Positions 1 through 64,000 of a DNA stretch of 64,000 nucleotides are shown here, piece by piece. Positions within the stretch are counted from its first letter, which is position 1; each line of letters opens with the position of its first letter. Both the position numbers and the translations under genes were made by a program. Source of the stretch: Candidatus Latescibacterota bacterium (GTDB taxonomy: Bacteria > JAAXHH01). The DNA is taken from NCBI GenBank assembly GCA_012270975.1, contig JAAXHH010000129.1, forward strand, positions 62,001-126,000. Reading direction: 5' to 3'. A model generated the notes under the pieces. It was given only the letters and a program-made list of their open reading frames with translations, was not told the DNA's origin and ran no database searches.

Positions 1-726
1 AGGATGTGGCGCACGCGTGGGCAGCCCGTGTGTTCGGACATGCGGATGAGGCGCATGACGGGTTCGCCCAGAAGACGGGGCGCCAGCCAGTACAGGATCA
101 CGGCCGTGGTGTCGAACCATACTGATACGGCCGCCAGCGCGCCGTAGGCCAGGACCATGCTCCAGGCCTCCATCACCACGATACCACGCGCTCTTCCCGG
201 AAGGAACTTCCGTTCGACGGCGTTGAATCCCCCGAAGAGCATCCGCCCCAGGGCGGTCAGGTTACTGTAGAAATAGGGAATGCCCGTGGCGTACCAGAGA
301 TAGCCGCCCAGGCTTTCCGCCATGGGGATCATCTCGGGATCGTCCCCCGTGATCTGCGTGTGGGAATGATGGGCTAGGTGTTCGTAGCGAAAGTACGCGG
401 GGATGAGAAACAGCCCGGTGCCGGTGATCCAGCCGACGATCCGGTTCATCGCCGCGCTTCTGAAGGCCGTTCCGTGGGAACATTCATGGAAGGGCGCGAA
501 CCAGTGCACCACGATGGCGCCATGGACCAGCAGGACCGGTGCCAGCCACCACGTCCCCAGGGAAATCGACACCAGGTATCCGGTGAGAAACGTGGCCGCC
601 GCGTGCCCCGCGAGGAAAACAAACCCCGGCAGATTACGTCGCTGGAGCAGCGCACTCAGCCGGTCCGGCGGAACGATGTCGGTGGGCTTTACCGGGGGTT
701 GTCTCGTGCTGTTTTCAAGGACGGAC
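1..726 (-). CDS. Fatty acid desaturase, 3' end cut by window edge
   Basis: I translated this frame by hand from an ATG at 726; it stays open to base 1, so the C-terminus lies outside the window. The 242 residues seen carry the membrane di-iron desaturase signature: hydrophobic helices around residues 35-75, a first histidine box 'HECSHG' near residue 81, a second box 'HLAHHSH' near 117 and a third-box-like 'EHTGC' near the cut end. The family is an integral membrane non-heme di-iron enzyme that inserts double bonds into or hydroxylates acyl chains. The substrate cannot be told. It is transcribed away from the cupin gene to its right, in the same direction, with about 70 bases between them. 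A second unrelated-looking desaturase lies at 51432-52613. Confidence 0.85.
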
Positions 727-798
727 ATCGGTCAAAGTGATTTGTAACAGGTAGTCCGGATCCGCTGCATGCTGGTACAGGCCGGGACCGGCGGACCG

Positions 799-1347
799 CT
801 ACCCCGTCCGGGCAGCCCGGTCGTCGATCTCCACGATCCCCCGTTCGAGATCGAAACGGCGCGTTTTCTGCTTTTCCACGTCCCCCACGGTCACCCTGAC
901 GAAGAAGGCGCCGTCGGGATAGTCGATGGAGTGGATATCCCCTTCTGCGAAGGCGGTCGCCTCGCCCGCGCCGACGGTGTATTCCCTGGCCACTTCGAGA
1001 CGGGCCGGTCCTTCCGATCCTCCGTCGTCCAGCCGGTTCCATCGCCGCATCAGGGTATGCCCGGTGTAGTTCCCGTAAATCACGCTGCAGGGGCCGTGAT
1101 CGTGGGGCGGGGAAGTACCGCCCTTGCGTCCGCCATGGACGATGACATGGATGTCCGTTTCCGGATCATGGCCGATTACCGTATGCCCGCTGTATTCGTC
1201 CATGTCTACGTAGGTTTCGAGCAGATCGGGCCGGCCGAGCAGCCGCTCGGTGTTCTTCCTGATCGATTCCAGTCCGTCTCTGACGCCGCTTTCCCGCACG
1301 ATTCGCCGTGCGTCGGCCAGAAATTCATCGACAGTGTAACGTGTCAT
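799..1347 (-). CDS. Cysteine dioxygenase-like cupin protein
   Basis: A 182-residue protein with a single cupin domain. The metal motif 'PPHDHG' lies near residue 81, followed by 'SVIYGNYTGHTLMRRW', which resembles the first conserved cupin segment of cysteine dioxygenase type I, and a later 'GDIHSIDYPD' gives the second-motif histidine. Known members oxidise a thiol (cysteine, 3-mercaptopropionate) with a mono-iron centre in the cytoplasm. The fold call is firm, the substrate is inference. The gene ends about 70 bases before the start of the desaturase and is divergent from the TPR gene at 1527. Confidence 0.75.
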   Translation of the reverse strand: MTRYTVDEFLADARRIVRESGVRDGLESIRKNTERLLGRPDLLETYVDMDEYSGHTVIGHDPETDIHVIVHGGRKGGTSPPHDHGPCSVIYGNYTGHTLMRRWNRLDDGGSEGPARLEVAREYTVGAGEATAFAEGDIHSIDYPDGAFFVRVTVGDVEKQKTRRFDLERGIVEIDDRAARTG

Positions 1348-1526
1348 CGATGGCCCCCTCGATCTTCCCTCACCGTATCTTTCGCAGTTGGTCGAGAATA
1401 TAGCTTGCGTTTCTTACTAAAGTACCGTATTATAATCATCTTGGACTCAATATACGCTTTGACATCCCAGTTGTCCACTACTACTCAGTGCCCATTCAGT
1501 CTCAGTTATCCAACGGAGGAACCAGG

Positions 1527-2120
1527 ATGACACGCATCAGGAAGTTGAACTGTCTTCTCGCTTTCACTGTTCTGGCCGCGCTGATCGCCGCGCCGGTGGT
1601 ACAGGCCCAGACGATCGCGGATGCGAAGACAAAAGTTGATGCCATGCCGGACGATCCCCCGCGTCATTACAATCTCGGTATCGCGTATTACAAGGCGGGA
1701 CAGTATTCGGACGCCATCGGCGCCTTCCAGAAGGCCGTCGAGCTGAAGGCGGACTACAAGGAAGCCTTCTACAACCTGGGGCTGTCCCAGGAAAAGGCGC
1801 GCCAGACGTCCAACGCGATCAAGTCTTACCAGAAGGCCACGCAGCTCGACGCCGGGTACGCCGACGCCCATGCCGCGCTGGGCGGCGCCTACCGGAAGAT
1901 CAAGAGCACCAGAAACGCCATTCGCTCCTACCAGGCTGCTATCCGGATCAACGGCAGGAAGGCGAACTGGCACTACAACCTAGGCATCCTGTACCAGACC
2001 CGGGAGGACTATCCCAACGCGATCAAATCCTACGAGAAATACCTGAGCCTGGCGCCTAGAGCCCGTAACGCCAAGTCGATTCGGGACATCGTCGCCCAGA
2101 TGAAGGACGCGATCCGGTAA
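1527..2120 (+). CDS. Exported tetratricopeptide-repeat protein
   Basis: A 197-residue protein. I place the start at the ATG at 1527 because 'GGAGGA' lies just upstream and the protein then begins with a clean Sec signal peptide (positive 'MTRIRK', hydrophobic stretch, 'VVQAQ' cleavage-like end near residue 28). An upstream in-frame ATG at 1488 would bury the signal. The mature part holds four TPR units with typical 'HYNLGIAYYKAGQYSDAIGAFQ' spacing, ending in a short helix. TPR proteins act as binding scaffolds in the periplasm or at the outer membrane; no partner is evident. A strong terminator follows at once, so the gene is probably monocistronic. Confidence 0.85.
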   Translation: MTRIRKLNCLLAFTVLAALIAAPVVQAQTIADAKTKVDAMPDDPPRHYNLGIAYYKAGQYSDAIGAFQKAVELKADYKEAFYNLGLSQEKARQTSNAIKSYQKATQLDAGYADAHAALGGAYRKIKSTRNAIRSYQAAIRINGRKANWHYNLGILYQTREDYPNAIKSYEKYLSLAPRARNAKSIRDIVAQMKDAIR

Positions 2121-2160
2121 GCAGCGCCGGAAACGACGGATTACACGGTTTAAAGCAGTA

Positions 2161-2197
2161 AAAGCCTCCGCGTTTTGGATTCACGTGGAGGCTTTTT
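2161..2197 (+). terminator. Rho-independent terminator after the TPR gene
   Basis: The arms 'AAAGCCTCC' and 'GGAGGCTTTTT' pair around a 17-base loop and end in a T run, 40 bases after the TPR stop codon. Confidence 0.85.
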
Positions 2198-2305
2198 GTA
2201 TTTACCCTGCGGCGCTACAGTACTTATTGCACTACGGGGCCTGCGGCACTACGGGCTTTGAGGCGTTACGTCGCTTCCCCCGGGACGATCGTCAACGAAG
2301 CATCA

Positions 2306-3964
2306 TCAGCGGGAAATGTAGACGCGCGTATAGTCCATGGCACCGACGGTACCGTCCGGGTTTTCCGTCATCCCCTTCACCCAGGGCTTTCTGAGCTCCA
2401 GGTTCACCGGGTGGAACAGAAAGGCGCCGGCGTAGTCGGACACCATGATCTCTTCCGCCTCCGCGTATAGCGCGCGGCGTTTCTGCCGGTCCAGCTCGGA
2501 GGCCGCCTGCTCCACTAGTCGATCGAACTCCCCGTTCGTCCAGTCCGACCTGCCGTACCCCTGCGGCTGCGAGTGCCAGATCATGTCCAGCATGTTGCGC
2601 GGATCGAGGTAATCGGCGTAGAACACGATCAGGCCCAGGTTCATGCGCCAGTTGTACATGTTGTTCATATACATGGTACGGTCGGCGGCCCGGATGGTGA
2701 TATCGACCCCGATGTTTTCCTTCAGCATGGCCATGATGGCCTCGCTGATCCGCTTGATCGTGGGGTTTGGCGCCCGGAGCCACATCTCCTGGCGGGGGAA
2801 TCCCCTGCCCCGCGGATAACCGGCTTCCCCGATGAGTTCCCGGGCCCTTGCGGGATCGTAAGACTGGTAGGACTTCATCGCCGGTCCGTTGTATTCCGCG
2901 AATTCGGGCGGGATCATGGAATACGCGGGCACGGCGGTGCCCCCAAGCAGGATGTTGGTGATGACCTCCCGGTCGATCGCCCGAGTGAAGGCTTCCCGGA
3001 CCCGTATGTCGTCGAAGGGCGGCTGGCGCGTGCGGAAGAAGAGATACCAGGACGCCCTGGCCGCCACTTTGACCAGGTCCGGCGCGAGCTCGGGATCGGC
3101 CATGATACGGGGCATGTCGGTCACGTCGACGAGTTCGCGGTCCACCTCGTTGTTCTCGTAGGCGAGGACCGTGGCCACGGCCGCGTTGCGGAAGGGATGG
3201 ATGACCTTCTCCAGGTAGGGCTTGTGAGGACCGTTGTACATGGGGTCCGGAACCAGGGTCATGTGACTCCCCGTTACCCACTCGGATAACTTGAAGCCCG
3301 AATTCGAGACGATGTTTTCGAGGCGGGTCCATTTCCTTTCGTACTTTTCTACCTGCCACGGCGGGACGGGCAGGGCGTTCCCGTAGGATACGATGTATGG
3401 CAGGTACGGGGCCGACTTCTCCGTCTCGATGACCAGTGTGAGATCGTCGACGGCGCGGACGCCCAGCTGGGTCAGGTCCTTGATCTCGCCGCGGTTTATG
3501 GGCCTTGCGTTCTTGAAATCGTGGTAGAAGAACCCGTAGGGATTGGCCTCCTCCGGGTCCAGCATGCGCCGGAAGGAGTATACGAAGTCATGGGCCGTGA
3601 CGGGACGGCCGTCGCTCCACCGGGCGCCCTGACGCAGGTTGAAGGTCCAGATCTTGCCGTCCGGGGATGACGAGTAGCTGTCGGCGGCCGCGGGTTCCGG
3701 ATTCCAGTTCGGATCGCGCCGGAGCAGGGGCTCGAAGGGGATGATGGTATCTTCCGTGTCATAATCGTTAATGGCCGAGTCGAGCGTGCGGGGTTCCGGG
3801 CTCATGTAGCGGAAGACCTGCTGATCCCGCGGAGAGGCGTCCGGAGGCAGGGGCCGGGCGGCCGATTCACCGGAGCCGCCCTGCGCCGAAATCAGCAGAG
3901 GGATCAGAAAGAAGACGGCAACCGCTCCGAGTATGGCCGTAGCGCACTTCAATACATGAGACAT
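2306..3964 (-). CDS. Oligopeptide-type ABC transporter solute-binding protein (family 5)
   Basis: 552 residues, the usual length for OppA/DppA-like periplasmic binding proteins. A Sec signal peptide without lipobox covers about residues 1-27 ('FFLIPLLISAQ'). The mature part begins with the family-5 pattern 'FRYMSPEPRTLDSAI' and contains 'WTFNLRQGARWSDGRPVTAHDFVYSF', the hallmark of the group, then the long C-terminal lobe. It would bind peptides, nickel or glycosides and hand them to a permease, but no permease or ATPase gene lies nearby, so it is an orphan here. It is the last gene of a minus-strand run with the PLP enzyme at 4060-5385, 95 bases upstream, which suggests a shared catabolic role. 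Confidence 0.9.
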   Translation of the reverse strand: MSHVLKCATAILGAVAVFFLIPLLISAQGGSGESAARPLPPDASPRDQQVFRYMSPEPRTLDSAINDYDTEDTIIPFEPLLRRDPNWNPEPAAADSYSSSPDGKIWTFNLRQGARWSDGRPVTAHDFVYSFRRMLDPEEANPYGFFYHDFKNARPINRGEIKDLTQLGVRAVDDLTLVIETEKSAPYLPYIVSYGNALPVPPWQVEKYERKWTRLENIVSNSGFKLSEWVTGSHMTLVPDPMYNGPHKPYLEKVIHPFRNAAVATVLAYENNEVDRELVDVTDMPRIMADPELAPDLVKVAARASWYLFFRTRQPPFDDIRVREAFTRAIDREVITNILLGGTAVPAYSMIPPEFAEYNGPAMKSYQSYDPARARELIGEAGYPRGRGFPRQEMWLRAPNPTIKRISEAIMAMLKENIGVDITIRAADRTMYMNNMYNWRMNLGLIVFYADYLDPRNMLDMIWHSQPQGYGRSDWTNGEFDRLVEQAASELDRQKRRALYAEAEEIMVSDYAGAFLFHPVNLELRKPWVKGMTENPDGTVGAMDYTRVYISR

Positions 3965-4059
3965 GGTTCCATTCCTGTGATTTATGGATGTTCTACAATG
4001 ATGTTCGTCTTGGCGAAGTCGATCCGCCTCGGCGCATCCCGTTCAGTCCGTGCGGACCG

Positions 4060-5385
4060 TCAGATCTCTTCCAGCGTTTCGGCCACAGCCGCTGCGAGGC
4101 CGTCGACATGAGACTCGTCCATGGCCGCGGAAAGACAGTTCATGGCGAGGCCGTTGGACAGATAGTAACCACGGTTGAGCAAGCCGAGATAGACCTCGGA
4201 CACTGGACCCTTGTCCGCCGCCGCCACGGCCCGGTAAGTTCGGACCGGCCCTCGCGTGAAGTAAATACTGAAGGTGGAACCCGACGCGGCCGCTGTCGCC
4301 ACCGTGCCGGTTCGGGCGAATGCGTCCTCCAGGCCGTTTACGAGGCGATCGGTGAGGCGGTCCAGCCGGGCATACACGTCGGGCGTAAGCACTTCCAGCA
4401 TGGCGAGACCCGCGGCCATGGTGACCGGGTGGGCGCTGAACGAACCGCTCTGGAACACCCGCGCCTTGCCCTGGGTGGGATCCAGCAGGGACATCAGTTC
4501 CTTGCGGCCGCCAAAGGCGCCCGCGGGAAACCCGCCGCCCACGATCTTCCCGTAGGTGCTTAAGTCGGGGACGATGCCGCACAGGGCCTGGACACCGCCC
4601 GGTGACGCTCGGAATCCCACGATTTCGTCCAGGATCAGGAGCACGCCGTAACGCTCGGTGATCTCGCGAACCGCTCTCACGAAGTCCATCCGCTGGGGAA
4701 TGACGCCCGTCTTGGGGTCGAGGATCACGGCCGCCAGTTCGTTGCGCTTTTCCGCGACAATCGCCTCGACGGCCGTCTCGTCGTCGAAGGGCAGGATGAC
4801 GACATTGTCTGTGGCGTTGGGGGGCATGCCTCCCGCGCTGGCCACGGGCACGGGCCGGTCCGCGGGGCCGGCCTTCGCCGGGTCGGGCGACGTGCTGATT
4901 TCGACGGCGTCGTGGCTGCCGTGGTATCCCCCTTCGAACTTGGCTATGATGTGCCGGCCCGTGTACTCCCGGGCAAGCCGGATCGCGTGCAGCGTGGCCT
5001 CTGTCCCGGAGTTGCAGAACCGGACCGTTTCCAGGGACTCCACCCTCCGGCACAGCGCTTCGGCCAATGCCGTTTCGATCCCCATGGGAGCAGCCACGGC
5101 GATTCCTTGCGCCAGCTGTTGCTCCACGGCCCGGATCACGGCAGGGTGATTATGTCCCAGGATCTGCGTCGTGTGGTGGTTGGCGAAATCCACGTACGCG
5201 TTGCCGTCCACGTCGTACAAATGGCAGCCCTCCGCCCGTGCGATGGTGACCGGGTACGGCGCGTAGTAGTAGGCGCCCTTGGCCACGCCGGGCATGAATT
5301 CACCCGCGCTTTTGAACGCTTCGCAGGATCCCGGCGTCCTTTCGCGGTAGATGGCCTCCTGCGATATCTTCTGTGCCGTTGTCAT
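4060..5385 (-). CDS. Class-III aminotransferase of the glutamate-1-semialdehyde aminomutase type
   Basis: 441 residues. Class-III PLP motifs are all present: 'NSGTEA' at about 125-130 for phosphate binding, 'LILDEIVGFR' at about 250-259 with the pyridine-binding Asp, and the Schiff-base Lys280 in 'YGKIVGGGFPAGAFGG', which resembles HemL. HemL makes 5-aminolevulinate, but there are no other heme genes nearby and the context (isomerase, Gfo/Idh oxidoreductase, solute-binding protein) points rather to a catabolic amino-sugar or amino-acid role. The HemL label describes the subfamily, not the reaction. Gap to the upstream isomerase gene is about 100 bases. Confidence 0.85.
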   Translation of the reverse strand: MTTAQKISQEAIYRERTPGSCEAFKSAGEFMPGVAKGAYYYAPYPVTIARAEGCHLYDVDGNAYVDFANHHTTQILGHNHPAVIRAVEQQLAQGIAVAAPMGIETALAEALCRRVESLETVRFCNSGTEATLHAIRLAREYTGRHIIAKFEGGYHGSHDAVEISTSPDPAKAGPADRPVPVASAGGMPPNATDNVVILPFDDETAVEAIVAEKRNELAAVILDPKTGVIPQRMDFVRAVREITERYGVLLILDEIVGFRASPGGVQALCGIVPDLSTYGKIVGGGFPAGAFGGRKELMSLLDPTQGKARVFQSGSFSAHPVTMAAGLAMLEVLTPDVYARLDRLTDRLVNGLEDAFARTGTVATAAASGSTFSIYFTRGPVRTYRAVAAADKGPVSEVYLGLLNRGYYLSNGLAMNCLSAAMDESHVDGLAAAVAETLEEI

Positions 5386-5489
5386 TTACTGGTGATTCCT
5401 TTCAAATGGCCTTGGATCGCAAATTCGCGGGGGCGGCACGTGGAAGCTGTTCGGCCGCCGTAAAGCCCTCATACGCACCGCGTCGACGT

Positions 5490-6254
5490 TTACTCCTGGT
5501 ACGCTTCCCAAAGGGCCTTGTAATACCCCATCAGCCGTTCGGGCTCCGGACTGTGAGCGATTTCCGCGAGCGTGTAGCCTTCGTAGCCATCCCCCTTGAG
5601 CAGCCGGAACAGCTCCCGCCAGGGATATTCCGCACGATAGATCTCGGTGATGTGCACCAGGCCGATCTTGTGGCTCAGCAGCCGGTAATTGTCTTCTACG
5701 GACCCGTCCACCACCTCGCCGAAATTCGAGTTCCAGCAGACATACGCATTGGGATGGTCCGCGTGGTCCATGATGGCGCGCATGCGCCGCGGCTCCTGGG
5801 TGTCCCGACCATGCACCTCGACCCGGATCTGCACGCCTAGGCCGTCGGCCGCTTCCGCGCACTCCCCGACGGCTTTTCCGATCTGCTCCAGGGTCGATTC
5901 TTCCGGGATGCCCGCTTCGGTCTGCAGGCCGTTGGGGCGCACCTTGACGCCCGGACAGCCCAGGTCGGCCGCCAGTTTCGCGTATTCGAAAGTGCCCTCC
6001 ACGTTCGAGCGGACCTCGTCCGGATCGGCCGAGTGGTACTCGAAAGCCGTGCCGAGACCCACCAGGTCCACGCCGCCGTCCTCGAATCTTCGACGGACTT
6101 CCGACCGTTCGCCCGCACTCAGCGCGGATTCTACGCCGTGGGCGTGGGTCGTTCGGAGTTCGACCCCCGTGAAACCCGTCCTGGCGCACATGTCGATGAT
6201 GGCCGGCACGTCCCAGTCCCGGCCGATCTGGTAGGTCACGAACCCCAGCTTCAT
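5490..6254 (-). CDS. Sugar phosphate isomerase/epimerase-type TIM barrel protein
   Basis: 254 residues beginning 'MKLGFVTYQIGRDWDVPAII', the usual first strand and helix of the xylose-isomerase-like TIM barrel (AP endonuclease 2 superfamily). Metal-ligand candidates appear in 'GVELRTTHAHGV', 'RVEVHGRDTQEP' and the C-terminal 'LAEIAHSPE'. Members isomerise or epimerise keto sugars or inosose. Ten bases separate it from the Gfo/Idh gene upstream, with 'GGGAGA' before the ATG, so the two are almost surely co-transcribed, a pairing common in inositol or sugar-derivative catabolism. The exact substrate cannot be read. Confidence 0.85.
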   Translation of the reverse strand: MKLGFVTYQIGRDWDVPAIIDMCARTGFTGVELRTTHAHGVESALSAGERSEVRRRFEDGGVDLVGLGTAFEYHSADPDEVRSNVEGTFEYAKLAADLGCPGVKVRPNGLQTEAGIPEESTLEQIGKAVGECAEAADGLGVQIRVEVHGRDTQEPRRMRAIMDHADHPNAYVCWNSNFGEVVDGSVEDNYRLLSHKIGLVHITEIYRAEYPWRELFRLLKGDGYEGYTLAEIAHSPEPERLMGYYKALWEAYQE

Positions 6255-6263
6255 ACGTTCTCC

Positions 6264-7367
6264 CTAACCCTGCATGCGCCGGACCCTCGCCGGTACGTCG
6301 TCCTGGTGTATTTCGGCGGACAGGATGCCCAGATCCCGGTCCGGCATGGGCAGGTGGACCTTCTGCCCTCCCCTGCGATGGGACTCCCGGAGCGCGATGG
6401 CCACTTCGAGGGCCTCCCGTCCGTCCACCCCCGAACACTTCGGCGGATGGCCGTTTTCTATGGCCGAAATAAGGTCCGCGACGATAGTCAGCCCCATGGA
6501 CGGGTATCGGGCCGGCCAGGGGAACGGCATGCGGGCCGGCACGCCTCTGCCCCGCGGACCGCCGGGATGCAGCTTCACCAGTTCGGCGTCCTGGCCGTTC
6601 GCGATCGAGCGGAAGCGGCCCTTCGTGCCCAAGACGTCGATTTCCCAGTTCGCGATCCCGCAGGGCATGCCGCGGACGAAGGCCCGGACCCCGTTGTCGA
6701 AGGCCAGGTATCCGTTGCCCATGAGATCCTTCTCGCCCGCCGCGGCCTCGTCGGATTCCATCTCGCCGTACACCCATTCGATCCTTCCGCCCGCCATGTA
6801 CCGGACGATATCGATGAGGTGGCTGCCGTTGTGGGAAAGACCGCACTGGCCGTAGCCCGTCACCTGGACGATCTCGCCGAGCTCGTCTTCCTCGATCATG
6901 GTCCTCGTGTGTGAGAAGAACGGATGCCAGCGCCGCGCGCAGTTGATGGCCAGTGCGACGCCGTGTGCCGCGCAGGTCTCGACCATGGCGTCCGCCTCGG
7001 CCAGGGTCAGGGCGATGGGCTTCTCGGCCCAGATTGCTTTCACGCCGGCCCGGGCGGCGTCCTGCACGATCTGCGACCGGATCCGGGCGGTGGTGCAGAC
7101 GCTGAGCAGATCGATGCGTTCCTTCTCGAGCATTTCGCGATAGTCCGTGTACAGATGACCGTCTTCGATGCCCCAGCGCTCACCGAAAATGGATCGCTGC
7201 TCTTCGTGGGAATCCGCCCCGGCGGCCAGATCCACGTCAGGCGCGGCCTGGTAGGACGGCGCATGACAGTAAGGCAGGAATATGGAACCGCCCTGGTCGA
7301 TCTCGTCGTCGAAGGTGCTCCCCATGCGGCCGAGACCGATCACGGCGGCGCGGTACCTGCTGGCCAT
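6264..7367 (-). CDS. Gfo/Idh/MocA family NAD(P)-dependent oxidoreductase
   Basis: 367 residues. The Rossmann start 'AAVIGLGRMGSTFDDEID' binds the dinucleotide, 'IWAEKPIALTLAEAD' is the family's conserved EKP segment, and the C-terminal alpha/beta domain follows. 'GGAGGAG' precedes the ATG at 7367. It is the first gene of a minus-strand run continuing through the TIM-barrel isomerase, the class-III aminotransferase and the binding protein, which reads as an uptake and breakdown set for a sugar or cyclitol derivative. The insertion between residues 4 and 30 ('STFDDEIDQGGSIFLPYCH') is longer than usual near the dinucleotide fold. A second member of the family lies at 48194. Confidence 0.9.
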   Translation of the reverse strand: MASRYRAAVIGLGRMGSTFDDEIDQGGSIFLPYCHAPSYQAAPDVDLAAGADSHEEQRSIFGERWGIEDGHLYTDYREMLEKERIDLLSVCTTARIRSQIVQDAARAGVKAIWAEKPIALTLAEADAMVETCAAHGVALAINCARRWHPFFSHTRTMIEEDELGEIVQVTGYGQCGLSHNGSHLIDIVRYMAGGRIEWVYGEMESDEAAAGEKDLMGNGYLAFDNGVRAFVRGMPCGIANWEIDVLGTKGRFRSIANGQDAELVKLHPGGPRGRGVPARMPFPWPARYPSMGLTIVADLISAIENGHPPKCSGVDGREALEVAIALRESHRRGGQKVHLPMPDRDLGILSAEIHQDDVPARVRRMQG

Positions 7368-7532
7368 GCTCTCCTCCGTGCCATGCGCGCGAAACCGGAG
7401 TGGTTTCCCCGGCAGGGCGAATATACGGCGTGATTTGACTACGTGTTCACAAAGGGATGCGGCGGAATTCGCGTACCGGGATTATAAGGCGACACCGGAC
7501 CCGGGACAAGCAACAATTACAACATTCCGGCG

Positions 7533-8042
7533 CTACCCGCGTTCGGCGCGATCGGCCCAGAATCGTCCCCACGATTCCAGGTAGTCGGAACTGCTCCAGG
7601 CCTTGTCCATCCCCACCCCCGATACCACTTCGATGCCGAGTTCCGTGCAGACGCTCCACTCGGGGATATTGGACATGTCGGTCCGGTCTCCGCCCTTGGT
7701 GAACACGTGGGGCCGGATCACCCGCAGTGCCTCGCAGACCGTATCGTCGTCTTCGATCTCAAAGGGTATGACATAGTCGACGCCACGAATACAGGAGACG
7801 ACCTGGCAACGGGCCCTGAGATCCATGAAGGGCTTGCCCTTCTTGCGGCGAAGAAATCCGTCGCCGTTGACGATAACGACCAGGGTATCGCCATAGGAGG
7901 ATGATTCCAGCAGACAGGAGACATGGCCGGGATGCAGCGGATCGTACCCGCCGGAAGTGGCGACGATGGTGCCCGTGCCGGATCTCAAGTCCGGAAACGC
8001 GTCCAGATCGACGATGCGGGCTGTATTTCGTGTATTCGGCAT
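7533..8042 (-). CDS. Cytidylyltransferase-like nucleotidyltransferase (RfaE domain II type)
   Basis: 169 residues. 'ATSGGYDPLHPGHVSCL' near residue 29 gives the HxGH nucleotide-binding motif, 'IVNGDGFLRRKKGKPFMD' matches the RfaE-II/TagD pattern and 'KAWSSSDYLESW' stands where the ISSTxxI motif is normally found, in a weakened form. The family transfers AMP or CMP to a sugar or alcohol phosphate, in the cytoplasm. A cell-surface sugar role (ADP-heptose type) is inference. It follows the DUF6702-type gene with about 43 bases between. Confidence 0.8.
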   Translation of the reverse strand: MPNTRNTARIVDLDAFPDLRSGTGTIVATSGGYDPLHPGHVSCLLESSSYGDTLVVIVNGDGFLRRKKGKPFMDLRARCQVVSCIRGVDYVIPFEIEDDDTVCEALRVIRPHVFTKGGDRTDMSNIPEWSVCTELGIEVVSGVGMDKAWSSSDYLESWGRFWADRAERG

Positions 8043-8085
8043 GGTACGGGAACTGAAGGTTATGACAGCAGACGCGAAGTACGCC

Positions 8086-8610
8086 TCAGAAATCCAGGGT
8101 ATGCGCGACCTGCTGCCGGTCGAAGACCAGGCTTTTCTTCTGACCGTTGGCGTTGACGTGCACGAGATTGACCTGGTCTTCGAAAGTCTCGAGGAGCAAC
8201 GTATTCGTCATGGTCATCGTTTCCAATACCGGGACCCGCTCGACCTCCATGAAACACCAGATCGCATCCGATTCCATTTCCTTTCCGAGAAAGGCGGCGC
8301 TGACGCGCTGGCCGTTTATCGCGATTTCGACGTGGCGCGCGAGATAACGGCTTATGTAAAGGTCCGCTTTCTCGGCTTCGCGTTCCGTACCCAGGTGCAA
8401 ACGGTCTGTCCCCATTGTTTCGAGGGCCAGTTCCAGGTCGTCCATGAAGATGCGAAAAGACAACTCCAGCGCGCCGGTATCGGGGTTATGATCGACCTGG
8501 CAGACGCTGATGTAGAACGGGTGGGCCGCTTTTCGCACAGCGCCCGCGTCCGGCGCTATGCTTAACAGGAGAACACTTGCCAGTACAAACCACAAGTCTT
8601 TCGATTTCAT
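8086..8610 (-). CDS. Exported DUF6702-like protein
   Basis: About 174 residues from the ATG at 8610, chosen because 'GGAAG' precedes it and the product then opens with a signal peptide ('DLWFVLASVLLLSIAPDAGA'). The longer frame to 8727 has no ribosome site. After cleavage the protein reads 'AAHPFYISVCQVDHNPDTGA' and continues with 'SFRIFMDDLELAL', the pattern I associate with the DUF6702 family, often found beside M1 peptidases. Function is unknown. An M1 peptidase does lie nearby at 9992, but on the other strand and behind a different gene. Confidence 0.7.
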   Translation of the reverse strand: MKSKDLWFVLASVLLLSIAPDAGAVRKAAHPFYISVCQVDHNPDTGALELSFRIFMDDLELALETMGTDRLHLGTEREAEKADLYISRYLARHVEIAINGQRVSAAFLGKEMESDAIWCFMEVERVPVLETMTMTNTLLLETFEDQVNLVHVNANGQKKSLVFDRQQVAHTLDF

Positions 8611-9247
8611 CGAATCTTCCGTGAACGGTTCCCGCGGTTCTTCCGCGAAGGTAATGGTCCGGGGCTGGATCGGCAGTCGATTCAGGGTATACTCGTGGGC
8701 CAGGACTGTCAAGTTCCCCCGGGCCACCCAGCATCTGTACGACTTAGTTCCTCCTCAAGCAAGACTGTACGCGTCCTATCCGACCGTCTACAATTAATCA
8801 CATATTATCTCGATAATATCACACCAAAATCATAAAATAAATTTGGGATTCGGCGTTTTACGAATTCGAATTGGTATTTTAAGGTTTCGGGCCGGTTTTA
8901 TGCTGGAAAATCAAGCTAAACAATCATATTTTGATCTTGTGTTAATCTGGACTCTCGTCAGGTTCAGGCTTTGGCATTCCACCTATGATTCGCGGGTCAT
9001 TCTCCTTGACCGGAATATGTGATTGAAAGTAAGGTACTATGCGATTATTCCTGAGAAAACTATGGTTGTTCATCCAATGGGGTAAAGTGGACTCGAAGGC
9101 TGTGGTCAGTGCCGAGCAACTCGCTTATGATGATCGTGCGACCAGAGAGAAATGAGAAACTTGCTCTCTCCGTTGAGCAAGAGATCCAACGATCCATCCT
9201 CCCGGCCAAGCAAGCATATAGCGGGGCCTGACTGAAGGAGGCATGAT
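8611..9247. other. AT-rich intergenic region between divergent genes
   Basis: About 640 bases without a convincing gene, and clearly richer in A+T than the flanks, especially 8795-9060. It separates the DUF6702-like gene from the lipoprotein gene and must hold both promoters. It contains the inverted repeat annotated at 8802-8819. No RNA gene or terminator was recognised. Confidence 0.6.
8802..8819. promoter_or_regulatory. Perfect short inverted repeat, operator-like
   Basis: 'ATATTATC' and 'GATAATAT' are perfect 8-base arms separated by two bases. It sits about 190 bases upstream of the DUF6702-like start in the AT-rich gap. The symmetry suits a dimeric repressor, but no regulator gene is adjacent. 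Confidence 0.4.
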
Positions 9248-9775
9248 ATGCGTATTCTACTTTTGCTGACCGTCATGCTCGCGTTGGCCTGTGGCGATGA
9301 CAACAAGCCAACGGCCCCGACACCGGAACCGGATCCTGCCGCCAAACTGATCGGCACATGGAGATACACCGGTAACGATTTCGCTGCCAAACTGACCGCC
9401 AACCTGCGGGAGTACCTGATCGGGGAGGGCCTGACTGCGAGCCAGGCCGACATGGTGATATCTGACGTGCTTGGCGACACCGACGAGACGTTCTCCCTTT
9501 CCATCAGCTTCAGGTCCGACGGCACAGTGGTTGTCGATAACGAATCCCCTGACCGATTTCAGGTGTCCGGCAATCGTATCAACATCACCACGTCAGACGG
9601 CGAGACCTTCAGTGTGAACTACACGGTTACAGACACCACGCTTTCGCTCCAGTTTCCAGTAGCCGCGTTGCTGGCTACCGTGGGTCTTGAGGCAGAGGAC
9701 GAGGAGGAAGCGGAACTGCTGAGGATCATGTTTCAGGGTATAGAGGTCATGACCATGTATTTCTCTAAGAAGTAA
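9248..9775 (+). CDS. Small lipoprotein with lipocalin-like domain
   Basis: 175 residues, 'AAGGAGG' before the ATG. A lipoprotein signal 'LLLTVMLALAC' puts the acylated Cys at residue 15, followed by a Pro/Thr-rich linker. The rest, from 'KLIGTWRYTGNDF', is a beta-rich domain ending 'MTMYFSKK'. It is a paralogue of the domain at the end of the collagen-stalk lipoprotein at 13108-13815: both read 'LIG[TS]WR', then an 'NL..YLI' helix, then 'F..DGT.V', and end with an aromatic 'Y[FS]..K' tail. Function is not known; Bacteroidetes-type lipocalin-like lipoproteins have a similar start. A GC-rich hairpin follows the stop. Confidence 0.75.
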   Translation: MRILLLLTVMLALACGDDNKPTAPTPEPDPAAKLIGTWRYTGNDFAAKLTANLREYLIGEGLTASQADMVISDVLGDTDETFSLSISFRSDGTVVVDNESPDRFQVSGNRINITTSDGETFSVNYTVTDTTLSLQFPVAALLATVGLEAEDEEEAELLRIMFQGIEVMTMYFSKK

Positions 9776-9805
9776 ACAGCTTATTTGAGCAGATCACGGC
9801 ATACC

Positions 9806-9840
9806 AGACGCAGTCCGGGTTTCCCATGCGGACTGCGTCT
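9806..9840 (+). terminator. Strong hairpin after the lipoprotein gene
   Basis: 'AGACGCAGTCCG' and 'CGGACTGCGTCT' form a perfect 12-base-pair stem with an 11-base loop, 30 bases after the stop. No T run follows, so it may be a transcript-stabilising hairpin or a poor terminator. Confidence 0.55.
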
Positions 9841-9991
9841 CCCGCTCTTGTTGGCCTTCCGCCTTCCGGTACGCGACACCCGTCGCCCGGATGGTTCTTT
9901 ACACGTGCCCGACCACGCCCTATATTCCCATAGTTCATAACGCCCTGCATTGACTGGGACGCAAGACTCAAGGAAACCAGGAGGCCGATCC

Positions 9992-12355
9992 ATGCCCAAG
10001 CGCCTATTGTATTTTCTATGCGCATTGACCGTCGCGTGCGCTACAACCACCGTAATGGCCCAAAAGCGGCCTGAAGCGATCAACCGGAGCAAGTTCCGCC
10101 AGATCAAGCAGGAAGCCCCGACGCCCAACGTATACCGGACCGCTTCCGGCGCGCCGGGCCACCAGTACTGGCAGAACGAGGCGGATTACGAGATGCGGAT
10201 CGAGCTGGACGACGAGACGCAGCGGCTCCATGGCACCGAGACGATCACCTACCACAACAATTCGCCCGATGAACTGGCCTACCTCTGGGTACAGCTCGAC
10301 CAGAACGTGCGTGCCCGTGACTCGGATACGCGGAAGATCGCGGGCAGCCGGGTGTCGGGACGGATGAGCTTCGCCCAGTTGCAGCGCCTGCTGAACGATT
10401 TCGACGGCGGATTCAAGATCGAGTGGGTCCGTGACCGGCGCGACAATCCCCTGCCCCACACCATTAACAAGACGATGCTTCGGGTGGACATGCCTGAGCC
10501 GCTTCGCACCGGCAAGTCCTTTACCTTCAAGATCAAGTGGTGGTACAACATCAACGACCGGATGAAAATCGGCGGCCGATCGGGATACGAATACTTCGAG
10601 GAAGACGACAACTACCTGTACGCCATCGCCCAGTTCTTCCCCCGCATGGCCGTGTACAACGAGGTTGAGGGCTGGCAGCACAAGCAGTTTCTCGGGCGGG
10701 GCGAGTTCACCCTGCCCTTTGGAGACTACAAGGTCAGCATCACCGTACCCGCCGACCATATCGTCGCGGCGACCGGCGTACTCCAGAATCCGAAGGAAGT
10801 GCTGACCGCCGGGCAGCAGGCGCGGTTCGAGCGGTCCAGGACGGCGGACGAACCCGTCATGATCGTTACCGAAGCGGAAGCCATAGAGGCCGAAAAAGGC
10901 CGCGCGACGGAAAAGAAGACGTGGGTTTTCCACGGGGAAAACGTGCGTGACTTCGCCTTCGCCAGTTCGCGCAAGTTCATCTGGGACGCCATGGGCGTCA
11001 TGTCAGGCCCCCAGCACGTCATGGCGATGTCATTTTATCCCAAGGAGGGCAATCCCCTGTGGGAGCGGTACTCCACGAAGGTGGTCGCCCATACGATGGA
11101 CGTCTATTCGAAGTACACCTTCTACTATCCCTACCCCACGTCCATTTCCGTGCACACGAACCGAATCGGCATGGAATACCCGATGATCTGCTTCAACGGC
11201 GGCCGGCCGGAAAAGGACGGCACCTACAGCGAACGGACGAAGTACGGCATGATCAGCGTGATCATCCACGAAGTAGGACACAACTATTTCCCCATGATCG
11301 TCAATTCGGACGAGCGGCAGTGGACGTGGATGGACGAGGGGCTGAACACCTTTCTCCAGTACCTGGCCGAACAGGAGTGGGATACCGAGTATCCTTCCCG
11401 ACGCGGCCCCGCCCACCGGATCGTGGACTACATGAAGGGCGACGTGGCGCACATATCACCCATCATGACCAATTCGGAGTCCGTCTTCCAGCTTGGCCCC
11501 AACGCCTACGGGAAACCCGCCACCGCGTTGAATATCCTTCGGGAGACCGTCATGGGGCGGGAACTGTTCGACCATGCTTTCCGCAGCTATTCCCAGCGCT
11601 GGATGTTCAAGCATCCTTCCCCCGAGGATTTCTTCCGCAGCATGGAAGACGCTTCCGCGGTGGACCTCGACTGGTTCTGGCGGGGCTGGTTCTACAGCAC
11701 GGACCACGTGGATCTCGGGTTGGGCGAGGTAAAATGGTTCCAGATCAACACGCGGAATCCGGACGTGGAAAAGGAGATCGCGCGGTCGAACAGGTCGGAA
11801 GAAAACAGGGGAATCAGCTACGCGCGCAACCAGACCGACATCACGGATCCCATGGTGCGGCAGGATTCGACGCTGGTCGATTTCTATAACAAGTACGATC
11901 CCTTCGAGGTGTCCATCCTCGACCGCGAAGAGTACGACAACTACGTGAGGAGCCTGGACGCCGAGGACCTGGCCCTGCTGGAGAGCGGCAAGCACTTCTA
12001 CGAGTTGACCTTCGAGAATGTAGGCGGCCTGGTCATGCCGGTGATCCTGGAGTTCGAACTCGAGGACGGCACGAAGGAAGTACAGCGGATTCCCGCGGAG
12101 ATCTGGCGGCTCAGGGACGACCGCGTCACCAAGGTGTTCGTCATGGATCAGCCGGTGGAACGGATTACCCTCGACCCGTTCCTGGAGACCGCGGACACGG
12201 ACCTGAGCAACAACGTCTGGCCGCCGCAGTCGAAACCCACGCGGTTCCAGTTGTTCAAGCAGCGCCGGCAGATGCCGGAGAACCCGATGCAGCGGCAGAA
12301 CAGGGCTGAAGAGAAGGAGAAGGAAGCGCAGGATACGAAGACGGAGACGCGGTAG
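9992..12355 (+). CDS. Exported M1-family zinc metallopeptidase
   Basis: 787 residues from the ATG at 9992, which has 'CAGGAGG' upstream and yields a Sec signal peptide ending 'TTTVMAQ'; an in-frame ATG at 9950 is less good. The zinc site is complete: HEVGH at residues 426-430 and the third ligand Glu449 in 'WMDEGLN', the H-x18-E spacing of gluzincins. The exopeptidase 'GAMEN'-like strand is replaced by 'NRIGMEYPMICFNGG', as in bacterial M1 members of unknown specificity. The C-terminal 60 residues are rich in Lys/Glu/Gln and probably disordered. It likely trims peptides in the periplasm. Single gene, no close partner. Confidence 0.9.
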   Translation: MPKRLLYFLCALTVACATTTVMAQKRPEAINRSKFRQIKQEAPTPNVYRTASGAPGHQYWQNEADYEMRIELDDETQRLHGTETITYHNNSPDELAYLWVQLDQNVRARDSDTRKIAGSRVSGRMSFAQLQRLLNDFDGGFKIEWVRDRRDNPLPHTINKTMLRVDMPEPLRTGKSFTFKIKWWYNINDRMKIGGRSGYEYFEEDDNYLYAIAQFFPRMAVYNEVEGWQHKQFLGRGEFTLPFGDYKVSITVPADHIVAATGVLQNPKEVLTAGQQARFERSRTADEPVMIVTEAEAIEAEKGRATEKKTWVFHGENVRDFAFASSRKFIWDAMGVMSGPQHVMAMSFYPKEGNPLWERYSTKVVAHTMDVYSKYTFYYPYPTSISVHTNRIGMEYPMICFNGGRPEKDGTYSERTKYGMISVIIHEVGHNYFPMIVNSDERQWTWMDEGLNTFLQYLAEQEWDTEYPSRRGPAHRIVDYMKGDVAHISPIMTNSESVFQLGPNAYGKPATALNILRETVMGRELFDHAFRSYSQRWMFKHPSPEDFFRSMEDASAVDLDWFWRGWFYSTDHVDLGLGEVKWFQINTRNPDVEKEIARSNRSEENRGISYARNQTDITDPMVRQDSTLVDFYNKYDPFEVSILDREEYDNYVRSLDAEDLALLESGKHFYELTFENVGGLVMPVILEFELEDGTKEVQRIPAEIWRLRDDRVTKVFVMDQPVERITLDPFLETADTDLSNNVWPPQSKPTRFQLFKQRRQMPENPMQRQNRAEEKEKEAQDTKTETR

Positions 12356-12419
12356 CGGGCGAGGTTGACCCCTCGTTCTCCTGGAGTTTTCGTTAGCGTT
12401 TCAGGTTTGGCTTCAGAAT

Positions 12420-13019
12420 CTAAAGCTTCAACCAGCAGAGCCCTTCGCCGCTGCGATAGTAGACGGCCACGGCCCTGCCGTAAACCGCATCCTTCGAAAT
12501 GAACCCGAAGGTGCGTCCATCCTTGCTGTTCCCCCGGGCGTCTCCTATGGCCAGGAGATAGTCCGGGGGAATGGCCACGGGACCGAAGTCCTCTCCCCCG
12601 CTGTAACTCAAGTTCAGGCGGACCCGGCGTTCGCCGTAGAACTCCTCCCGCATATCCGTTGTCGACCCCATCGGATGCCCGTTGATGGACACCTGTCCGC
12701 TGCGGATGGAAACGGTATCGCCTCCCACCGCGACAATCCGCTTAACGAGGCGGATGTCCTCCACGGGCGAATCGAACACGACCACTTCCCCCCGCTCGAC
12801 ATCGCTGCCCCGGGTGACCTTCCAGTCCGTGAACGGCACGCGGAAACCGTAGGTGTACTTGGCCACGAAAATCCGGTCGCCGGGCATGAGCGTATACTCC
12901 ATGGACCCGGACGGTACGGTGTAATGGTCGGCCAGCGTAGAACGGGCGGCCAGCAGGACCAGCGCAATCAGTCCGAAGGAGATAGCTTCCCGGCCGATGG
13001 TTTTTATCCTGGGGTGCAC
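12420..13019 (-). CDS. lepB: Signal peptidase I
   Basis: 199 residues with a GTG start at 13019 and 'GAGG' upstream. One N-terminal membrane segment (about 12-27) precedes the catalytic 'VPSGSMEYTL' with Ser39; the general base is Lys93 in 'RLVKRIVAVGGD'; the conserved 'GDARGNSKDGRTFGFI' box near residue 160 completes the S26 family. It removes signal peptides from exported proteins on the outer face of the inner membrane. Many proteins in this window have such signals. It is the last gene of a minus-strand run starting with the N-acetyltransferase at 15831. Three 9-base repeats lie in its leader. Confidence 0.93.
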   Translation of the reverse strand: MHPRIKTIGREAISFGLIALVLLAARSTLADHYTVPSGSMEYTLMPGDRIFVAKYTYGFRVPFTDWKVTRGSDVERGEVVVFDSPVEDIRLVKRIVAVGGDTVSIRSGQVSINGHPMGSTTDMREEFYGERRVRLNLSYSGGEDFGPVAIPPDYLLAIGDARGNSKDGRTFGFISKDAVYGRAVAVYYRSGEGLCWLKL

Positions 13020-13029
13020 GATTGCCTCG

Positions 13030-13056
13030 TTTTCGTCATTTTCGTCATTTTCGTCA
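13030..13056. repeat. Three tandem 9-base repeats upstream of lepB
   Basis: 'TTTTCGTCA' is repeated three times without change, immediately upstream of the lepB ribosome site. Slippage could vary copy number; no role is evident. Confidence 0.7.
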
Positions 13057-13107
13057 CATTAACACCATCGAATAGCCCGGGTCGGCCCGACGGACCCGTT
13101 GTATCCG

Positions 13108-13815
13108 TCAAACCCGCTTGAAGAAGTAGTTGGCCGTTCCGTTCTCACCGAACAGGAGGTCGAGCAACATGACTTCGTCCTCGGCCAGCGGTTCCTCCGA
13201 CGCGCTGGTAATCATCTGCAGCATCAACTCCTTGGTAAGCGTCAGGGTCAGATCGTCGCCATCCACGCTGTAGTTACCCAGGAAAACAATGGTTTCGTCC
13301 TGCTTTACCGCCAGTGTCGAGCCATTGGCCGACCAGGTCACTGTTGCGCCTTCGCCTTCCACAGCGGTTCCGTCCGGGGCGAATTTCAGCGTGGCAATGG
13401 GCGAGTTCTGAAGATCCGCCGTCATCTCCCTGAAAAACTCGGCGAGCAGGGATTCCACGGTAGCCGAATCTAACCCGGCTTCATTAATCAGGTAGCTCTT
13501 GAGATTCTCAGCAAGCGTCTCCACGATATCCGTGCTCTCGAATCGCCACGAACCGATCAGGTCCAGATCGATGACCCTTACCTCGCCGGGCGGCCCTTGC
13601 GGCCCCTGCGGACCCGTACTGCCGTCCGTGCCAGGCGGCCCCTGTGATCCAGGCGGCCCCTGTGATCCAGGCGGCCCCTGTGATCCCGCCGGCCCCTGAA
13701 CACCTGCCGGTCCCGTCGGTCCCGCCGGGCCCTCGCAAGCCAGTGTGAACAGCAACGGGACCAGAGCTATCAGGCCTACGGACAACGTGGTATTAACACA
13801 CTTGTAGCTGAACAC
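13108..13815 (-). CDS. Collagen-stalk lipoprotein with lipocalin-like domain
   Basis: 235 residues, GTG start at 13815. The signal 'VPLLFTLAC' gives a lipobox with Cys27. Directly after it come about 17 Gly-X-Y triplets ('[10 protein letters not shown]', 'GSQGPPG' repeated three times, 'GPQGPPG'), a collagen-like stalk of roughly 50 residues. From '[13 protein letters not shown]' the rest is a globular beta-rich domain, paralogous to the lipoprotein at 9248. The layout suggests an outer-membrane anchored, trimeric, stalked surface protein. What the head domain binds is unknown. Another collagen-like lipoprotein lies at 58924. Confidence 0.8.
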
Positions 13816-13862
13816 CCCGGTACATCCCAGTTTGGTGGACTAACGCGTCCAGCCCAGCCGTT

Positions 13863-14570
13863 TCAGTCCCGCGAGGCCAGGAAGAACTGCAGGATGTACC
13901 AGAACAACAGCGCTACGGACGCGAAGAGCTGAAGCGCCGCGCCCACGTGACGGTCCTGGGGATAGTGATGCAGAACGTTCGACGTGTCGTAGAGGATCGC
14001 GCCGCCCGCCAGGACGATCATGGCCACGGTGAAGATGGTTCCGAGCTGGAATCCGAAAAGCACGCTCGCCACGATCAGCACGATGGCGCAGATGAAACCC
14101 CAGCGCAGCAGGCCGCCGAGGAAGGAGAAGTCCTTTCGGGTGTGAAAGGCGATGATCGTCAACCCGAGAAAGCCGAGAAGCGTTACCGTGGCCGCGCTTT
14201 CGATTACGCCCGGCGCCACGGCCTCGGCGAGGTAGAGCAGGGGCGTGAAGATGATGGCCTCGCCCACGACGAACAGGCCCAGCGCGCCGTACTGGGCGCC
14301 CATGGACGTCGAGCTGTGCGCGAAATGGGTCGCGATCCAGCTCAGGATCATGAAGCCGCCGAGCACGATGAGCCAGGACCCGCCGAGCAACACGCGGGCG
14401 ATCGATTCGGCCATGCCGGTCTGAAACAAGTAGACTTCAATCAGGGCGAAAGCCAGCACCGCCCCGAGAAGATGGGTATATGTCCGCGTAATGAACGCCC
14501 CCCGCACGTCGACACCCAGTTGCGCGACGGGGATCTCACGCTGGGCCGTGTAAGCCGCCGTTCTGTTCAT
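13863..14570 (-). CDS. Bax inhibitor-1/YccA family membrane protein
   Basis: 235 residues with seven predicted hydrophobic helices, for example 'LLGAVLAFALIEVYLF' and 'LIVLGGFMILSWIATHFAHS'. The C-terminal 'GGAILYDTSNVLHHY' with its conserved Asp is the BI-1 signature. Bacterial members are proton-sensitive calcium leak channels or regulators of membrane proteases such as FtsH. 'GGAG' precedes the ATG. It lies in a same-strand run between the GroES-like gene and the collagen-stalk lipoprotein, with about 57 bases to each neighbour. Confidence 0.88.
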   Translation of the reverse strand: MNRTAAYTAQREIPVAQLGVDVRGAFITRTYTHLLGAVLAFALIEVYLFQTGMAESIARVLLGGSWLIVLGGFMILSWIATHFAHSSTSMGAQYGALGLFVVGEAIIFTPLLYLAEAVAPGVIESAATVTLLGFLGLTIIAFHTRKDFSFLGGLLRWGFICAIVLIVASVLFGFQLGTIFTVAMIVLAGGAILYDTSNVLHHYPQDRHVGAALQLFASVALLFWYILQFFLASRD

Positions 14571-14627
14571 GGCGCATGCTCCTTCTTTCCGGTTGGATGG
14601 TGAGATGCTGATCGATAGAACGCAGGT

Positions 14628-15020
14628 CTATTCTTCACCGAGCAGATCCTCGAGACCCTGTAGCAGATTGTCTCCGTCAGACCTCACAAGCGCCAGAATG
14701 GCGTTGTGGGGTACGATAATGTAGGTTTTATCCTGGTAATTGATCTCGATGGACTCCTTGCGCAGGTAGAAAGCGAAATCGCCGGACTGCGCCTGCAGGG
14801 GCAGGTAGCGCACGGATTCCGCCGGTTGCGTAACGGGGTCTCCCTCGGTGTAATCGGGATTGGGCATCAGGTGCCCCGGCCCCACGCGAATCACCCTTCC
14901 GGTCCCTACCTTTTCCTTCTCCGTTACCGTGGCGGGAAGGTACAGGCCTGAATTCGTAAGTTGCTCGCCGTCATGCTGTTCCACCAGTACCCGGTCGCCT
15001 ACAATAATCAACTCGCTCAT
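14628..15020 (-). CDS. GroES-like co-chaperonin
   Basis: 130 residues; starts 'IIVGDRVLVEQHDGEQLTNSG' and continues 'GLYLPATVTEKEKVGTGRVIRVG', the Cpn10 fold with a mobile-loop region near residue 22. It is longer than ordinary GroES (about 95) owing to an insertion with 'PNPDYTEGDPVTQPAES' and a C-terminal tail. No groEL is adjacent, so it may be a second, specialised copy. 'AGGAAG' stands before the ATG. It begins 13 bases after the N-acetyltransferase stop, so both are probably in one transcript. Confidence 0.85.
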   Translation of the reverse strand: MSELIIVGDRVLVEQHDGEQLTNSGLYLPATVTEKEKVGTGRVIRVGPGHLMPNPDYTEGDPVTQPAESVRYLPLQAQSGDFAFYLRKESIEINYQDKTYIIVPHNAILALVRSDGDNLLQGLEDLLGEE

Positions 15021-15033
15021 GTTTCTTCCTGGT

Positions 15034-15831
15034 TCAGGGTTCGATTCCGAAGCGCTCTCGCAACACCTGCTGGAACTCCGCTTCGTCCTCCAGGTCCCGT
15101 TCCTGGCGCCGGGCGTTTCCCGTCATTCCGCTGGCGGCGGTAGCCCGTGACGGGAACCCTTCCGTCACGATCAGGCGCCGGTCGCTCAGCGTAATGCGCC
15201 CCGTCTTCGTGGCGAGCGAACACATGCGCTGCCGCGTAAAATGGGACTCCGGCGAGTTCTGGTGATGCTCGCAACCGGGCGTAAAGTCCGCCAGCTGACA
15301 TGGCCGCAACCGGATGCGATATTCGATCTGCCAGTCACCCGCCGCCGTTTGGCTTGAATGCTGGCCCTTGCAGCCGTCGAGTTGCACACGCCAGATGCCA
15401 TCCGCGCGCGGCTGTGGCTCTGCCTCGTCCAGCAACAGCGGCTCGCGGAAGCCGTCGCCAAAACCCACGTCCGCCAGCCAGCGATCCTCCAGTGTGACCT
15501 GCAGCGTCATGTGGTCCCAAGGGAGGCTGTCCTCCCAGGTTTTCGCGCCCACGCGCGCCTCCAGCAGGTCAACCGTGAAGCCAAGTTCGCGCAGGATCGC
15601 TGCAAACAGGCCATTCTGCTCGTAACAGAACCCGCCGCGGCGCTGCGTCACGAGCTTCTCGAAGAGCCTCGCTTCCTCCAGCACAATCGGGCGGCCCCAA
15701 TGGATGTCAAGGTTCTCGAAGGGCACAGACAGCATATGCGCATGGTGCAGGCGGCGCAGTGTCGCCGCCGTCGTCGGCAGCGGACCGCTGACTCCGATGC
15801 GCGCGCAGTAGGCTGCGATATCAATATCCAT
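15034..15831 (-). CDS. Arylamine N-acetyltransferase
   Basis: 265 residues. The catalytic triad of the NAT family is visible: Cys69 in 'RRGGFCYEQN', His107 in 'PWDHMTLQV' and Asp near 121 in 'WLADVGFGD'. The opening 'LRRLHHAHMLSVPFENLDIHWG' is also typical. These cytoplasmic enzymes move an acetyl group from acetyl-CoA to arylamines or hydrazines, and relatives close amide bonds in ansamycin assembly. With no natural-product genes next to it, detoxification is the simpler reading. First gene of the run that leads to GroES-like, BI-1 and lepB. Confidence 0.92.
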   Translation of the reverse strand: MDIDIAAYCARIGVSGPLPTTAATLRRLHHAHMLSVPFENLDIHWGRPIVLEEARLFEKLVTQRRGGFCYEQNGLFAAILRELGFTVDLLEARVGAKTWEDSLPWDHMTLQVTLEDRWLADVGFGDGFREPLLLDEAEPQPRADGIWRVQLDGCKGQHSSQTAAGDWQIEYRIRLRPCQLADFTPGCEHHQNSPESHFTRQRMCSLATKTGRITLSDRRLIVTEGFPSRATAASGMTGNARRQERDLEDEAEFQQVLRERFGIEP

Positions 15832-16058
15832 CCAGCTTCCTTGTATATTCCGAGGCGCGAAATGGAATATGATTAACAGTGCACATTGCGCTTCCGGCCC
15901 TCACTCCTTAAACACGTGGTAATATACGACGATACGCCTTGTGCCGGCAACCAAAAATCCGGTCATTAAAACGGTAGCCGCTGCTACCTGAAATGCCCGG
16001 ACCGGGCGCAGGACGACGGGCTGAGACCGCTCATTCGCACGTCCCGGCAGCGACCGGG

Positions 16059-17270
16059 TTACAGGACCGCACTCGCTTTTTTCAACCCTTCGATTTGGTC
16101 CCCGTTATAGCCCAGGACTTCCGATAGCACAAACTGGCGATCCTGGTTGAACTCCGGCGGCACACCCAGTCTGACCGGGGGCGATATGGCGTCGCTATCG
16201 AAGGCGATCGTACGCAATCCGCTGATCGAGGTACCGTCCGTCGCCTGCCCCTGGAGCAGTAAAGGCTCCGCGGATTCGTCGTCAAGGACCTCGTCCAGAC
16301 GCCGGACCGCGCCGGCCGGTATCTTTCGTGCCTGGAGTTCCGCGAGCAGAGATTTCCTCTCCCGTTGACCGATCCGATCTTCCAGCAGTGTATTCAAAGC
16401 ATCGCGGTGGATGACCCGTTGCGGGTTTGTACTGAACCGCGCATCCGATGCCGCTCCGGGCATGTCCAGCACTTCGCAAAGCGCCCGGAACTGGCTGTCC
16501 GTACCGACGGCCAGCACAATAGGTTCGCCGTTCAGGGTGCCGTATGTCGTTCCGTACGGTGCGATGTTCGGGTGATCGGAACCCGCACGGCCCGGAACGG
16601 TACCGGCGACCAGGTAGTTCGCCGCCTGGTTGGCGAGCGACGCGACCCCGGCGTGGAACAGCGACACCGTATTGTAAGACCCCCGGCCGGTCTGCATCCG
16701 TTCGATAAGGGAGATCAAAAGGGCTTCTTTCAACTGGTGGGCCAGCAGCAGGTCGATGAGGGCCACCGGCATTTTGACGGGACCGCTGTCTTCGGTGCCG
16801 TTCATTCCCGTGAAACCCGTTTCCGCCTGCAACACCGCATCGAACCCCGGCCGCACGTCCTTTTCACCGAAGGCGGTGATATCGGCGTAGATGAGCCGGC
16901 CGTTGAGACTGCGCAGTGCCGGGTAGTCGAGCCCGAATTTCTCCGCGTCGCCGGATTTGAAACTCTGAAGAAACACGTCGGCGCGCCGCACCAGGTCCCG
17001 CAGGACCGCGTATCCTTCGGGTATCGAAAAATCGACCCCGATGGACCGCTTGCCCCAGTTCACCGAGGAGAAGTAGGCGGAGACGTCGCCTTCCCGGTCT
17101 TCCGAAGGCAGTTTCCAGTGACGAGTCGTGTCGCCGCCGGTCTTTATGTTCTCCACCTTGATCACCGTGGCGCCCAGCTCCGCGAAGAACATGCCCACCG
17201 CGGGGCCGGCCAGCACGTTCGCGGCCTCGATTACGATCAGTTCTGTGAAGATGGAATCGGTGGAAGGCAC
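16059..17270 (-). CDS. CaiB/BaiF family III CoA-transferase
   Basis: 403 residues, GTG start at 17270. The N-terminal 'LTVIEAANVLAGPAVGMFFAELGATVIKVE'-type segment, 'WGKRSIGVDF' and the catalytic Asp in 'MPVALIDLLLAHQL' are family III hallmarks. The enzyme moves CoA between carboxylic acids via an aspartyl-CoA thioester. Spacing to the upstream arginase-like gene is 15 bases, so they share a transcript. The acid handled cannot be told; carnitine, formyl-CoA and racemase-type (2-methylacyl-CoA) members look alike at this level. Confidence 0.88.
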   Translation of the reverse strand: MPSTDSIFTELIVIEAANVLAGPAVGMFFAELGATVIKVENIKTGGDTTRHWKLPSEDREGDVSAYFSSVNWGKRSIGVDFSIPEGYAVLRDLVRRADVFLQSFKSGDAEKFGLDYPALRSLNGRLIYADITAFGEKDVRPGFDAVLQAETGFTGMNGTEDSGPVKMPVALIDLLLAHQLKEALLISLIERMQTGRGSYNTVSLFHAGVASLANQAANYLVAGTVPGRAGSDHPNIAPYGTTYGTLNGEPIVLAVGTDSQFRALCEVLDMPGAASDARFSTNPQRVIHRDALNTLLEDRIGQRERKSLLAELQARKIPAGAVRRLDEVLDDESAEPLLLQGQATDGTSISGLRTIAFDSDAISPPVRLGVPPEFNQDRQFVLSEVLGYNGDQIEGLKKASAVL

Positions 17271-17285
17271 GGCAGGACTCGCCAG

Positions 17286-18050
17286 TCAGCCGGTAAGGAT
17301 GTCGAAGAGACCCATGCACACGGACTTGCTGCGGCCGTCTTCATCCATGTTGGAACGCCACGTTGAAATGGACAGGGCGGCGATGTCGCAGTGTTCCGCC
17401 AAGTGCCGGAAGACCGTCTCGAGGTCAGCCGCGGCAGGTCCGCCCGGGGCCGGATAGCCCATGGCCGGGGCTTCGGAAGGATCGAGCAGGTCGGTGTCGA
17501 AATGGATGTAGACCGGCCGGTCAGTAAGGTCGCAGTCCACCAGGTCTTTCGGGTCGGGCAGATGCCTCAACCGGGAGGCTTCGACCAGCTTTCGCTCGCC
17601 GGGATCCAGGTCGCGTCCATCCGACATGATGACGTCCGCGTCGGGAAACGTGTCCATGCCCACGTTCTCTATCATGGTCTGCTCGCCCAGGCCGACCATC
17701 ATGGCCAGCGGCATGCCGCCCAGGAACCCGCTCGGCGTGGTCTCCCAGGTGTTGAAGTCGCCGTGGGCGTCGAGCCACAGGAAGACCGGATGGATCCCGG
17801 CGCGCTGCAGCCCGGCCATGACCGGAATGGTCGCGCAGCAGTCTCCCGCGACGCTGACCGGCCGCCTTCCATCCGCCGCGGCCCCGGCGACCCGGTCGGC
17901 GAGAGGACGATGCACGCACAGCGTACGGGACATTTCGTCGTCACCGTGTAGCGTGGGATCGACTATGATCCAGTCGTCCCGCGTGAGGTCGAGCAGGGCT
18001 GGATCATGGCGGTCCAGGAAGTAGGGGGTAAGTATATACTGATTGCGCAT
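17286..18050 (-). CDS. Arginase/agmatinase-like metallohydrolase, variant metal site
   Basis: 254 residues from the ATG at 18050 ('MRNQYILTPYFLDRHDP'); the open frame upstream lacks a start with ribosome site. Ureohydrolase motifs are 'WLDAHGDFNT' and 'YIHFDTDLLDPSEAP', which give the four Asp and one His of the di-manganese site. The first motif, normally GGDHS, reads 'AGDCCAT', so a Cys sits where one metal-ligand His is expected. Known members cleave guanidino or formimino groups. Whether this one has that activity, or one metal, is open. It forms an operon with the CoA transferase below and probably the small NIPSNAP-like gene above. Confidence 0.8.
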   Translation of the reverse strand: MRNQYILTPYFLDRHDPALLDLTRDDWIIVDPTLHGDDEMSRTLCVHRPLADRVAGAAADGRRPVSVAGDCCATIPVMAGLQRAGIHPVFLWLDAHGDFNTWETTPSGFLGGMPLAMMVGLGEQTMIENVGMDTFPDADVIMSDGRDLDPGERKLVEASRLRHLPDPKDLVDCDLTDRPVYIHFDTDLLDPSEAPAMGYPAPGGPAAADLETVFRHLAEHCDIAALSISTWRSNMDEDGRSKSVCMGLFDILTG

Positions 18051-18085
18051 GGTTGTACCTGGCAGGTCGTGGTCTCTCGTGGTCC

Positions 18086-18451
18086 TCAGGTGAAATCGAG
18101 CCACCGGTCCTGCTCTTCCGGCATCCAACAGGTCTCGGTGACGGTGTCCAGGTCGAAGAACTGGTACGGGTCCACCTTCTTGTACTCCGCGTAAGGTCCG
18201 GACCAGTCCTTTCGCCGTTCCTTGTAGGCGAGGAATCCTTCGTGGGAAATGTACTCGAACACCATGACGTAGCGTCCGGTGGGCTGTCCGGTGTTGCGCG
18301 CTACCTCGCGGAAATACCGGGCCGACCGCCATTCGGGGAAAAGTTTGTCCTTGTGGCGTTCCACGAAGGCGAACCAGGTGCGGATCATTTCGTCATGATC
18401 GACCTTGCGGTCGGGCTTCGGCACCCAGGTTTCCACTTCAAAAAACGACAT
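18086..18451 (-). CDS. Small NIPSNAP/dimeric alpha-beta barrel-like protein
   Basis: About 121 residues. I prefer the start at 18451 ('MSFFEVETWVPKPDRK'); an ATG two codons earlier is equally possible. The pattern 'FFEVETWVPKP', a helix 'FVERHKDKLFPEWRSARYF' and 'RYVMVFEYISHEGFLAY' suits a ferredoxin-like dimeric barrel such as NIPSNAP or Dabb families. Role unknown. It lies 36 bases upstream of the arginase-like gene on the same strand and just downstream of tRNA-Trp. Confidence 0.6.
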   Translation of the reverse strand: MSFFEVETWVPKPDRKVDHDEMIRTWFAFVERHKDKLFPEWRSARYFREVARNTGQPTGRYVMVFEYISHEGFLAYKERRKDWSGPYAEYKKVDPYQFFDLDTVTETCWMPEEQDRWLDFT

Positions 18452-18503
18452 GGCCATCCGTTCCGGCGAGGCGGCGCACAAGCACGCGATCTGTAGCAGG
18501 GAA

Positions 18504-18576
<73 letters not shown>

Positions 18577-18727
18577 ACGAAAGCTGCCTCGTACTGCTGC
18601 GCTCAAGATACATTGCAGCGGCTGAATTGGCAACTACAAAACCTCCTCCGGGGCCCTGAACCAACCGCGCGGCATCGCGCCCGATATCCCTTGCCGAAAA
18701 AGGCGTCAGGGTCTAAGATGGCCTATC

Positions 18728-19663
18728 ATGAACGCCTTCCAGAAAACAGCCGTGGCGACCCTCGCGGCCACGGTGCTGCTGATTTCCGTGGGCAGCCTGG
18801 TGCGGATCACCGGGGCGGGCCTGGGATGTCCCGACTGGCCCAGGTGCTGGGGCTCCTGGCTGCCGCCGTCGAGCGTGGAAGACCTGGACCTGGATTACCT
18901 CCGCGAAAAGGGGTACGACCCCGCTTCTTTCAATCCGGCGAAGATGTGGATCGAATACGCCAATCGCCTCGTTGGCGTGGCGATCGGTATCCTCGTGTTC
19001 GTCACCTTCCTCCGTTCGTTTCGATATCGAAGGACACAACCGGCGGTCTTCTACTGCTCGGGCCTGTGTTTCCTGCTGGTCGGCTTCCAGGGCTGGCTGG
19101 GCGGGCAGGTGGTCAGATCCGGCCTGCAGCCCGGGATCATCACGCTGCACATGTCCCTGGCCGTGATCATTTTATGCGCCCTGCTCTACGTGACCTTTCA
19201 ATCCCTGGAACAGCGGGTCCGGGTCGAACTGGCTCCCGAGGCACACGGCACATTGCGGCGGCTGGGATTCGCCCTCCTCGCTGTGACTGTCCTCCAGCTA
19301 CTCCTCGGCACGCAGGTCCGCGAGGGCATCGACCCCTTCATCAAGGACGCCGGCGGCCTGCCCCGCGGCGAATGGCTGGCCCAGGTGGGTTTAGTGGACC
19401 ATGTGCACCGGCTGTCTTCGTGGCTCGTGCTGCTGGCGGCCGTGCTGGTTTTCCGGTCGGTGAGGCGGCATGCGCCGGGCAGCCGGCTGATGCCGGTCGC
19501 ACGGTTCGTCCTGGCCGGCGTCGTGCTTCAGATCCTGCTCGGCATCACGCTCGCTTACGGAGATCTGCCGAGACCTGCCCAGGTGCTGCATCTCACCCTG
19601 GCCACCCTGCTGGTCTGCGGCGAATGCAGCCTGTTGCTCATGGTACGAGTGGCACAGCGATGA
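18728..19663 (+). CDS. ctaA: Heme A synthase, COX15/CtaA family
   Basis: 311 residues with eight membrane helices in two halves. The start 'GSLVRITGAGLGCPDWPRCWG' is the COX15/CtaA signature with its Cys pair. Heme-ligand positions are seen in 'ITLHMSLAVI', 'DHVHRLSSW' and 'VLHLTLATLLV'. In 'WIEYANRLVG' an Asn stands where the first His is found in the Bacillus type; I believe such variants occur in other phyla. The enzyme converts heme O to heme A for an aa3-type oxidase, which fits the cytochrome oxidase subunit III gene at 62394. No ctaB is adjacent. Confidence 0.92.
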   Translation: MNAFQKTAVATLAATVLLISVGSLVRITGAGLGCPDWPRCWGSWLPPSSVEDLDLDYLREKGYDPASFNPAKMWIEYANRLVGVAIGILVFVTFLRSFRYRRTQPAVFYCSGLCFLLVGFQGWLGGQVVRSGLQPGIITLHMSLAVIILCALLYVTFQSLEQRVRVELAPEAHGTLRRLGFALLAVTVLQLLLGTQVREGIDPFIKDAGGLPRGEWLAQVGLVDHVHRLSSWLVLLAAVLVFRSVRRHAPGSRLMPVARFVLAGVVLQILLGITLAYGDLPRPAQVLHLTLATLLVCGECSLLLMVRVAQR

Positions 19664-19861
19664 CTTAAGGTTTTCTTCTTTTCACGAATCGGCCGGTCAT
19701 TTATGTTTGGTCATATTTACTCCGGTCATGTTTTTTGTGAAATGAGAACCTGCGGCCGGCCGTGATCACCACAGGCCGGACCATAGTTCAACCAAACCTG
19801 GACCCAATCGCCGCGGACCGGACCACGACGTTCCCGGTCTTTCACGCCTGAGGATGAACCG

Positions 19862-20227
19862 ATGGACGACCTGACGGCACAGTTGAAACGCATCAGGAAA
19901 CGATTCGAGGACGGCGAGCTGACCGTCGAAGACATCGACCGCGCTCTGGGTTTGGCGCGGGATGTCTCAGGGGACTTGAAACAGAGCCTGCTCTATCTGC
20001 AGGCGCCCACGACCAACCCCCACTCGGCGGTGGTCGGCATCAGTATCTACGAAGACGGGGCGGACTCCGACGGGCTCGATGAAAACGGCGAGTTCCGGTA
20101 CCGGTCGATCAAGGAAGCCCTGGACGACGGCTGGCGCATCATCAAGTTTCCCGAAGCGTCCCTCGCCATGCGCGAACAGGATACCTACGGCCTCGGATAC
20201 GAGTTCGTACTGGAACGATGGAGGTAG
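19862..20227 (+). CDS. Conserved-looking hypothetical protein
   Basis: 121 residues; 'GAGG' before the ATG. An N-terminal helical half ('LTAQLKRIRKRFEDGELTV') is followed by a compact domain with 'VVGISIYEDGADS' and 'SIKEALDDGWRIIKFPE'. No signal peptide or membrane segment. I do not recognise the family. The stop at 20227 is three bases before the PhyH-like ATG, so the two genes are translationally close and probably act in one pathway, perhaps as a regulatory or substrate-handling partner. Confidence 0.7.
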   Translation: MDDLTAQLKRIRKRFEDGELTVEDIDRALGLARDVSGDLKQSLLYLQAPTTNPHSAVVGISIYEDGADSDGLDENGEFRYRSIKEALDDGWRIIKFPEASLAMREQDTYGLGYEFVLERWR

Positions 20228-20230
20228 GAG

Positions 20231-21115
20231 ATGGAGGCCTCGACGGCCCGGACGCCTTACGGTAAGAGGATGGACTGCGCACCGACGCTGACGGACCGCG
20301 AGGTGGTCGATTTCTGCCGAAACGGCTACCTCATGCTCCCCGGCGTCGTGCCCGATGACGTCAACAGGCAGGTCGTCGACTACCTGGACCGCGTCGACAG
20401 CACCTACGAGCCCACGCCCATCATGAAGGAATCGTTCTTTGTAGACGGCGTGCTCATGAATCCGCAGGCGGCGGGCGCCGTCCGGTCTCTCCTGGGAAGC
20501 GGCTTCACCCTGCCGCTCATCATCAGCAACCACCGCGGTCCACTGCCTTTCGACCAGCCCCAGAACTGGCACCGGGACGGCGGCACGATCTACACGGACC
20601 AGCTGGAATACCTGCAGGTCTTCTACTACCCGGAAGAATGCACCGAGGACATGGGGCCTACCGTGGTGCTGCCCGGGTCGCACTTCATGCGGAACAAGGC
20701 GCCCATGATGGCCCATCTGGGTTCCATCCGGGGAACCGTATCGTCGGCCGGTCCGGCCGGCACGATCTTTCTCACCGTCTACGGAATCTGGCACCGAAGG
20801 TCAAGGGCCACTGCGGGTCCGAGAGGAAAGAGCAAGTACCGCAACCTGCTCAAGTACAATTACTGGCGGACGGTCCCGCCCCGGAGAGACTGGATCACGC
20901 GGGACGAAATCGATTTCAACACGATCAAATTCGATCCGCCGGCGGGCGTGTTCGAGCAGTTTCAGGGCGCCATCGCGGCCGCGCGCATGTTCACCTGGCT
21001 CTGCGGCGCGGAGGATGAGTATCGGAAGCGCGGCGGACAGTGCTGGCCCATTGCCACCACCGTTCGGGACGGCGCGAACCAGGAAGGGGCGCCACGGTCG
21101 CTGGCGAACCCGTGA
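20231..21115 (+). CDS. Phytanoyl-CoA dioxygenase (PhyH) family oxygenase
   Basis: 294 residues. The iron(II)/2-oxoglutarate site is visible as 'NWHRDGG' (His-x-Asp), the distal His in 'YGIWHRRS' and a basic residue in 'KSKYRNLLKYNYW' for 2-oxoglutarate. Start at 20231 has 'GGAGG' seven bases upstream; an in-frame ATG at 20270 is an alternative. The family hydroxylates small molecules in the cytoplasm; the substrate is unknown. It is followed by an enolase-superfamily gene 60 bases on, pointing to catabolism of an unusual carbon source. A second PhyH-like gene lies at 55224. Confidence 0.85.
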   Translation: MEASTARTPYGKRMDCAPTLTDREVVDFCRNGYLMLPGVVPDDVNRQVVDYLDRVDSTYEPTPIMKESFFVDGVLMNPQAAGAVRSLLGSGFTLPLIISNHRGPLPFDQPQNWHRDGGTIYTDQLEYLQVFYYPEECTEDMGPTVVLPGSHFMRNKAPMMAHLGSIRGTVSSAGPAGTIFLTVYGIWHRRSRATAGPRGKSKYRNLLKYNYWRTVPPRRDWITRDEIDFNTIKFDPPAGVFEQFQGAIAAARMFTWLCGAEDEYRKRGGQCWPIATTVRDGANQEGAPRSLANP

Positions 21116-21175
21116 CACATTACCTCTAGAGGTGCGTTCACCGGTGGGTGAAAACCGCACGGAAAGAAGCAGGCC

Positions 21176-22402
21176 ATGAAAATCACCGATATCGCGATTA
21201 CCCATATCAATCCGAGGCTTGCCGATCGGAACGTGGACAAGAAGGTCCAGTTCAGGACCATCGATACCCAGACGGTCTTCAAGGTCACCGCGGACAACGG
21301 GGTGGTGGGATACGGCGACAGCCGGGGTCACGTAACGATGGACATCAGGGACGTGGAGCGGTTGACGGGAAGCAGTCCCTTCGACCACGTCAACGCCGGA
21401 CATCCCGTGGGTCTCATGGGCGCCCTGTACGATCTCATGGGCAGACATCTCGAGATCCCGGCCTACAAGCTGATGGGACAGAAGGTGCGGGACCGGGTGC
21501 CCGTGGCGGCGTGGACCCGCGTGGCGTCCCCCGAAGAACTGGCCGCCGAGGTGGTGCGCGCCGTGGACGAAGGGTACATGATCTTCAAGATGCACACCGG
21601 CGAGTACTACGACGTATACGAACAGAACAGCGCCGTGGAGGAGGTCGCCCCGCCCGGTTTCAAGATGCACTACGATTTCAACCACAACCGCTCGCCCGCC
21701 GACGTGACGCGCATCGTCGAGCACCTCGAAAAATCGCCCGTCGTTGGCGTGATCGAGGACCCGCTGGTCTGGCGGGACGTGGAGGGCTGGAAGCGCCTGC
21801 GCGACAAGACTTCGATTCCCCTTTTGATGCACGTGCCGCAGCTTGGCGGCGGTCCGGAGATCGTCCATGGGTGCGCCGACCTCTACATGGTCGGAGAACA
21901 CGGCATCGGCATGAGCATAAAGCGGGGGTTCGCCTGCGCCGAGGCGAATGTCTCCACCGTGATCCAGTTGACCGGGGGGACCCTCAGCAAGGCGATGGCG
22001 CTCCACCTGGGCGCGGTGATACCCAATGTTTCCCATACCGTCAACCTGGACGACCAGTACGGCGAGGACGTCACCGGGGGACGGATCGAGGTGGCGGACG
22101 GCTGTTCCCCCGTGCCGGAGGGACCGGGCCTCGGCGTCGACGTCGACGAAGACGAACTGGTTCGCATCGCCGGGAACCCGATCACCGAGATTCCCCGGCA
22201 CATCGCAAAGACCCGGCTGCCCAGCGGCAACATCTACTATACCATCGGGTATCCCTCGGTCCACCGGCTGACGGGTTTCACCGAGGGCAACATCCGGGGA
22301 ATCCGGCTGGATATCTGGGAAGAGGACGGCAGCGCGTCGTGGCAGGAAACCTACGACTGGATCGAACGGCACGGACCGTTCATGCGCAAGGAGTCGGAAT
22401 GA
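21176..22402 (+). CDS. Mandelate racemase/enolase superfamily dehydratase
   Basis: 408 residues. The N-terminal capping domain starts 'MKITDIAITHINPRL'; the barrel shows Lys in 'MIFKMHTGEYYD', metal ligands in 'FKMHYDFNHNRS' and 'GVIEDPLVW', a third near 'YMVGEHGIGM' and 'NVSHTVNLDDQYGED'. Such enzymes abstract an alpha proton from a carboxylate, usually dehydrating a sugar acid. The Lys-x-His arrangement instead of Lys-x-Lys places it outside the muconate cycloisomerase group. The stop overlaps the next ATG (ATGA), so coupling to the epimerase is certain. Confidence 0.88.
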   Translation: MKITDIAITHINPRLADRNVDKKVQFRTIDTQTVFKVTADNGVVGYGDSRGHVTMDIRDVERLTGSSPFDHVNAGHPVGLMGALYDLMGRHLEIPAYKLMGQKVRDRVPVAAWTRVASPEELAAEVVRAVDEGYMIFKMHTGEYYDVYEQNSAVEEVAPPGFKMHYDFNHNRSPADVTRIVEHLEKSPVVGVIEDPLVWRDVEGWKRLRDKTSIPLLMHVPQLGGGPEIVHGCADLYMVGEHGIGMSIKRGFACAEANVSTVIQLTGGTLSKAMALHLGAVIPNVSHTVNLDDQYGEDVTGGRIEVADGCSPVPEGPGLGVDVDEDELVRIAGNPITEIPRHIAKTRLPSGNIYYTIGYPSVHRLTGFTEGNIRGIRLDIWEEDGSASWQETYDWIERHGPFMRKESE

Positions 22403-23103
22403 ACGAAACACCCCGTATACTCGTCACCGGTTCCGCCGGCGTCATCGGAACCACTATCGTAAACGGACTTAAAGACAAATACCCCCTCCGCTGTTTCGAC
22501 CGGGTGTCTACACCGGGAATGGATGACGAGGTCGTCGGCGATATCACCGACATGGACGCGGTGCTTCAGGCCACCGAAGGCATGGACGCGGTAATCCATC
22601 TGGCCGGCAATCCGTCCGGCGGTGCATCGTGGGAGGAGATCCTCAACGCGAACTTTATCGGCACCTACACGCTCTTCGAAGCGGCCAGCCGCAACGGCGT
22701 GCGGCGGGTAGCCTTCGCGAGCCGTGCGGGCCTCCTGGCGCCCTATCCGCAGGACGTGTTCCGCACCATAGACATGACGCCGCGACCGGAAAGCTACTAT
22801 TCCATCAGCAAAGTATTCGGGGAAAGCCTGGGGTACATGTACGCGGTGCGGTTCGACATGGAAGTCGTGTGCGTGCGCATCGGCAACTTTCAGGCGCAAC
22901 GGGACCTGCCCGGCCATCCCCATCACCTGAGCCACGGCGATGCGGTCAGGGTGTTCGAGCGGGCGGTCATTCACCCAGGCATCCGGTTCGAGGTCGTCTT
23001 CGGCGTGTCGGACAGTACCTGGAGGATGTACGACCTGGACCACGGGCGGCGGGCGATCGACTATCACCCCCAGGACAAATCGGTTGTCGACCCGGAGCGA
23101 TGA
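22399..23103 (+). CDS. NAD-dependent epimerase/dehydratase family protein
   Basis: 234 residues from the ATG at 22399, which overlaps the previous stop as ATGA. A longer frame running in from 21148 is an artefact of the overlapping gene. 'ILVTGSAGVIGTTIV' gives the GxxGxxG nucleotide motif, and 'YYSISKVFGE' the catalytic Tyr-x-x-x-Lys. The protein ends shorter than full epimerases (about 310), lacking part of the substrate domain, as in uronate dehydrogenases. With a sugar-acid dehydratase upstream, oxidation of a uronate or sugar to the acid would make a simple pathway; this is inference. Confidence 0.85.
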   Translation: MNETPRILVTGSAGVIGTTIVNGLKDKYPLRCFDRVSTPGMDDEVVGDITDMDAVLQATEGMDAVIHLAGNPSGGASWEEILNANFIGTYTLFEAASRNGVRRVAFASRAGLLAPYPQDVFRTIDMTPRPESYYSISKVFGESLGYMYAVRFDMEVVCVRIGNFQAQRDLPGHPHHLSHGDAVRVFERAVIHPGIRFEVVFGVSDSTWRMYDLDHGRRAIDYHPQDKSVVDPER

Positions 23104-23115
23104 AGCCCCGGCCGG

Positions 23116-23898
23116 CTAGAGCGCCGTCCAGCCGCCGTCGACCATGAGCGCGACCCCGGTGACGTACCGGGACGCGTCGGAGGCCAGGAAGACGACGGCC
23201 CCTTTCAGGTCCTCGTTGTCCAGCATGCGTCCGAGGGGTACGCGGTGCTCGTACCGCTGCACGAACGGTCCGGGCTGTTCGTTGAAATATCCGCCCGGGC
23301 AGATGCAGTTGGCCCTTACGCCTTGTTTTCCGTAGTAGTTCGCAATGTACCGGGAAAAATTGATCATGCCGCCCTTGACGAAGGTGTAGTCGGGTGGCTG
23401 CTTCATCCCGGTTTCTTCGTACAGGCCAGGGTCGTTGGCGACGACGCCGTAGATACTCGAAATGTTGATGACGCTGCCCCCGCCCTGTTCCGCCATGACC
23501 GGAACGAATGCCTTGCACAGGGCGAAGAGGCCCACCATGTTTCCCTGGGCGCTCGCGGCCCAGTAGTCGGGCGTCTGCTCGTCGAATCCGCCGCCCCGGC
23601 CGACCACCGCGCTGTTGACCAGAATGTCCACGCGGCCGAAGCGGTCCGTCACGCGTTGCTTCAGGGCATCGATCGATTCGGTCTTCATGATGTCCAGTTC
23701 TTCGGGATGGGTATCGTAACCCTGTTCGTTCAGGCCGGCCACGAACCGTTGGTTGTTTTCGAGATTCCTGGAAGCGACGACCACGGTCGCGCCCGCCTCG
23801 GCCAGGGCTTCGGAGATGCTGCTGCCGAATTGCGGACCGGCACCGCCTGTGACCACGGCGATGCGGCCGGCCAGGGAAAAACTGTCGAGTACGCCCAT
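23116..23898 (-). CDS. Short-chain dehydrogenase/reductase
   Basis: 260 residues. The cofactor motif appears as 'TGGAGPQFGSSI', longer by one residue than classical TGxxxGxG, the NNAG-like motif as 'LVNSAVVG', the catalytic Ser in 'INISSIYG' and Tyr-x-x-x-Lys in 'DYTFVKGGM'. The C-terminal 'VTGVALMVDGGW' is typical. 'GGAG' precedes the ATG at 23898. It converges on the epimerase gene with only 12 bases between stops and is divergent from the propeller gene at 24068, so it probably belongs to the same catabolic locus. Confidence 0.9.
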   Translation of the reverse strand: MGVLDSFSLAGRIAVVTGGAGPQFGSSISEALAEAGATVVVASRNLENNQRFVAGLNEQGYDTHPEELDIMKTESIDALKQRVTDRFGRVDILVNSAVVGRGGGFDEQTPDYWAASAQGNMVGLFALCKAFVPVMAEQGGGSVINISSIYGVVANDPGLYEETGMKQPPDYTFVKGGMINFSRYIANYYGKQGVRANCICPGGYFNEQPGPFVQRYEHRVPLGRMLDNEDLKGAVVFLASDASRYVTGVALMVDGGWTAL

Positions 23899-24067
23899 GA
23901 GCAGGCTCCTGTCTTTCGGTTCTGGTGACTATTGAAAAGACTTAAAGATTCTACATTGCTAAAAACCGATACAAAACCATTGTACCATTCAGATCCGTCT
24001 TGCCAATTGGTATTTGTCACATGACGCCGATCAGGAGTTCTGTCTCACTTTCCAGGAGGACGTATCG

Positions 24068-24910
24068 ATGATCTGGGGATCGGGAGATTACTGTTACGAA
24101 AAGGTGCCCGGATGGGGATCCGAGCGCACGCTGGGAATCGCCACGGCCGTGGCCGTGGATTCAAAGGACCGGGTCTATGTCGTCGACCGTGAGCCGAGTC
24201 CCGCCGTGGTGGTCTACGACCGGGACGGACACCTGCTGAACGAATGGGGCCACGACATACTGGCCCTGCCCCACGAGATATGGATCGACGAGGAGGACAG
24301 GATCTTCATTCCGGACTGCCGGGACCATACCGTCCGGGTATTCTCGACCGAAGGCGCGCTGCTGCAGACGCTGGGCGAGCCGAACCGGACGGGCGAACCG
24401 GGCAGACCCTTCAACATGCCGACGCGTGTCGTAAAAGGGCCTTCCGGGGATCTGTACGTATCCGATGGATACGGGCAGTGTTACGTGCACCGGATGACGC
24501 CCTCGGGAGACCTGGTCCAATCCTGGGGCGGAAGAGGTACCGACCCCGGCCGGTTCACCCTGCCCCACAACATCTTTCCCGCGTCCGACGGCCGCCTGCT
24601 CGTGGCCGACCGGGAGACCAACAACCGGATCCAGGTCTTCGATTCCGAAGGAACCTTCCTCGCGGAGTGGCCCGGACGCCCCGCGCCCTGCGGCCTGTTC
24701 GTCGATAAAGAGGACACGGTCTTCCTGGGCGAGGGCGGCGGGGTCACCGTCATGAACATGGACGGCAGGCTCATCGCCCAGTGGGTCGTCCGGGGCGGAC
24801 CGGTCGATCAGGCACACGGCGCGCACAGCGTATGGGTCGACCGCCACGGCGATGTCTACGTGGGCGAAGTGGGCGTGGAGAACCTCGTGCACAAGTACGT
24901 CCGCGTGTGA
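24068..24910 (+). CDS. NHL-repeat/SMP-30-like six-bladed propeller
   Basis: 280 residues from the ATG at 24068, chosen because 'GGAGGA' sits at the right distance; an ATG 54 bases earlier has none. Repeated blades read 'AVDSKDRVYVVDREP', 'WIDEEDRIFIPDCRD', 'VKGPSGDLYVSDGYG', 'FPASDGRLLVADRET' and 'WVDRHGDVYVGEVGV', the NHL pattern. No signal peptide, so cytoplasmic; the fold is used by lactonases and peptidylglycine lyases as well as scaffolds. Next to the dehydratase and SDR a lactone-hydrolysing role is reasonable but unproven. Confidence 0.8.
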   Translation: MIWGSGDYCYEKVPGWGSERTLGIATAVAVDSKDRVYVVDREPSPAVVVYDRDGHLLNEWGHDILALPHEIWIDEEDRIFIPDCRDHTVRVFSTEGALLQTLGEPNRTGEPGRPFNMPTRVVKGPSGDLYVSDGYGQCYVHRMTPSGDLVQSWGGRGTDPGRFTLPHNIFPASDGRLLVADRETNNRIQVFDSEGTFLAEWPGRPAPCGLFVDKEDTVFLGEGGGVTVMNMDGRLIAQWVVRGGPVDQAHGAHSVWVDRHGDVYVGEVGVENLVHKYVRV

Positions 24911-24962
24911 CGGACTGGGATTTTTACATATATCACAGACTGGACTGCCTCAGCATACATCT

Positions 24963-25178
24963 ATGAATCGCCCCGCATCCGACCATTTTCCCCGATGGAT
25001 CTGGGCCGTTTACGTAGCCCTCTTCGCCCTTTCCATACCGTGGTACATCCCCGAGATCCATCCGCTCCCCATCTGGCTTGGCGTGCCGTACTGGGTGGTG
25101 ATCTGCCTGGTTGCCTCTCTGGCGATCGCATGCTTCACCGCGTACGTGGTACACCGGTACTGGCGGGAGGATGGATAA
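24963..25178 (+). CDS. Small membrane partner of the sodium symporter (DUF3311-like)
   Basis: 71 residues with two hydrophobic helices ('WIWAVYVALFALSIPW' and 'YWVVICLVASLAIACFTAY') and a short charged tail 'HRYWREDG'. It ends three bases before the ATG of the SSS symporter. Small two-helix proteins in this place, such as DUF3311, are common partners of SSS transporters. The label rests on size, topology and position. Confidence 0.7.
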   Translation: MNRPASDHFPRWIWAVYVALFALSIPWYIPEIHPLPIWLGVPYWVVICLVASLAIACFTAYVVHRYWREDG

Positions 25179-25181
25179 CCC

Positions 25182-26642
25182 ATGGCGGATCAACCTTACG
25201 GCACCGGCGCTTTCGCGTTCCTGGCCGCCTACCTTGTCTTCATGCTCGTCCTGGGATACGTAGCCCGTGCACGTCGCCGGGACGATTCCATGTCGTCCTT
25301 CTACCTGGCGGGCAAGAACCTGGGCGCCATGGTGCTCTTCTTCACGCTCTACGCGACGCAGTACAGCGGCAACACGCTTATCGGCTATCCCGCGGAAGCC
25401 TACCGTCTGGGTTACGCCTGGATCATGAGCATCGGGTTCATGATGGCCATCGTGGCGGCCTACCTGCTCTTCGCGCCGCCGCTCTACCGCGCATCCCGCA
25501 AGTGGCACTTCGTGACGCCTGGCGACTGGATCACCCATCGATTCGGAACCGGCGGCCGATCGGGCCTGACCCTTTTCGCCGGTGTGCTGTTCGTGATCGC
25601 CATCGCCAACTACCTGCTCGCGCAGCTGTTGGCGGTGGGGCATATCGTTTCCGGTCTTTCCGGCGGGGCCATTCCATTCTGGGCGGGCGTGGTGATCCTC
25701 GCAGTCATCATCCTGTTCTATGAGACCCTGGGCGGGATGCAGGCCGTGGCGTGGACCGACTGCATCCAGGGCCTGCTCCTCTTCGTCGGCCTGCTGGGCA
25801 TGCTGGCCGCCGTGGTCGCAGGCAGCGACCGACTCGCAGAAGCGACGGCATGGATCGTCGTCCACCAGCCGGCAAAGGCCGCGCTTCCTGATGGCGAGAC
25901 GATCCGTACCTGGATCAGCACCATCCTGCTGGTGGGATTCGCCGCCGCCGTCTATCCCCAGGCCATACAGCGCATCTTCGCGGCCCGGAGCACCCGCAGC
26001 CTGAAGCGGTCGTTCACCTTCATGGCCTTCATGCCCCTGGTCACCATCTCGGCGGTCGTACTCGTCGGGATTCTCGCCATCCCGCAGCTGTCCGGCCTCG
26101 AGGGCGTCGACACCGACCAGGTCATGCCCCGCCTGCTCCGGGTCTGGGCCGCCGAATCGCTTTGGCTGTACGTCATGACCGTGCTCGTCCTCACCGGCAT
26201 CGTCGCGGCCATCATGTCGACGGCCGACTCCGTCCTGCTCAGTCTCTCTTCCCTGCTCGTGAAGGACGTACTGGGCCGTTTCCGGATGGGGTCGCTCCCG
26301 GAAGCGCGCCTTACCGCGTGGGGCAAGCGCCTGTCCTGGGTCATCATGGTCATCCTGGTCCTCATCGCGCTGACGCCGAATCTCACCCTGTGGGGACTCA
26401 TCGAGCTCAAGATGGAGGTGCTGATCCAGACGGCGCCCCTGTTTGTGCTGGGGGTGTTGTGGCCGAGATTCAACGCGGCAGGCGCCGCCGCGGGCATGGT
26501 CGCCGGCACGGCGCTCGCGGCCGGGTTGACCCTCGCGGGCATGGGCAAGGTATGGGGCTGGCACGCCGGCGTGCTCGGTCTGGCGCTGAACGTGATCGTG
26601 GGGGTTGCGGTGAGTTGGGCGGGACGGCGTTCAGGTGGTTGA
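25182..26642 (+). CDS. Sodium:solute symporter (SSS family)
   Basis: 486 residues and about 13 membrane helices, the usual size. 'YLAGKNLGAMVLFFTLYATQYSGNTLIG' is the SSS N-terminal signature; 'FYETLGGMQAVAWTDCIQG' and 'IMSTADSVLLSLSSLLVKDV' are conserved sodium-site segments. It imports a small organic solute with sodium across the inner membrane. The substrate is unknown; the propeller and dehydratase genes upstream hint at a sugar acid or similar carboxylate. It is the last gene before the RiPP cluster. Confidence 0.92.
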   Translation: MADQPYGTGAFAFLAAYLVFMLVLGYVARARRRDDSMSSFYLAGKNLGAMVLFFTLYATQYSGNTLIGYPAEAYRLGYAWIMSIGFMMAIVAAYLLFAPPLYRASRKWHFVTPGDWITHRFGTGGRSGLTLFAGVLFVIAIANYLLAQLLAVGHIVSGLSGGAIPFWAGVVILAVIILFYETLGGMQAVAWTDCIQGLLLFVGLLGMLAAVVAGSDRLAEATAWIVVHQPAKAALPDGETIRTWISTILLVGFAAAVYPQAIQRIFAARSTRSLKRSFTFMAFMPLVTISAVVLVGILAIPQLSGLEGVDTDQVMPRLLRVWAAESLWLYVMTVLVLTGIVAAIMSTADSVLLSLSSLLVKDVLGRFRMGSLPEARLTAWGKRLSWVIMVILVLIALTPNLTLWGLIELKMEVLIQTAPLFVLGVLWPRFNAAGAAAGMVAGTALAAGLTLAGMGKVWGWHAGVLGLALNVIVGVAVSWAGRRSGG

Positions 26643-26749
26643 GTCCGACAACGAAAACCGGTCCCATTCACAGGGAGCAAGGGACAAATCCCGAAGCCGC
26701 ACTACGTCGATATCAAGTTCGGTTGTAACGCGTGAATCATCGAAAACAC

Positions 26750-26778
26750 TTGACATTTTGGAGTAAACGACATATAAT
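26750..26778 (+). promoter_or_regulatory. Consensus sigma-70-type promoter of the RiPP precursor
   Basis: A perfect -35 'TTGACA' at 26750-26755, a 17-base spacer and a perfect -10 'TATAAT' at 26773-26778. It lies 63 bases before the precursor ATG, which itself has 'AAGGAGG' at about 26828-26834. No other promoter this good was seen in the window. Confidence 0.85.
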
Positions 26779-26841
26779 ATAGGCAGTTATCGATAACCGG
26801 AAATTGCCTTGATCATAAAGTTACTCGAAGGAGGATAAGTC

Positions 26842-27093
26842 ATGAGAAGTGGCGATGAAATGTTGAGGCAGATTGTAGACAAGTCCGCCTTGGACGCAGA
26901 TTTCAGGCAGAAGCTACTCGCGGATCCGAAGTCGACCATTTGCGAAGAATTGGACATTACGATGCCTGAATCCATGTCGATCCAGGTCCATGAGAGCGAT
27001 ATGCAGACGGTACATATCGCGTTGCCCCCGGATCAGAACATCACCGAGGAGCAGCTCGAAGCCGTCTCAGCCGGTCTCTGCTGCTGCTGGTAG
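26842..27093 (+). CDS. RiPP precursor with NHLP-type leader and LCCCW core
   Basis: 83 residues. Residues about 18-78 match the nitrile hydratase-like leader (NHLP): 'FRQKLLADPKSTICEELDIT', then 'SIQVHESDMQTVHIALPP' and the helical 'ITEEQLEAVSAG'. Such leaders are cut by C39 peptidases after a Gly-Gly-like pair, here Ala77-Gly78, leaving only Leu-Cys-Cys-Cys-Trp. Cyclodehydratases of the YcaO family turn Cys into thiazoline, and the cluster also holds a Trp-halogenase-like enzyme, so both residue types in the core have a matching enzyme. It is the only plus-strand gene of the cluster, with its own promoter and terminator. The leader is also found, diverged, at the start of the protein at 33231. 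Confidence 0.85.
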   Translation: MRSGDEMLRQIVDKSALDADFRQKLLADPKSTICEELDITMPESMSIQVHESDMQTVHIALPPDQNITEEQLEAVSAGLCCCW

Positions 27094-27152
27094 ACCGGAA
27101 CAGAAACACCGGATAGCATGCGGATACCTGCATTCGCATGATTGTAAAATCG

Positions 27153-27190
27153 AAAATCCTCCCCGATCGCTCAGGTCGAGGAGGATTTTT
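27153..27190. terminator. Bidirectional terminator between precursor and convergent operon
   Basis: 'AAATCCTCC' pairs with 'GGAGGATTT' around a loop that can itself pair partly (CGA/TCG). A-run on one side and T-run on the other make it work for both the precursor and the opposing operon. Confidence 0.85.
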
Positions 27191-27233
27191 GCTTTGATTT
27201 CCTGACGTGGCGCTTAGTTCGAGAGCCTGTCGC

Positions 27234-28352
27234 TCAGTTCGAGAGCGCGCCGGAAAGCACCATGTAAAGATAGGCCTTGACCTTCTCCAGTCTGTTTGCG
27301 GAAATGACCAGCTTGATGTGATGTATACCCCGTAGCATGAGAAAGGGCCCGGTCTTTCCAAACAGCGTCGTGGGTTTCGAAGCCCAGCCAGCCAGCGCCT
27401 TGAGCTTCTCCCCTACGACGAAGTCCTCGTAGCTCAACGCTTCGAGTATGGGATCCCAATCGGTCATACCGTCGATCCAGTAACGTGAATCCTGGGTGTA
27501 TCTTTGCTTGACTATGGGCGTAAGACCGAGTGTTGGTCCCAGTCCGTCCGAACGTACGTCGATGTTCGCCCCGGTGCTCACGATATCCGCCCGTTCCCTG
27601 AAGCGTGTAAGCACAGATTCGACCGCCGAAACATGTCCCGGCCAACCGGTGTTTTCGAGAAACGAGCAGATCCCCTCCTGTGCGTTAAAGCCCATTATCG
27701 CAAGGCGGACCGTGCGTTCCCGGGACGGAAACACGCCGAAGGAGTCCAGGCGCGTGTCTTCCGGCTGCGCCAGGTACACCCGCTCGGCGTTTTTTCGTTC
27801 AGCGGCAATCCTCTTCCAGCCGACACAGGAAACGAGTGCGTCGACAACCCTTCCGACTTCATGCTGAAGACCGCCGCCGCCGAACAATGTGCGCTCATTG
27901 GGCCGCAGGAACATGCCCGGTATCGGGTTTGCGCTGCCCGGCGCCGAATCGATGTCATACTCCAGCATCAGTTTACGCCCCACGATTTCCCGCAGGGGTG
28001 AGTGCTGAACTTCCATTTCTCTGAACAGCCTGCTGACCGCACCTGCGGTCTCGTCCGTCTCGTCTGTTCGCGCCTTCTCTTCGTAATAATCGCCTGATCG
28101 GTTCCCACTTGCCAACGAGACGCCGAAATCCGCCACGGGCCGGCTGTCGTGCAGCGGCAGTTCGAAACCGAAGGGCTGGGCGCCCATGGTGATGGGTAGC
28201 TGCCTCGCGCGTTCAAGTATCAGCCCCCACTCCCGCTTTCCGATAAGCCTGGAAGAAATCCCACTTCGCAATTGCCCTAGCAGTTCGGCCATCGTGCCGC
28301 CCTCTTCGGCAAGACGATCCTGGGTGAGCAGGACGGCTTCGTCGATATTCAC
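27234..28352 (-). CDS. Unrecognised protein of the RiPP cluster
   Basis: 372 residues, GTG start at 28352 with an excellent 'GGAGGT' seven bases before it. It is the last gene of the tailoring operon, nine bases after the YcaO stop. No signal or membrane segment. Two halves can be seen: an N-terminal half with 'PFGFELPLHDSRPVADFGVS', and a C-terminal half with 'GWPGHVSAVESVL', a Gly-Leu-Gly stretch, 'SRYWIDGMTDWDPILEALS' and 'GIHHIKLVISANRLEKVKAY'. I do not recognise flavin (SagB nitroreductase), PLP or metal motifs. The C-terminal segment reminds me of uncharacterised proteins near other RiPP genes, but that is memory, not proof. It could modify the core or bind the leader. Confidence 0.6.
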   Translation of the reverse strand: MNIDEAVLLTQDRLAEEGGTMAELLGQLRSGISSRLIGKREWGLILERARQLPITMGAQPFGFELPLHDSRPVADFGVSLASGNRSGDYYEEKARTDETDETAGAVSRLFREMEVQHSPLREIVGRKLMLEYDIDSAPGSANPIPGMFLRPNERTLFGGGGLQHEVGRVVDALVSCVGWKRIAAERKNAERVYLAQPEDTRLDSFGVFPSRERTVRLAIMGFNAQEGICSFLENTGWPGHVSAVESVLTRFRERADIVSTGANIDVRSDGLGPTLGLTPIVKQRYTQDSRYWIDGMTDWDPILEALSYEDFVVGEKLKALAGWASKPTTLFGKTGPFLMLRGIHHIKLVISANRLEKVKAYLYMVLSGALSN

Positions 28353-28361
28353 CTTACCTCC

Positions 28362-30677
28362 TTACGCGATTACCGGCGCGGGATTCATGTCGAATTCGGC
28401 CAGGGAGTGCCTACGACGGCCCATGCCGACAGGCACGTCGTACAGGCGCCCCGGGGCGAATCTTGCCCAGAAATGGCGCATGCCCGGCACGATGACCCGC
28501 GCGACGGGCATGCCGATGTCCGGCCGGGTCTGGTCCAGCACGAGGAACTCCATGCCCCTGGCTTCGACCATCGCCCGGGAGTATTCCACGTCATCGCGCG
28601 AGTCCGTTTTTTCGATTTCAGGATATTGCGCACCTCGCTTAAGCGGCGCGTCGAGCGATGGCGCGAGCCAGGGACACTCGGCGATACGCGCGGTCTTCCA
28701 CCAGTCGAGCGCCATCGGATCGTCGATCATGGGCCGGCCGGACCGACCAGGCTGACCGCCGCCGGGACGCGGCAGCCAGGTCAGGCACTGGTTCAGTTCG
28801 CAAATAGCCCGCAGGGCCGCCAGTCGCGGGTCGGCATGGGCGCCGGCGCCGTATATGATGTCCTCGGTTTCCGCTTCCGGCCTGCGGGAGAGCGCAACGA
28901 ACGAAGGTATCTCTATATCGGACGTAACGTCGAGCATCCACAGTTCCCGCTCGCAGCGACCGTAGTAGTCCTCGGCCGAGGCAAGGAACTCGTCGTCGAA
29001 GCTGGAAAGATCGACCCCGGGCACGCTCAGTCCATTATACCACCAGATAGCGAATGCATCGCGTTCGACCAGTTCATAGAAACCCTGCAGGATGGCCTCC
29101 TCCAGGGTGTTCCCCGCGGCACAGCCGTTGGAATCGGCAATCAGGTCAGCAGGGCCACGCTGTTCGGGCGCCATGCTGTAGAGCATTGACGTCGGCAGAT
29201 ACCGGTGCCGCTCCTGCGTGAACGACCACACGGGGGTCCAGTCGATTTCGGTATCGGGATGAAGACGCGCCGGGACGATGTTGTATGGGTGCCCTTTCGC
29301 GTTGATACTTTCCGCGTTGTCAAGCTGATCGTCGCTGAACAACTGCACGTCGTTGGGGTGGATCGCCTCGTCTTCCGCGGCGAAATCGAAGAGTCGTCCG
29401 CGGGTACGGATTTCGTCTCCGCTAAAGGCGCCTGAATGACGTTCGATCGCCTCGCAGAGGGCACTGGCCTCGGACTGTTCCCGCGTACTGCCCTTGCCGG
29501 CGCTTTTGCTACGCAGGCTGCGCCTGAGCGAACTCAGGCTCCGGCTTCGCATACCGGGATTGCTTCCCGCCCAGTAGACGTGAAGCCAGGAATCGTTCTC
29601 ATCGGTGGTACGCGCCAGCCAGGATACGACACCGCTGACCGGGCTCACCAGGTGACGGTACTTCGCCAGGGTTGCTTCCGGCGTAACGGTCCGCGCACCG
29701 CCGCTGTTGCGATGGGGTTTGGGGCTCGCCTTAAGACTCAGCGGAATCGGCGACCTATCGGACCGATACAGCGCTTCGTCGCCGCATGCAGGACACTGCG
29801 GCCGTTGCAGGACCGTATGCTTCGAGCTGGCGTATGCGCCTCCTTGCATCGAGATCGCGTGGTCGTGGATCGGGGCCGCTTCATCCAGTACGAGCCACTT
29901 GACGATTTCAGCCGCGATCAGCCCGTATACCGCCTCGAGCACGGCGGGTTCGGCGGCGAACGGCTTGAAGGCGGCATCCTCGCCGGCGACGTGCCGAAGG
30001 AACTGGTGGACCTCCTTGTGGCCGCGTAGCCGGTTGGCCAGGCAGTCCCAGCAGGGGCCCTGCCTGTCCGCGCGAAAGACGGGTCCGAACAGCACTTCCA
30101 TGCCGCGTGGCCTCACCAGCGTCCACGGAACTCCAGCCTCGAGCTGGCGCCGGTTCACCTCTGCAAATCGCGCGTCGAGATAGTCGTCGCAGACGACAAC
30201 CTTGAGCCGGGCGTCATCGCGATTCGTTACGCCGGCGCCGCTCATCTTAAGGTACCTGATCAGCCGGCCATCGTCGCCATCGACCGCAACGCGTGATTCC
30301 GCCAGTCGCTGTTGGACCCATCGGGGCGATGCGCCGATCGACGTCCAGTAAGCCGCCCGGGATCGGTCCATGCCATGGTCGGCAGAGATGACATAGCCCC
30401 GGTCGGAGAGCGAAACGACCGCCGCATGCACGTCGGCGGCGGCATGGCGGCCCTCGAGGTCGGCGACGATCCCGTCCAGCGGACGCCGGCCGTCGAGGAG
30501 CGGCATCAGGTCGCAGTACACCTTGCCATGCAGCAGGGTATCAAAGGATTCGGAAACTAGGAGCGTCTGCTGCTCGCCGATGACGTGGGATCTCAGGTGC
30601 GGGGTAAGCGCGGGGAGATCGACGAGGTCCCGGTCGGCAGGAGTCGTTCTCGTCAGTTTGCCGCTGCGGGAATTCAT
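28362..30677 (-). CDS. Fused ThiF-like/YcaO azoline-forming cyclodehydratase
   Basis: 771 residues from the ATG at 30677 (ATG at 30695 is an alternative). Residues about 1-330 form the E1/ThiF-like leader-binding part with two zinc-type Cys pairs, 'GPCWDC' (209, 212) and 'CPAC' (295, 298). Residues about 335-771 are the YcaO domain; its ATP site shows as 'SALCEAIER' (405-413), 'SNGCAAG' (516-522) and 'ELVERD' (535-540). The family uses ATP to cyclise Cys, Ser or Thr side chains onto the backbone. The three adjacent Cys of the precursor core are the obvious targets. The extreme C-terminus 'MNPAPVIA' keeps only a trace of the Pro-rich PxPxP end seen in many YcaO enzymes. No separate azoline oxidase gene was found. 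Confidence 0.92.
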   Translation of the reverse strand: MNSRSGKLTRTTPADRDLVDLPALTPHLRSHVIGEQQTLLVSESFDTLLHGKVYCDLMPLLDGRRPLDGIVADLEGRHAAADVHAAVVSLSDRGYVISADHGMDRSRAAYWTSIGASPRWVQQRLAESRVAVDGDDGRLIRYLKMSGAGVTNRDDARLKVVVCDDYLDARFAEVNRRQLEAGVPWTLVRPRGMEVLFGPVFRADRQGPCWDCLANRLRGHKEVHQFLRHVAGEDAAFKPFAAEPAVLEAVYGLIAAEIVKWLVLDEAAPIHDHAISMQGGAYASSKHTVLQRPQCPACGDEALYRSDRSPIPLSLKASPKPHRNSGGARTVTPEATLAKYRHLVSPVSGVVSWLARTTDENDSWLHVYWAGSNPGMRSRSLSSLRRSLRSKSAGKGSTREQSEASALCEAIERHSGAFSGDEIRTRGRLFDFAAEDEAIHPNDVQLFSDDQLDNAESINAKGHPYNIVPARLHPDTEIDWTPVWSFTQERHRYLPTSMLYSMAPEQRGPADLIADSNGCAAGNTLEEAILQGFYELVERDAFAIWWYNGLSVPGVDLSSFDDEFLASAEDYYGRCERELWMLDVTSDIEIPSFVALSRRPEAETEDIIYGAGAHADPRLAALRAICELNQCLTWLPRPGGGQPGRSGRPMIDDPMALDWWKTARIAECPWLAPSLDAPLKRGAQYPEIEKTDSRDDVEYSRAMVEARGMEFLVLDQTRPDIGMPVARVIVPGMRHFWARFAPGRLYDVPVGMGRRRHSLAEFDMNPAPVIA

Positions 30678-30729
30678 GTTCGACCGCCCCGGCATCCGGC
30701 GTTTCCGCGTCTGCTCAGTGTGGATGCCT

Positions 30730-33138
30730 TCATGCGTGTGTAGCAAGCGTATCGATCCGAGAGGCGGCGCGGGATGCGGTTCCTTCGACCGCCGACACCA
30801 GCGTATCGAAATCCTCCTGCCCGCAGGCGCTCGCAACAAGGGATTTGACCTTCGCCCCCGCCGTCGCCGCGTCAAATCCGTCCTCTCCTACCAGCCGCAT
30901 AACCCCTTGCAGGTCACGCCACAGGTTCGCGGCCTGCGCCAGCGACTCGTCGCCGGAGGCTTCGAATACCGCCGCGGCGGACGGAGCCGGATCGTCGAGG
31001 TAGTCACCCGCATGCGTCAACTGCAGGAAGCGAGCGGCATGCACGACATCGTTCAGCCCGCCGCGCATGCGGGCGTATGCGGACACACTCGTCTCTGCGC
31101 CGTCTTCCGGCTGTTCGCCCGACTGGGTGAGAAACGACTCGTTCGCGCCGCATTCGGCCAGGATCCGGCGCCGCGCATCGTCGAAGCGGCTTCCGATGCC
31201 GGAACCCTCAGGCTCGAAGAGGCAACGGGCCCGGGTGAGGACGGAAACCCCGCCGGAGACCGGATCTCGGACTTGCTCGGCCAGTTCGGTAAGCGGCAAC
31301 GCGGGAATGGCATCTGCGCCGGCGGAGACCGGGGAGAACAACAGGTTGTCCTGTGCCAGGTCGGTCAGGGCCTTTTGGAAGCTCCGGCACAAACGCTCAT
31401 TTTCACGCGATCTCTCGCCGTCATGGACGAACAGCATGTCGATGGAAATGCCGGGATAGGCTTCCCGGCTGGCCAGGTCACCCAAGAAAACGGCGGCGAC
31501 CTCACCCACGCTGTCCGTGCCGTACCGCTCGCCGAAATCCGCGACCACGGAGGCAAGCACCGTCGAAATCGACGCTTCGGCAAGATTTGACAGCGCCGTC
31601 CTTGCTTCCGCCGGCAACAGGTTGCCGCGCACCACGTGCATACCGACCTGAAACGCCTTGTCGTTCGACCAGTTCCGCACGATTTCGGCCGTTTCCCTCG
31701 AATCGACCACGGGCAATTCGACGATCTGGTCTTTCATTTCCTGGACGCCCATTTCATAGGTCCAGTAGACCCGGGCAAGCCCACGCCGTGCGATCGACTC
31801 GAATTCCTCGTCCTGCTCGAACCCCTTCGGCAGATCGAGATCGAGAAACTCCTGTTCCTGCAGGTTATCCAGGAGTTCCGGGTTCCGTTCGATCCACTTC
31901 GCGAGCCGCGGCGCGGCGCCGAAGATTTCTACGATCGTGTCAAAGGCATCGGGTCGCTTCGCGGCGAGCGGACTGTCGTAGACGCTCCAGTCATCAATCT
32001 CCGGATAGAAATGCTTGCGCCACTGGTCCACCAGCGGGTCCATCTTTTCAAACCACTTCCTGGGCTTCAGCACGATGTTCATCATATCGGAATAGGTTCC
32101 CGGCAATTCCGGCGATTCGTCGAGACTGACCTGCAGCAGCGGATACTGGCGGGATGCCACCGCGTGGTGGTCGGCATGGCGCTGCGCATTGAAAAGCATC
32201 CAGTTGCTGAACTTCCAGTCGGCGCTCCACGAATGGCGGGGCATGATCTTTTCCCAGCGGCCGTTTTCCAGACGGACCCGGCGGAGGTCGTAGTGCTGGA
32301 AGTAGTTGCTGATCTTCATGGAAAACACGCAGGACAGGCCGAGGAAGGCGAAGACCGGGACCGCCCAGATCCCGCCCATCCAGAATACCAGCGCGTACCA
32401 GAACGCGACGCCGAAGCCGTAGCGCCAGAAAGGATTACTGTAATGCCACATGGTCCGGCGGCGGCGCGCCAGGCGTTCTCTCGCCACTTCCCAGGAATTG
32501 ACGAGGTTGCTGACGATTTCCTTGGGCATGTACCGCCAGAAACTCTCCCCCTTCGGAGCGGAGCCCACGTCATACGGCGTGCCGACCAGGGCATGATGGA
32601 TGTATACGTGCTCCGTGGCATACTGCGGATAGGAAGCGGAGGAGAGCAGGAACTCGCCGATCCGGCGTTCCCAGGTCGTGCGCCGGTGAATCAATTCGTG
32701 GCCGACGACGAACACGGCCTGCGCTTCCATCGTCAATATGATGGCCAGCACAACGTCCTGCCACCAGACGAACTGGTCCGCCACCAGGATCTGCCACAGG
32801 CCGAAAACCAGGGTGGGCGGCCAAAGAAACGCCCACGACCAGACCGGCAGATTATGCCAGATCAGTCGGTGCTTCGGCGTTTTCCACGGATCCATGATGC
32901 GTCCGTCGCGGCCGAACACCCGGTCGAAGGACCAGGAAAGACTCATGAAGACCATGGGCGGCAGAAGCCACCATCCGCCATACAACGCGGCGAGCAGGAT
33001 CAACGGGAAAACGCCCAGCGGCAGGTAATGGGGAAGGGCGGTCAGGATGGACGGCTCGATCTCCTGCGTCGCATCGGACTGGTCCGGCCTGGCGCCGTCG
33101 ATTTCAGCGCTGTCGATTTCAACGGGATTTTGTGACAT
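30730..33138 (-). CDS. AlkB-type di-iron oxygenase fused to a degenerate GlnE-like domain
   Basis: 802 residues from the ATG at 33138, which has 'GGAGGTG' upstream. Residues about 35-380 are an AlkB-like membrane di-iron domain: several helices and histidine boxes 'GHELIH' (146-151), 'EHVYIHH' (176-182), 'NYFQHYDLRR' (278-287) and 'QRHADHH' (319-325). Residues about 395-800 look like glutamine-synthetase adenylyltransferase: 'WIERNPELLDNL', 'FLGDLASREAYPGISIDMLF' over the GMGKLG...SDIDL site, and 'MRGGLNDVVHAARFLQLTHAG' over GGIRDIEF. The catalytic Lys-Leu-Gly and the first metal Asp are lost (SDID to ISID), so nucleotidyl transfer is doubtful. The oxygenase would hydroxylate or desaturate the peptide or a lipid part. 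Confidence 0.8.
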   Translation of the reverse strand: MSQNPVEIDSAEIDGARPDQSDATQEIEPSILTALPHYLPLGVFPLILLAALYGGWWLLPPMVFMSLSWSFDRVFGRDGRIMDPWKTPKHRLIWHNLPVWSWAFLWPPTLVFGLWQILVADQFVWWQDVVLAIILTMEAQAVFVVGHELIHRRTTWERRIGEFLLSSASYPQYATEHVYIHHALVGTPYDVGSAPKGESFWRYMPKEIVSNLVNSWEVARERLARRRRTMWHYSNPFWRYGFGVAFWYALVFWMGGIWAVPVFAFLGLSCVFSMKISNYFQHYDLRRVRLENGRWEKIMPRHSWSADWKFSNWMLFNAQRHADHHAVASRQYPLLQVSLDESPELPGTYSDMMNIVLKPRKWFEKMDPLVDQWRKHFYPEIDDWSVYDSPLAAKRPDAFDTIVEIFGAAPRLAKWIERNPELLDNLQEQEFLDLDLPKGFEQDEEFESIARRGLARVYWTYEMGVQEMKDQIVELPVVDSRETAEIVRNWSNDKAFQVGMHVVRGNLLPAEARTALSNLAEASISTVLASVVADFGERYGTDSVGEVAAVFLGDLASREAYPGISIDMLFVHDGERSRENERLCRSFQKALTDLAQDNLLFSPVSAGADAIPALPLTELAEQVRDPVSGGVSVLTRARCLFEPEGSGIGSRFDDARRRILAECGANESFLTQSGEQPEDGAETSVSAYARMRGGLNDVVHAARFLQLTHAGDYLDDPAPSAAAVFEASGDESLAQAANLWRDLQGVMRLVGEDGFDAATAGAKVKSLVASACGQEDFDTLVSAVEGTASRAASRIDTLATHA

Positions 33139-33230
33139 GGCTACACCTCCTTGGTCAGCATAACCTGGCACCTGCGCGGGCGTTTTCTTGTCACCGGACG
33201 CCCTGAACCGAATACCCGGAACCGCTAGCC

Positions 33231-34532
33231 TCAGGTTCGCAGGACGGCGGCCAGACGCTCGAGCGCTTCGATGCAGAACGCGGTGGTCACGGCTTCGGAG
33301 CCATGGCCTATTTGTCCGACCGCGCCGAACTTCAGCGTCTGGTCGCCAAAGGCGAGCAGTTCCGGCCAGCTGCCGTCCTCGCGCTGCGAACTCAAGATGC
33401 TCCTCAACTGGCCCGGCGCGTCGATGCGCTCGAGGCGTCCGGCGTCGCAGAGCGCCGATACGGCCTGGGCGGTCTGCAGGACGTTGCCGAAACTGCCTTG
33501 CTCGTCCATCAAGCCCAGGACACGATCCGCAAGGACCGGGCGCAGCCGATCCAGGGCGGGGCTCACGCGTCTCACGGCACGGGCGACGGCATAGCAGATC
33601 GCGATCTCGTCGGGGTACCACTTGGACGCGTCCTTGAGATTGCCTTCGGCGATCAGTTCCTCCAGCCATCGCTGGGCGTCCCTGGTTTCGGGGCAGTCGC
33701 CGAGCCAGGCGATGACGTTCGCATTGACCACGGGGTCGGCTTCGATGCGAAAACGCGACACGACATCGGGTTCGTCGCCCTCCAGCATCCAGGTCATGAA
33801 ACGGCCTTCCCCGTCGCGGTTCGCCAGTATCCGCGGTATGTTCCTCCCCAGGAGAATCCAGGGGTGCGTACCAATCACCAGGGAACATAGCGTGGTGCTG
33901 TCGAGATCCTGGGGCAGATGGCGGTAGTAGCGCCAGAATCCGGGATATTCGATGGTATCAGCAAGATACGCCTTAGTCGCGGCGCAGATGGATCTGGCCT
34001 TCGCTTCCTGGCAACTTTCCAGGGCAAGGACGCAAAACGCCGAAATGAAGGGAGGCCTTTCGAAATGCCGCGGTACCTTCGGGTCGGCCACGTTGAACCG
34101 GATGCAGTGCCAGGCGCCGTGCTCGTCAATCGTCGACTCCAGGAAATCGAGACCACGGCGGATGCTTTCCCTGCTCGCTTCCGCAAGGACCTCGGCGCCG
34201 GCATCGCTACCTGGGACGCATTCCGCCCCGTCACCCGGCGGACGAAGGGGCGGCGCGGGATCGTACATGGTCTTGCGCAGAAACGCGAGGGACGACGCGC
34301 CGGTTCGCGCCTCCTCCCGTTCCTCCCTGGTGTATCGGCTGCGCGGGGGCAGGACGATATGGGTTGCGGCGGCGGTATCTTCGTGTACTTGTATCTCGTG
34401 GTCTGCCGCCATCGTCACGCCGAGTTCCTGCTCGATGGTCTCTTTGGGCCTGGCAAGGAGACGTGTCCGCAAGTCGTCGTCGTCGCCTGCTCTCAAGATA
34501 AGTAAATCGGCCGCGGTGGGGGACTTCTTCAT
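33231..34532 (-). CDS. NHLP leader fused to a terpene-cyclase-like toroid domain
   Basis: 433 residues from the ATG at 34532 ('CGGAG' upstream). Residues 18-78 align without gaps to the leader of the precursor at 26842; by eye 27 of 60 positions agree, including 'LLA.PK.TI', 'EIQVHE' against 'SIQVHE' and the 'LPP' turn. After a Pro-rich linker (91-115) comes an alpha-toroid domain of the squalene-cyclase/prenyltransferase type: 'RGLDFLESTIDEHGAW', 'SILSSQREDGSWPELL' (QW-like) and 'GHGSEAVTTAFCIEALERL'. 'DLDST' at 209-213 resembles a class-II cyclase DxDD motif with the last Asp replaced. It may be guided to the leader-binding enzymes or exporter through its leader copy; its reaction is unknown. 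Confidence 0.8.
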   Translation of the reverse strand: MKKSPTAADLLILRAGDDDDLRTRLLARPKETIEQELGVTMAADHEIQVHEDTAAATHIVLPPRSRYTREEREEARTGASSLAFLRKTMYDPAPPLRPPGDGAECVPGSDAGAEVLAEASRESIRRGLDFLESTIDEHGAWHCIRFNVADPKVPRHFERPPFISAFCVLALESCQEAKARSICAATKAYLADTIEYPGFWRYYRHLPQDLDSTTLCSLVIGTHPWILLGRNIPRILANRDGEGRFMTWMLEGDEPDVVSRFRIEADPVVNANVIAWLGDCPETRDAQRWLEELIAEGNLKDASKWYPDEIAICYAVARAVRRVSPALDRLRPVLADRVLGLMDEQGSFGNVLQTAQAVSALCDAGRLERIDAPGQLRSILSSQREDGSWPELLAFGDQTLKFGAVGQIGHGSEAVTTAFCIEALERLAAVLRT

Positions 34533-34645
34533 GAACGTCTGCTCCGTTCTCACGGGTCTCGTCCGAACGTGTGGCTCTAGCGGCTTGGCGGCGATCTGTC
34601 CGCTGCACATCAACCCGCCGCAGCTCCGCCCGCCGTCCACCCGGA

Positions 34646-37597
34646 TCAGGCGATTTGCCGCCTGATCAGTTCCTTGAATACCCCGTCGGCCTCCTTCAGT
34701 TCGTTGAAAGAGCCGCTTTGGACGACCTTGCCGGCTTTCAGCACGTAGATGCGGTCGGCCTGCTCGAGCGTGGACAGGCGATGGGCGATGACGAGGCGGG
34801 TGGAAGTCAGGGCGGCCAGGTTCCGCATCACGCTGGCCTGGTTCTCGTTGTCCAGCCAATTTGTCGCCTCGTCGAACAACATGATACGCGGGCTGCCGAT
34901 CACCGAGCGGGCGATCGTGATGCGCTGGCTTTCGCCGCCCGACAGGACGGAGCCGCTGGTGCCCACCATGGTCATCATGCCCATGGGCATGGCCTTGATC
35001 TGGTCCTCGACCTCCGCGGTCCGGACCGCCTCCCATACTTCATCGGTCGACACGCCTTCATAGTGGCTGACGAGGTTGTCCCAGAGATCCTGTGGATGGA
35101 GCCCGACCGACTGGGGCACCGCGCCGATCTTCCGGCGCACCTGTTTCAGATTCAGGTGCCTCAGGTCGCGTCCGTCGTAATACACCGCCCCGGCCGTCGG
35201 CCAGTCGATGCCTAGCGCGAGCCGGAACAGGGTGCTCTTACCGGCGCCGGACTCCCCGGCAATCGCGACGAATTCGCCGGGATGGGCGCGAATCGTGACG
35301 TCGTCGAGGATCAGCGGTCCGTCGGCGTCGTAGCGGAAGGAAACATGGTCGAACAGGATGTCCCCGCCCAGGTATTCGACCGGTTCGCCTTCCGATCCCG
35401 TTTCGGGCGCCGCCGAAAGCAGCGGACGCATCTGCTCGAAGGCCGGCAGCATGGAGGCCAGTGCGCCGATGGACTCGCCGAGTCGGGCGATGGTGGACTG
35501 AAACACGATGAAGACCGTGTAGACGACGAGAAAATCGCCGACCGGCATGGCGCGCTCTCCCGCCTCCATCACCGTGAAAAGGAGCACGCCGGCGGCAAGG
35601 AATGGCAGCGCGGCGCCAAATGCCCGAGAATGTCCCTCCAGTGCGCCCAGTTCGATCTCCGCACGCTTCTGCGCGCGATAGTCCCTCGCCCAGATGGCGT
35701 AGGCCGATCCTTCCGCGTTGTCCATGCGCAGTTTGGAAATGCCTCCCACGATCTGGAAGAGCCGGCCGGCCACGCGTCGGGCCGCCCTGATCATCCACCC
35801 GTAGGGAGAAATCTGGCGCAATCCCAGCACCAGGGTGACCAGCAGGGAAGCCAGGCTGAAGAGGAGCGTGACGACCCCGAGGGTGGCGTCGTAGAAGAAA
35901 ATGACGCCGAAAACCGGAAGCAGAAAGACCAACGAAAGGAAACAGTTGGCGACGACACCCCGCAATCCATCGCGGAGCTGCTGAAAGGTCATGCCCGACA
36001 TGGCCAGGTCGCCGGCCGGATTGCGGTGCAGCATAGCGGGAGGCAGGCGCATGAGACGGTCCCAGAAAGCGGCTTCGACCCGGGAGGCCGAACGCCCCTC
36101 CAGCCGCATCATCGCCATGTTCTGGAGGAGGTGCAGCATCGCGCCGAGCAGGCCGAAGGCCGCAATCGCCACGGCGACCGCGTATAGCATTCCCGCGCTT
36201 CCGCCTGCCGTGATGTGGTTCGCGACGAACCCGAGGGCGAGCGCAGGCAGTAGCCGGATCATGCCGTATGGAAGCCCGGCGATCACCATCCGCGCCCAGT
36301 CCGAGGTCGAGCCACGCAGGGCGATACCTAGCAGGTCCGACGGTTTCACGCCCCTCGCCGGCAGGGGCTGATAGAACATCCAGGCCTCTTCCGCCAACGC
36401 GTCCGTTCCGGCCAGGCGGGCCGCCGAGACCCGTGTGCGGCGATTGCTGGCCGGGTCGATCTGCCGGTACCGTCCGAACATGCCCGGCAGCAGCGCCACG
36501 GGCCGCCCGTCGTCGGCGCGATAGGCCAGCAGCGCGTTGCTGTCGCCGTGCCACCAGCGGTCTTCGGCGTTGAAACGCACGCGACGGGCGCGCACGCCCG
36601 ATGCGTCAAGAATGTCCACGAGGCCGACGGGCGCTTCGGACTGACCCGATCGCGCCGGGATCTTGAAATCGATGCCTTCATGACGGCCGATCAGGTGCAG
36701 GGCATCCGCCAGTGCCGTATCCTCGACACCGGCGTCCCGGTCGATCGGAAGGTCGTAGATATTGTAGAGCCGCTGCCGTGCGGTTTTCTCGGCCGTTCTG
36801 CGGCTAGCCGTTCGTGCCCGTTCGAGATTGACGGCATCGACCACGACCAGCCGGCGGTTCAGGCGCTCCAGGGTGAATGCGACCACGTGGAACGAGGCGA
36901 GTGCCGGCAGCAGTCGGCCCTGCCGGGCCAGAGTTTCCGTCGACTGGCCGGTCAGAGTCGCCTCGTCGACCAGGGTAAGCCAGCTTGTCCGGGACAGCGG
37001 GATGACCGTCTCGTGGGGGCTGCCCGTCTCCGCAAGTTCCGCGGAGTCGACGATCCCCATGAACAGGCCCGCGCCGGACGGCGGTTCGGAGACCCACACC
37101 ACGCCGCGCCGGACGGACAGCGTACACGGCGCCAGGGTCTGCGTCAGTCCCGGTTCGGCCAGCGCGGTCGGACGGGGAGGAGGGACGGCGAAACGCGCCA
37201 GCGTCTCCGTAATGGCGGTCAGCCACGTATCGGTCTGTTCCGCCAGTTCCGCCGGATCCACCCGGGACAGCAGGGAAACCGGCAGGCGTTTGAGCAGGGT
37301 GCCCGGCAGTCCCCTGGCAATGATACTGAGCGTGGTGTCGGTTTCACTGCCCACCCGGTGCGGCGCGACCCCCGGCAGCAGCCAGCCCGATTCCCGGCGC
37401 AGCAGGTGCTGCGGCGCCGACTGCTCCGTCCCGCTTTTGAGTTCGACCAGGAACAGATTGACGACGCCCTGGTCGATGAACCAGACGCTGTCCGGGTCGT
37501 CGAGGTTGACGGGCAGGTTGCCCGCACAGGGCACGGATTCACCGAAGCGATCGGCGAGTTCGGCCAGTGTAGAGTATTTCGGTTCGTTGGGTTGCAT
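34646..37597 (-). CDS. NHLM-type bacteriocin export ABC transporter, permease/ATPase
   Basis: 983 residues; the ATG overlaps the stop of the upstream peptidase-ABC gene by one base (TGATG). An N-terminal domain of about 400 residues without membrane segments is characteristic of the second ABC protein of NHLM systems. Membrane helices follow at about 420-690. The ATPase has Walker A 'GESGAGKST', signature 'LSGGESQR' and Walker B 'RIMLFDEATNWLD', in which Asn follows Thr where other exporters have Ser. No C39 domain. It should pair with the peptidase-ABC to export the mature peptide. Confidence 0.92.
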   Translation of the reverse strand: MQPNEPKYSTLAELADRFGESVPCAGNLPVNLDDPDSVWFIDQGVVNLFLVELKSGTEQSAPQHLLRRESGWLLPGVAPHRVGSETDTTLSIIARGLPGTLLKRLPVSLLSRVDPAELAEQTDTWLTAITETLARFAVPPPRPTALAEPGLTQTLAPCTLSVRRGVVWVSEPPSGAGLFMGIVDSAELAETGSPHETVIPLSRTSWLTLVDEATLTGQSTETLARQGRLLPALASFHVVAFTLERLNRRLVVVDAVNLERARTASRRTAEKTARQRLYNIYDLPIDRDAGVEDTALADALHLIGRHEGIDFKIPARSGQSEAPVGLVDILDASGVRARRVRFNAEDRWWHGDSNALLAYRADDGRPVALLPGMFGRYRQIDPASNRRTRVSAARLAGTDALAEEAWMFYQPLPARGVKPSDLLGIALRGSTSDWARMVIAGLPYGMIRLLPALALGFVANHITAGGSAGMLYAVAVAIAAFGLLGAMLHLLQNMAMMRLEGRSASRVEAAFWDRLMRLPPAMLHRNPAGDLAMSGMTFQQLRDGLRGVVANCFLSLVFLLPVFGVIFFYDATLGVVTLLFSLASLLVTLVLGLRQISPYGWMIRAARRVAGRLFQIVGGISKLRMDNAEGSAYAIWARDYRAQKRAEIELGALEGHSRAFGAALPFLAAGVLLFTVMEAGERAMPVGDFLVVYTVFIVFQSTIARLGESIGALASMLPAFEQMRPLLSAAPETGSEGEPVEYLGGDILFDHVSFRYDADGPLILDDVTIRAHPGEFVAIAGESGAGKSTLFRLALGIDWPTAGAVYYDGRDLRHLNLKQVRRKIGAVPQSVGLHPQDLWDNLVSHYEGVSTDEVWEAVRTAEVEDQIKAMPMGMMTMVGTSGSVLSGGESQRITIARSVIGSPRIMLFDEATNWLDNENQASVMRNLAALTSTRLVIAHRLSTLEQADRIYVLKAGKVVQSGSFNELKEADGVFKELIRRQIA

Positions 37598-39807
37598 CAG
37601 TTCGACCTGACCAGTTTGTAGTAGGCGCCGTCCCGGTCGTCGATCAGTTCGTCGTGCGTGCCCCGCTGCACCGTAACGCCTTCGTCCAGCACGATGATCT
37701 CGTCGCAGTCCCGCACGGTACTCAGGCGGTGCGCCACGATCAGGCAGGTGACTCCTCGCCGCCGCAGTGCATCGTCGACGTATTCCTCTGTGGCTGCATC
37801 GAGGGCACTGGTGGCCTCGTCCAGAATGAGCACCGTGGGGTTGCCCACAAGCGCGCGGGCGATTTCCAGCCGTTGGCGTTGGCCGCCGCTGAAGTTCGAC
37901 CCGCCTTCTTCGACGAGCGTCGCATAGCCCTGGGGCCTGAGCAGGACTTCTTCGTGAATCTGGGCATCGCGCGTCGCTGCGAAGAGGACTTCGTCCGGGA
38001 TGGCCGGATTCCACAGCGTGATATTGTCCCGCAAGGTCGCGGAAAAGAGCACGATCTCCTGGTCCACCATGGAGATGGACTGCCGAAGCACTTCCTCGGG
38101 GATCTGATCCCGAAGATGGTCGTCAAACATGATCTCGCCCGACCAGGGCTGATAGACCCCGGAGACCAGCCGCGCGAGGGTCGATTTGCCGGAACCGCTG
38201 GGACCGACCACGGCAATCCGCTGACCCGGCTTGATCACGAGGCTGAAGTCCTTGATCAGGGGCGGGCGGCTCCGGTTGTACCCGAAGGTGACGTCGCGCA
38301 GTTCCAGCTGGCCGGCGAGCTGGAGCCGGCCGTTGAACGTGTGGATCGCGTCCGATTCCGGGTTTCTGCGGCGAAAGACCGGATCCTCATCGGTTTTGGA
38401 AATGTCCTCGAGCCGCTGCAGATCGGTTTCGAGGGCCTGGCGGTTTTCGGCGAACTCCAGGAAGCGCTCGACGGGGGCCAGGAACATCTCCGCCAGGATA
38501 TAGAATCCCACCAGCATGCCCAGCGACATTTCTCCCTGCATGACCATCATGCCGCCGATGCCCAGGATCGCCGCACTGCGCAGCGCGTCGACCAGCCCCG
38601 GCAGGGAGGCGTTGACGGAGCCCAGTTCGGAGTATAATTGCCGTGCGCGCAACTCTCGGGCCTGTTGCCCGCTCCATCGCGAGAAAAAACGGTCATCCGC
38701 ACCCGTCATGCGCAGATTGTCGGCATGGCTCAGCATCTGCATGCCCAGACCGATCAGCAATCCCTGCTCGCGTCGCATCGTCTGGCTGCGTACCGCCCGG
38801 AGATTGTTGAGAAAACGGGCCAGCACCGCGTGCAGCAGCGCCAGCACGAGGACGATCAACGTAAGGATGGTGTCGAAGGCGAACATCGCAATGAGGAACA
38901 CCGCGCTCATGGCCATGTCGATAACGAGCACCAGGAACTGGTCCGCCAGGTTTTTAGCGATTCGATCGGTGGACGACACCCGGTCCGTAACGTCGCCGGC
39001 CAGCCTGTTTTCAAAGAACTCCACCGGCAGACGCAGAAGCCGTGACATCCCGTTGCTGTAGCCAGCTACCGATACCCGGACTGCGAGCCGCTTGAGGAAC
39101 CGGTGCTTGAGCAGGGACAGGACATAAACCAGGACGCCTCCACCCAGCAGGGCGGTGACCAATCCGCCCCAGGTCCCGTGCTTGGCCATGACGTCGTCGA
39201 CGAAGACGCCGAGCGACGCGGGAACGACCAGGGTCAACAGCGTCAGCATGAGTCCGCAGGCCACCACGCCGGTCAGCAGGCGCCAGGATCCCGCGATCAG
39301 GCCGTTCAGCTGCCTGAACAGGTCGGGCTGCTCGCCGCCGGGCGTGAAGTTCTCGCCGCGCTTGAAGCGTAGCGCAATGCCGCTGTAGCCCTTCTCGAAC
39401 TCTTCGGCGGAGATTCTGCGCCTTCCCGTGGAAGGGTCGTTGAGGTAGTAGAAACGGCTGTCGATTCCTTCGAGGACGAGGAAATGGCTGAACTGCCAGA
39501 ACAGCACCAGCGGAAACTCCAGCATTTTCAACTGATCGGCGCGCACGCTGAGGCCGTTGCACTCGAGACCGTAATGCCGGGAGGCACGCAGGATGCTCGC
39601 GGCACTGCTGCCGTCCCGGCTCACCTCGCATTTTTCCCTCAACTCGGCGAGCGGCACCCATCTTCCGAAGTATCCCAGTACGATGCCGAGACAGGCCGCA
39701 CCGCACTCCGATGCGTGCATCTGCAGCAGAACGGGCGTGGATATCCGCTTTGCCGAATCGTCCGCAGCGTTCTTGTTGCCGGCTTGTTTGGTCGTGCTCG
39801 CCGTCAT
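37597..39807 (-). CDS. NHLM-type ABC transporter with C39 leader peptidase
   Basis: 736 residues. The N-terminal C39 peptidase shows Gln29 and catalytic Cys35 in 'LLQMHASECGAACL', His108 in 'FSHFLVLEG' and Asp124 in 'YLNDPSTG'. A six-helix transmembrane domain (about 165-430) and an ATPase with 'VGPSGSGKSTL', 'NFSGGQRQR' and 'VLILDEATSALD' follow. It cuts NHLP leaders after the Gly-Gly-like site while exporting the core across the inner membrane. The predicted site in the precursor is Ala77-Gly78. The gene starts seven bases after the adaptor stop, with 'GAGGTG' before the ATG. Confidence 0.95.
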   Translation of the reverse strand: MTASTTKQAGNKNAADDSAKRISTPVLLQMHASECGAACLGIVLGYFGRWVPLAELREKCEVSRDGSSAASILRASRHYGLECNGLSVRADQLKMLEFPLVLFWQFSHFLVLEGIDSRFYYLNDPSTGRRRISAEEFEKGYSGIALRFKRGENFTPGGEQPDLFRQLNGLIAGSWRLLTGVVACGLMLTLLTLVVPASLGVFVDDVMAKHGTWGGLVTALLGGGVLVYVLSLLKHRFLKRLAVRVSVAGYSNGMSRLLRLPVEFFENRLAGDVTDRVSSTDRIAKNLADQFLVLVIDMAMSAVFLIAMFAFDTILTLIVLVLALLHAVLARFLNNLRAVRSQTMRREQGLLIGLGMQMLSHADNLRMTGADDRFFSRWSGQQARELRARQLYSELGSVNASLPGLVDALRSAAILGIGGMMVMQGEMSLGMLVGFYILAEMFLAPVERFLEFAENRQALETDLQRLEDISKTDEDPVFRRRNPESDAIHTFNGRLQLAGQLELRDVTFGYNRSRPPLIKDFSLVIKPGQRIAVVGPSGSGKSTLARLVSGVYQPWSGEIMFDDHLRDQIPEEVLRQSISMVDQEIVLFSATLRDNITLWNPAIPDEVLFAATRDAQIHEEVLLRPQGYATLVEEGGSNFSGGQRQRLEIARALVGNPTVLILDEATSALDAATEEYVDDALRRRGVTCLIVAHRLSTVRDCDEIIVLDEGVTVQRGTHDELIDDRDGAYYKLVRSN

Positions 39808-39814
39808 CCTGCGG

Positions 39815-40372
39815 TCACCTCATGAGGAACAGCCCGATCGGAGACTGCCGGCCAAGCTCGATGACGATCCGGCATTTCATGCCCGCAAGGGAATCCGGAT
39901 CCCGGTCTTCCGGAAATGCGGTCTCGAGCGCTATATCGATGCGGTGAACGGATACCGGCGCCGCGGTTTCAAAGGCGGCCGGTCCACCTGAGACGGGTTC
40001 GGCGGCGATGGCCCTGACCGTTCCGCCGGGCACGTCTGTTTCTCCATCCGCCGACTCCGGCTCGATCAATACCGGCATCCCGGCCGAGATATCCGGCGCG
40101 ATTGCGCTATTGATCCAGGCGAGAGCCTCCACTGAGCTGTTGCCATCGGGAAGGGGTTCCCCCTGCGCCACGATGACGCCGTCCACCACGATACTGCGCG
40201 CCACGCTGCCGAAGAACAGCCACGCCAGGAGGACACACAGAAAAACAGCGATCGCGGCGACCAGCAGCCGTTCCCGCGGCGTGGATATCGTCAGAAGCCG
40301 GTCGAGTTGCTCGCGGTCTTCCTTCGCCTCCGCGACGGTGTCATGAAATGAGTTTAGCAGATTGTTGAACAC
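39815..40372 (-). CDS. Short HlyD-like secretion adaptor of the NHLM system
   Basis: 185 residues, GTG start at 40372. One membrane segment at about 38-56 ('LLVAAIAVFLCVLLAWLFFG') and a beta-rich periplasmic part with 'VVDGVIVAQGEPLP', 'AGMPVLIEPES' and a C-terminal 'LAGMKCRIVIELGRQSPIGLFLM'. That is the lipoyl/beta-barrel framework of NHLM HlyD proteins, but the long coiled-coil hairpin that usually reaches toward an outer-membrane channel is absent, so it is much shorter than usual. Position ahead of the two ABC genes, seven bases apart, supports the call. It heads the export-tailoring operon behind the promoter at 40478-40506. Confidence 0.75.
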   Translation of the reverse strand: MFNNLLNSFHDTVAEAKEDREQLDRLLTISTPRERLLVAAIAVFLCVLLAWLFFGSVARSIVVDGVIVAQGEPLPDGNSSVEALAWINSAIAPDISAGMPVLIEPESADGETDVPGGTVRAIAAEPVSGGPAAFETAAPVSVHRIDIALETAFPEDRDPDSLAGMKCRIVIELGRQSPIGLFLMR

Positions 40373-40477
40373 GGGCTTTTAATGGTCTCCTCATGGCAGT
40401 CAAGCAGGTCTGCGCGCTCACGGGTCGAGCGGGTTTGCGCGCTCGCGAAAGGTAATTTCAGCCAGTATGATGCATAT

Positions 40478-40506
40478 ATTATGAAGTTTTATATGTTTCA
40501 AATCAA
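40478..40506 (-). promoter_or_regulatory. Probable promoter of the export/tailoring operon
   Basis: On the minus strand 'TTGATT' (40501-40506), 17 bases, then 'CATAAT' (40478-40483), in a short AT-rich island between the halogenase stop and the adaptor GTG. An alternative 'TTGAAA'-17-'TATATG' overlaps it. Confidence 0.55.
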
Positions 40507-40600
40507 GAAATGTCACCTTGCGGACGTCACGGCGGGCCGTTGCGCGGTGGCAAAGTATAAGCCTTCGATCCGCGTCGAGGTTGCCCTGTACCGGCGCCTG

Positions 40601-41881
40601 TCAGCCGGTCCAGCCCAGTTCCTGGGACATCTGGGCGTAACTGGTGAGCGGCACCGCGCACATCCGGTCCCAGTCGGCTTTGTCGATGACCGGCCGGTTC
40701 AGCAGTTCGAGCATCCCGTCGAATTTGCCGAGTGCATCGCAATCCACCGCATCGGGATCCATGGCCATGCGGTGCCGGGGCCAGACTCGTTCTCGCGCGT
40801 GACGCCAGAATGGGCTGTCGTAAATCGAACCGCAGGCATAGTGCCAGCCGACGAACAGGCCGTAGCAAAGCATGTTGTTGATGAGAAACCGGTTGACCGC
40901 GGGAGCGTCGCGCTCGAGATGCGCAGCCGGCCGGTTGAGGCGCGTGTGGAGCACCATCCCGACCTGCAGTTGGGCGGATACGATCGCCGTCGCCTCGAGG
41001 GGCTCCATGAAGGCCGCCGCGTTGCCGATGCGGGCCACGACGCCGTCGTAGATCCGGCGATGGACGAAGTTCGGAAACGGGATGACGGCCCTTTGCTCGA
41101 ATTCGGCCACGCCGTCGGCTTCCAGGAACGCGTCAAAGTCCGATTCGACTTCCGCGAGGTCGGAAACGTCGCGGTTGAAGATGTACCCGTAGGAGGTGTG
41201 CACCGTCAGCGGAATGACGAATATCCACCCGTGCGGACGGGCCACCGCCCGGGTGTAGGTATGTTGCAGTACCAGTCCGTCCTTCCCACCGTCGATGACC
41301 GCCGGGCAGCGCCGGATGACGGCGGTATTCGTTGGGATGAAGGAAATGTCGATGTGCTGTTCGGGGTGAAGTTCCTTCGGAAACCCGCGGGCGTCGAAGA
41401 CCAGGTCGTAGCGTTCCGGCGCCCGGTCCTCGAATTCCACCTGCGCGCCTTCCTCCAACCTGGTGATGTCGAGCACCTTCGCGTCGATATGGTGTGCGCG
41501 CGTGCCTTCGCGCAGCAGGTCCGCCATCAGGTCGGCGGACAGGTGGTAGGCGTACGACACCTGCTGCGGGGTAAAGTAGTGGGTGAAATCACGGTCGCGC
41601 CGGCCCCACCCCTCGAAGGCGACCCCATACTTGCGCGTTCCCTTCAAGCGCTGCTGGACGGTCTCATGGGGCAGTCCCGTCAGCTTCTGCAGCTCCTGCA
41701 CCAGGCTCGGCCAGCTGCCTTCTCCCACGCCGATGACCGGAATGCGCGAGTCATAGATGTGGTGCAACTCGTGATCGCCGTCGGGGTGAAGACGCGTTAC
41801 GCTGGCAGCCGCCAGGGACCCCGCGGTTCCCTGGCCGATAACGGCGATCTTCCGTAGAGATTCGGCGCCAGGTTGTATCAT
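40601..41881 (-). CDS. Tryptophan-halogenase-like flavoprotein
   Basis: 426 residues. Flavin-dependent halogenase features: the dinucleotide start 'IAVIGQGTAGS' (Gly16, 18, 21), 'IPVIGVGEGSWPSL', a Lys84 in 'TRKYGVAFEGW' at the place of the catalytic lysine, 'GWIFVIPL' (218-225) for the WxWxIP motif with Phe replacing the second Trp, and 'FMEPLEATAI' with Glu296 at the active-site glutamate. The family uses reduced flavin from a separate reductase to chlorinate or brominate indole. The precursor core ends with Trp, a natural target. The protein is shorter than PrnA or RebH (about 530). No flavin reductase gene is nearby. Confidence 0.85.
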   Translation of the reverse strand: MIQPGAESLRKIAVIGQGTAGSLAAASVTRLHPDGDHELHHIYDSRIPVIGVGEGSWPSLVQELQKLTGLPHETVQQRLKGTRKYGVAFEGWGRRDRDFTHYFTPQQVSYAYHLSADLMADLLREGTRAHHIDAKVLDITRLEEGAQVEFEDRAPERYDLVFDARGFPKELHPEQHIDISFIPTNTAVIRRCPAVIDGGKDGLVLQHTYTRAVARPHGWIFVIPLTVHTSYGYIFNRDVSDLAEVESDFDAFLEADGVAEFEQRAVIPFPNFVHRRIYDGVVARIGNAAAFMEPLEATAIVSAQLQVGMVLHTRLNRPAAHLERDAPAVNRFLINNMLCYGLFVGWHYACGSIYDSPFWRHARERVWPRHRMAMDPDAVDCDALGKFDGMLELLNRPVIDKADWDRMCAVPLTSYAQMSQELGWTG

Positions 41882-41906
41882 CGCGCATCCCTTCGCATAT
41901 ATCGTC

Positions 41907-41989
41907 TTTATAACAGATTCGATACAAAATAGTTACCGAATCGTAACTAAGAAGATACAAAATGCCGGTGGGATAACAACAGTTGTATC
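41907..41989 (-). promoter_or_regulatory. Halogenase promoter region with repeated GATACAA boxes and a dyad
   Basis: An extended -10 'TGTTATAAA' (minus strand, 41907-41915) is followed upstream by 'GATACAAAAT' on the plus strand at 41921-41930 and 41954-41963, the reverse 'TTGTATC' at 41983-41989, and between the first two a perfect inverted repeat 'AGTTAC'-6-'GTAACT' (41931-41948). A further 'TTGTATC' overlaps the halogenase start codon region. The array looks like a multi-site operator; no regulator gene is adjacent. Confidence 0.5.
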
Positions 41990-42105
41990 AAACCGTTGCA
42001 TCGCATGAACGTCGCGGGATTTCAGGGGGGACTCAAGGGGCGCGATCAGGATTCAGCCGAACAACCGGTTGGTATTCGCAGGCTACGGTGGGACGGATGA
42101 TCGGT

Positions 42106-42153
42106 GGGATGCTCCAGCAGGATATTCCAGCGGGATACTCCAAAGGGATACTA
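42106..42153. repeat. Imperfect 12-14-base tandem repeat
   Basis: Four degenerate copies around 'GGGATACTCCA' lie just downstream of the MalY-like stop codon. Role unknown. Confidence 0.4.
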
Positions 42154-43371
42154 TCGCGGATCCAGCCCCTTCACCTCCGCCTCGATTCTTTCCAGCGCCT
42201 CGGCGAGGATCGACCGGGGACAGGCGATGTTGATCCGCTCGAAGCCCTCTCCCTCCGGTCCGAAGATGTACCCTTCATCGAGAAAGACGCGCGCGTCCTC
42301 CATCATGAGGTGCTGAAGGGCGTCCTTGTCCAGGCCCAGGCTCGTGAAATCCACCCAGACGAGATAGGTGCCCTCAGTTTCGATGACCGGTATGTCAGGC
42401 AACCGCTCCTGGAAAAAGGATTCGAGAAACCGGTAGTTCCCCTCCAGGTAGTCCAGCAATTGCTCCAGCCATTCCTCACCGTGATCGTAGGCGGCCTCGA
42501 CGGCCGCGATGCCGAAGGGATTCAGCGTGAAGATGCCGGCGCTGCGGACGGTCTGCTGAAAGGCCTCCCGGAGTTCCTGGTCGGGGATCATCATGTTCGA
42601 CGCCTGCAGCGCGGCGAGGTTGAAGGTCTTGCTGGGTGAGGTGCAGATGATCGACCGCTCCTCGTATTCCGCGCCCAGTGTGGCGTACGGCGTAAAACCC
42701 CGGTTCCCCAGGATCAGGTCGCCGTGGATCTCGTCGGACACGACCAGCACGTCGTTGTCCATGCAGATCCGGCCGAAGCGCAGCAGTTCCTCCCGGGTCC
42801 AGATCCGGCCGACCGGGTTGTGGGGATGGCAGAGGATGGCCATCTTGACCTCCGGATCGGCGCATTTGACTTTCAGGTCGTCGAAATCCATGTAGTACCG
42901 GCCGTCCCGGTAGTGTAGCGGGTTCAGCGCCGGCTTCGTCTGCAAGTTCTCAATGGCGTTATAGAACGGGTAATACACTGGCGGTTGCACCAGCACCTTG
43001 TCGCCGGGTTCCGTGTAGGCGGAAACCAGCATGTGCAGGGCGGGTACGATACCCGGGGTGAAGCAGATGGTATCCGGATCCACGGACCAGTTGTGGCGCC
43101 GCTTCATCCATCTCACCACGGAATCGTAGTAGGACGGCGGCGGGAAGGCGTATCCGTAGACGCCCATGCCCGCGATTTCGGTCACGGCGTCCACCACCGG
43201 CTGCGGGCACAGGAAGTCCATGTCCGCCACCCACAGCGGAAGCACGGGCCGCTCGTGCCGGCTGGCGTCGGTCTCGTCCCACGGTACGACGGCACCATCC
43301 CTTTTTACGAAGTCCCACTTGTACGAATTGGTTCCGTTGCGATTGATGCGCTGGTCGAAATCATAGTTCAT
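42151..43371 (-). CDS. MalY/PatB-type cystathionine beta-lyase
   Basis: 406 residues from the ATG at 43371; an ATG six codons earlier is possible. The MalY/PatB opening 'DRGTNSYKWD'-like 'NRNGTNSYKWD' and 'LPLWVADMDFLCPQPV' are diagnostic; 'CHPHNPVGRIW', 'VVSDEIHGDLIL' and the PLP lysine in 'SPSKTFNLAALQASN' complete the aminotransferase-I fold. These cytoplasmic enzymes break a C-S bond of cystathionine or cysteine conjugates, releasing a thiol. It lies beside the RiPP halogenase on the same strand but about 270 bases upstream, and I see no firm reason to include it in the cluster. Confidence 0.9.
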   Translation of the reverse strand: MNYDFDQRINRNGTNSYKWDFVKRDGAVVPWDETDASRHERPVLPLWVADMDFLCPQPVVDAVTEIAGMGVYGYAFPPPSYYDSVVRWMKRRHNWSVDPDTICFTPGIVPALHMLVSAYTEPGDKVLVQPPVYYPFYNAIENLQTKPALNPLHYRDGRYYMDFDDLKVKCADPEVKMAILCHPHNPVGRIWTREELLRFGRICMDNDVLVVSDEIHGDLILGNRGFTPYATLGAEYEERSIICTSPSKTFNLAALQASNMMIPDQELREAFQQTVRSAGIFTLNPFGIAAVEAAYDHGEEWLEQLLDYLEGNYRFLESFFQERLPDIPVIETEGTYLVWVDFTSLGLDKDALQHLMMEDARVFLDEGYIFGPEGEGFERINIACPRSILAEALERIEAEVKGLDPR

Positions 43372-43690
43372 GCGAAAGGCCTTTACCAATGGATTGGGAA
43401 CGTCCTGTAACGTGACGAAACCGGCTGTGCGGGTCGTATGTTAACCGGTCGACGTGTAGCTGTCAATTTGCATTTAACGGTTGCCATGCATGAGCGGAAA
43501 CTGTACCATCTTGACTCGGCGGCTGCCAGTCTGAGCCGCCGTCTTTACATCATTACCTGCAGAATAAGTTTACACGATCGGCGGATCTCTACCGTCCGTC
43601 GCACGGGTACTTTGGACGCCCGTCGCACGGGTACAATGGACGCCTGTCGACCGGGTACTTTGGAAAGTCGCCGGGTTACTCGTCTCACGC
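43372..43690. other. Intergenic region with 24-base tandem repeats
   Basis: About 320 bases between the divergent MalY-like and NHL-protein genes. No gene was recognised. The 3' part holds the tandem repeats at 43597-43668; the rest shows nothing notable. Confidence 0.6.
43597..43668. repeat. Three 24-base tandem repeats
   Basis: Copies start at 43597, 43621 and 43645. The first two differ at two bases (GTACTTTGGA against GTACAATGGA); the third diverges at both ends. Shared core is 'CGGGTAC..TGGA'. They end 22 bases before the NHL-protein ATG, within its likely leader or promoter. Confidence 0.8.
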
Positions 43691-45811
43691 ATGCGCATTA
43701 CCGAAAAACTAAAGCACCTGCCCGCCGGAGAATCCCTGGTCATAGCCGGTGTGGGCCAGCGCGCCGGTATTCCGGCGAAAGAAGCCGACGCGGGTTGGCC
43801 CATGGGCGTGGCACGCCGGCCAGACGGCGATCTGATCGTAATCGACTACCAATGGCATCGGATCTGGCGCATCGATCGCGATGGGATCCTCCACGCCTTT
43901 GCCGGGGACGGCATCGCGGGCGATTCGGGCGACGGCGGACCAGCCGCCGAGGCGCGGTTTCGCCATCCCCATGACCTGTACCAGGACCGGCACGGCAACC
44001 TCTATCTTTCCGATCTGGGCAACTTTACCATCCGGCGAATCGATTACGAGACCGGCATCGTCACCCGCGTCGCGGGCAACGGCCGAGTCGGCCGGGGCGG
44101 CGATGGAGGGCCCGCGGTCGACGCCGAGTTGGACTGTACCTGCGGTGTGGCCGTGGACCGGGACGGCAACGTGTACCTGTCCAGCGAGTGGACGAACAAC
44201 ATCCGGCGCATCGACGCCCGGACCGGGATCGTCGAGACCGTCTTCGGCCATCACGCCCGGCATTATCCCTCCGAGCGGGGAGACAGCCGGCCGTACTCGG
44301 GGCGGGGGCTGAGCCTGGGCGGTTACCACGGCGACGGCGGGCCGGCCCGCGAAGCGGGATTCAATCATCCCGAACACCTCGCCTTCGATTCACGGGGCGA
44401 TCTGTACGTGTGCGACAATTCGAACGATCGCGTCCGGAAGATCGACATGCAGTCCGGGATCATAGACACGGTCCTGGGAAACGGTCAGCGCGCGTCAAAC
44501 GGAGACGGCGGTCCCGCCGTGGAAGCAAGCACGCTCATGCCGGACGCCATCTGCCTGGACATCCACGATAATCTCTACGTAGGCGAGAAGTATGGATTTC
44601 GCGTAAGAAAGGTGGAGCGGGAGACGGGTATCGTCCGTACGGTGGCGGGCACCGGCGAACCGGGCGTCGGCGAAGAGGGATTGCCGGGCGTCGTCACGCG
44701 GTGCAATTCCGTGGAAGCGGGGATCTGCGCCGAACCTGACGGCACGGTGTTCTGGGGCGACTGCTCCGGCCGGCTGCGGCGTTGCGACGGTCCTACCGGT
44801 ATCGTTACCACGGTTCTCGGCGGCACGAGCGTCCACGACGGGGAGACCGCGACCGCCGGTTTTCTGAACGGACCCGGCGGCCTGTCGGCCGGTCCGGATG
44901 GAAGGATCGTCATCGCGGACGTCTGGAACCAGCGCATCCGTTCAATCGATCCGGAATCCGGAGTGATCCGGACAATCGCGGGCACCGGTGCGCGGGCCTA
45001 TGGCGGAGACGGCGGGCCGGCCGTCGATGCCCACCTGGGGAATCCCCACGACGTCTCGGTGGACCGCGCCGGGAGAATCGTCATTGTCGATACCCGGCAC
45101 GGTCACGTGCGGCGCGTGGATCTTGACGGTGTGATCCATAACGTGGCGGGCGCGGCCTTTCAGTGGGACAAGGGCGACGGCGGGCCAGCCCTGAGCGCGT
45201 GCCTGATGCACGTCCTCTCGGTGACCCACGGCCCCAACGACGACATATACATCGGGGACGCCGGCTGCGGGCGCATCAGGAAAGTCGACGCCGGATCCGG
45301 CATCATCACCACGGTCGCGGGCGTCGGCCTGCATGGGTATACCGGGGACGGCGGTCCCGCAAACAGCGCGCGGATCGGTTCGCCGACGGCCATCCGGGTG
45401 GACAGTTCCGGACATCTATACTTCGCGGACGACCGGTACCATGTGATCCGGCGGGTGGATGGCGACACCGGGGTCATCTCCACCCTGGCAGGAACCGGGG
45501 AAGAAGGCTTTTCCCCCGACGGTTCCAGGGCGTCGCAGGCCGCGATATCCACACCCAGGGGCCTGGCCCTGGACGCACGGGGACGCGTGTACTTTTCCGA
45601 CACGGGAAACAACCGGGTGCGTCGCATTTCGGAGAAAGGCGTCCTTGAAACCATGGTCGGCAGCGGAGAATACGGCGATTGCGACGAGCCCGTGGGAGCG
45701 CGAAATGCGCCGTTGAACCAGCCCAATGGCCTGTGTTTCTACGGTGAGGATGTCCTGCTCGTCAGTGATCACTACAACAACCGGTTGAAGGCGGTCCGGA
45801 TCGGAAACTGA
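43691..45811 (+). CDS. Large NHL-repeat protein
   Basis: 706 residues made almost wholly of repeats of about 50 residues. Each has a 'GDGGPA' turn ('GDSGDGGPAAEARFRHPHDL', 'GYTGDGGPANSARIGSPTAI'), a strand pattern 'D..GNLYLSD.GN..IRRID' and 'TGII.TVAG.G'. I count roughly eleven such units, enough for two six-bladed propellers. No signal peptide is seen, which is unusual, since many of these proteins are exported. The fold binds or cleaves ligands on its top face; no catalytic site can be named. The 24-base tandem repeats lie directly upstream. Confidence 0.85.
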   Translation: MRITEKLKHLPAGESLVIAGVGQRAGIPAKEADAGWPMGVARRPDGDLIVIDYQWHRIWRIDRDGILHAFAGDGIAGDSGDGGPAAEARFRHPHDLYQDRHGNLYLSDLGNFTIRRIDYETGIVTRVAGNGRVGRGGDGGPAVDAELDCTCGVAVDRDGNVYLSSEWTNNIRRIDARTGIVETVFGHHARHYPSERGDSRPYSGRGLSLGGYHGDGGPAREAGFNHPEHLAFDSRGDLYVCDNSNDRVRKIDMQSGIIDTVLGNGQRASNGDGGPAVEASTLMPDAICLDIHDNLYVGEKYGFRVRKVERETGIVRTVAGTGEPGVGEEGLPGVVTRCNSVEAGICAEPDGTVFWGDCSGRLRRCDGPTGIVTTVLGGTSVHDGETATAGFLNGPGGLSAGPDGRIVIADVWNQRIRSIDPESGVIRTIAGTGARAYGGDGGPAVDAHLGNPHDVSVDRAGRIVIVDTRHGHVRRVDLDGVIHNVAGAAFQWDKGDGGPALSACLMHVLSVTHGPNDDIYIGDAGCGRIRKVDAGSGIITTVAGVGLHGYTGDGGPANSARIGSPTAIRVDSSGHLYFADDRYHVIRRVDGDTGVISTLAGTGEEGFSPDGSRASQAAISTPRGLALDARGRVYFSDTGNNRVRRISEKGVLETMVGSGEYGDCDEPVGARNAPLNQPNGLCFYGEDVLLVSDHYNNRLKAVRIGN

Positions 45812-45991
45812 ACAGGGATTCCATAGGCAGGCCGGTAGTGGAACATGTGGGTTCCAGCATCGTACCAGGGATGCCGACCTGCCCGGACCTGCGAGTGGCA
45901 TCCGCAAAATCCACTGCAGATTGCATAAAGGACTGAATACCTCAAAAACGGATGAAATCCTCGACAGATTCGAAATCACACGGGAGAACGA

Positions 45992-47113
45992 ATGAAGATC
46001 ACCGACATTAAGACCGCCGAAGTGACCGTACCAACCGGGTACACATACCACTATGTCCGCGTATACACGGACGAAGGCGTGTACGGTACCGGTGAAGCCA
46101 GTCACGTCGACGGCGGATGGCGGAACTCGACCCGGCACATGGCGAAAATGATCATCGGCATGGATCCGCGGGACGTGGACGCCTGTTTCGAGTTAATCCG
46201 TCGAAAGTACATTTTCATGGGCGGGGCGGGCGGCACGGCCATCTCGGCGCTCACCGGGATCGAGATCGCCCTCTGGGACCTGGCCGGAAAGGCCCAGGGC
46301 GTCCCGGTATACCGGCTCCTGGGCGGCAAGTTTCGGGACCGGGTCCGGCTGTACGTGGACAGCGCGCACTACGACTACAACGAGCGCGCCGCGGAGGTTA
46401 AGGAACGGGGTTTCACAGCGATCAAGTTCGACCTTGACGACGCCCAGAACCCCCATAAGCTGGATCCGTGGAACTGGTCGGTGACGCCTGACGAGTTGAA
46501 GTCTCTCGTGGACCAGGCCTTCGCGATTCGCGAGGGGATCGGTCCATCCCTGGACCTCGCTATAGATCTTCACGGACGGTATGACGCGACCGCCGGGATG
46601 AAAATGGCCCAGGAATTCGAACCGCTCAATCTCCTTTGGCTCGAGGAACCCGTACCGCCGGAGAATATCGACGCCCTGGCGAAGATCACCCATGCCACGG
46701 GAACACCGATCTGCGTGGGGGAGAACCTCTATCTCCGCCACGGTTTCAGAGACCTGCTGCAGCAGCAGGCGGCGGACATCATCATGCCGGACATTTCGAA
46801 ATGCGGCGGCCTGTCGGAATGCCGGAAGATCGCCAACATGGCCGAGATTTATTACGTGCCCTTCGCACCGCACAACAATTCCAGTGCCCTGAGCACGGTC
46901 GGGGACGCCCACGTCTGTGCGAGTGTCCCGAATTTCCTGGTCCTCGAGTACCATCGCTTCGACGACCCGACCTGGGACGATGTGCTCGCTACGGATACTT
47001 CGGTCATCCAGGACGGGCACGTGGTGCTGACGGACGCCCCGGGACTGGGTGTGGAACTGAACGAGGAGTTTCTCGCGTCGCAGTTGAAAGACGGTGAAGC
47101 ATTGTGGCAGTGA
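45992..47113 (+). CDS. Mandelate racemase/enolase superfamily sugar-acid dehydratase
   Basis: 373 residues. 'GGGAGA' precedes the ATG. Barrel motifs: 'AIKFDLDDAQNPHKL' at the catalytic Lys strand, metal ligands 'LAIDLHGRYD', 'LLWLEEPVPPENIDAL' and 'ICVGENLYLRHGF', and the His-containing 'FAPHNNSSAL', which together resemble galactonate/gluconate-type dehydratases. It should remove water from an aldonic acid to give a 2-keto-3-deoxy acid. It stands alone between the NHL gene and a DUF805 gene; no aldolase or kinase is adjacent. Confidence 0.9.
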   Translation: MKITDIKTAEVTVPTGYTYHYVRVYTDEGVYGTGEASHVDGGWRNSTRHMAKMIIGMDPRDVDACFELIRRKYIFMGGAGGTAISALTGIEIALWDLAGKAQGVPVYRLLGGKFRDRVRLYVDSAHYDYNERAAEVKERGFTAIKFDLDDAQNPHKLDPWNWSVTPDELKSLVDQAFAIREGIGPSLDLAIDLHGRYDATAGMKMAQEFEPLNLLWLEEPVPPENIDALAKITHATGTPICVGENLYLRHGFRDLLQQQAADIIMPDISKCGGLSECRKIANMAEIYYVPFAPHNNSSALSTVGDAHVCASVPNFLVLEYHRFDDPTWDDVLATDTSVIQDGHVVLTDAPGLGVELNEEFLASQLKDGEALWQ

Positions 47114-47182
47114 GCAAACCTGCCTGAGTATCCGTGGTTATTGGTCCAGGGAGATCATTTACTTACAAAGCGAGGAAGGAAC

Positions 47183-47566
47183 ATGCACTGGTATATTGAG
47201 GTACTTCGAAAGTATGCGGTTTTCAGCGGTCGCGCGAGAAGAATGGAATACTGGATGTTCTTCCTTGTTTCCGCGATCATTTCCGCGATCCTCCTGGTGA
47301 CCGACGAATTCATGGGGTGGAAACTGGAGATGGATGGCGATGATCTTGGCTTTCTCAGTACACTCTACCATATTGCCATAATCATACCATACCTCGCGGT
47401 TATCATACGCCGTCTTCACGACACGGACCGCAGCGGATGGTGGGTTCTTATTGCGTTGATACCACTAGTTGGCGCCATTGTGCTGCTCGTGTTTATGATC
47501 CTAAAGGGAAACGAAGGCGACAACCGGTTCGGACCCGACCCGAAGGTGGAAACGGCTAAGTGGTGA
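47183..47566 (+). CDS. DUF805 family membrane protein
   Basis: 127 residues from the ATG at 47183, behind 'AGGAAGGA'. 'YAVFSGRARRMEYWMFFLV' is the DUF805 start; three to four helices follow, with 'LPYLAVIIRRLHDTDRSGWW'-like text ('AVIIRRLHDTDRSGWWVLI') in the middle and a cytoplasmic tail 'GDNRFGPDP', all family hallmarks. Function unknown; often near stress or transport genes. It converges on the TM2 gene 46 bases on. Confidence 0.9.
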   Translation: MHWYIEVLRKYAVFSGRARRMEYWMFFLVSAIISAILLVTDEFMGWKLEMDGDDLGFLSTLYHIAIIIPYLAVIIRRLHDTDRSGWWVLIALIPLVGAIVLLVFMILKGNEGDNRFGPDPKVETAKW

Positions 47567-47611
47567 GGGGCCGGCGGGACTGGTTGAGGACAGACCGGTT
47601 TATTGTTCGAC

Positions 47612-47935
47612 TCACGCTCTCGACTGTACAATACTTTCACGGACCTGGCGCATGAGCTGGTTGTTTTGCGCCCGGGTCGCATCCATGATCAGGAACCAGT
47701 CGATGATCGTCCAGATAAAGAGACCGCCGAGTGTCAACAGTTTGGCGATCCCAAGTCCGATATCGCCAATGTAGAACCGGTCGATTCCCAGCGTACCGCA
47801 AAGTATGCTGATGGCAAGCGCTGTCGTGGGATCTTTCCGCCGGGTCCCGTACTGTACGTCGAATTGCAGCCGTTCGTCTTCCGACAGCTCTTTTCTCGCC
47901 AGGTTCGCTTCCTGGATCTCCTGTTCACTGGACAT
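47612..47935 (-). CDS. TM2-domain membrane protein
   Basis: 107 residues from the ATG at 47935 ('GGGAGAG' upstream). A charged N-terminal third ('EIQEANLARKELSEDERLQF') precedes the TM2 pair of helices: 'TALAISILCGTLGIDRFYIGDIGLGIAKLLTLGGLFIW', containing the D-RFY-G turn. The C-terminus is cytoplasmic and charged. TM2 proteins have no settled function. A longer in-frame start at 48034 has no ribosome site. Confidence 0.88.
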   Translation of the reverse strand: MSSEQEIQEANLARKELSEDERLQFDVQYGTRRKDPTTALAISILCGTLGIDRFYIGDIGLGIAKLLTLGGLFIWTIIDWFLIMDATRAQNNQLMRQVRESIVQSRA

Positions 47936-48193
47936 GCTTCGCTCTCCCGGTTTTGGGTTTGTCGCGGGCAGGTGCCCGCGCGTAACGCACTGATATGAAA
48001 CTCGCTTACGGCATGAGAACTTGACAAAGTTCAAGTTAACCCATCTACTTTTTTGGACAAGCAGTTACTCGTCAATGTTTCAGGTAAAACTGGATTTTCC
48101 GCTGGCGATTTCCGCCGGGCATGGCGGAATCTGAATTACCCGCAACCGCGAATGCCCAGGTAGTTCTCCTGGCAATCCACGAAAGGACAGACC

Positions 48194-49192
48194 ATGATAA
48201 GAGTGGGTTCAATCGGACTTGGCGGAATGGGGTCGCACCAGGCCAGGGCCTTTAACGGGGTCGATGGCTGCCAGCTGGTCGCGGGTGCCGATCCGTCCCC
48301 CGAAATGCGGGCGCGTTTTGCCGAGACCTATCCCGGTACGCGGCTGTTCGATTCCGCCGAAGCCCTTGTCAACAGCGGCGAGGTGGACGCGGTCGTGGTC
48401 GCCGTGCCCACCGGTCTGCATTATGCCGCCGTATCGACCGCCCTGTCCGCGGGCGTACCCGTGCTGGTGGAAAAACCCATGGCCCGCACGGTGGAGGAAT
48501 GCGGAAGACTGAACGAAGAGGCGGACCGGCGAAACACCGTCCTCATGGTCGCCCACTGCCGCCGCTTCGATCCTCACTGGAAGTCCTGGGGCGCCTACGT
48601 GGCTTCAGGAAAACTTGGCTCTCCCATCCTCTGGCGCAACGCCATGGCAGGCTTCGGACCGGGCAGATGGTACATGGACCACGATATGGGCGGCGGCCCC
48701 CTCATGGACGGGGCGGTCCACAACTATGATTTCGCCAACTACCTCTTTGGAGATCCGGAAAGCGTCCTGTCCAGTTCGATCAACATGGATCCCGATTCAT
48801 CGGCGCTGGACACCTGCTCCGCCATCGTCCGCTACAGGAACGGCAACCAGTTGCTCATGTCATGGAGCTGGGCGGTCCGGGGCAACGGCCTGCACGACAT
48901 CATCGGGCCGAAGGGGTTTATCCAGTTCGGTACCGGCGACTTGCCGGAACCGGACGACGACGAGCCTCATCAGTACTGCTGCTTCACGGACCGGGAAGGT
49001 GAGCAGACGCTGATCAAGTCGAAATCCGAGCCCGACATGTACGCATATCAGGCCGAGCACTTTCTGTCCTGCGTCCGGGGAGACGTCACGTGCCTTTCGC
49101 CGGGCACCGAGGCCATCAAGGCCATCGCCGTTGCGGACACCATCCTGCGGGCCGGTCCCGGCGGCGAGTCGCGCGAGGTAACCTGGACGTGA
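48194..49192 (+). CDS. Gfo/Idh/MocA family oxidoreductase
   Basis: 332 residues, 'AAAGGA' before the ATG. 'VGSIGLGGMGSHQARAF' binds the dinucleotide, 'VPVLVEKPMARTVEE' is the EKP motif and 'DMGGGPLMDGAVHNYDFANYLFG' contains the conserved His of inositol dehydrogenase-like members. It oxidises a sugar or cyclitol with NAD. About 100 bases later a DoxX gene follows on the same strand. It is clearly distinct from the family member at 6264. Confidence 0.92.
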   Translation: MIRVGSIGLGGMGSHQARAFNGVDGCQLVAGADPSPEMRARFAETYPGTRLFDSAEALVNSGEVDAVVVAVPTGLHYAAVSTALSAGVPVLVEKPMARTVEECGRLNEEADRRNTVLMVAHCRRFDPHWKSWGAYVASGKLGSPILWRNAMAGFGPGRWYMDHDMGGGPLMDGAVHNYDFANYLFGDPESVLSSSINMDPDSSALDTCSAIVRYRNGNQLLMSWSWAVRGNGLHDIIGPKGFIQFGTGDLPEPDDDEPHQYCCFTDREGEQTLIKSKSEPDMYAYQAEHFLSCVRGDVTCLSPGTEAIKAIAVADTILRAGPGGESREVTWT

Positions 49193-49290
49193 CGGCCTGG
49201 CCTGGTTCGGCATGGCGCCGATACCGGATGTCCTCGTTCATCGATTGCGGCCAATTGAAGTCGTTCACACCTTAAGAAAAGGAAATCGTC

Positions 49291-49743
49291 ATGAACAGAC
49301 TAAAATGCTTCCTTATGAACAACCTCGGCATGACCGATCTGGGGTTGCTCATCATCCGCATCGTGATCGGCTTCAGCATGGCGGCCTTTCACGGCTGGGG
49401 TAAGATATCCAATCCCGAACGCTGGGCCGCGATCGGCGGGAACATGGAGTTGATAGGCATCAGCTTTCTCCCCGCGTTCTGGGGATTCATGGCCGGGTTC
49501 GCTGAGTTTTTCTGCTCGATCCTTCTGATCCTCGGGCTTTTCTTCCGTCCCGCGGCGACGCTGCTCGCGCTCACCATGCTCATGGCCATGCTGCGTCACC
49601 TTTCGCTGCCTGCGGACGACCCGGGTTCGGGGCTCAGTGGCGCGTCCCATGCCATGGAACTCTGCGCGGTCTACATAGCCCTGTGGTTTACCGGTCCGGG
49701 CAAGTACAGCCTGATGCCGGGTAGAAAGGCCGAACAGGCTTAA
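49291..49743 (+). CDS. DoxX family membrane protein
   Basis: 150 residues with four hydrophobic helices. 'TDLGLLIIRIVIGFSMAAFHGWGKI' is the typical first helix and Gly-rich turn; 'GFMAGFAEFFCSILLILGLFFRPAATLLALTMLMAM' gives helices two and three. DoxX-like proteins are quinone-linked or reductant-linked membrane proteins of mixed function. 'AAGGAAA' precedes the ATG. Confidence 0.88.
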   Translation: MNRLKCFLMNNLGMTDLGLLIIRIVIGFSMAAFHGWGKISNPERWAAIGGNMELIGISFLPAFWGFMAGFAEFFCSILLILGLFFRPAATLLALTMLMAMLRHLSLPADDPGSGLSGASHAMELCAVYIALWFTGPGKYSLMPGRKAEQA

Positions 49744-49797
49744 TTCTCAGGATACGTGGTGCTACCAACCAAAGCATATCACGAGCCCGTTCATTCC

Positions 49798-50268
49798 ATG
49801 AGCCAGACGGTCACGATCGGGGTGATCTCGGATACCCACCGCCTGTTGCGGCCGGAGGCCCTGGCCGCGCTGGCGGGGGTGGAACGGATCATTCACGGAG
49901 GGGATGTGGGCGGTGAGGATATCCTGGAGTCGCTTGCGTCGATCGCGCCTGTCACGGTGGTTCGGGGGAATACCGACTACCAGTCCTGGGCGGCGCGGCT
50001 GCCGGCTTCCGAACTCATCGAGGTAGCCGGAAGGTCGATCTACGTCGTGCACGACATCGAGGACCTGGGCGTCGATCCGATTGCCGCGGGCGTCGACGTC
50101 GTGATTTTCGGCCATTCCCACCAGCCGGTGCTGGAACAACGCGGCGGGGTGTGGTACCTCAACCCGGGGAGCGCCGGCCCACGGCGCTTCGGGCTGCCGG
50201 TGACGGTCGCCCGGCTCGAAGTGTCTTCAATGAGTATAGAAGGGAAAATCGTCGACCTGGACGTATAA
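49798..50268 (+). CDS. YfcE/MJ0936-type metallophosphoesterase
   Basis: 156 residues from the ATG at 49798. The calcineurin-like set is complete: 'ISDTHRLL', 'IHGGDVGG', 'VRGNTDY', 'YVVHDI' and 'IFGHSHQP', with the closing 'NPGSAGPRR'. Such small cytoplasmic enzymes cleave phosphodiesters with a di-metal site. An ATG 42 bases earlier is in frame but the protein then begins with non-conserved residues. Convergent with the enolase-superfamily gene downstream. Confidence 0.9.
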   Translation: MSQTVTIGVISDTHRLLRPEALAALAGVERIIHGGDVGGEDILESLASIAPVTVVRGNTDYQSWAARLPASELIEVAGRSIYVVHDIEDLGVDPIAAGVDVVIFGHSHQPVLEQRGGVWYLNPGSAGPRRFGLPVTVARLEVSSMSIEGKIVDLDV

Positions 50269-50307
50269 GGCGGGGTGCCTTCAATACGATTGTAGAGGCT
50301 GGTACCG

Positions 50308-51435
50308 TCAGTACGCTGCCACGGTCATGGCATCGAAGCGGTCCGAATCCCACTCCGCGCCCCAGCCCGGACCGTCGGGCGGGACGATATGGCCGTCCGC
50401 GATCAGCGGTTTGTTGATCATGCCCCAGGTGCTGGCCGTGTCCACGAAACCGTTGCCGCCGGTTTCGTAAAAGCCTGTATTGTCGATACAGCATCCGAGG
50501 TGGGCGTGGACGAGACCGAAGAGGCCGCCTTCGGCGTTCAACTCGATATTGGTGTCGTACATCTCGGCGAAATGGGCCATCTTGAGTACCTGCGTGGTTC
50601 CGAACCGGGCGTTGGCACGCAGCAGGTCGGTCGCCCCTGAAATCAGCCGCTGGGTCGAAATGCCCAGGTCGTGCATCAGCGTCTCGTTGCCCATCACCGG
50701 AATGGTCAACTCCCGGCACAGTACCTGGTACTGGTGCTCCTTCTGTTCGTGCATCGGCTCTTCCAGCCAGACGAAATCCAGTTCCTCCATGACCCGCCCC
50801 ACCTCGATGGCTTCCTGGAGCGTGTAGGAACAGACCGGGTCGTTCAGCAGCAGGTAATCGGGACCGACGATCCGGCGCACCTCGCGGAAGATGGGGATGT
50901 CCGCCTTCCCGCCCTTGTAGGTGTGGAACTTGTAGGCGTTCACACCGTATTCCCTGCCGTCTTCGATCATCTGTAGGTAGGTCTCGATATCGGAATCTCC
51001 ACCGGTCAGATACACCGGAAACCGGTCCCGGACCCGGCCGATCAGGGCGTATACCGGCAGGCCCGCCTTCTTGCCCGCGATGTCCCACAGGCAATTGTCG
51101 AAGTCCCCGAACCATCCGGGTCTCTGGTAGAGCCAGCGCGTGCCCTTGTGGAGCAGCTGGAACAGTTCTTCGCGGTTCAAGGGGTTCCTGCCCATCACCT
51201 GCGTCCGCAGGATCTCCACCTGCTCCCGGTCCATCGTAGTCGTGCACGTGCCCTCGATGCCTTCGTCGGTCTCGACGCGGATGAAGTGCTGCCGCAGGTT
51301 TCCGCCTTTGGGATGGGATTTGCTGCCGTGGGTATACTGCGTGCGCCTCAGGCCGGGGACCTGCTTCAATACATGGTAGTACTGCGGCTGGTCGGGGTCT
51401 TCCAGGATGAAGAGCTTGATGCCGGTGATTTTCAT
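50308..51435 (-). CDS. Mandelate racemase/enolase superfamily protein
   Basis: 375 residues from the ATG at 51435, which overlaps the desaturase stop (ATGA); the longer frame to 51747 is only the overlapping desaturase. It starts 'MKITGIKLFILEDPDQ'. The barrel shows 'NAYKFHTYKGGKADI' (Lys-x-His), 'YLLLNDPVCSY', 'FVWLEEPMHEQ', 'MGNETLMHD' and 'VHAHLGC'. Lys-x-His recalls the enzyme at 21176. Its tight coupling with a fatty acid desaturase is unusual for a sugar-acid enzyme. Confidence 0.85.
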   Translation of the reverse strand: MKITGIKLFILEDPDQPQYYHVLKQVPGLRRTQYTHGSKSHPKGGNLRQHFIRVETDEGIEGTCTTTMDREQVEILRTQVMGRNPLNREELFQLLHKGTRWLYQRPGWFGDFDNCLWDIAGKKAGLPVYALIGRVRDRFPVYLTGGDSDIETYLQMIEDGREYGVNAYKFHTYKGGKADIPIFREVRRIVGPDYLLLNDPVCSYTLQEAIEVGRVMEELDFVWLEEPMHEQKEHQYQVLCRELTIPVMGNETLMHDLGISTQRLISGATDLLRANARFGTTQVLKMAHFAEMYDTNIELNAEGGLFGLVHAHLGCCIDNTGFYETGGNGFVDTASTWGMINKPLIADGHIVPPDGPGWGAEWDSDRFDAMTVAAY

Positions 51436-52613
51436 TCGGAATTCCGCGGAGGGGAAGAGGTCGCGGCTGCGGGAGGGGTCGCGGGTGCGGGAGATGGCGC
51501 GGCCGTCGGGAGTTCGGCGATGAACTGGTAATCGGGTTCCACCGCCTGGCGGTCCATGATCTGGATGATCTGCTTCCAGGTTTCCCATAACCCGCTGGTG
51601 CAGTAAGGCATTTCGTGCCTGATGAGCCGGTGCAGCCTGCCCAGTTTGTAGCAGGGGACCGCGGCGTACATGTGGTGTTCGGTATGGTAGTTCATGTGCC
51701 AGTACAGGAACTGCAGGACGGGGTTGATGTAGAAGGTCCTGCAGCACAGGCGGAAGTCGGGGATTTCATCCTGCAGGCCCACGTGCTGGGTCGCGTTGCA
51801 CAGGAACTGCAGCCAGGAGCCGATCATCTTCGGGAAGGTGATGACCAGGAGCACGACCCACAGCCCGTAGACCAGCGAAACGCCCGCGATCAGCATGTGA
51901 CCGGTGAACATGAACCGTTCCCAGTTGGTATAGGCCCTGCGCCGCTCCGGGTCGCTTTCCGGAAAGAGCTCCTGTGACCATCGATCGTCAGGTATCTTCC
52001 CCGCGACGGCCGCCAGCCTGCCCTTCACCAGGTCGTAGGGATAACGGTAGTTTACGATCGACGACTTCCAAAGGTTCCGCATGTCGAACTTCGCGGGAAG
52101 GACCACCTCCTGGTCGTCCGGATGGTGCAGCGTATACTTGTGATGTTCGGTGTGACTCGCCCAGAAGTGGTGGTGGTTGTGCCAGCCCAGAAAGGAATAC
52201 ACGCGTAGGAAGAAGCGGTTCAGCCAGCGGGTCCGGAAGACGGAATCATGGACCAGTTCGTGAAAGCCGTTGACCAGGAAATGCCAGAAATGGCCGTTGA
52301 TGAACACCAGGAGCAGGGTAATGTACCACGGCCAGTAGAGGGAGGAGTAGATGGCGGCGCCGGCGCCGGCGGCCAGTACGGCGAGGTAGCCCAGGGTCTG
52401 TACGAATCCCAGGAAGTCGCTGCGTTTGTTGAGACTGGCCAATTGTTCCCGCGTGACGCGGCACCGGTACCACTTCACGCGCTTCTTCGGGGGCGGCGCG
52501 TTGTACTGCGGTCCCTCGGTCAGCACTTCCTCATCGGAAAGCACGGTATGATCCGGACCGACGACTTCCGGGGAGTCGCCCGATTCGCTGGGGTCTTTGG
52601 CAGATTTGCCCAC
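51432..52613 (-). CDS. Fatty acid desaturase
   Basis: 393 residues, GTG start at 52613 behind 'AGGATG'. After a charged, probably cytoplasmic N-terminus of about 70 residues come helices and the three histidine boxes 'HELVHDS', 'HTEHHKY' (preceded by 'HNHHHFWAS') and 'HTEHHMY'. The C-terminal 25 residues are Pro/Ala-rich. It is a di-iron membrane enzyme acting on fatty acyl or related chains; extra His in the second box ('HNHHH') is notable. Overlaps the next gene by four bases. Confidence 0.9.
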   Translation of the reverse strand: MGKSAKDPSESGDSPEVVGPDHTVLSDEEVLTEGPQYNAPPPKKRVKWYRCRVTREQLASLNKRSDFLGFVQTLGYLAVLAAGAGAAIYSSLYWPWYITLLLVFINGHFWHFLVNGFHELVHDSVFRTRWLNRFFLRVYSFLGWHNHHHFWASHTEHHKYTLHHPDDQEVVLPAKFDMRNLWKSSIVNYRYPYDLVKGRLAAVAGKIPDDRWSQELFPESDPERRRAYTNWERFMFTGHMLIAGVSLVYGLWVVLLVITFPKMIGSWLQFLCNATQHVGLQDEIPDFRLCCRTFYINPVLQFLYWHMNYHTEHHMYAAVPCYKLGRLHRLIRHEMPYCTSGLWETWKQIIQIMDRQAVEPDYQFIAELPTAAPSPAPATPPAAATSSPPRNSE

Positions 52614-52657
52614 GATTTCATCCTGCCTGCAAACTGTTCAAGGGAACGTACTTAAAA

Positions 52658-53692
52658 TTAGGACGGACTGCGCCTGTCGTCAAGCGTATTCGCCCCGGTT
52701 TCACCCTTAAGAAAACGGTCGAACCAGTCCACCATCCACTCGAAGTACTCGAATCGGAAGACGTGGTTGCCATCGGGCTGGTAGACGCGGAATTGGTCGC
52801 CTGCGCCGGCGTCGCGGTATACCGGCGCCACCGTGCGTATGAGCGCGTCGACCCCGGACTTCGGCATGTCCTCGTCCGACGTAGGAGCCACCATCATGAA
52901 GGGCCGGGGCGCGATGCAATGGGCGACGATCTCGGGATGGTCGAAGTAGCGTAGCATGTGGGGCACGTAGAAGTATGCGCTGTGCCGGTACAGGTCGCCA
53001 CCTTGTATGACGCTCTCCAACTGTCCCACGCCGCCGCAGATGGGCACGCCGGCCGCCAGCCACGGGGCGCAGGCCATGGCATACCACGTTGCGTTGCCTC
53101 CCAGGGACATGCCCGTCAATCCCACCTTGTTATGCCCAATCCTTTCCTGGACCTGGAGCACGCGGACGCCTCTGAGCGCTTCCTCCACGAGGAGTCCCAT
53201 CTGAGAGATGCCGTAGGCGAGCAGGTGCTTGAGCTCGATGTACCAGGACACCTCGTTCGTGCCCCGGCCGTGGCAACCCTTGGGCGAGATGGCCAGCGTG
53301 ACGTAGCCCCGCCTGGCCAATTCCCGCGCCCAGCCATAGAGGGGCGGCTCATTCGGACCGTCCTTGTAGAACCGTTCAAGTGCCATGCGCTCTGCCGATC
53401 CCCCCGTGCCCGGTACGCAGACCACGCCCGGCAGATATTCGTCCGGATTGTCCAGGGGTTCGATCAGGATGGCCGGGACCGTCTCCCTGTGGGAGTTCGC
53501 GTACGAAAGATCCGTGAGCCGGATGTCGTCTTCCACCCGGGAATCGCCCGTCGTGAAATCGACCTGTTCCGGAATGTCCGCCATGCCGAACAGCTCCAGC
53601 AGTTTCTCGCGGATCTTTTCGGGCGGAATCGATTCGGGATACCGGGGACGCAGCCCTTTGCGGTCATAGGTGGTCTTGAACGGCTTTTCCAT
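52658..53692 (-). CDS. Alpha/beta hydrolase, dienelactone-hydrolase/acetyl-esterase-like
   Basis: 344 residues from the ATG at 53692 ('GAGGTG' upstream). The nucleophile elbow is 'LTGMSLGGNATWY', the acid 'VAPTSDEDMP' and the His 'PDGNHVFRFEY'; the oxyanion region 'PGVVCVPGTGGSAERM' precedes them. No signal peptide. Members cut ester or lactone bonds; the long N-terminal 90 residues resemble the multi-domain acetyl xylan esterase-like group seen near sulfatases. Here a sulfatase gene lies directly upstream on the same strand, 24 bases apart. Confidence 0.85.
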   Translation of the reverse strand: MEKPFKTTYDRKGLRPRYPESIPPEKIREKLLELFGMADIPEQVDFTTGDSRVEDDIRLTDLSYANSHRETVPAILIEPLDNPDEYLPGVVCVPGTGGSAERMALERFYKDGPNEPPLYGWARELARRGYVTLAISPKGCHGRGTNEVSWYIELKHLLAYGISQMGLLVEEALRGVRVLQVQERIGHNKVGLTGMSLGGNATWYAMACAPWLAAGVPICGGVGQLESVIQGGDLYRHSAYFYVPHMLRYFDHPEIVAHCIAPRPFMMVAPTSDEDMPKSGVDALIRTVAPVYRDAGAGDQFRVYQPDGNHVFRFEYFEWMVDWFDRFLKGETGANTLDDRRSPS

Positions 53693-53716
53693 ACTGCACC
53701 TCAACAGGCATATCCA

Positions 53717-55180
53717 TTACACGGCATAGGGCGGGAACTTGTGTGTGTGACTTCGCGCGACTTCGTTGCTTAGTTTTCCGTCGCGCATGAAATCCTTTTC
53801 CCTGCCCTGATCCACGATCCGGCCCTGTAACTGGTCGCGCAGAAGTCGGGCCCGGGGATGATCATCGTCGTACAGGTTCCGGCACTCGAGCGGGTCTTCC
53901 TGGAGATCGTAGTACTCGAACCGCCCGGTTCGATAGTGCCAGATGAACTTCTCCCGGTGGTCGACCAGGTAATGTCCGAATTCGAGGTGCTCGGCGTGCA
54001 GGCGATCCCGGTCCAGCCGGTCCGTTTCGCCCCGCACCAGCGGCATGAGCGAACGGCCGTCCATGCGGCCGGGCGCGGGCAGTCCGCACACGTCGAGCAG
54101 CGTGGGCATCAGGTCGGCCAGTCCCACGGTCGTTTCAGGATACCGGACGCCCGCGGGGAGCTCCATCTGCGCGGGGAAGTTCAGGACGAAGGGCACGCGG
54201 ATCGAACCCTCGTACCCGTACGACTTGGCCCAGTAATGGTGATCGCCCATCATGTCGCCGTGGTCGCCGACGAAGGCGAAGACGAGATTGCGCAGCTGCA
54301 GCATGCGCCACATGTGATAGGTGAACCGCGTGATCTGGGTGTCCACGTGATCGATGCATCCGTAGTAGCCCGCCCGGGCCCGCCGGACGTTCCTGGGGGA
54401 CAGGGGGAGATACTCGGCTTCCGGGAACGGGCCGTGGGCCTTGACGAAGGGTGTGCGTTTATCCACGTACCCGGAAGGATCTCCGATGGCCGGATCGGGC
54501 AGGTCGGGGTCGTTGGCGTATCGCTCGTAAAAGTACGCGGGCGGGTCCCAGGGCGGATGAGGCTTGGTGAAGGACACGAACAGGAAGAAGGGCGTGTCCC
54601 GGCCGTGGTCCCTGACGTGTTCATCCATGACGCGGATGGCCTGCGTGGCCGTCCACGTGGTCACGTGAAATTCCTCGGGAAAGACACAGGGGCGGGACGT
54701 GTACCCGTTGTTGGTCACGCCCGCATTGAACAGGCCGAAGTCGCCCCAGCCCTGTTCGGCAAGCCAGTCCAGATAGTCGTCACGGTATCCGGGAGACAGA
54801 AACCGGCCTTCCTCGTGGGCGATGATCCGGTCGAAGCCGTAGGGTTCGTCCTGGGGGTATACGTGCCTCTTCCCGATACAGTAGGTCTTGTAGCCATTGC
54901 GCTGGAATACCCGGCAGAGCGTATCCGGTTCGTCCCACGACACCATGTCGTCGAAACCGACCATGCCGTGGGTGACCGGCCACTGCCCGCTGAAGAGCGT
55001 CCGGCGGGCGCCCACGCAAGAGGGGACCTCTGAGACCGCACGAGGAAAGTAGTGTCCGGTATGGGCTAGGGCGTCGATACCGGGCGTGTGGACCACGGGG
55101 TGGCCCGCGATGCCCAGGGTGTCGCCGCGAAGCTGGTCGGCGCAGATGAGGACGACGTTGGGGCGGCTGTTGCGATTCAT
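53717..55180 (-). CDS. Sulfatase (alkaline-phosphatase fold)
   Basis: 487 residues from the ATG at 55180 ('MNRNSRPNVVLICADQLRGD'), where Asp14 begins the metal site. The formylglycine motif lies at 55-59 as 'CVGAR' followed by 'RTLFSGQ'; the third position is Gly instead of the usual Pro or Ala. 'FAFVGDHGDMMGDHHYWAKSY' gives the later metal ligands and Lys. No signal peptide, so cytoplasmic, unlike most polysaccharide sulfatases. It may act on small sulfate esters or phosphonates. Operon with the hydrolase below and PhyH gene above is likely (44 bases). Confidence 0.9.
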   Translation of the reverse strand: MNRNSRPNVVLICADQLRGDTLGIAGHPVVHTPGIDALAHTGHYFPRAVSEVPSCVGARRTLFSGQWPVTHGMVGFDDMVSWDEPDTLCRVFQRNGYKTYCIGKRHVYPQDEPYGFDRIIAHEEGRFLSPGYRDDYLDWLAEQGWGDFGLFNAGVTNNGYTSRPCVFPEEFHVTTWTATQAIRVMDEHVRDHGRDTPFFLFVSFTKPHPPWDPPAYFYERYANDPDLPDPAIGDPSGYVDKRTPFVKAHGPFPEAEYLPLSPRNVRRARAGYYGCIDHVDTQITRFTYHMWRMLQLRNLVFAFVGDHGDMMGDHHYWAKSYGYEGSIRVPFVLNFPAQMELPAGVRYPETTVGLADLMPTLLDVCGLPAPGRMDGRSLMPLVRGETDRLDRDRLHAEHLEFGHYLVDHREKFIWHYRTGRFEYYDLQEDPLECRNLYDDDHPRARLLRDQLQGRIVDQGREKDFMRDGKLSNEVARSHTHKFPPYAV

Positions 55181-55223
55181 GGATTCCTTAAGCAGGGTCG
55201 TGGAACGTTCCGGCCAACCTGGT

Positions 55224-56054
55224 CTAGGACGGAAGAACCTGCTGGCCGATGACGATGTGGTGGAACAGGGGCCTGGTGCGTTCGGGCAGCGCGTCATATT
55301 GCTCCGGGGTCAGCGGCACGACGTCGTCAGGCCTGAATCCCCGGTTGGCCGCATCGCGTTCGAAGTCCGAAAGACCCGGAATGAGCGGGTTGAGATTGAA
55401 CCACCACGCCGCGTACCGGGCGATGACGGCCATACGTGTCTCGTCGCTGTTGTTGTGTCCGTTGATATGCCAGGTCCGGCTGTCGAAGAGCAGTACGCTT
55501 CCCGGTTTCCCTTCGGCCTGGATTTCCGATGGGTGCCTTGTTCCCCGCACCAGGCTGCTGTCACCCGTGGGATTGTTGTTCGCCTTGTGGCTTCCGGGCA
55601 CCAGGACCGTACCGCCGTTCTCCCTGGTGAAGGGCGTAAGCATCCAGAGGCTGGTCAACAGCAGCGGCGCATCGGGATAAGGCGCCGGGATGCGATAATC
55701 GTAGCCCTGTCCGAAGGGCCAGTCCGAGTGAAGTCCTCCACCCGGATCGTCCGTCCGGGGATATCCGGGGTGGAGAATGACGCCCGTGGTCATGGAAATA
55801 CGTACGTGGTTGCCGAAAAACGCTTCGGTGACGCCCATAATTCGATCATCGGACAGGTACGGGGCGATCGCCTGGTCGTAGGCGATGAGCCCTCGGATGG
55901 CATGGCGGCCTTTCTCAAGGTCTTCGGGCCGGCCATCCGCCGTGGCGACCAGGCTGTCGCGGACTTTCACCACTTCCTCGGGGGATATCACGTCGTCTAC
56001 AACACACCAGCCCTCGATTCTGATCCGCTTGACCAGGTCTTCGACGGTTGACAT
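55224..56054 (-). CDS. Phytanoyl-CoA dioxygenase (PhyH) family oxygenase
   Basis: 276 residues; 'GGAAGGA' before the ATG. The iron site is 'GGLHSDWPFG' (His-x-Asp) with the distal His in 'SRTWHINGHNN' and the 2-oxoglutarate Arg in 'DETRMAVIARYAAWW'. It should hydroxylate a small molecule using oxygen and 2-oxoglutarate. Position ahead of a sulfatase and an esterase suggests breakdown of a sulfated or esterified compound. Confidence 0.88.
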   Translation of the reverse strand: MSTVEDLVKRIRIEGWCVVDDVISPEEVVKVRDSLVATADGRPEDLEKGRHAIRGLIAYDQAIAPYLSDDRIMGVTEAFFGNHVRISMTTGVILHPGYPRTDDPGGGLHSDWPFGQGYDYRIPAPYPDAPLLLTSLWMLTPFTRENGGTVLVPGSHKANNNPTGDSSLVRGTRHPSEIQAEGKPGSVLLFDSRTWHINGHNNSDETRMAVIARYAAWWFNLNPLIPGLSDFERDAANRGFRPDDVVPLTPEQYDALPERTRPLFHHIVIGQQVLPS

Positions 56055-56196
56055 GCCCGATCCTTCCTTTTAGAGTGTATCAATGTATCACTGAAGGCGG
56101 TTTCTGAAGCTGTATTTGCGATTCAAGATCGATATTCAAAACCGGCCGTTTTGTAAAGGCGATTCTCAACACATCCGATAACCGGCAGGAGCCGAA

Positions 56197-57162
56197 ATGA
56201 TCTCATACCGTCCCCTGGGACGCACCGGACTGAACGTTTCGACATTGAGCATGGGATCCGGTGGCTACAACAGGTTGGGCCAGACCAGTGATCCTCCGCT
56301 GACCGAACCGGAGATGCACCGGCTCGTCCACGGGGTTCTGGACCTGGGCATCAACCTCTTCGATACCTCTCCGGGCTACCTCGAAGCCGAGGCGATACTC
56401 GGGCGGGCATTTCAGGGTGTTCCGCGCGACCGGTTCTACATCGCCACGCGGGTAGTTCTCTCGCAGTTCGACGAGGAAAGCGGTCCGATCCTGATGACTC
56501 CGGAGCACATCACAGAATCCGTCGAGACCAGCCTTCGCCGGCTGGGCGTCGACGAGATCGACGTGGCGCTGATTGCGGCGACCGAAAAGGCGGATTTCGA
56601 TTACATGATCAACGAGCTGTTCCCCGTGCTCGAACGCCTTTGCCGTCAGGGCAAGATCCGTTTCCTTGGGTCAAGCGAAACTGCATTGACGGACGGCGCC
56701 CATACCTGGTTGCAGGCTGCGGTGCCAACCGGAATGCTGGACGTCATCATGATCGCCTACAGCATGCTCAACCAGTCGGCCAGGCACACGGTCTTTCCAT
56801 ATTGCGTAGAGTATGATGTCGGCGTCATGAACATCTTCTCGGTGCGCAACATCTTCAAGGACCCGGCGCGCCTTGCCGCCACGATCGAAGAACTGCAGGA
56901 TCAGGAACTGCTTGACGAGTCCGTCGACCCTCATTCACCCTACGATTTCCTGCTCGAAGATCCCGATATCGAATCGCTGGTCGAAGCGGCGTACCGGTTC
57001 GTCGTCTACACCGAGGGTGTCACCACCGCCGTCTGCAGCGCGGTAACCCTGGACAAGATCGAACAGAATATCCAGAGCATCGCCAAGGGACCGCTCCCCG
57101 AAATGCACGTGAAGCGCATTCAGCGGCTCTTCGGGCACATAAGCGAACCGGTCGGCAACTAG
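56197..57162 (+). CDS. Aldo/keto reductase family protein with altered active site
   Basis: 321 residues, 'CAGGAG' upstream. The family start 'YRPLGRTGLNVSTLSMGSGG', 'NLFDTSPGYLEAEAILGRAF' (Asp and Tyr of the tetrad) and 'GKIRFLGSSE' are clear. The tetrad Lys, normally in an 'IxTK' strand, is Arg here ('FYIATRVVL'), and the His in 'LxxxH' is lost ('DVALIAATEK'). Both changes should weaken reduction, so a different reaction or a non-catalytic role is possible. It is divergent from the PhyH gene. Confidence 0.82.
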   Translation: MISYRPLGRTGLNVSTLSMGSGGYNRLGQTSDPPLTEPEMHRLVHGVLDLGINLFDTSPGYLEAEAILGRAFQGVPRDRFYIATRVVLSQFDEESGPILMTPEHITESVETSLRRLGVDEIDVALIAATEKADFDYMINELFPVLERLCRQGKIRFLGSSETALTDGAHTWLQAAVPTGMLDVIMIAYSMLNQSARHTVFPYCVEYDVGVMNIFSVRNIFKDPARLAATIEELQDQELLDESVDPHSPYDFLLEDPDIESLVEAAYRFVVYTEGVTTAVCSAVTLDKIEQNIQSIAKGPLPEMHVKRIQRLFGHISEPVGN

Positions 57163-57198
57163 CGGCTGCCGTGATTTTCATGGCTGGCCTTGACCGTG

Positions 57199-57513
57199 TC
57201 AACACGACGTTTCGTCCCTCAACTTCTTCTCGACGCTCTCGATCTTCTCTTCCATGGTCTGCGCACGGTCGGTCCGCGTTCCGAGGCGTATGGTCGTGGA
57301 TATCCGCGGCGCGCCCATGGCGTGTACCGCCTCGTGACACGATCTGACGGCGGCGAAGACTTCCTCCCATTCGCCTTCGATATTGGTGCCGTAGGCGTGC
57401 ATGAAAGTCTTGAGTCCCGCCTCCCTCAGCACCCTTTCACAGGCCGTGACGTATTCGGAAACCGATACACCGACCCCGATAGGTACGACACACAGATCGA
57501 CGATGACTTTCAT
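57199..57513 (-). CDS. MTH1187/YqgV family thiamine-binding-type protein
   Basis: 104 residues: 'MKVIVDLCVVPIGVGVSVSEYV' and 'YGTNIEGEWEEVFAAVRSCHEAVH' are diagnostic of the DUF77/MTH1187 ferredoxin-like fold; a coiled tail 'EEKIESVEKKL' ends it. Some members bind thiamine-like ligands. Its ATG overlaps the stop of the SelA-like gene (ATGA), so the two are co-translated. Confidence 0.88.
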   Translation of the reverse strand: MKVIVDLCVVPIGVGVSVSEYVTACERVLREAGLKTFMHAYGTNIEGEWEEVFAAVRSCHEAVHAMGAPRISTTIRLGTRTDRAQTMEEKIESVEKKLRDETSC

Positions 57514-58637
57514 AAGGCCGGCCCTCGATTGTTCGCCATCCCTGGTTCGAGAATCTCCCGCAGGCGCGAGGCCACCAGGGTGTCCTCGCCGGGTTCCATC
57601 ATGTACGGCATGATGGAAAGGCCGTCGCCCCCGCCCATTTCGATCCGGGGCTCGCCTTCGGACAGTTGCCGCACGACTTCCTCCGGCTCGATGCCGATCG
57701 CCGACGTGTCCCAGTTTATGTGCAGAACCGGCGCCACGTTGGACCGGCCCGGCTGGCGGATGGTCGCACGGATCGAAGGCAGTGACGCGATGGCGTCGCT
57801 TACGGTTTGCAGGTATCCTTCCCATTCTCGCCATTCCGCTTCATGGTCACGTTCCACCCACCGCTCCACGGCAGCGAGGAGCCCCATGATCTCCTCCTTT
57901 CCCGCCTTCATCGGTCGTGCTATGGAGTGATGCGGGGCGCCGTTCATGAAGGCCGCCCAAAGCAGGTCGCGCCGGCCGAGAACAAGCCCGGAGGCCTGGG
58001 GCCCGCGGAGGCACTTGCCGCCGCTGTAGGCCACGGCGTCCACGCCGTCGGCCAGGTAGGGGTTTGGTACGTCCGGCCGTTCCGCGGCCGCGTCCACGAA
58101 GACGGGTACGCCGTGATCATGTGCGATATCGACGATTTTCCGGACCGTCAACACACCGTCGCCGGCACGGTCACCGAAAACCGCGACCATGGCGGTGCGT
58201 TCGCTGAAGGCGGCCCGCAGGCTGTCCGCGTCGTCGTCCACTTCGACGAGCGAGATGCCAACCATCCGGATCGCGTGATCATAGGCATGCCGGTGGGTCT
58301 TAAGCGTGATGACTTCGTGCTTCATGCCCGTGGTATCGGGCAGCCGGGCGATGTGATCCGGGTCCGCTCCGGCGACGCAGGCGGCGGTTACCTGGCAAAG
58401 CGCCGCGGCGCAACCATTGGTCACGAGCCCGAATTCCGTTTTCATGATCTCACCGATACGCCGGCCGACCCCGTCCATCAATTCTTCGATATGCACGTAC
58501 TTTCTGGACGCTTCGATCATGGCCTGCCGGACTTCCGGCAGCATGACCGATCCACTGTACATGGTCAGCGTACCCTTGCAGTTGATGAGCGGGCGGACAC
58601 CTATCCTATCGTAGGTAGGGTATTCCTGAAATGGCAT
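57510..58637 (-). CDS. SelA-like PLP-dependent enzyme
   Basis: 375 residues from the ATG at 58637 ('AGGAG' upstream). It begins 'YDRIGVRPLINCKGTLTMYSGS', typical of the L-seryl-tRNA(Sec) selenium transferase-like group, followed by 'VTNGCAAALCQVTAAC' for phosphate contact, 'VPVFVDAAAERPD' with the PLP Asp and the Schiff-base Lys in 'AYSGGKCLRGPQASGL'. It is shorter than true SelA (about 460) and no selB, selC or selD is near, so selenocysteine synthesis is unlikely; relatives act as amino-acid or sugar-acid lyases such as DgaE. Confidence 0.85.
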   Translation of the reverse strand: MPFQEYPTYDRIGVRPLINCKGTLTMYSGSVMLPEVRQAMIEASRKYVHIEELMDGVGRRIGEIMKTEFGLVTNGCAAALCQVTAACVAGADPDHIARLPDTTGMKHEVITLKTHRHAYDHAIRMVGISLVEVDDDADSLRAAFSERTAMVAVFGDRAGDGVLTVRKIVDIAHDHGVPVFVDAAAERPDVPNPYLADGVDAVAYSGGKCLRGPQASGLVLGRRDLLWAAFMNGAPHHSIARPMKAGKEEIMGLLAAVERWVERDHEAEWREWEGYLQTVSDAIASLPSIRATIRQPGRSNVAPVLHINWDTSAIGIEPEEVVRQLSEGEPRIEMGGGDGLSIMPYMMEPGEDTLVASRLREILEPGMANNRGPAL

Positions 58638-58923
58638 GGTGGGCTCCTCGTAGTAGCTCCAGATCTTCCAACCCCGACATTTGCACCATGCGTAGAGTTT
58701 GCAGTGCAAAATCGTGCGGGAGCGTGCGGTCCAGAACAATCTACCTTACACCCGCAGCACGTGTCTAACCTTTAATGTTGCTATTAACGATTATTCATTT
58801 GCAATAATACTGCATTCAAGTAGCTTCCTTTGATCTGTGTTTTAACATGATCAGACTGTCATCCATGAATCGGGTACTTGGTGGTCAATCGGTCAAGTAT
58901 CCTTCGAGAGAAGGGTGGAAATC

Positions 58924-59037
58924 GTGCGAGCAGTAATCATGATGGCCATGGCTGTTGTCCTGGTTTCCTGCAAGGGCGACCCGGGACCGGTCGGTCCTCA
59001 GGGCGCCCAGGGAATTCAAGGAATCCAGGGGGTCTAG
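58924..59037 (+). pseudogene. Signal peptide and collagen stalk cut off by an amber codon
   Basis: GTG at 58924 opens a frame reading a lipoprotein signal ('MAMAVVLVSC', lipobox Cys) and Gly-X-Y triplets ('GPVGPQGAQGIQGIQGV') up to TAG at 59035-59037. The same frame continues with further GVQ/GEQ triplets and the protease domain at 59086-60039. At the TAG a Gln (CAG) would be expected, so a single C-to-T change explains it. This may be a pseudogene, an assembly error or read-through. Confidence 0.75.
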
Positions 59038-59085
59038 GGGGTCCAGGGAGAACAAGGTGTACAGGGGGTTCAGGGTGAGCAAGGT

Positions 59086-60039
59086 GTGCAGGGTGAGCAA
59101 GGTGAGCAGGGTGTCCAGGGCGAAACCGGTGAAATGCTCAACTGGGCGGAGGTCATCGAGAAAGGCAAGCTGCAAGACGCGATCTATCTCGTCTCCGTAG
59201 TCGTCGACGGCGAAATAAAAGGATCCGGTACGGGCTTCAGCGCTTATTTTACCGACAAACTCTGGACAAACGCGCATGTGGTGGAGACCGCATTGGAGGT
59301 TTACAACGATCCCGAAAACGCGGAGAGTCTGCGGTTTCTTCTCGCTACACGTACGGGCACATTGCTTGGAGGAGACGAAACCTATCTGTGGGAGCCTTAT
59401 GTCCTCCATCACGAATACGATACCGAAGAATTCTGGTCACCGGATATTGCCCTGATTCAACTCATCGGCGGCGAGATCACCCACGACTCGCCCGAGTTTC
59501 TGCCCCGGGAATTTACCGACGACCTGCGCGAAGGTCAACCGATCGGCACCCTTGGTTTCCCTGGACTGCTTCCTTATTTCAATTTACTCCCGGTCGCCAA
59601 CTTCAGGGAAGGTACGATCGGCGCTATCAGGCCCTTATACAACGAGGCATTTTTTGCAAGTCCCACAAATACCGGCCAGCTTATCCACTACAATCTGGGG
59701 ACCCTTGCCGGTACAAGCGGCAGTCCGGTTTTCGATCATGAAGGGTTCGTCATAGCCATCAACTTCGGAGGAGTTACTACCCCTATCAGGCTGCCTGATG
59801 ACGATGAGGAAGATGAGGAGCCGGGAGAACTCATAGGAAGAGTGGAACTCGCCGAAGACTTCGGTGTCAATATCTCGGCGGCGTGGGACCTGCTCGACTA
59901 TCTGGAAAACCGGAACGAAACCGGTGTCATCGCGTCGACCGTTTCCATCGAAGGCGCCTCATATGACGATCGATCCTATCCCCACGAGGAGTATCAGCCG
60001 GAACCGCACAACTGGAATGGGGAAACGGTTTCTCCCTAG
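59086..60039 (+). CDS. Trypsin-like serine protease domain behind a collagen-like stalk
   Basis: 317 residues if counted from the GTG at 59086; the true gene most likely began at 58924 with a lipoprotein signal, in the same frame, broken by an amber codon at 59035. The first ten residues finish the Gly-X-Gln stalk. The catalytic triad is His in 'LWTNAHVVE', Asp in 'SPDIALIQL' and Ser in 'GTLAGTSGSPVFDHEG'. A long acidic loop ('DDDEEDEEPGE') lies near the end. Without the signal peptide the protease would stay in the cytoplasm, so the broken form is probably useless unless the amber is read. Together with 13108 it defines a stalked-lipoprotein style in this genome. Confidence 0.8.
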   Translation: MQGEQGEQGVQGETGEMLNWAEVIEKGKLQDAIYLVSVVVDGEIKGSGTGFSAYFTDKLWTNAHVVETALEVYNDPENAESLRFLLATRTGTLLGGDETYLWEPYVLHHEYDTEEFWSPDIALIQLIGGEITHDSPEFLPREFTDDLREGQPIGTLGFPGLLPYFNLLPVANFREGTIGAIRPLYNEAFFASPTNTGQLIHYNLGTLAGTSGSPVFDHEGFVIAINFGGVTTPIRLPDDDEEDEEPGELIGRVELAEDFGVNISAAWDLLDYLENRNETGVIASTVSIEGASYDDRSYPHEEYQPEPHNWNGETVSP

Positions 60040-60051
60040 CAGGACGCCCCC

Positions 60052-60357
60052 ATGAACCGTTTACTCCCCGTCGTTCTGCTCCTGTTCATCTGCTTCTGCG
60101 TCGTCCTGATCATGGCGCTGCCGGGGACTTTTGGGGGATTGATCCTTAAGGGTTTCTTCGGTTTGTGCGTCCTTGTCCTGTTCAAGGTCGCGTACAACAA
60201 GATGGTGCTGCCCGGCACTTGCATCAGCGCCGTCTTCTTCACGCTGGCCTGGTGGTTCGCCCCTGAGTGGCCCATGTATATCTTCCTCGCCCTCATGTTG
60301 GGCGCCCTCATCGTAACCTGCAAGACCGCGGAGATGTTCTATCGCGGTACAGACTGA
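60052..60357 (+). CDS. Small membrane protein, unknown
   Basis: 101 residues, nearly all hydrophobic, with about four helices ('LLPVVLLLFICFCVVLIMAL', 'GLILKGFFGLCVLVLFKVAY', 'LPGTCISAVFFTLAWWF', 'YIFLALMLGALIVTC'). 'AGGA' stands before the ATG, and it begins 13 bases after the protease stop, so they share a transcript. No family recognised. Confidence 0.7.
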   Translation: MNRLLPVVLLLFICFCVVLIMALPGTFGGLILKGFFGLCVLVLFKVAYNKMVLPGTCISAVFFTLAWWFAPEWPMYIFLALMLGALIVTCKTAEMFYRGTD

Positions 60358-60500
60358 CTGGATCGCGTTATTCCGTGACAACCTGCCTGGTTACCCTTAC
60401 CCTTAAAGTCGAATGAATGGATTCCATATACAGGCGTCCATTCGGCATGCATCCGGACGCTGTCCAGGTAATTCGAAATCACCCTCATGGGGGTAGGGAA

Positions 60501-61397
60501 ATGAATCGAATGCTCAGGTGTATTTCATTGCTGGTATTCATTTTTGTTGCGTCCGGGCAGGCCGATGCGCAGCAAAACTGGGACGAGGTCGTCATCGAAG
60601 CCCATCCGGTCGTCGGAAACATCTACATGCTGACCGGCAGCGGAGGCAACATAGGTGTTTCCGTGGGCGATGACGGCATTCTGATCGTCGATGATCAGTA
60701 CGCGCCGCTGGCCGACAAGATCAAGGCGGCTCTTCGCGGCCTCCATGCGGGTCCGCTCAAGTTCGTGCTCAATACCCATTTCCACGGCGATCATGTGGGC
60801 GGCAACCCGATCTTCGGCCTGGAGGCGACCATCATCGCCCACACCAACGTCCGCAAGCGGGTTTCCACCCCACGGCAGCGTGGCGTTCAGACCATACCGG
60901 CCATGGCGGAGGACGGCTGGCCGGTGATCACCTACGACGAGGCGGTGTCGATCCACTTCAACGGGGAAGAGATCAGGCTGGTGCATATACCGGATGGCCA
61001 CACGGATAACGACAGTTACGTGTATTTTACGGGATCGGACGTAATCCACATGGGGGATACCTTCTTCAACGGCCGTTTCCCCTTTGTAGACCTGCGCAGC
61101 GGGGGCACGGTCGCCGGATTGGAACGGAATATCGGCCGCGTGCTTTCGATGATCGGACCGGATACCCGGGTAATTCCCGGCCATGGCGACCTGGGCGACC
61201 GCGCGGCCTTGCAGACCTACCACGATATGCTCGTAGCGACCATCGAATCCGTCCGCGCGATGATGGCGGAGGGAAAAACACTCGACGAAATCAAAGCGGC
61301 GGGCCTGCCGGAGAAATGGGCCGGATACGCGAGTGACTTCGTTCCGGAAGCGCGCTGGATCGAGACGATCTACGCCAGTTACGGCGCGTCGGAATAA
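60501..61397 (+). CDS. Exported metallo-beta-lactamase-fold hydrolase
   Basis: 298 residues from the ATG at 60501; this start gives a signal peptide 'LLVFIFVASGQADAQ'. 'NTHFHGDHVGGN' is the zinc motif, with later ligands in 'VHIPDGHTDNDSYVYF' and 'VIPGHGDLGD'. The class resembles the B3-like or quinoprotein-relay-associated MBL hydrolases acting in the periplasm. The substrate is unknown; a beta-lactamase role cannot be excluded from this. A two-copy 18-base repeat follows the stop. Confidence 0.88.
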   Translation: MNRMLRCISLLVFIFVASGQADAQQNWDEVVIEAHPVVGNIYMLTGSGGNIGVSVGDDGILIVDDQYAPLADKIKAALRGLHAGPLKFVLNTHFHGDHVGGNPIFGLEATIIAHTNVRKRVSTPRQRGVQTIPAMAEDGWPVITYDEAVSIHFNGEEIRLVHIPDGHTDNDSYVYFTGSDVIHMGDTFFNGRFPFVDLRSGGTVAGLERNIGRVLSMIGPDTRVIPGHGDLGDRAALQTYHDMLVATIESVRAMMAEGKTLDEIKAAGLPEKWAGYASDFVPEARWIETIYASYGASE

Positions 61398-61399
61398 AC

Positions 61400-61435
61400 C
61401 TGGGGCGGTGGAGGAGCCTGGGGCGGTGGAGGAAC
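61400..61435. repeat. Two-copy 18-base direct repeat
   Basis: 'CCTGGGGCGGTGGAGGAG' is followed by the same unit ending in A, right after the MBL-hydrolase stop. Confidence 0.75.
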
Positions 61436-61505
61436 CTGGATGGCGTCTTTGCCCGCCTTGTAGAAGGATGTGAAGAGAGCGGCACAGTGAAACAGGAGGT
61501 GTTCA

Positions 61506-62348
61506 TTGCAAATCATCGATGCGCATCAGCATCTCTGGGATACGTCTGAGCTGAGTTATCCCTGGCTGGATGGGTTCGATGCCCTGCGTCAGCGTTACGG
61601 ACCGGAAGACTACCGCGCGGCCATCGATGGCATCGACATCGTAAAGTCCGTCCACATAGAGGCGGATCCCGCGCCGGGAGCCGAGGTGGCCGAGGTGGAC
61701 CGGCTCGTTCGCATCGCCGGCGAAGACGGCATGATCGGCGCGATCGTCGCCACGGCGCCGCTGGAGTTTGAAAACCGGGAGGAAACACTGGACAGGCTGG
61801 CCGCGGACTATCCCATGGTGGTCGGCGTCCGGCGCATGGCGTGGCACCACGAAGATCCAGAGTTTTACAGCTGGCCGGCCCTGATCGAAGGCGTCAGATC
61901 GCTGCCCCGGTACGGATACACCTTCGAACTGTGCGCCAACGTCACACAACTCGACGCCGCAGTGACCCTGGTTCGCGCGACGCCCGATGTCGCCCATGCC
62001 ATCAACCACTGTGGCGGCCCGGATATCGCCGGTGATGGATTCGCGCCATGGGCGGACTACATGAATCAATTGGCCGGATTTCCCAACACGGTCTGCAAGA
62101 TCTCGGGACTGGTCACCCGGGCCAGTGAAGGGTGGACCGGGGACGACCTGAGACCCTACATCGATCACCTGCTCGAAATCTTCGGCTTTGACCGGGTGAT
62201 GTACGGCAGCGACTGGCCGGTCTGTACGCTCGCGGCCACGTACGGCGCGTGGTTCGACACCCTGGTTGACGCGGTGAAAGGCACATCCGATGAAGAACGG
62301 CGCAAGTTGTTTCACGACAACGCCAGCGCTTTTTACCGACTTGGGTGA
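61506..62348 (+). CDS. Amidohydrolase family 2 protein
   Basis: 280 residues with a TTG start at 61506, supported by 'GGAGGT' eight bases before. 'MQIIDAHQHLWD' has the His-x-His metal pair; 'INHCGGPD' and 'MYGSDWPVC' supply the further His and Asp. Such TIM-barrel enzymes hydrolyse lactones, as in L-rhamnono- or fucono-lactonases, or decarboxylate. With several aldonate dehydratases in the window, a lactonase role is reasonable but is inference. It precedes the cytochrome oxidase subunit gene by about 45 bases. Confidence 0.88.
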   Translation: MQIIDAHQHLWDTSELSYPWLDGFDALRQRYGPEDYRAAIDGIDIVKSVHIEADPAPGAEVAEVDRLVRIAGEDGMIGAIVATAPLEFENREETLDRLAADYPMVVGVRRMAWHHEDPEFYSWPALIEGVRSLPRYGYTFELCANVTQLDAAVTLVRATPDVAHAINHCGGPDIAGDGFAPWADYMNQLAGFPNTVCKISGLVTRASEGWTGDDLRPYIDHLLEIFGFDRVMYGSDWPVCTLAATYGAWFDTLVDAVKGTSDEERRKLFHDNASAFYRLG

Positions 62349-62393
62349 ATCAAGCTTGTGCATCAGACTGGCGGCTGAGCAGGAGTCTTGCTA

Positions 62394-63146
62394 ATGACTG
62401 TCGTAACGGAGCCTGGCAGCGCGACTGACGTGCTCGAACCTGAAGTGCGGGAACGGGAGAGGATCCGAATCCCTGGTCCAGGCGGCGGAAGTACCGGTCT
62501 GGATGGCCGCAACACCGGCAATGGTGGCGGGGACGGCCGGGGAGGAGGCGGCCGGGGTGATGACGGACCACCCGATTCCCCTCCTGCGGCACCATCGGCC
62601 ATGGGAGCCAACGTGCTGGGCATGCTGGTGTTTATCGCCAGCGAAGCCGTCCTTTTCCTCACGTTGATCGTCACGTTCGCCGTGGTACGGGCTGGATACC
62701 CGGAATGGCCGCCATCGGACCAGCCCAGGCTACCCGTAATGGTGTCCTTCTTCAACACCCTGGTCCTGCTGGGCAGCGGCGCCGCCATGTTCGGCGCGTG
62801 GCAGTCCATCCGGCGTGGAAGGATCCTGTCTTCCCGGCGCCTGTTGACCTCGGCCACGCTTCTTGGCATCCTGTTCCTGGTGGTGCAGGGCGTGGAATGG
62901 ATCCGGCTGATCGATTTCGGACTTACGGTCACCCAGAACATTTACGGCGCGGTTTTCTATGTAATGATCGGGATGCACGCGCTGCACGTCTTCATCGCGG
63001 TCATCGGGCTGCTCTACGTGTCGCGCAGGTTCGGCAGGGGCGCGTATTCCCGCGAAGAACACGACGGATTGACCATGGGCGGTATGTTCTGGGGATTCGT
63101 CGTACTCGTCTGGCCCGTACTGTTTGTTTTCGTATACCTGTCGTGA
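62394..63146 (+). CDS. Cytochrome c oxidase subunit III
   Basis: 250 residues from the ATG at 62394 ('AGGAG' upstream). Residues 1-60 are not membrane: a Gly- and Arg-rich stretch 'GGDGRGGGGRGDDGPPDSPP' precedes the first helix. Five helices follow, with the COX3 signatures 'MLVFIASEAVLFLTLIVTFAVV', 'MIGMHALHVFIAVIGLLYV' and 'MFWGFVVLVWPVLFVFVYLS'. Subunit III stabilises the heme-copper oxidase core in the inner membrane. The catalytic subunits are not in the window. The ctaA gene at 18728 serves the same complex. Confidence 0.9.
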   Translation: MTVVTEPGSATDVLEPEVRERERIRIPGPGGGSTGLDGRNTGNGGGDGRGGGGRGDDGPPDSPPAAPSAMGANVLGMLVFIASEAVLFLTLIVTFAVVRAGYPEWPPSDQPRLPVMVSFFNTLVLLGSGAAMFGAWQSIRRGRILSSRRLLTSATLLGILFLVVQGVEWIRLIDFGLTVTQNIYGAVFYVMIGMHALHVFIAVIGLLYVSRRFGRGAYSREEHDGLTMGGMFWGFVVLVWPVLFVFVYLS

Positions 63147-63196
63147 GCACTTTCCTTCTCGAAGCGTTGCCTTCCAGGTAAAGAAATGGAGCGTGC

Positions 63197-64000
63197 ATGA
63201 AACCGTCCTTCGGCGACGCCGTCCAGCGCACGGCGGAAGCGTTGAGCGCCCAGGGAAAAGACGCCAACCAGATCGCGAAGATCGTATGCGACCAGGACCC
63301 CGAAGGCTATAACTACGGCATCGGTATCGTCGTGGACGGGCAGGGCAGGCCATGGCCGACTTCAAAGACGCTGCTCGATCATGCCAGGGCCGAAATAGGC
63401 AACAGCCTGCTCGGCGAATATATGAGCACCGCGTCCCTTGCTGTTCCGTTAAAGGAAGCCGTGCTGCGCTGGCAGCGCGTCCCGAGGGAATACTGGGATC
63501 GCTTCTCGCTGCTGATTCCCTCGGATGCCGGCACCGGTGCCGTCAAGACGGCCGTCGAGATGGCCCTGCAACTGCATCCCGGCCTGCAGGCGATCGGCGT
63601 GGAGGAACTTTCCTGGCCGGCGTACAAGGCCATCGCCCGTATGAGCAGGATCGCGTGCCGCGAGTTTCCCATCGGCGACGCCATGGACGCTCCGGATCTC
63701 CTGCGAATCTACCAGGCGGGCCCGATGAACACGACCGGCCGCGTACAGTCCAGGGAGACCATGAGCAAACGGGCGGCCGCCGCGAAGGGCCGCCCCGTGC
63801 TGCTGGACCGGGCCTACTCGGGATTCGAGTACGCCCGTCTCCTCGATTCCCACGGGTACGACGGGATTATGACCATGAGTAGCAACGACCAGATCCGGCC
63901 CTTCATCGAAAACGATGTGCCCTTCTGGGTGTCCGTCAGCCCCACCAAGTCCTTCGGCACCTTCGCCCTCCGCCCCTGCGGGATGCTCCTGGTACACCAT
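63197..64000 (+). CDS. Class-I aminotransferase-like protein, 3' end cut
   Basis: 268 codons visible from the ATG at 63197 ('ATGGAG' upstream), open to the window end. The fold resembles AspC/TyrB: 'PSDAGTGAVKTAVEMALQLH' for PLP phosphate contact, 'GPMNTTGRV' where aspartate aminotransferases have N-P-T-G, 'LLDRAYSGFEYA' with the PLP Asp and Tyr, and the Schiff-base Lys in 'SPTKSFGTF'. The Pro-to-Thr change and poor match elsewhere mean the substrate cannot be guessed. About 50 bases after the oxidase gene. Confidence 0.78.
   Translation, partial: MKPSFGDAVQRTAEALSAQGKDANQIAKIVCDQDPEGYNYGIGIVVDGQGRPWPTSKTLLDHARAEIGNSLLGEYMSTASLAVPLKEAVLRWQRVPREYWDRFSLLIPSDAGTGAVKTAVEMALQLHPGLQAIGVEELSWPAYKAIARMSRIACREFPIGDAMDAPDLLRIYQAGPMNTTGRVQSRETMSKRAAAAKGRPVLLDRAYSGFEYARLLDSHGYDGIMTMSSNDQIRPFIENDVPFWVSVSPTKSFGTFALRPCGMLLVHH

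Follow-up and report, generated by a model that had tools for sequence, protein, structure and literature searches.

The window, a stretch of 64,000 nucleotides from a Candidatus Latescibacterota bacterium whose genome amounts to 4.06 Mb in 160 contigs, holds nine open reading frames between positions 26842 and 41881, one on the plus strand for a small precursor peptide and eight on the minus strand that face it (Table 1), in agreement with the original prediction of such an arrangement within about 15 kb. The YcaO, AlkB-GlnE, leader-cyclase fusion and ABC2 genes appeared as over-long reading frames and probably start downstream of the longest frame, the proposed starts at 30677, 33138, 34532 and 37597, respectively, having been picked by eye. 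AGGAGG-like sites are found upstream of some of the nine starts, not of all.

Table 1. Features of the gene cluster, with coordinates counted from the first nucleotide of the window
Feature	Position	Strand	Basis
NHLP (proteusin) precursor, SrpE-type, 83 aa, ending SAG/LCCCW (cut AG/L)	26842..27093	+	TIGR03793
Predicted core LCCCW: three Cys for thiazolines, C-terminal Trp	27076..27090	+	sequence
372-aa protein, predicted ABBA-fold aromatic (indole-type) prenyltransferase	27234..28352	-	predicted structure
YcaO cyclodehydratase with N-terminal leader-binding region, SrpC-type	28362..30677	-	PF02624, TIGR03604, TIGR03882
AlkB-type membrane diiron oxygenase fused to degenerate GlnE-like domain	30730..33138	-	PDB matches, motifs
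NHLP leader-like domain and predicted class II terpene-cyclase-type toroid, 433 aa	33231..34532	-	predicted model
NHLM ABC2 exporter subunit (permease/ATPase)	34646..37597	-	TIGR03797, below cut-off
NHLM ABC1 exporter with C39 peptidase	37597..39807	-	TIGR03796, PF03412
Short HlyD-like secretion protein, 185 aa	39815..40372	-	TIGR03794, partial
Flavin-dependent halogenase, SrpI-type	40601..41881	-	PF04820

Pfam and NCBIfam models assign the YcaO, AlkB-like, GlnE-like, NHLM ABC1, ABC2, short HlyD-like and Trp halogenase proteins, and the family models support the RiPP cluster that had been claimed from an NHLP leader, a YcaO enzyme, a halogenase and NHLM export. The precursor scores 60.9 bits against TIGR03793 (cut-off 50.9) and has the NHLP chimera 8tb1 as its best PDB match (E 6.5e-10), while the YcaO protein reaches 305.8 bits against PF02624 and also matches TIGR03604 and the leader-binding TIGR03882. 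Among the export proteins, ABC1 passes the cut-off of TIGR03796 (862 against 853.3 bits) and matches PF03412, its C39 peptidase being expected to cleave after the AG of the leader, at what would be the AG/L site; ABC2 has TIGR03797 as its top match, under the cut-off (651.2 against 709.4 bits). The HlyD-like protein, less than half the length of the 421-position family model, matches TIGR03794 in part and far under its cut-off (30.7 against 156.2 bits), and 68 relatives of it were extracted, the 12 listed having lengths of 185-187 aa. The halogenase is by profile match a member of the PF04820 Trp halogenase superfamily (152.4 bits, cut-off 21), and in the PDB it comes closest to Trp halogenases (best E 1.6e-25). 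The canonical subgroup of flavin halogenases carries a WxWxIP motif, and assignment of the window enzyme to that subgroup was rejected because WxFxIP replaces it in all 42 relatives that exceed 400 aa (44 extracted). Searches with Pfam and NCBIfam gave no match to a McbC/ThcOx-like oxidase in the window's nine genes.

A 2021 study of the srp clusters is said to have found them common in microbe-rich sponges, and their natural product is reportedly cryptic. By its core and by published descriptions, the window cluster is an srp-type proteusin cluster, sharing with srp (SrpE/SrpC/SrpI; Nguyen et al. 2021 and follow-ups, PMC10858898, PMC10286304) the NHLP LCCCW precursor, the YcaO enzyme, the Trp halogenase and an occurrence in many taxa, with no difference in the features that the available text of these papers allows to be compared by description. 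The suggestion that the enzyme set matches no characterised family does not hold, as the srp clusters have the same core, leader, YcaO and halogenase. In the same text, SrpC was assayed as forming thiazolines and SrpI as brominating the C-terminal Trp, and published activities were found there for these two enzymes only (PMC10858898, PMC10286304); in E. coli, SrpC acted poorly on SrpE, yielding mixtures that were modified only in part (PMC10286304), and the available part of a further paper counts srp clusters among the azoline RiPPs that sponge microbiomes carry (PMC9426513). From the resemblance to srp, a halogenated thiazoline peptide, as originally proposed, is still the likely product.

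A YcaO scan of named genomes yielded 172 relatives, of which the best 80 were kept (loci L035-L114) and the 92 weakest left out. By their tails these 80 loci divide into 64 with LCCCW, one with LCCCGW, seven without Trp and eight with a precursor that was not readable, so that the LCCCW core occurs in 64 of the 72 loci with a readable precursor, a count free of double-counted genomes. The best 80 are titled as MAGs of Latescibacterota, Gemmatimonadetes, Acidobacteria, Nitrospirota, Nitrospinota, Binatia, and Alpha- and Gammaproteobacteria, these phylum labels being the submitters' record titles, in which no host is named; the bins are, to judge by their sample codes, presumably of sponge origin, and the host of the window cluster is probably a sponge symbiont. 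Some of the labels are probably wrong, since genus mates of the window carry titles of both kinds: L035 and L095 are titled Gemmatimonadetes and three others Latescibacterota. The YcaO tree, built without L104 and with two 'Gemmatimonadetes' rows that belong to the window's genus, is no proof of transfer.

The gene order was looked for in related genomes, and the row precursor, 372-aa gene, YcaO, AlkB-GlnE, fusion, ABC2, ABC1 and HlyD recurs in many of them, with the halogenase, and in some relatives AlkB, sited elsewhere; precursor and operon are kept together, so that their juxtaposition is not due to chance. A gene was scored as present at a locus when tblastn gave a match of more than 60 residues whose identity exceeded a gene-specific threshold (35-50%), and gene misses include contig ends. 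Motif counts span L022-L114 (42 of 44 halogenases, 74 of 76 AlkB proteins, 77 GlnE-like domains and 74 fusions longer than 400 aa) and leader-site counts cover 82 precursors of more than 50% identity, one per locus, and 74 fusions, five genomes being counted twice in both (L035, L036, L038, L095 and L114 are G003, G001, G006, G008 and G004). The LCCCW clusters of L065 (near 17523) and L109 (near 17287) have additional NHLP genes beside them, with tails WCCCGN and MCCCGI, and in the genome of L109 the close halogenase matches are two short pieces beside the LCCCW cluster (G104:C1:1077842-1078318), as if decaying.

The 372-aa gene, to which no assignment had been given originally, has no match in Pfam or NCBIfam. 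Its predicted structure forms an ABBA barrel over the whole chain, which leads us to predict an ABBA-fold prenyltransferase. The Foldseek TM-scores of the model are moderate (TMq 0.37-0.55), the structures nearest to it prominently include Trp and indole enzymes, and the invariant residues E64, R216, H345, K347 and Y361 sit in predicted strands. A named prenyltransferase sequence family was rejected, as none of 41 family members matches the prenyltransferase models in Pfam and a PDB search with the family profile found no ABBA enzyme by sequence, and the protein is filed as an ABBA-fold protein only. The profile matches 11 of the 16 genomes in the window's phylum, all 11 belonging to its genus of 12.

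The neighbouring fusion gene, described originally as joining a leader to a cyclase, is indeed a fusion, and the cyclase part is here corrected to a terpene-cyclase-type toroid. Its matches to Pfam and NCBIfam stay below cut-off, and the fusion partner is predicted from the model to be a class II terpene cyclase with a beta-domain toroid near SHC, MstE and drimenol synthase, the model being weak at residues 51-90, 258-260 and 400-405. MstE (6sbc), solved with farnesyl- and geranylgeranyl-dihydroxybenzoate, and drimenol synthase (9mhs), solved with FPP, share the class II fold, whereas the window protein has a DLDS motif and the leader fusion. The acid motif of class II terpene cyclases is DxDD; DLDS, present in 74 of 74 fusions longer than 400 aa, keeps two of its three Asp, D211 being a candidate for the catalytic acid. 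All 12 genomes of the window's genus (its own and 11 others) carry the gene, and none of the four other genomes of the family and order does. The search was run in 96 genomes with the over-long 601-aa reading frame as query and gave a raw tally of 13; the match in G092, short and to the spurious upstream part, was left out.

A protein that begins with an NHLP domain could in principle be an exported or decoy substrate and not an enzyme. This we regard as very improbable, since the docking Leu of the leader domain is Arg in 73 of 74 fusions and Lys in the other, Ala takes the place of the core-side Leu of the AG/L site in 67 of 74, and the predicted cyclase fold and its DLDS motif are retained. 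The altered leader domain would instead anchor the enzyme, and such a domain fused to a tailoring enzyme would neatly hold the cyclase in the RiPP complex.

The seven loci without Trp, with cores LSCCL, LSCCV, LSCCM, LCCCGF and LCCCGI, bear on the likely acceptor. All seven keep the prenyltransferase and five keep AlkB, the other two being 4.7-kb contigs, and in-locus tblastn found neither cyclase nor halogenase in any of the seven, among them the two 4.7-kb contigs. Across the whole of the six genomes concerned, halogenase matches are distant (26-37% identity) and none occurs in two genomes, and fusion matches are confined to the first 127 positions. This pattern fits a cyclase and a halogenase that depend on Trp and a prenyltransferase that does not strictly need it; since the prenyltransferase is kept in all seven, Trp cannot be its sole acceptor across the family. 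A Fisher test of the Trp contrast ignores relatedness, and on the YcaO tree the contrast comes down to one or two independent events, too few for a test. L047, a Trp locus with long flanks, has no cyclase, and G096, with core LCCCGW, has the cyclase while no close halogenase was found in its genome.

The retention of the prenyltransferase in all seven loci would also be expected if it targeted a feature common to all cores, such as the C-terminal carboxylate or a Cys or thiazoline, and the cyclase used that chain; the literature available expects prenylation of Ser, Thr and Tyr in the cyanobactins, so that RiPP prenyltransferases are not tied to Trp. We hold this to be a rather unlikely alternative, as all five tails at the three further NHLP loci that carry a prenyltransferase of this family contain Trp (the underlying locus survey counts five genomes of the genus twice), Trp and indole enzymes feature prominently among its structural neighbours, and the cyclase is missing where Trp is missing, though in few independent events. 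It could likewise be argued that the product is a plain srp peptide, cyclodehydrated and brominated only, and that the prenyltransferase- and cyclase-like proteins have a different small molecule as their substrate or function as scaffolds. The restriction of the activities published in the text available to SrpC and SrpI would suit such a product, and so would the cores without Trp, six of the seven lacking any aromatic residue where the prenyltransferase is kept and one having Phe. This, too, we think unlikely, given that both genes are kept beside the precursor across MAGs titled as several phyla, that the cyclase forms a fusion with a leader domain of the precursor type, and that NHLP- and Nif11-linked prenyltransferases, in the published text available, modify peptide Trp.

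The AlkB-GlnE assignment stands for its first half only. The AlkB half matches two alkane monooxygenases in the PDB (8f6t, E 2.7e-44; 8sbb, E 1.7e-34), and its four His motifs are kept in 74, 74, 73 and 74 of 74 relatives (76 extracted). The usual AlkB motif is NYxEHY; these relatives read NYxQHY, and NYxEHY occurs in none of the 74. The second half is not an intact domain: GlnE adenylyltransferases have a catalytic DxD pattern, which is found in one of 77 relatives, and membership of that family was rejected, the region being filed as a degenerate GlnE-like domain only. We infer that the AlkB-type enzyme oxidises an isoprenoid or the peptide, no more than that. Since no McbC/ThcOx-like match occurs in the nine genes and the AlkB half falls into the fatty-acid desaturase family of Pfam, it might be supposed that this half replaces a missing flavin azoline oxidase and turns thiazolines into thiazoles. 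This seems quite doubtful, as AlkB is missing in-locus from 10 of 64 LCCCW loci, and in G096 (L140/L141) the AlkB gene coexists with a ThcOx-like nitroreductase near the cluster. That nitroreductase (L140:5851-7311) lies near an LCCCGW core, as if thiazolines were oxidised there.

We consider it likely that the cluster as a whole serves a pathway to a brominated, tris-thiazoline, terpenoid-bearing srp pentapeptide. By resemblance to SrpC and SrpI, the YcaO enzyme would form three thiazolines in LCCCW and the halogenase would brominate the C-terminal Trp. The predicted prenyltransferase would add an isoprenoid, most likely on the Trp indole with the leader still attached, and the leader-fused cyclase, held in the complex by its altered leader domain, would then protonate and cyclise the chain. 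The AlkB-type enzyme may oxidise the isoprenoid chain or the peptide, and the C39-ABC exporter would cleave at AG/L and export the bromo-tris-thiazoline pentapeptide with its terpenoid. Put in full, the srp clusters would make a RiPP-meroterpenoid, a tris-thiazoline 6-bromo-Trp pentapeptide with an indole isoprenoid folded by the leader-fused cyclase and then oxidised by AlkB, a statement whose truth we hold to be evenly balanced.

Relative to the known srp type, what is new is the structure-based prediction of terpenylated peptides, for which NctPC and mpp offer precedents; a prenyltransferase and cyclase reading of srp was not found in the open-licence literature available. Like the window, the NctPC/ChrPC prenyltransferase-cyclases, as far as the available text describes them (PMC13290415), combine an ABBA prenyltransferase (NctPC) with an MstE-like cyclase acting on Trp, but there the two enzymes are fused together, whereas here they would be separate and the cyclase fused to an NHLP leader domain. 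The mpp cluster of Moorena producens (PMC11791876) likewise has a Trp brominase, a prenyltransferase, a terpene synthase and an oxygenase, yet it is a lanthipeptide system (LanM) with a Nif11-type leader and arginases, and the available part of that paper does not mention azolines. Prenylation and terpene cyclisation would alter the target mass of the srp product. The calculated [M+H]+ of the 79Br form is 651.088 for the plain bromo-tris-thiazoline LCCCW (653.09 for its isotope partner) and 719.150, 787.213, 855.275 and 923.338 with a C5, C10, C15 and C20 chain, oxidation of each prenylated form adding 15.995. This shift is possibly why a plain brominated peptide is unreported in the parts of the literature found.

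Diverged relatives of the putative prenyltransferase occur in other settings. In G001, of the window's genus, an NHLP locus (L034:33-12052) has three precursors with Trp in every tail, together with a 26%-identical relative, an FAD-linked oxidase and ABC exporters. In the class of G097, the profile matches two of 369 genomes, one being G097 itself; there, a second NHLP gene (tail DYAWDC) lies near a halogenase, a JmjC protein and NHLM-type exporters (L139:847-14872), followed by RND efflux genes and then an adjoining pair of a diverged prenyltransferase and a leaderless class II cyclase.
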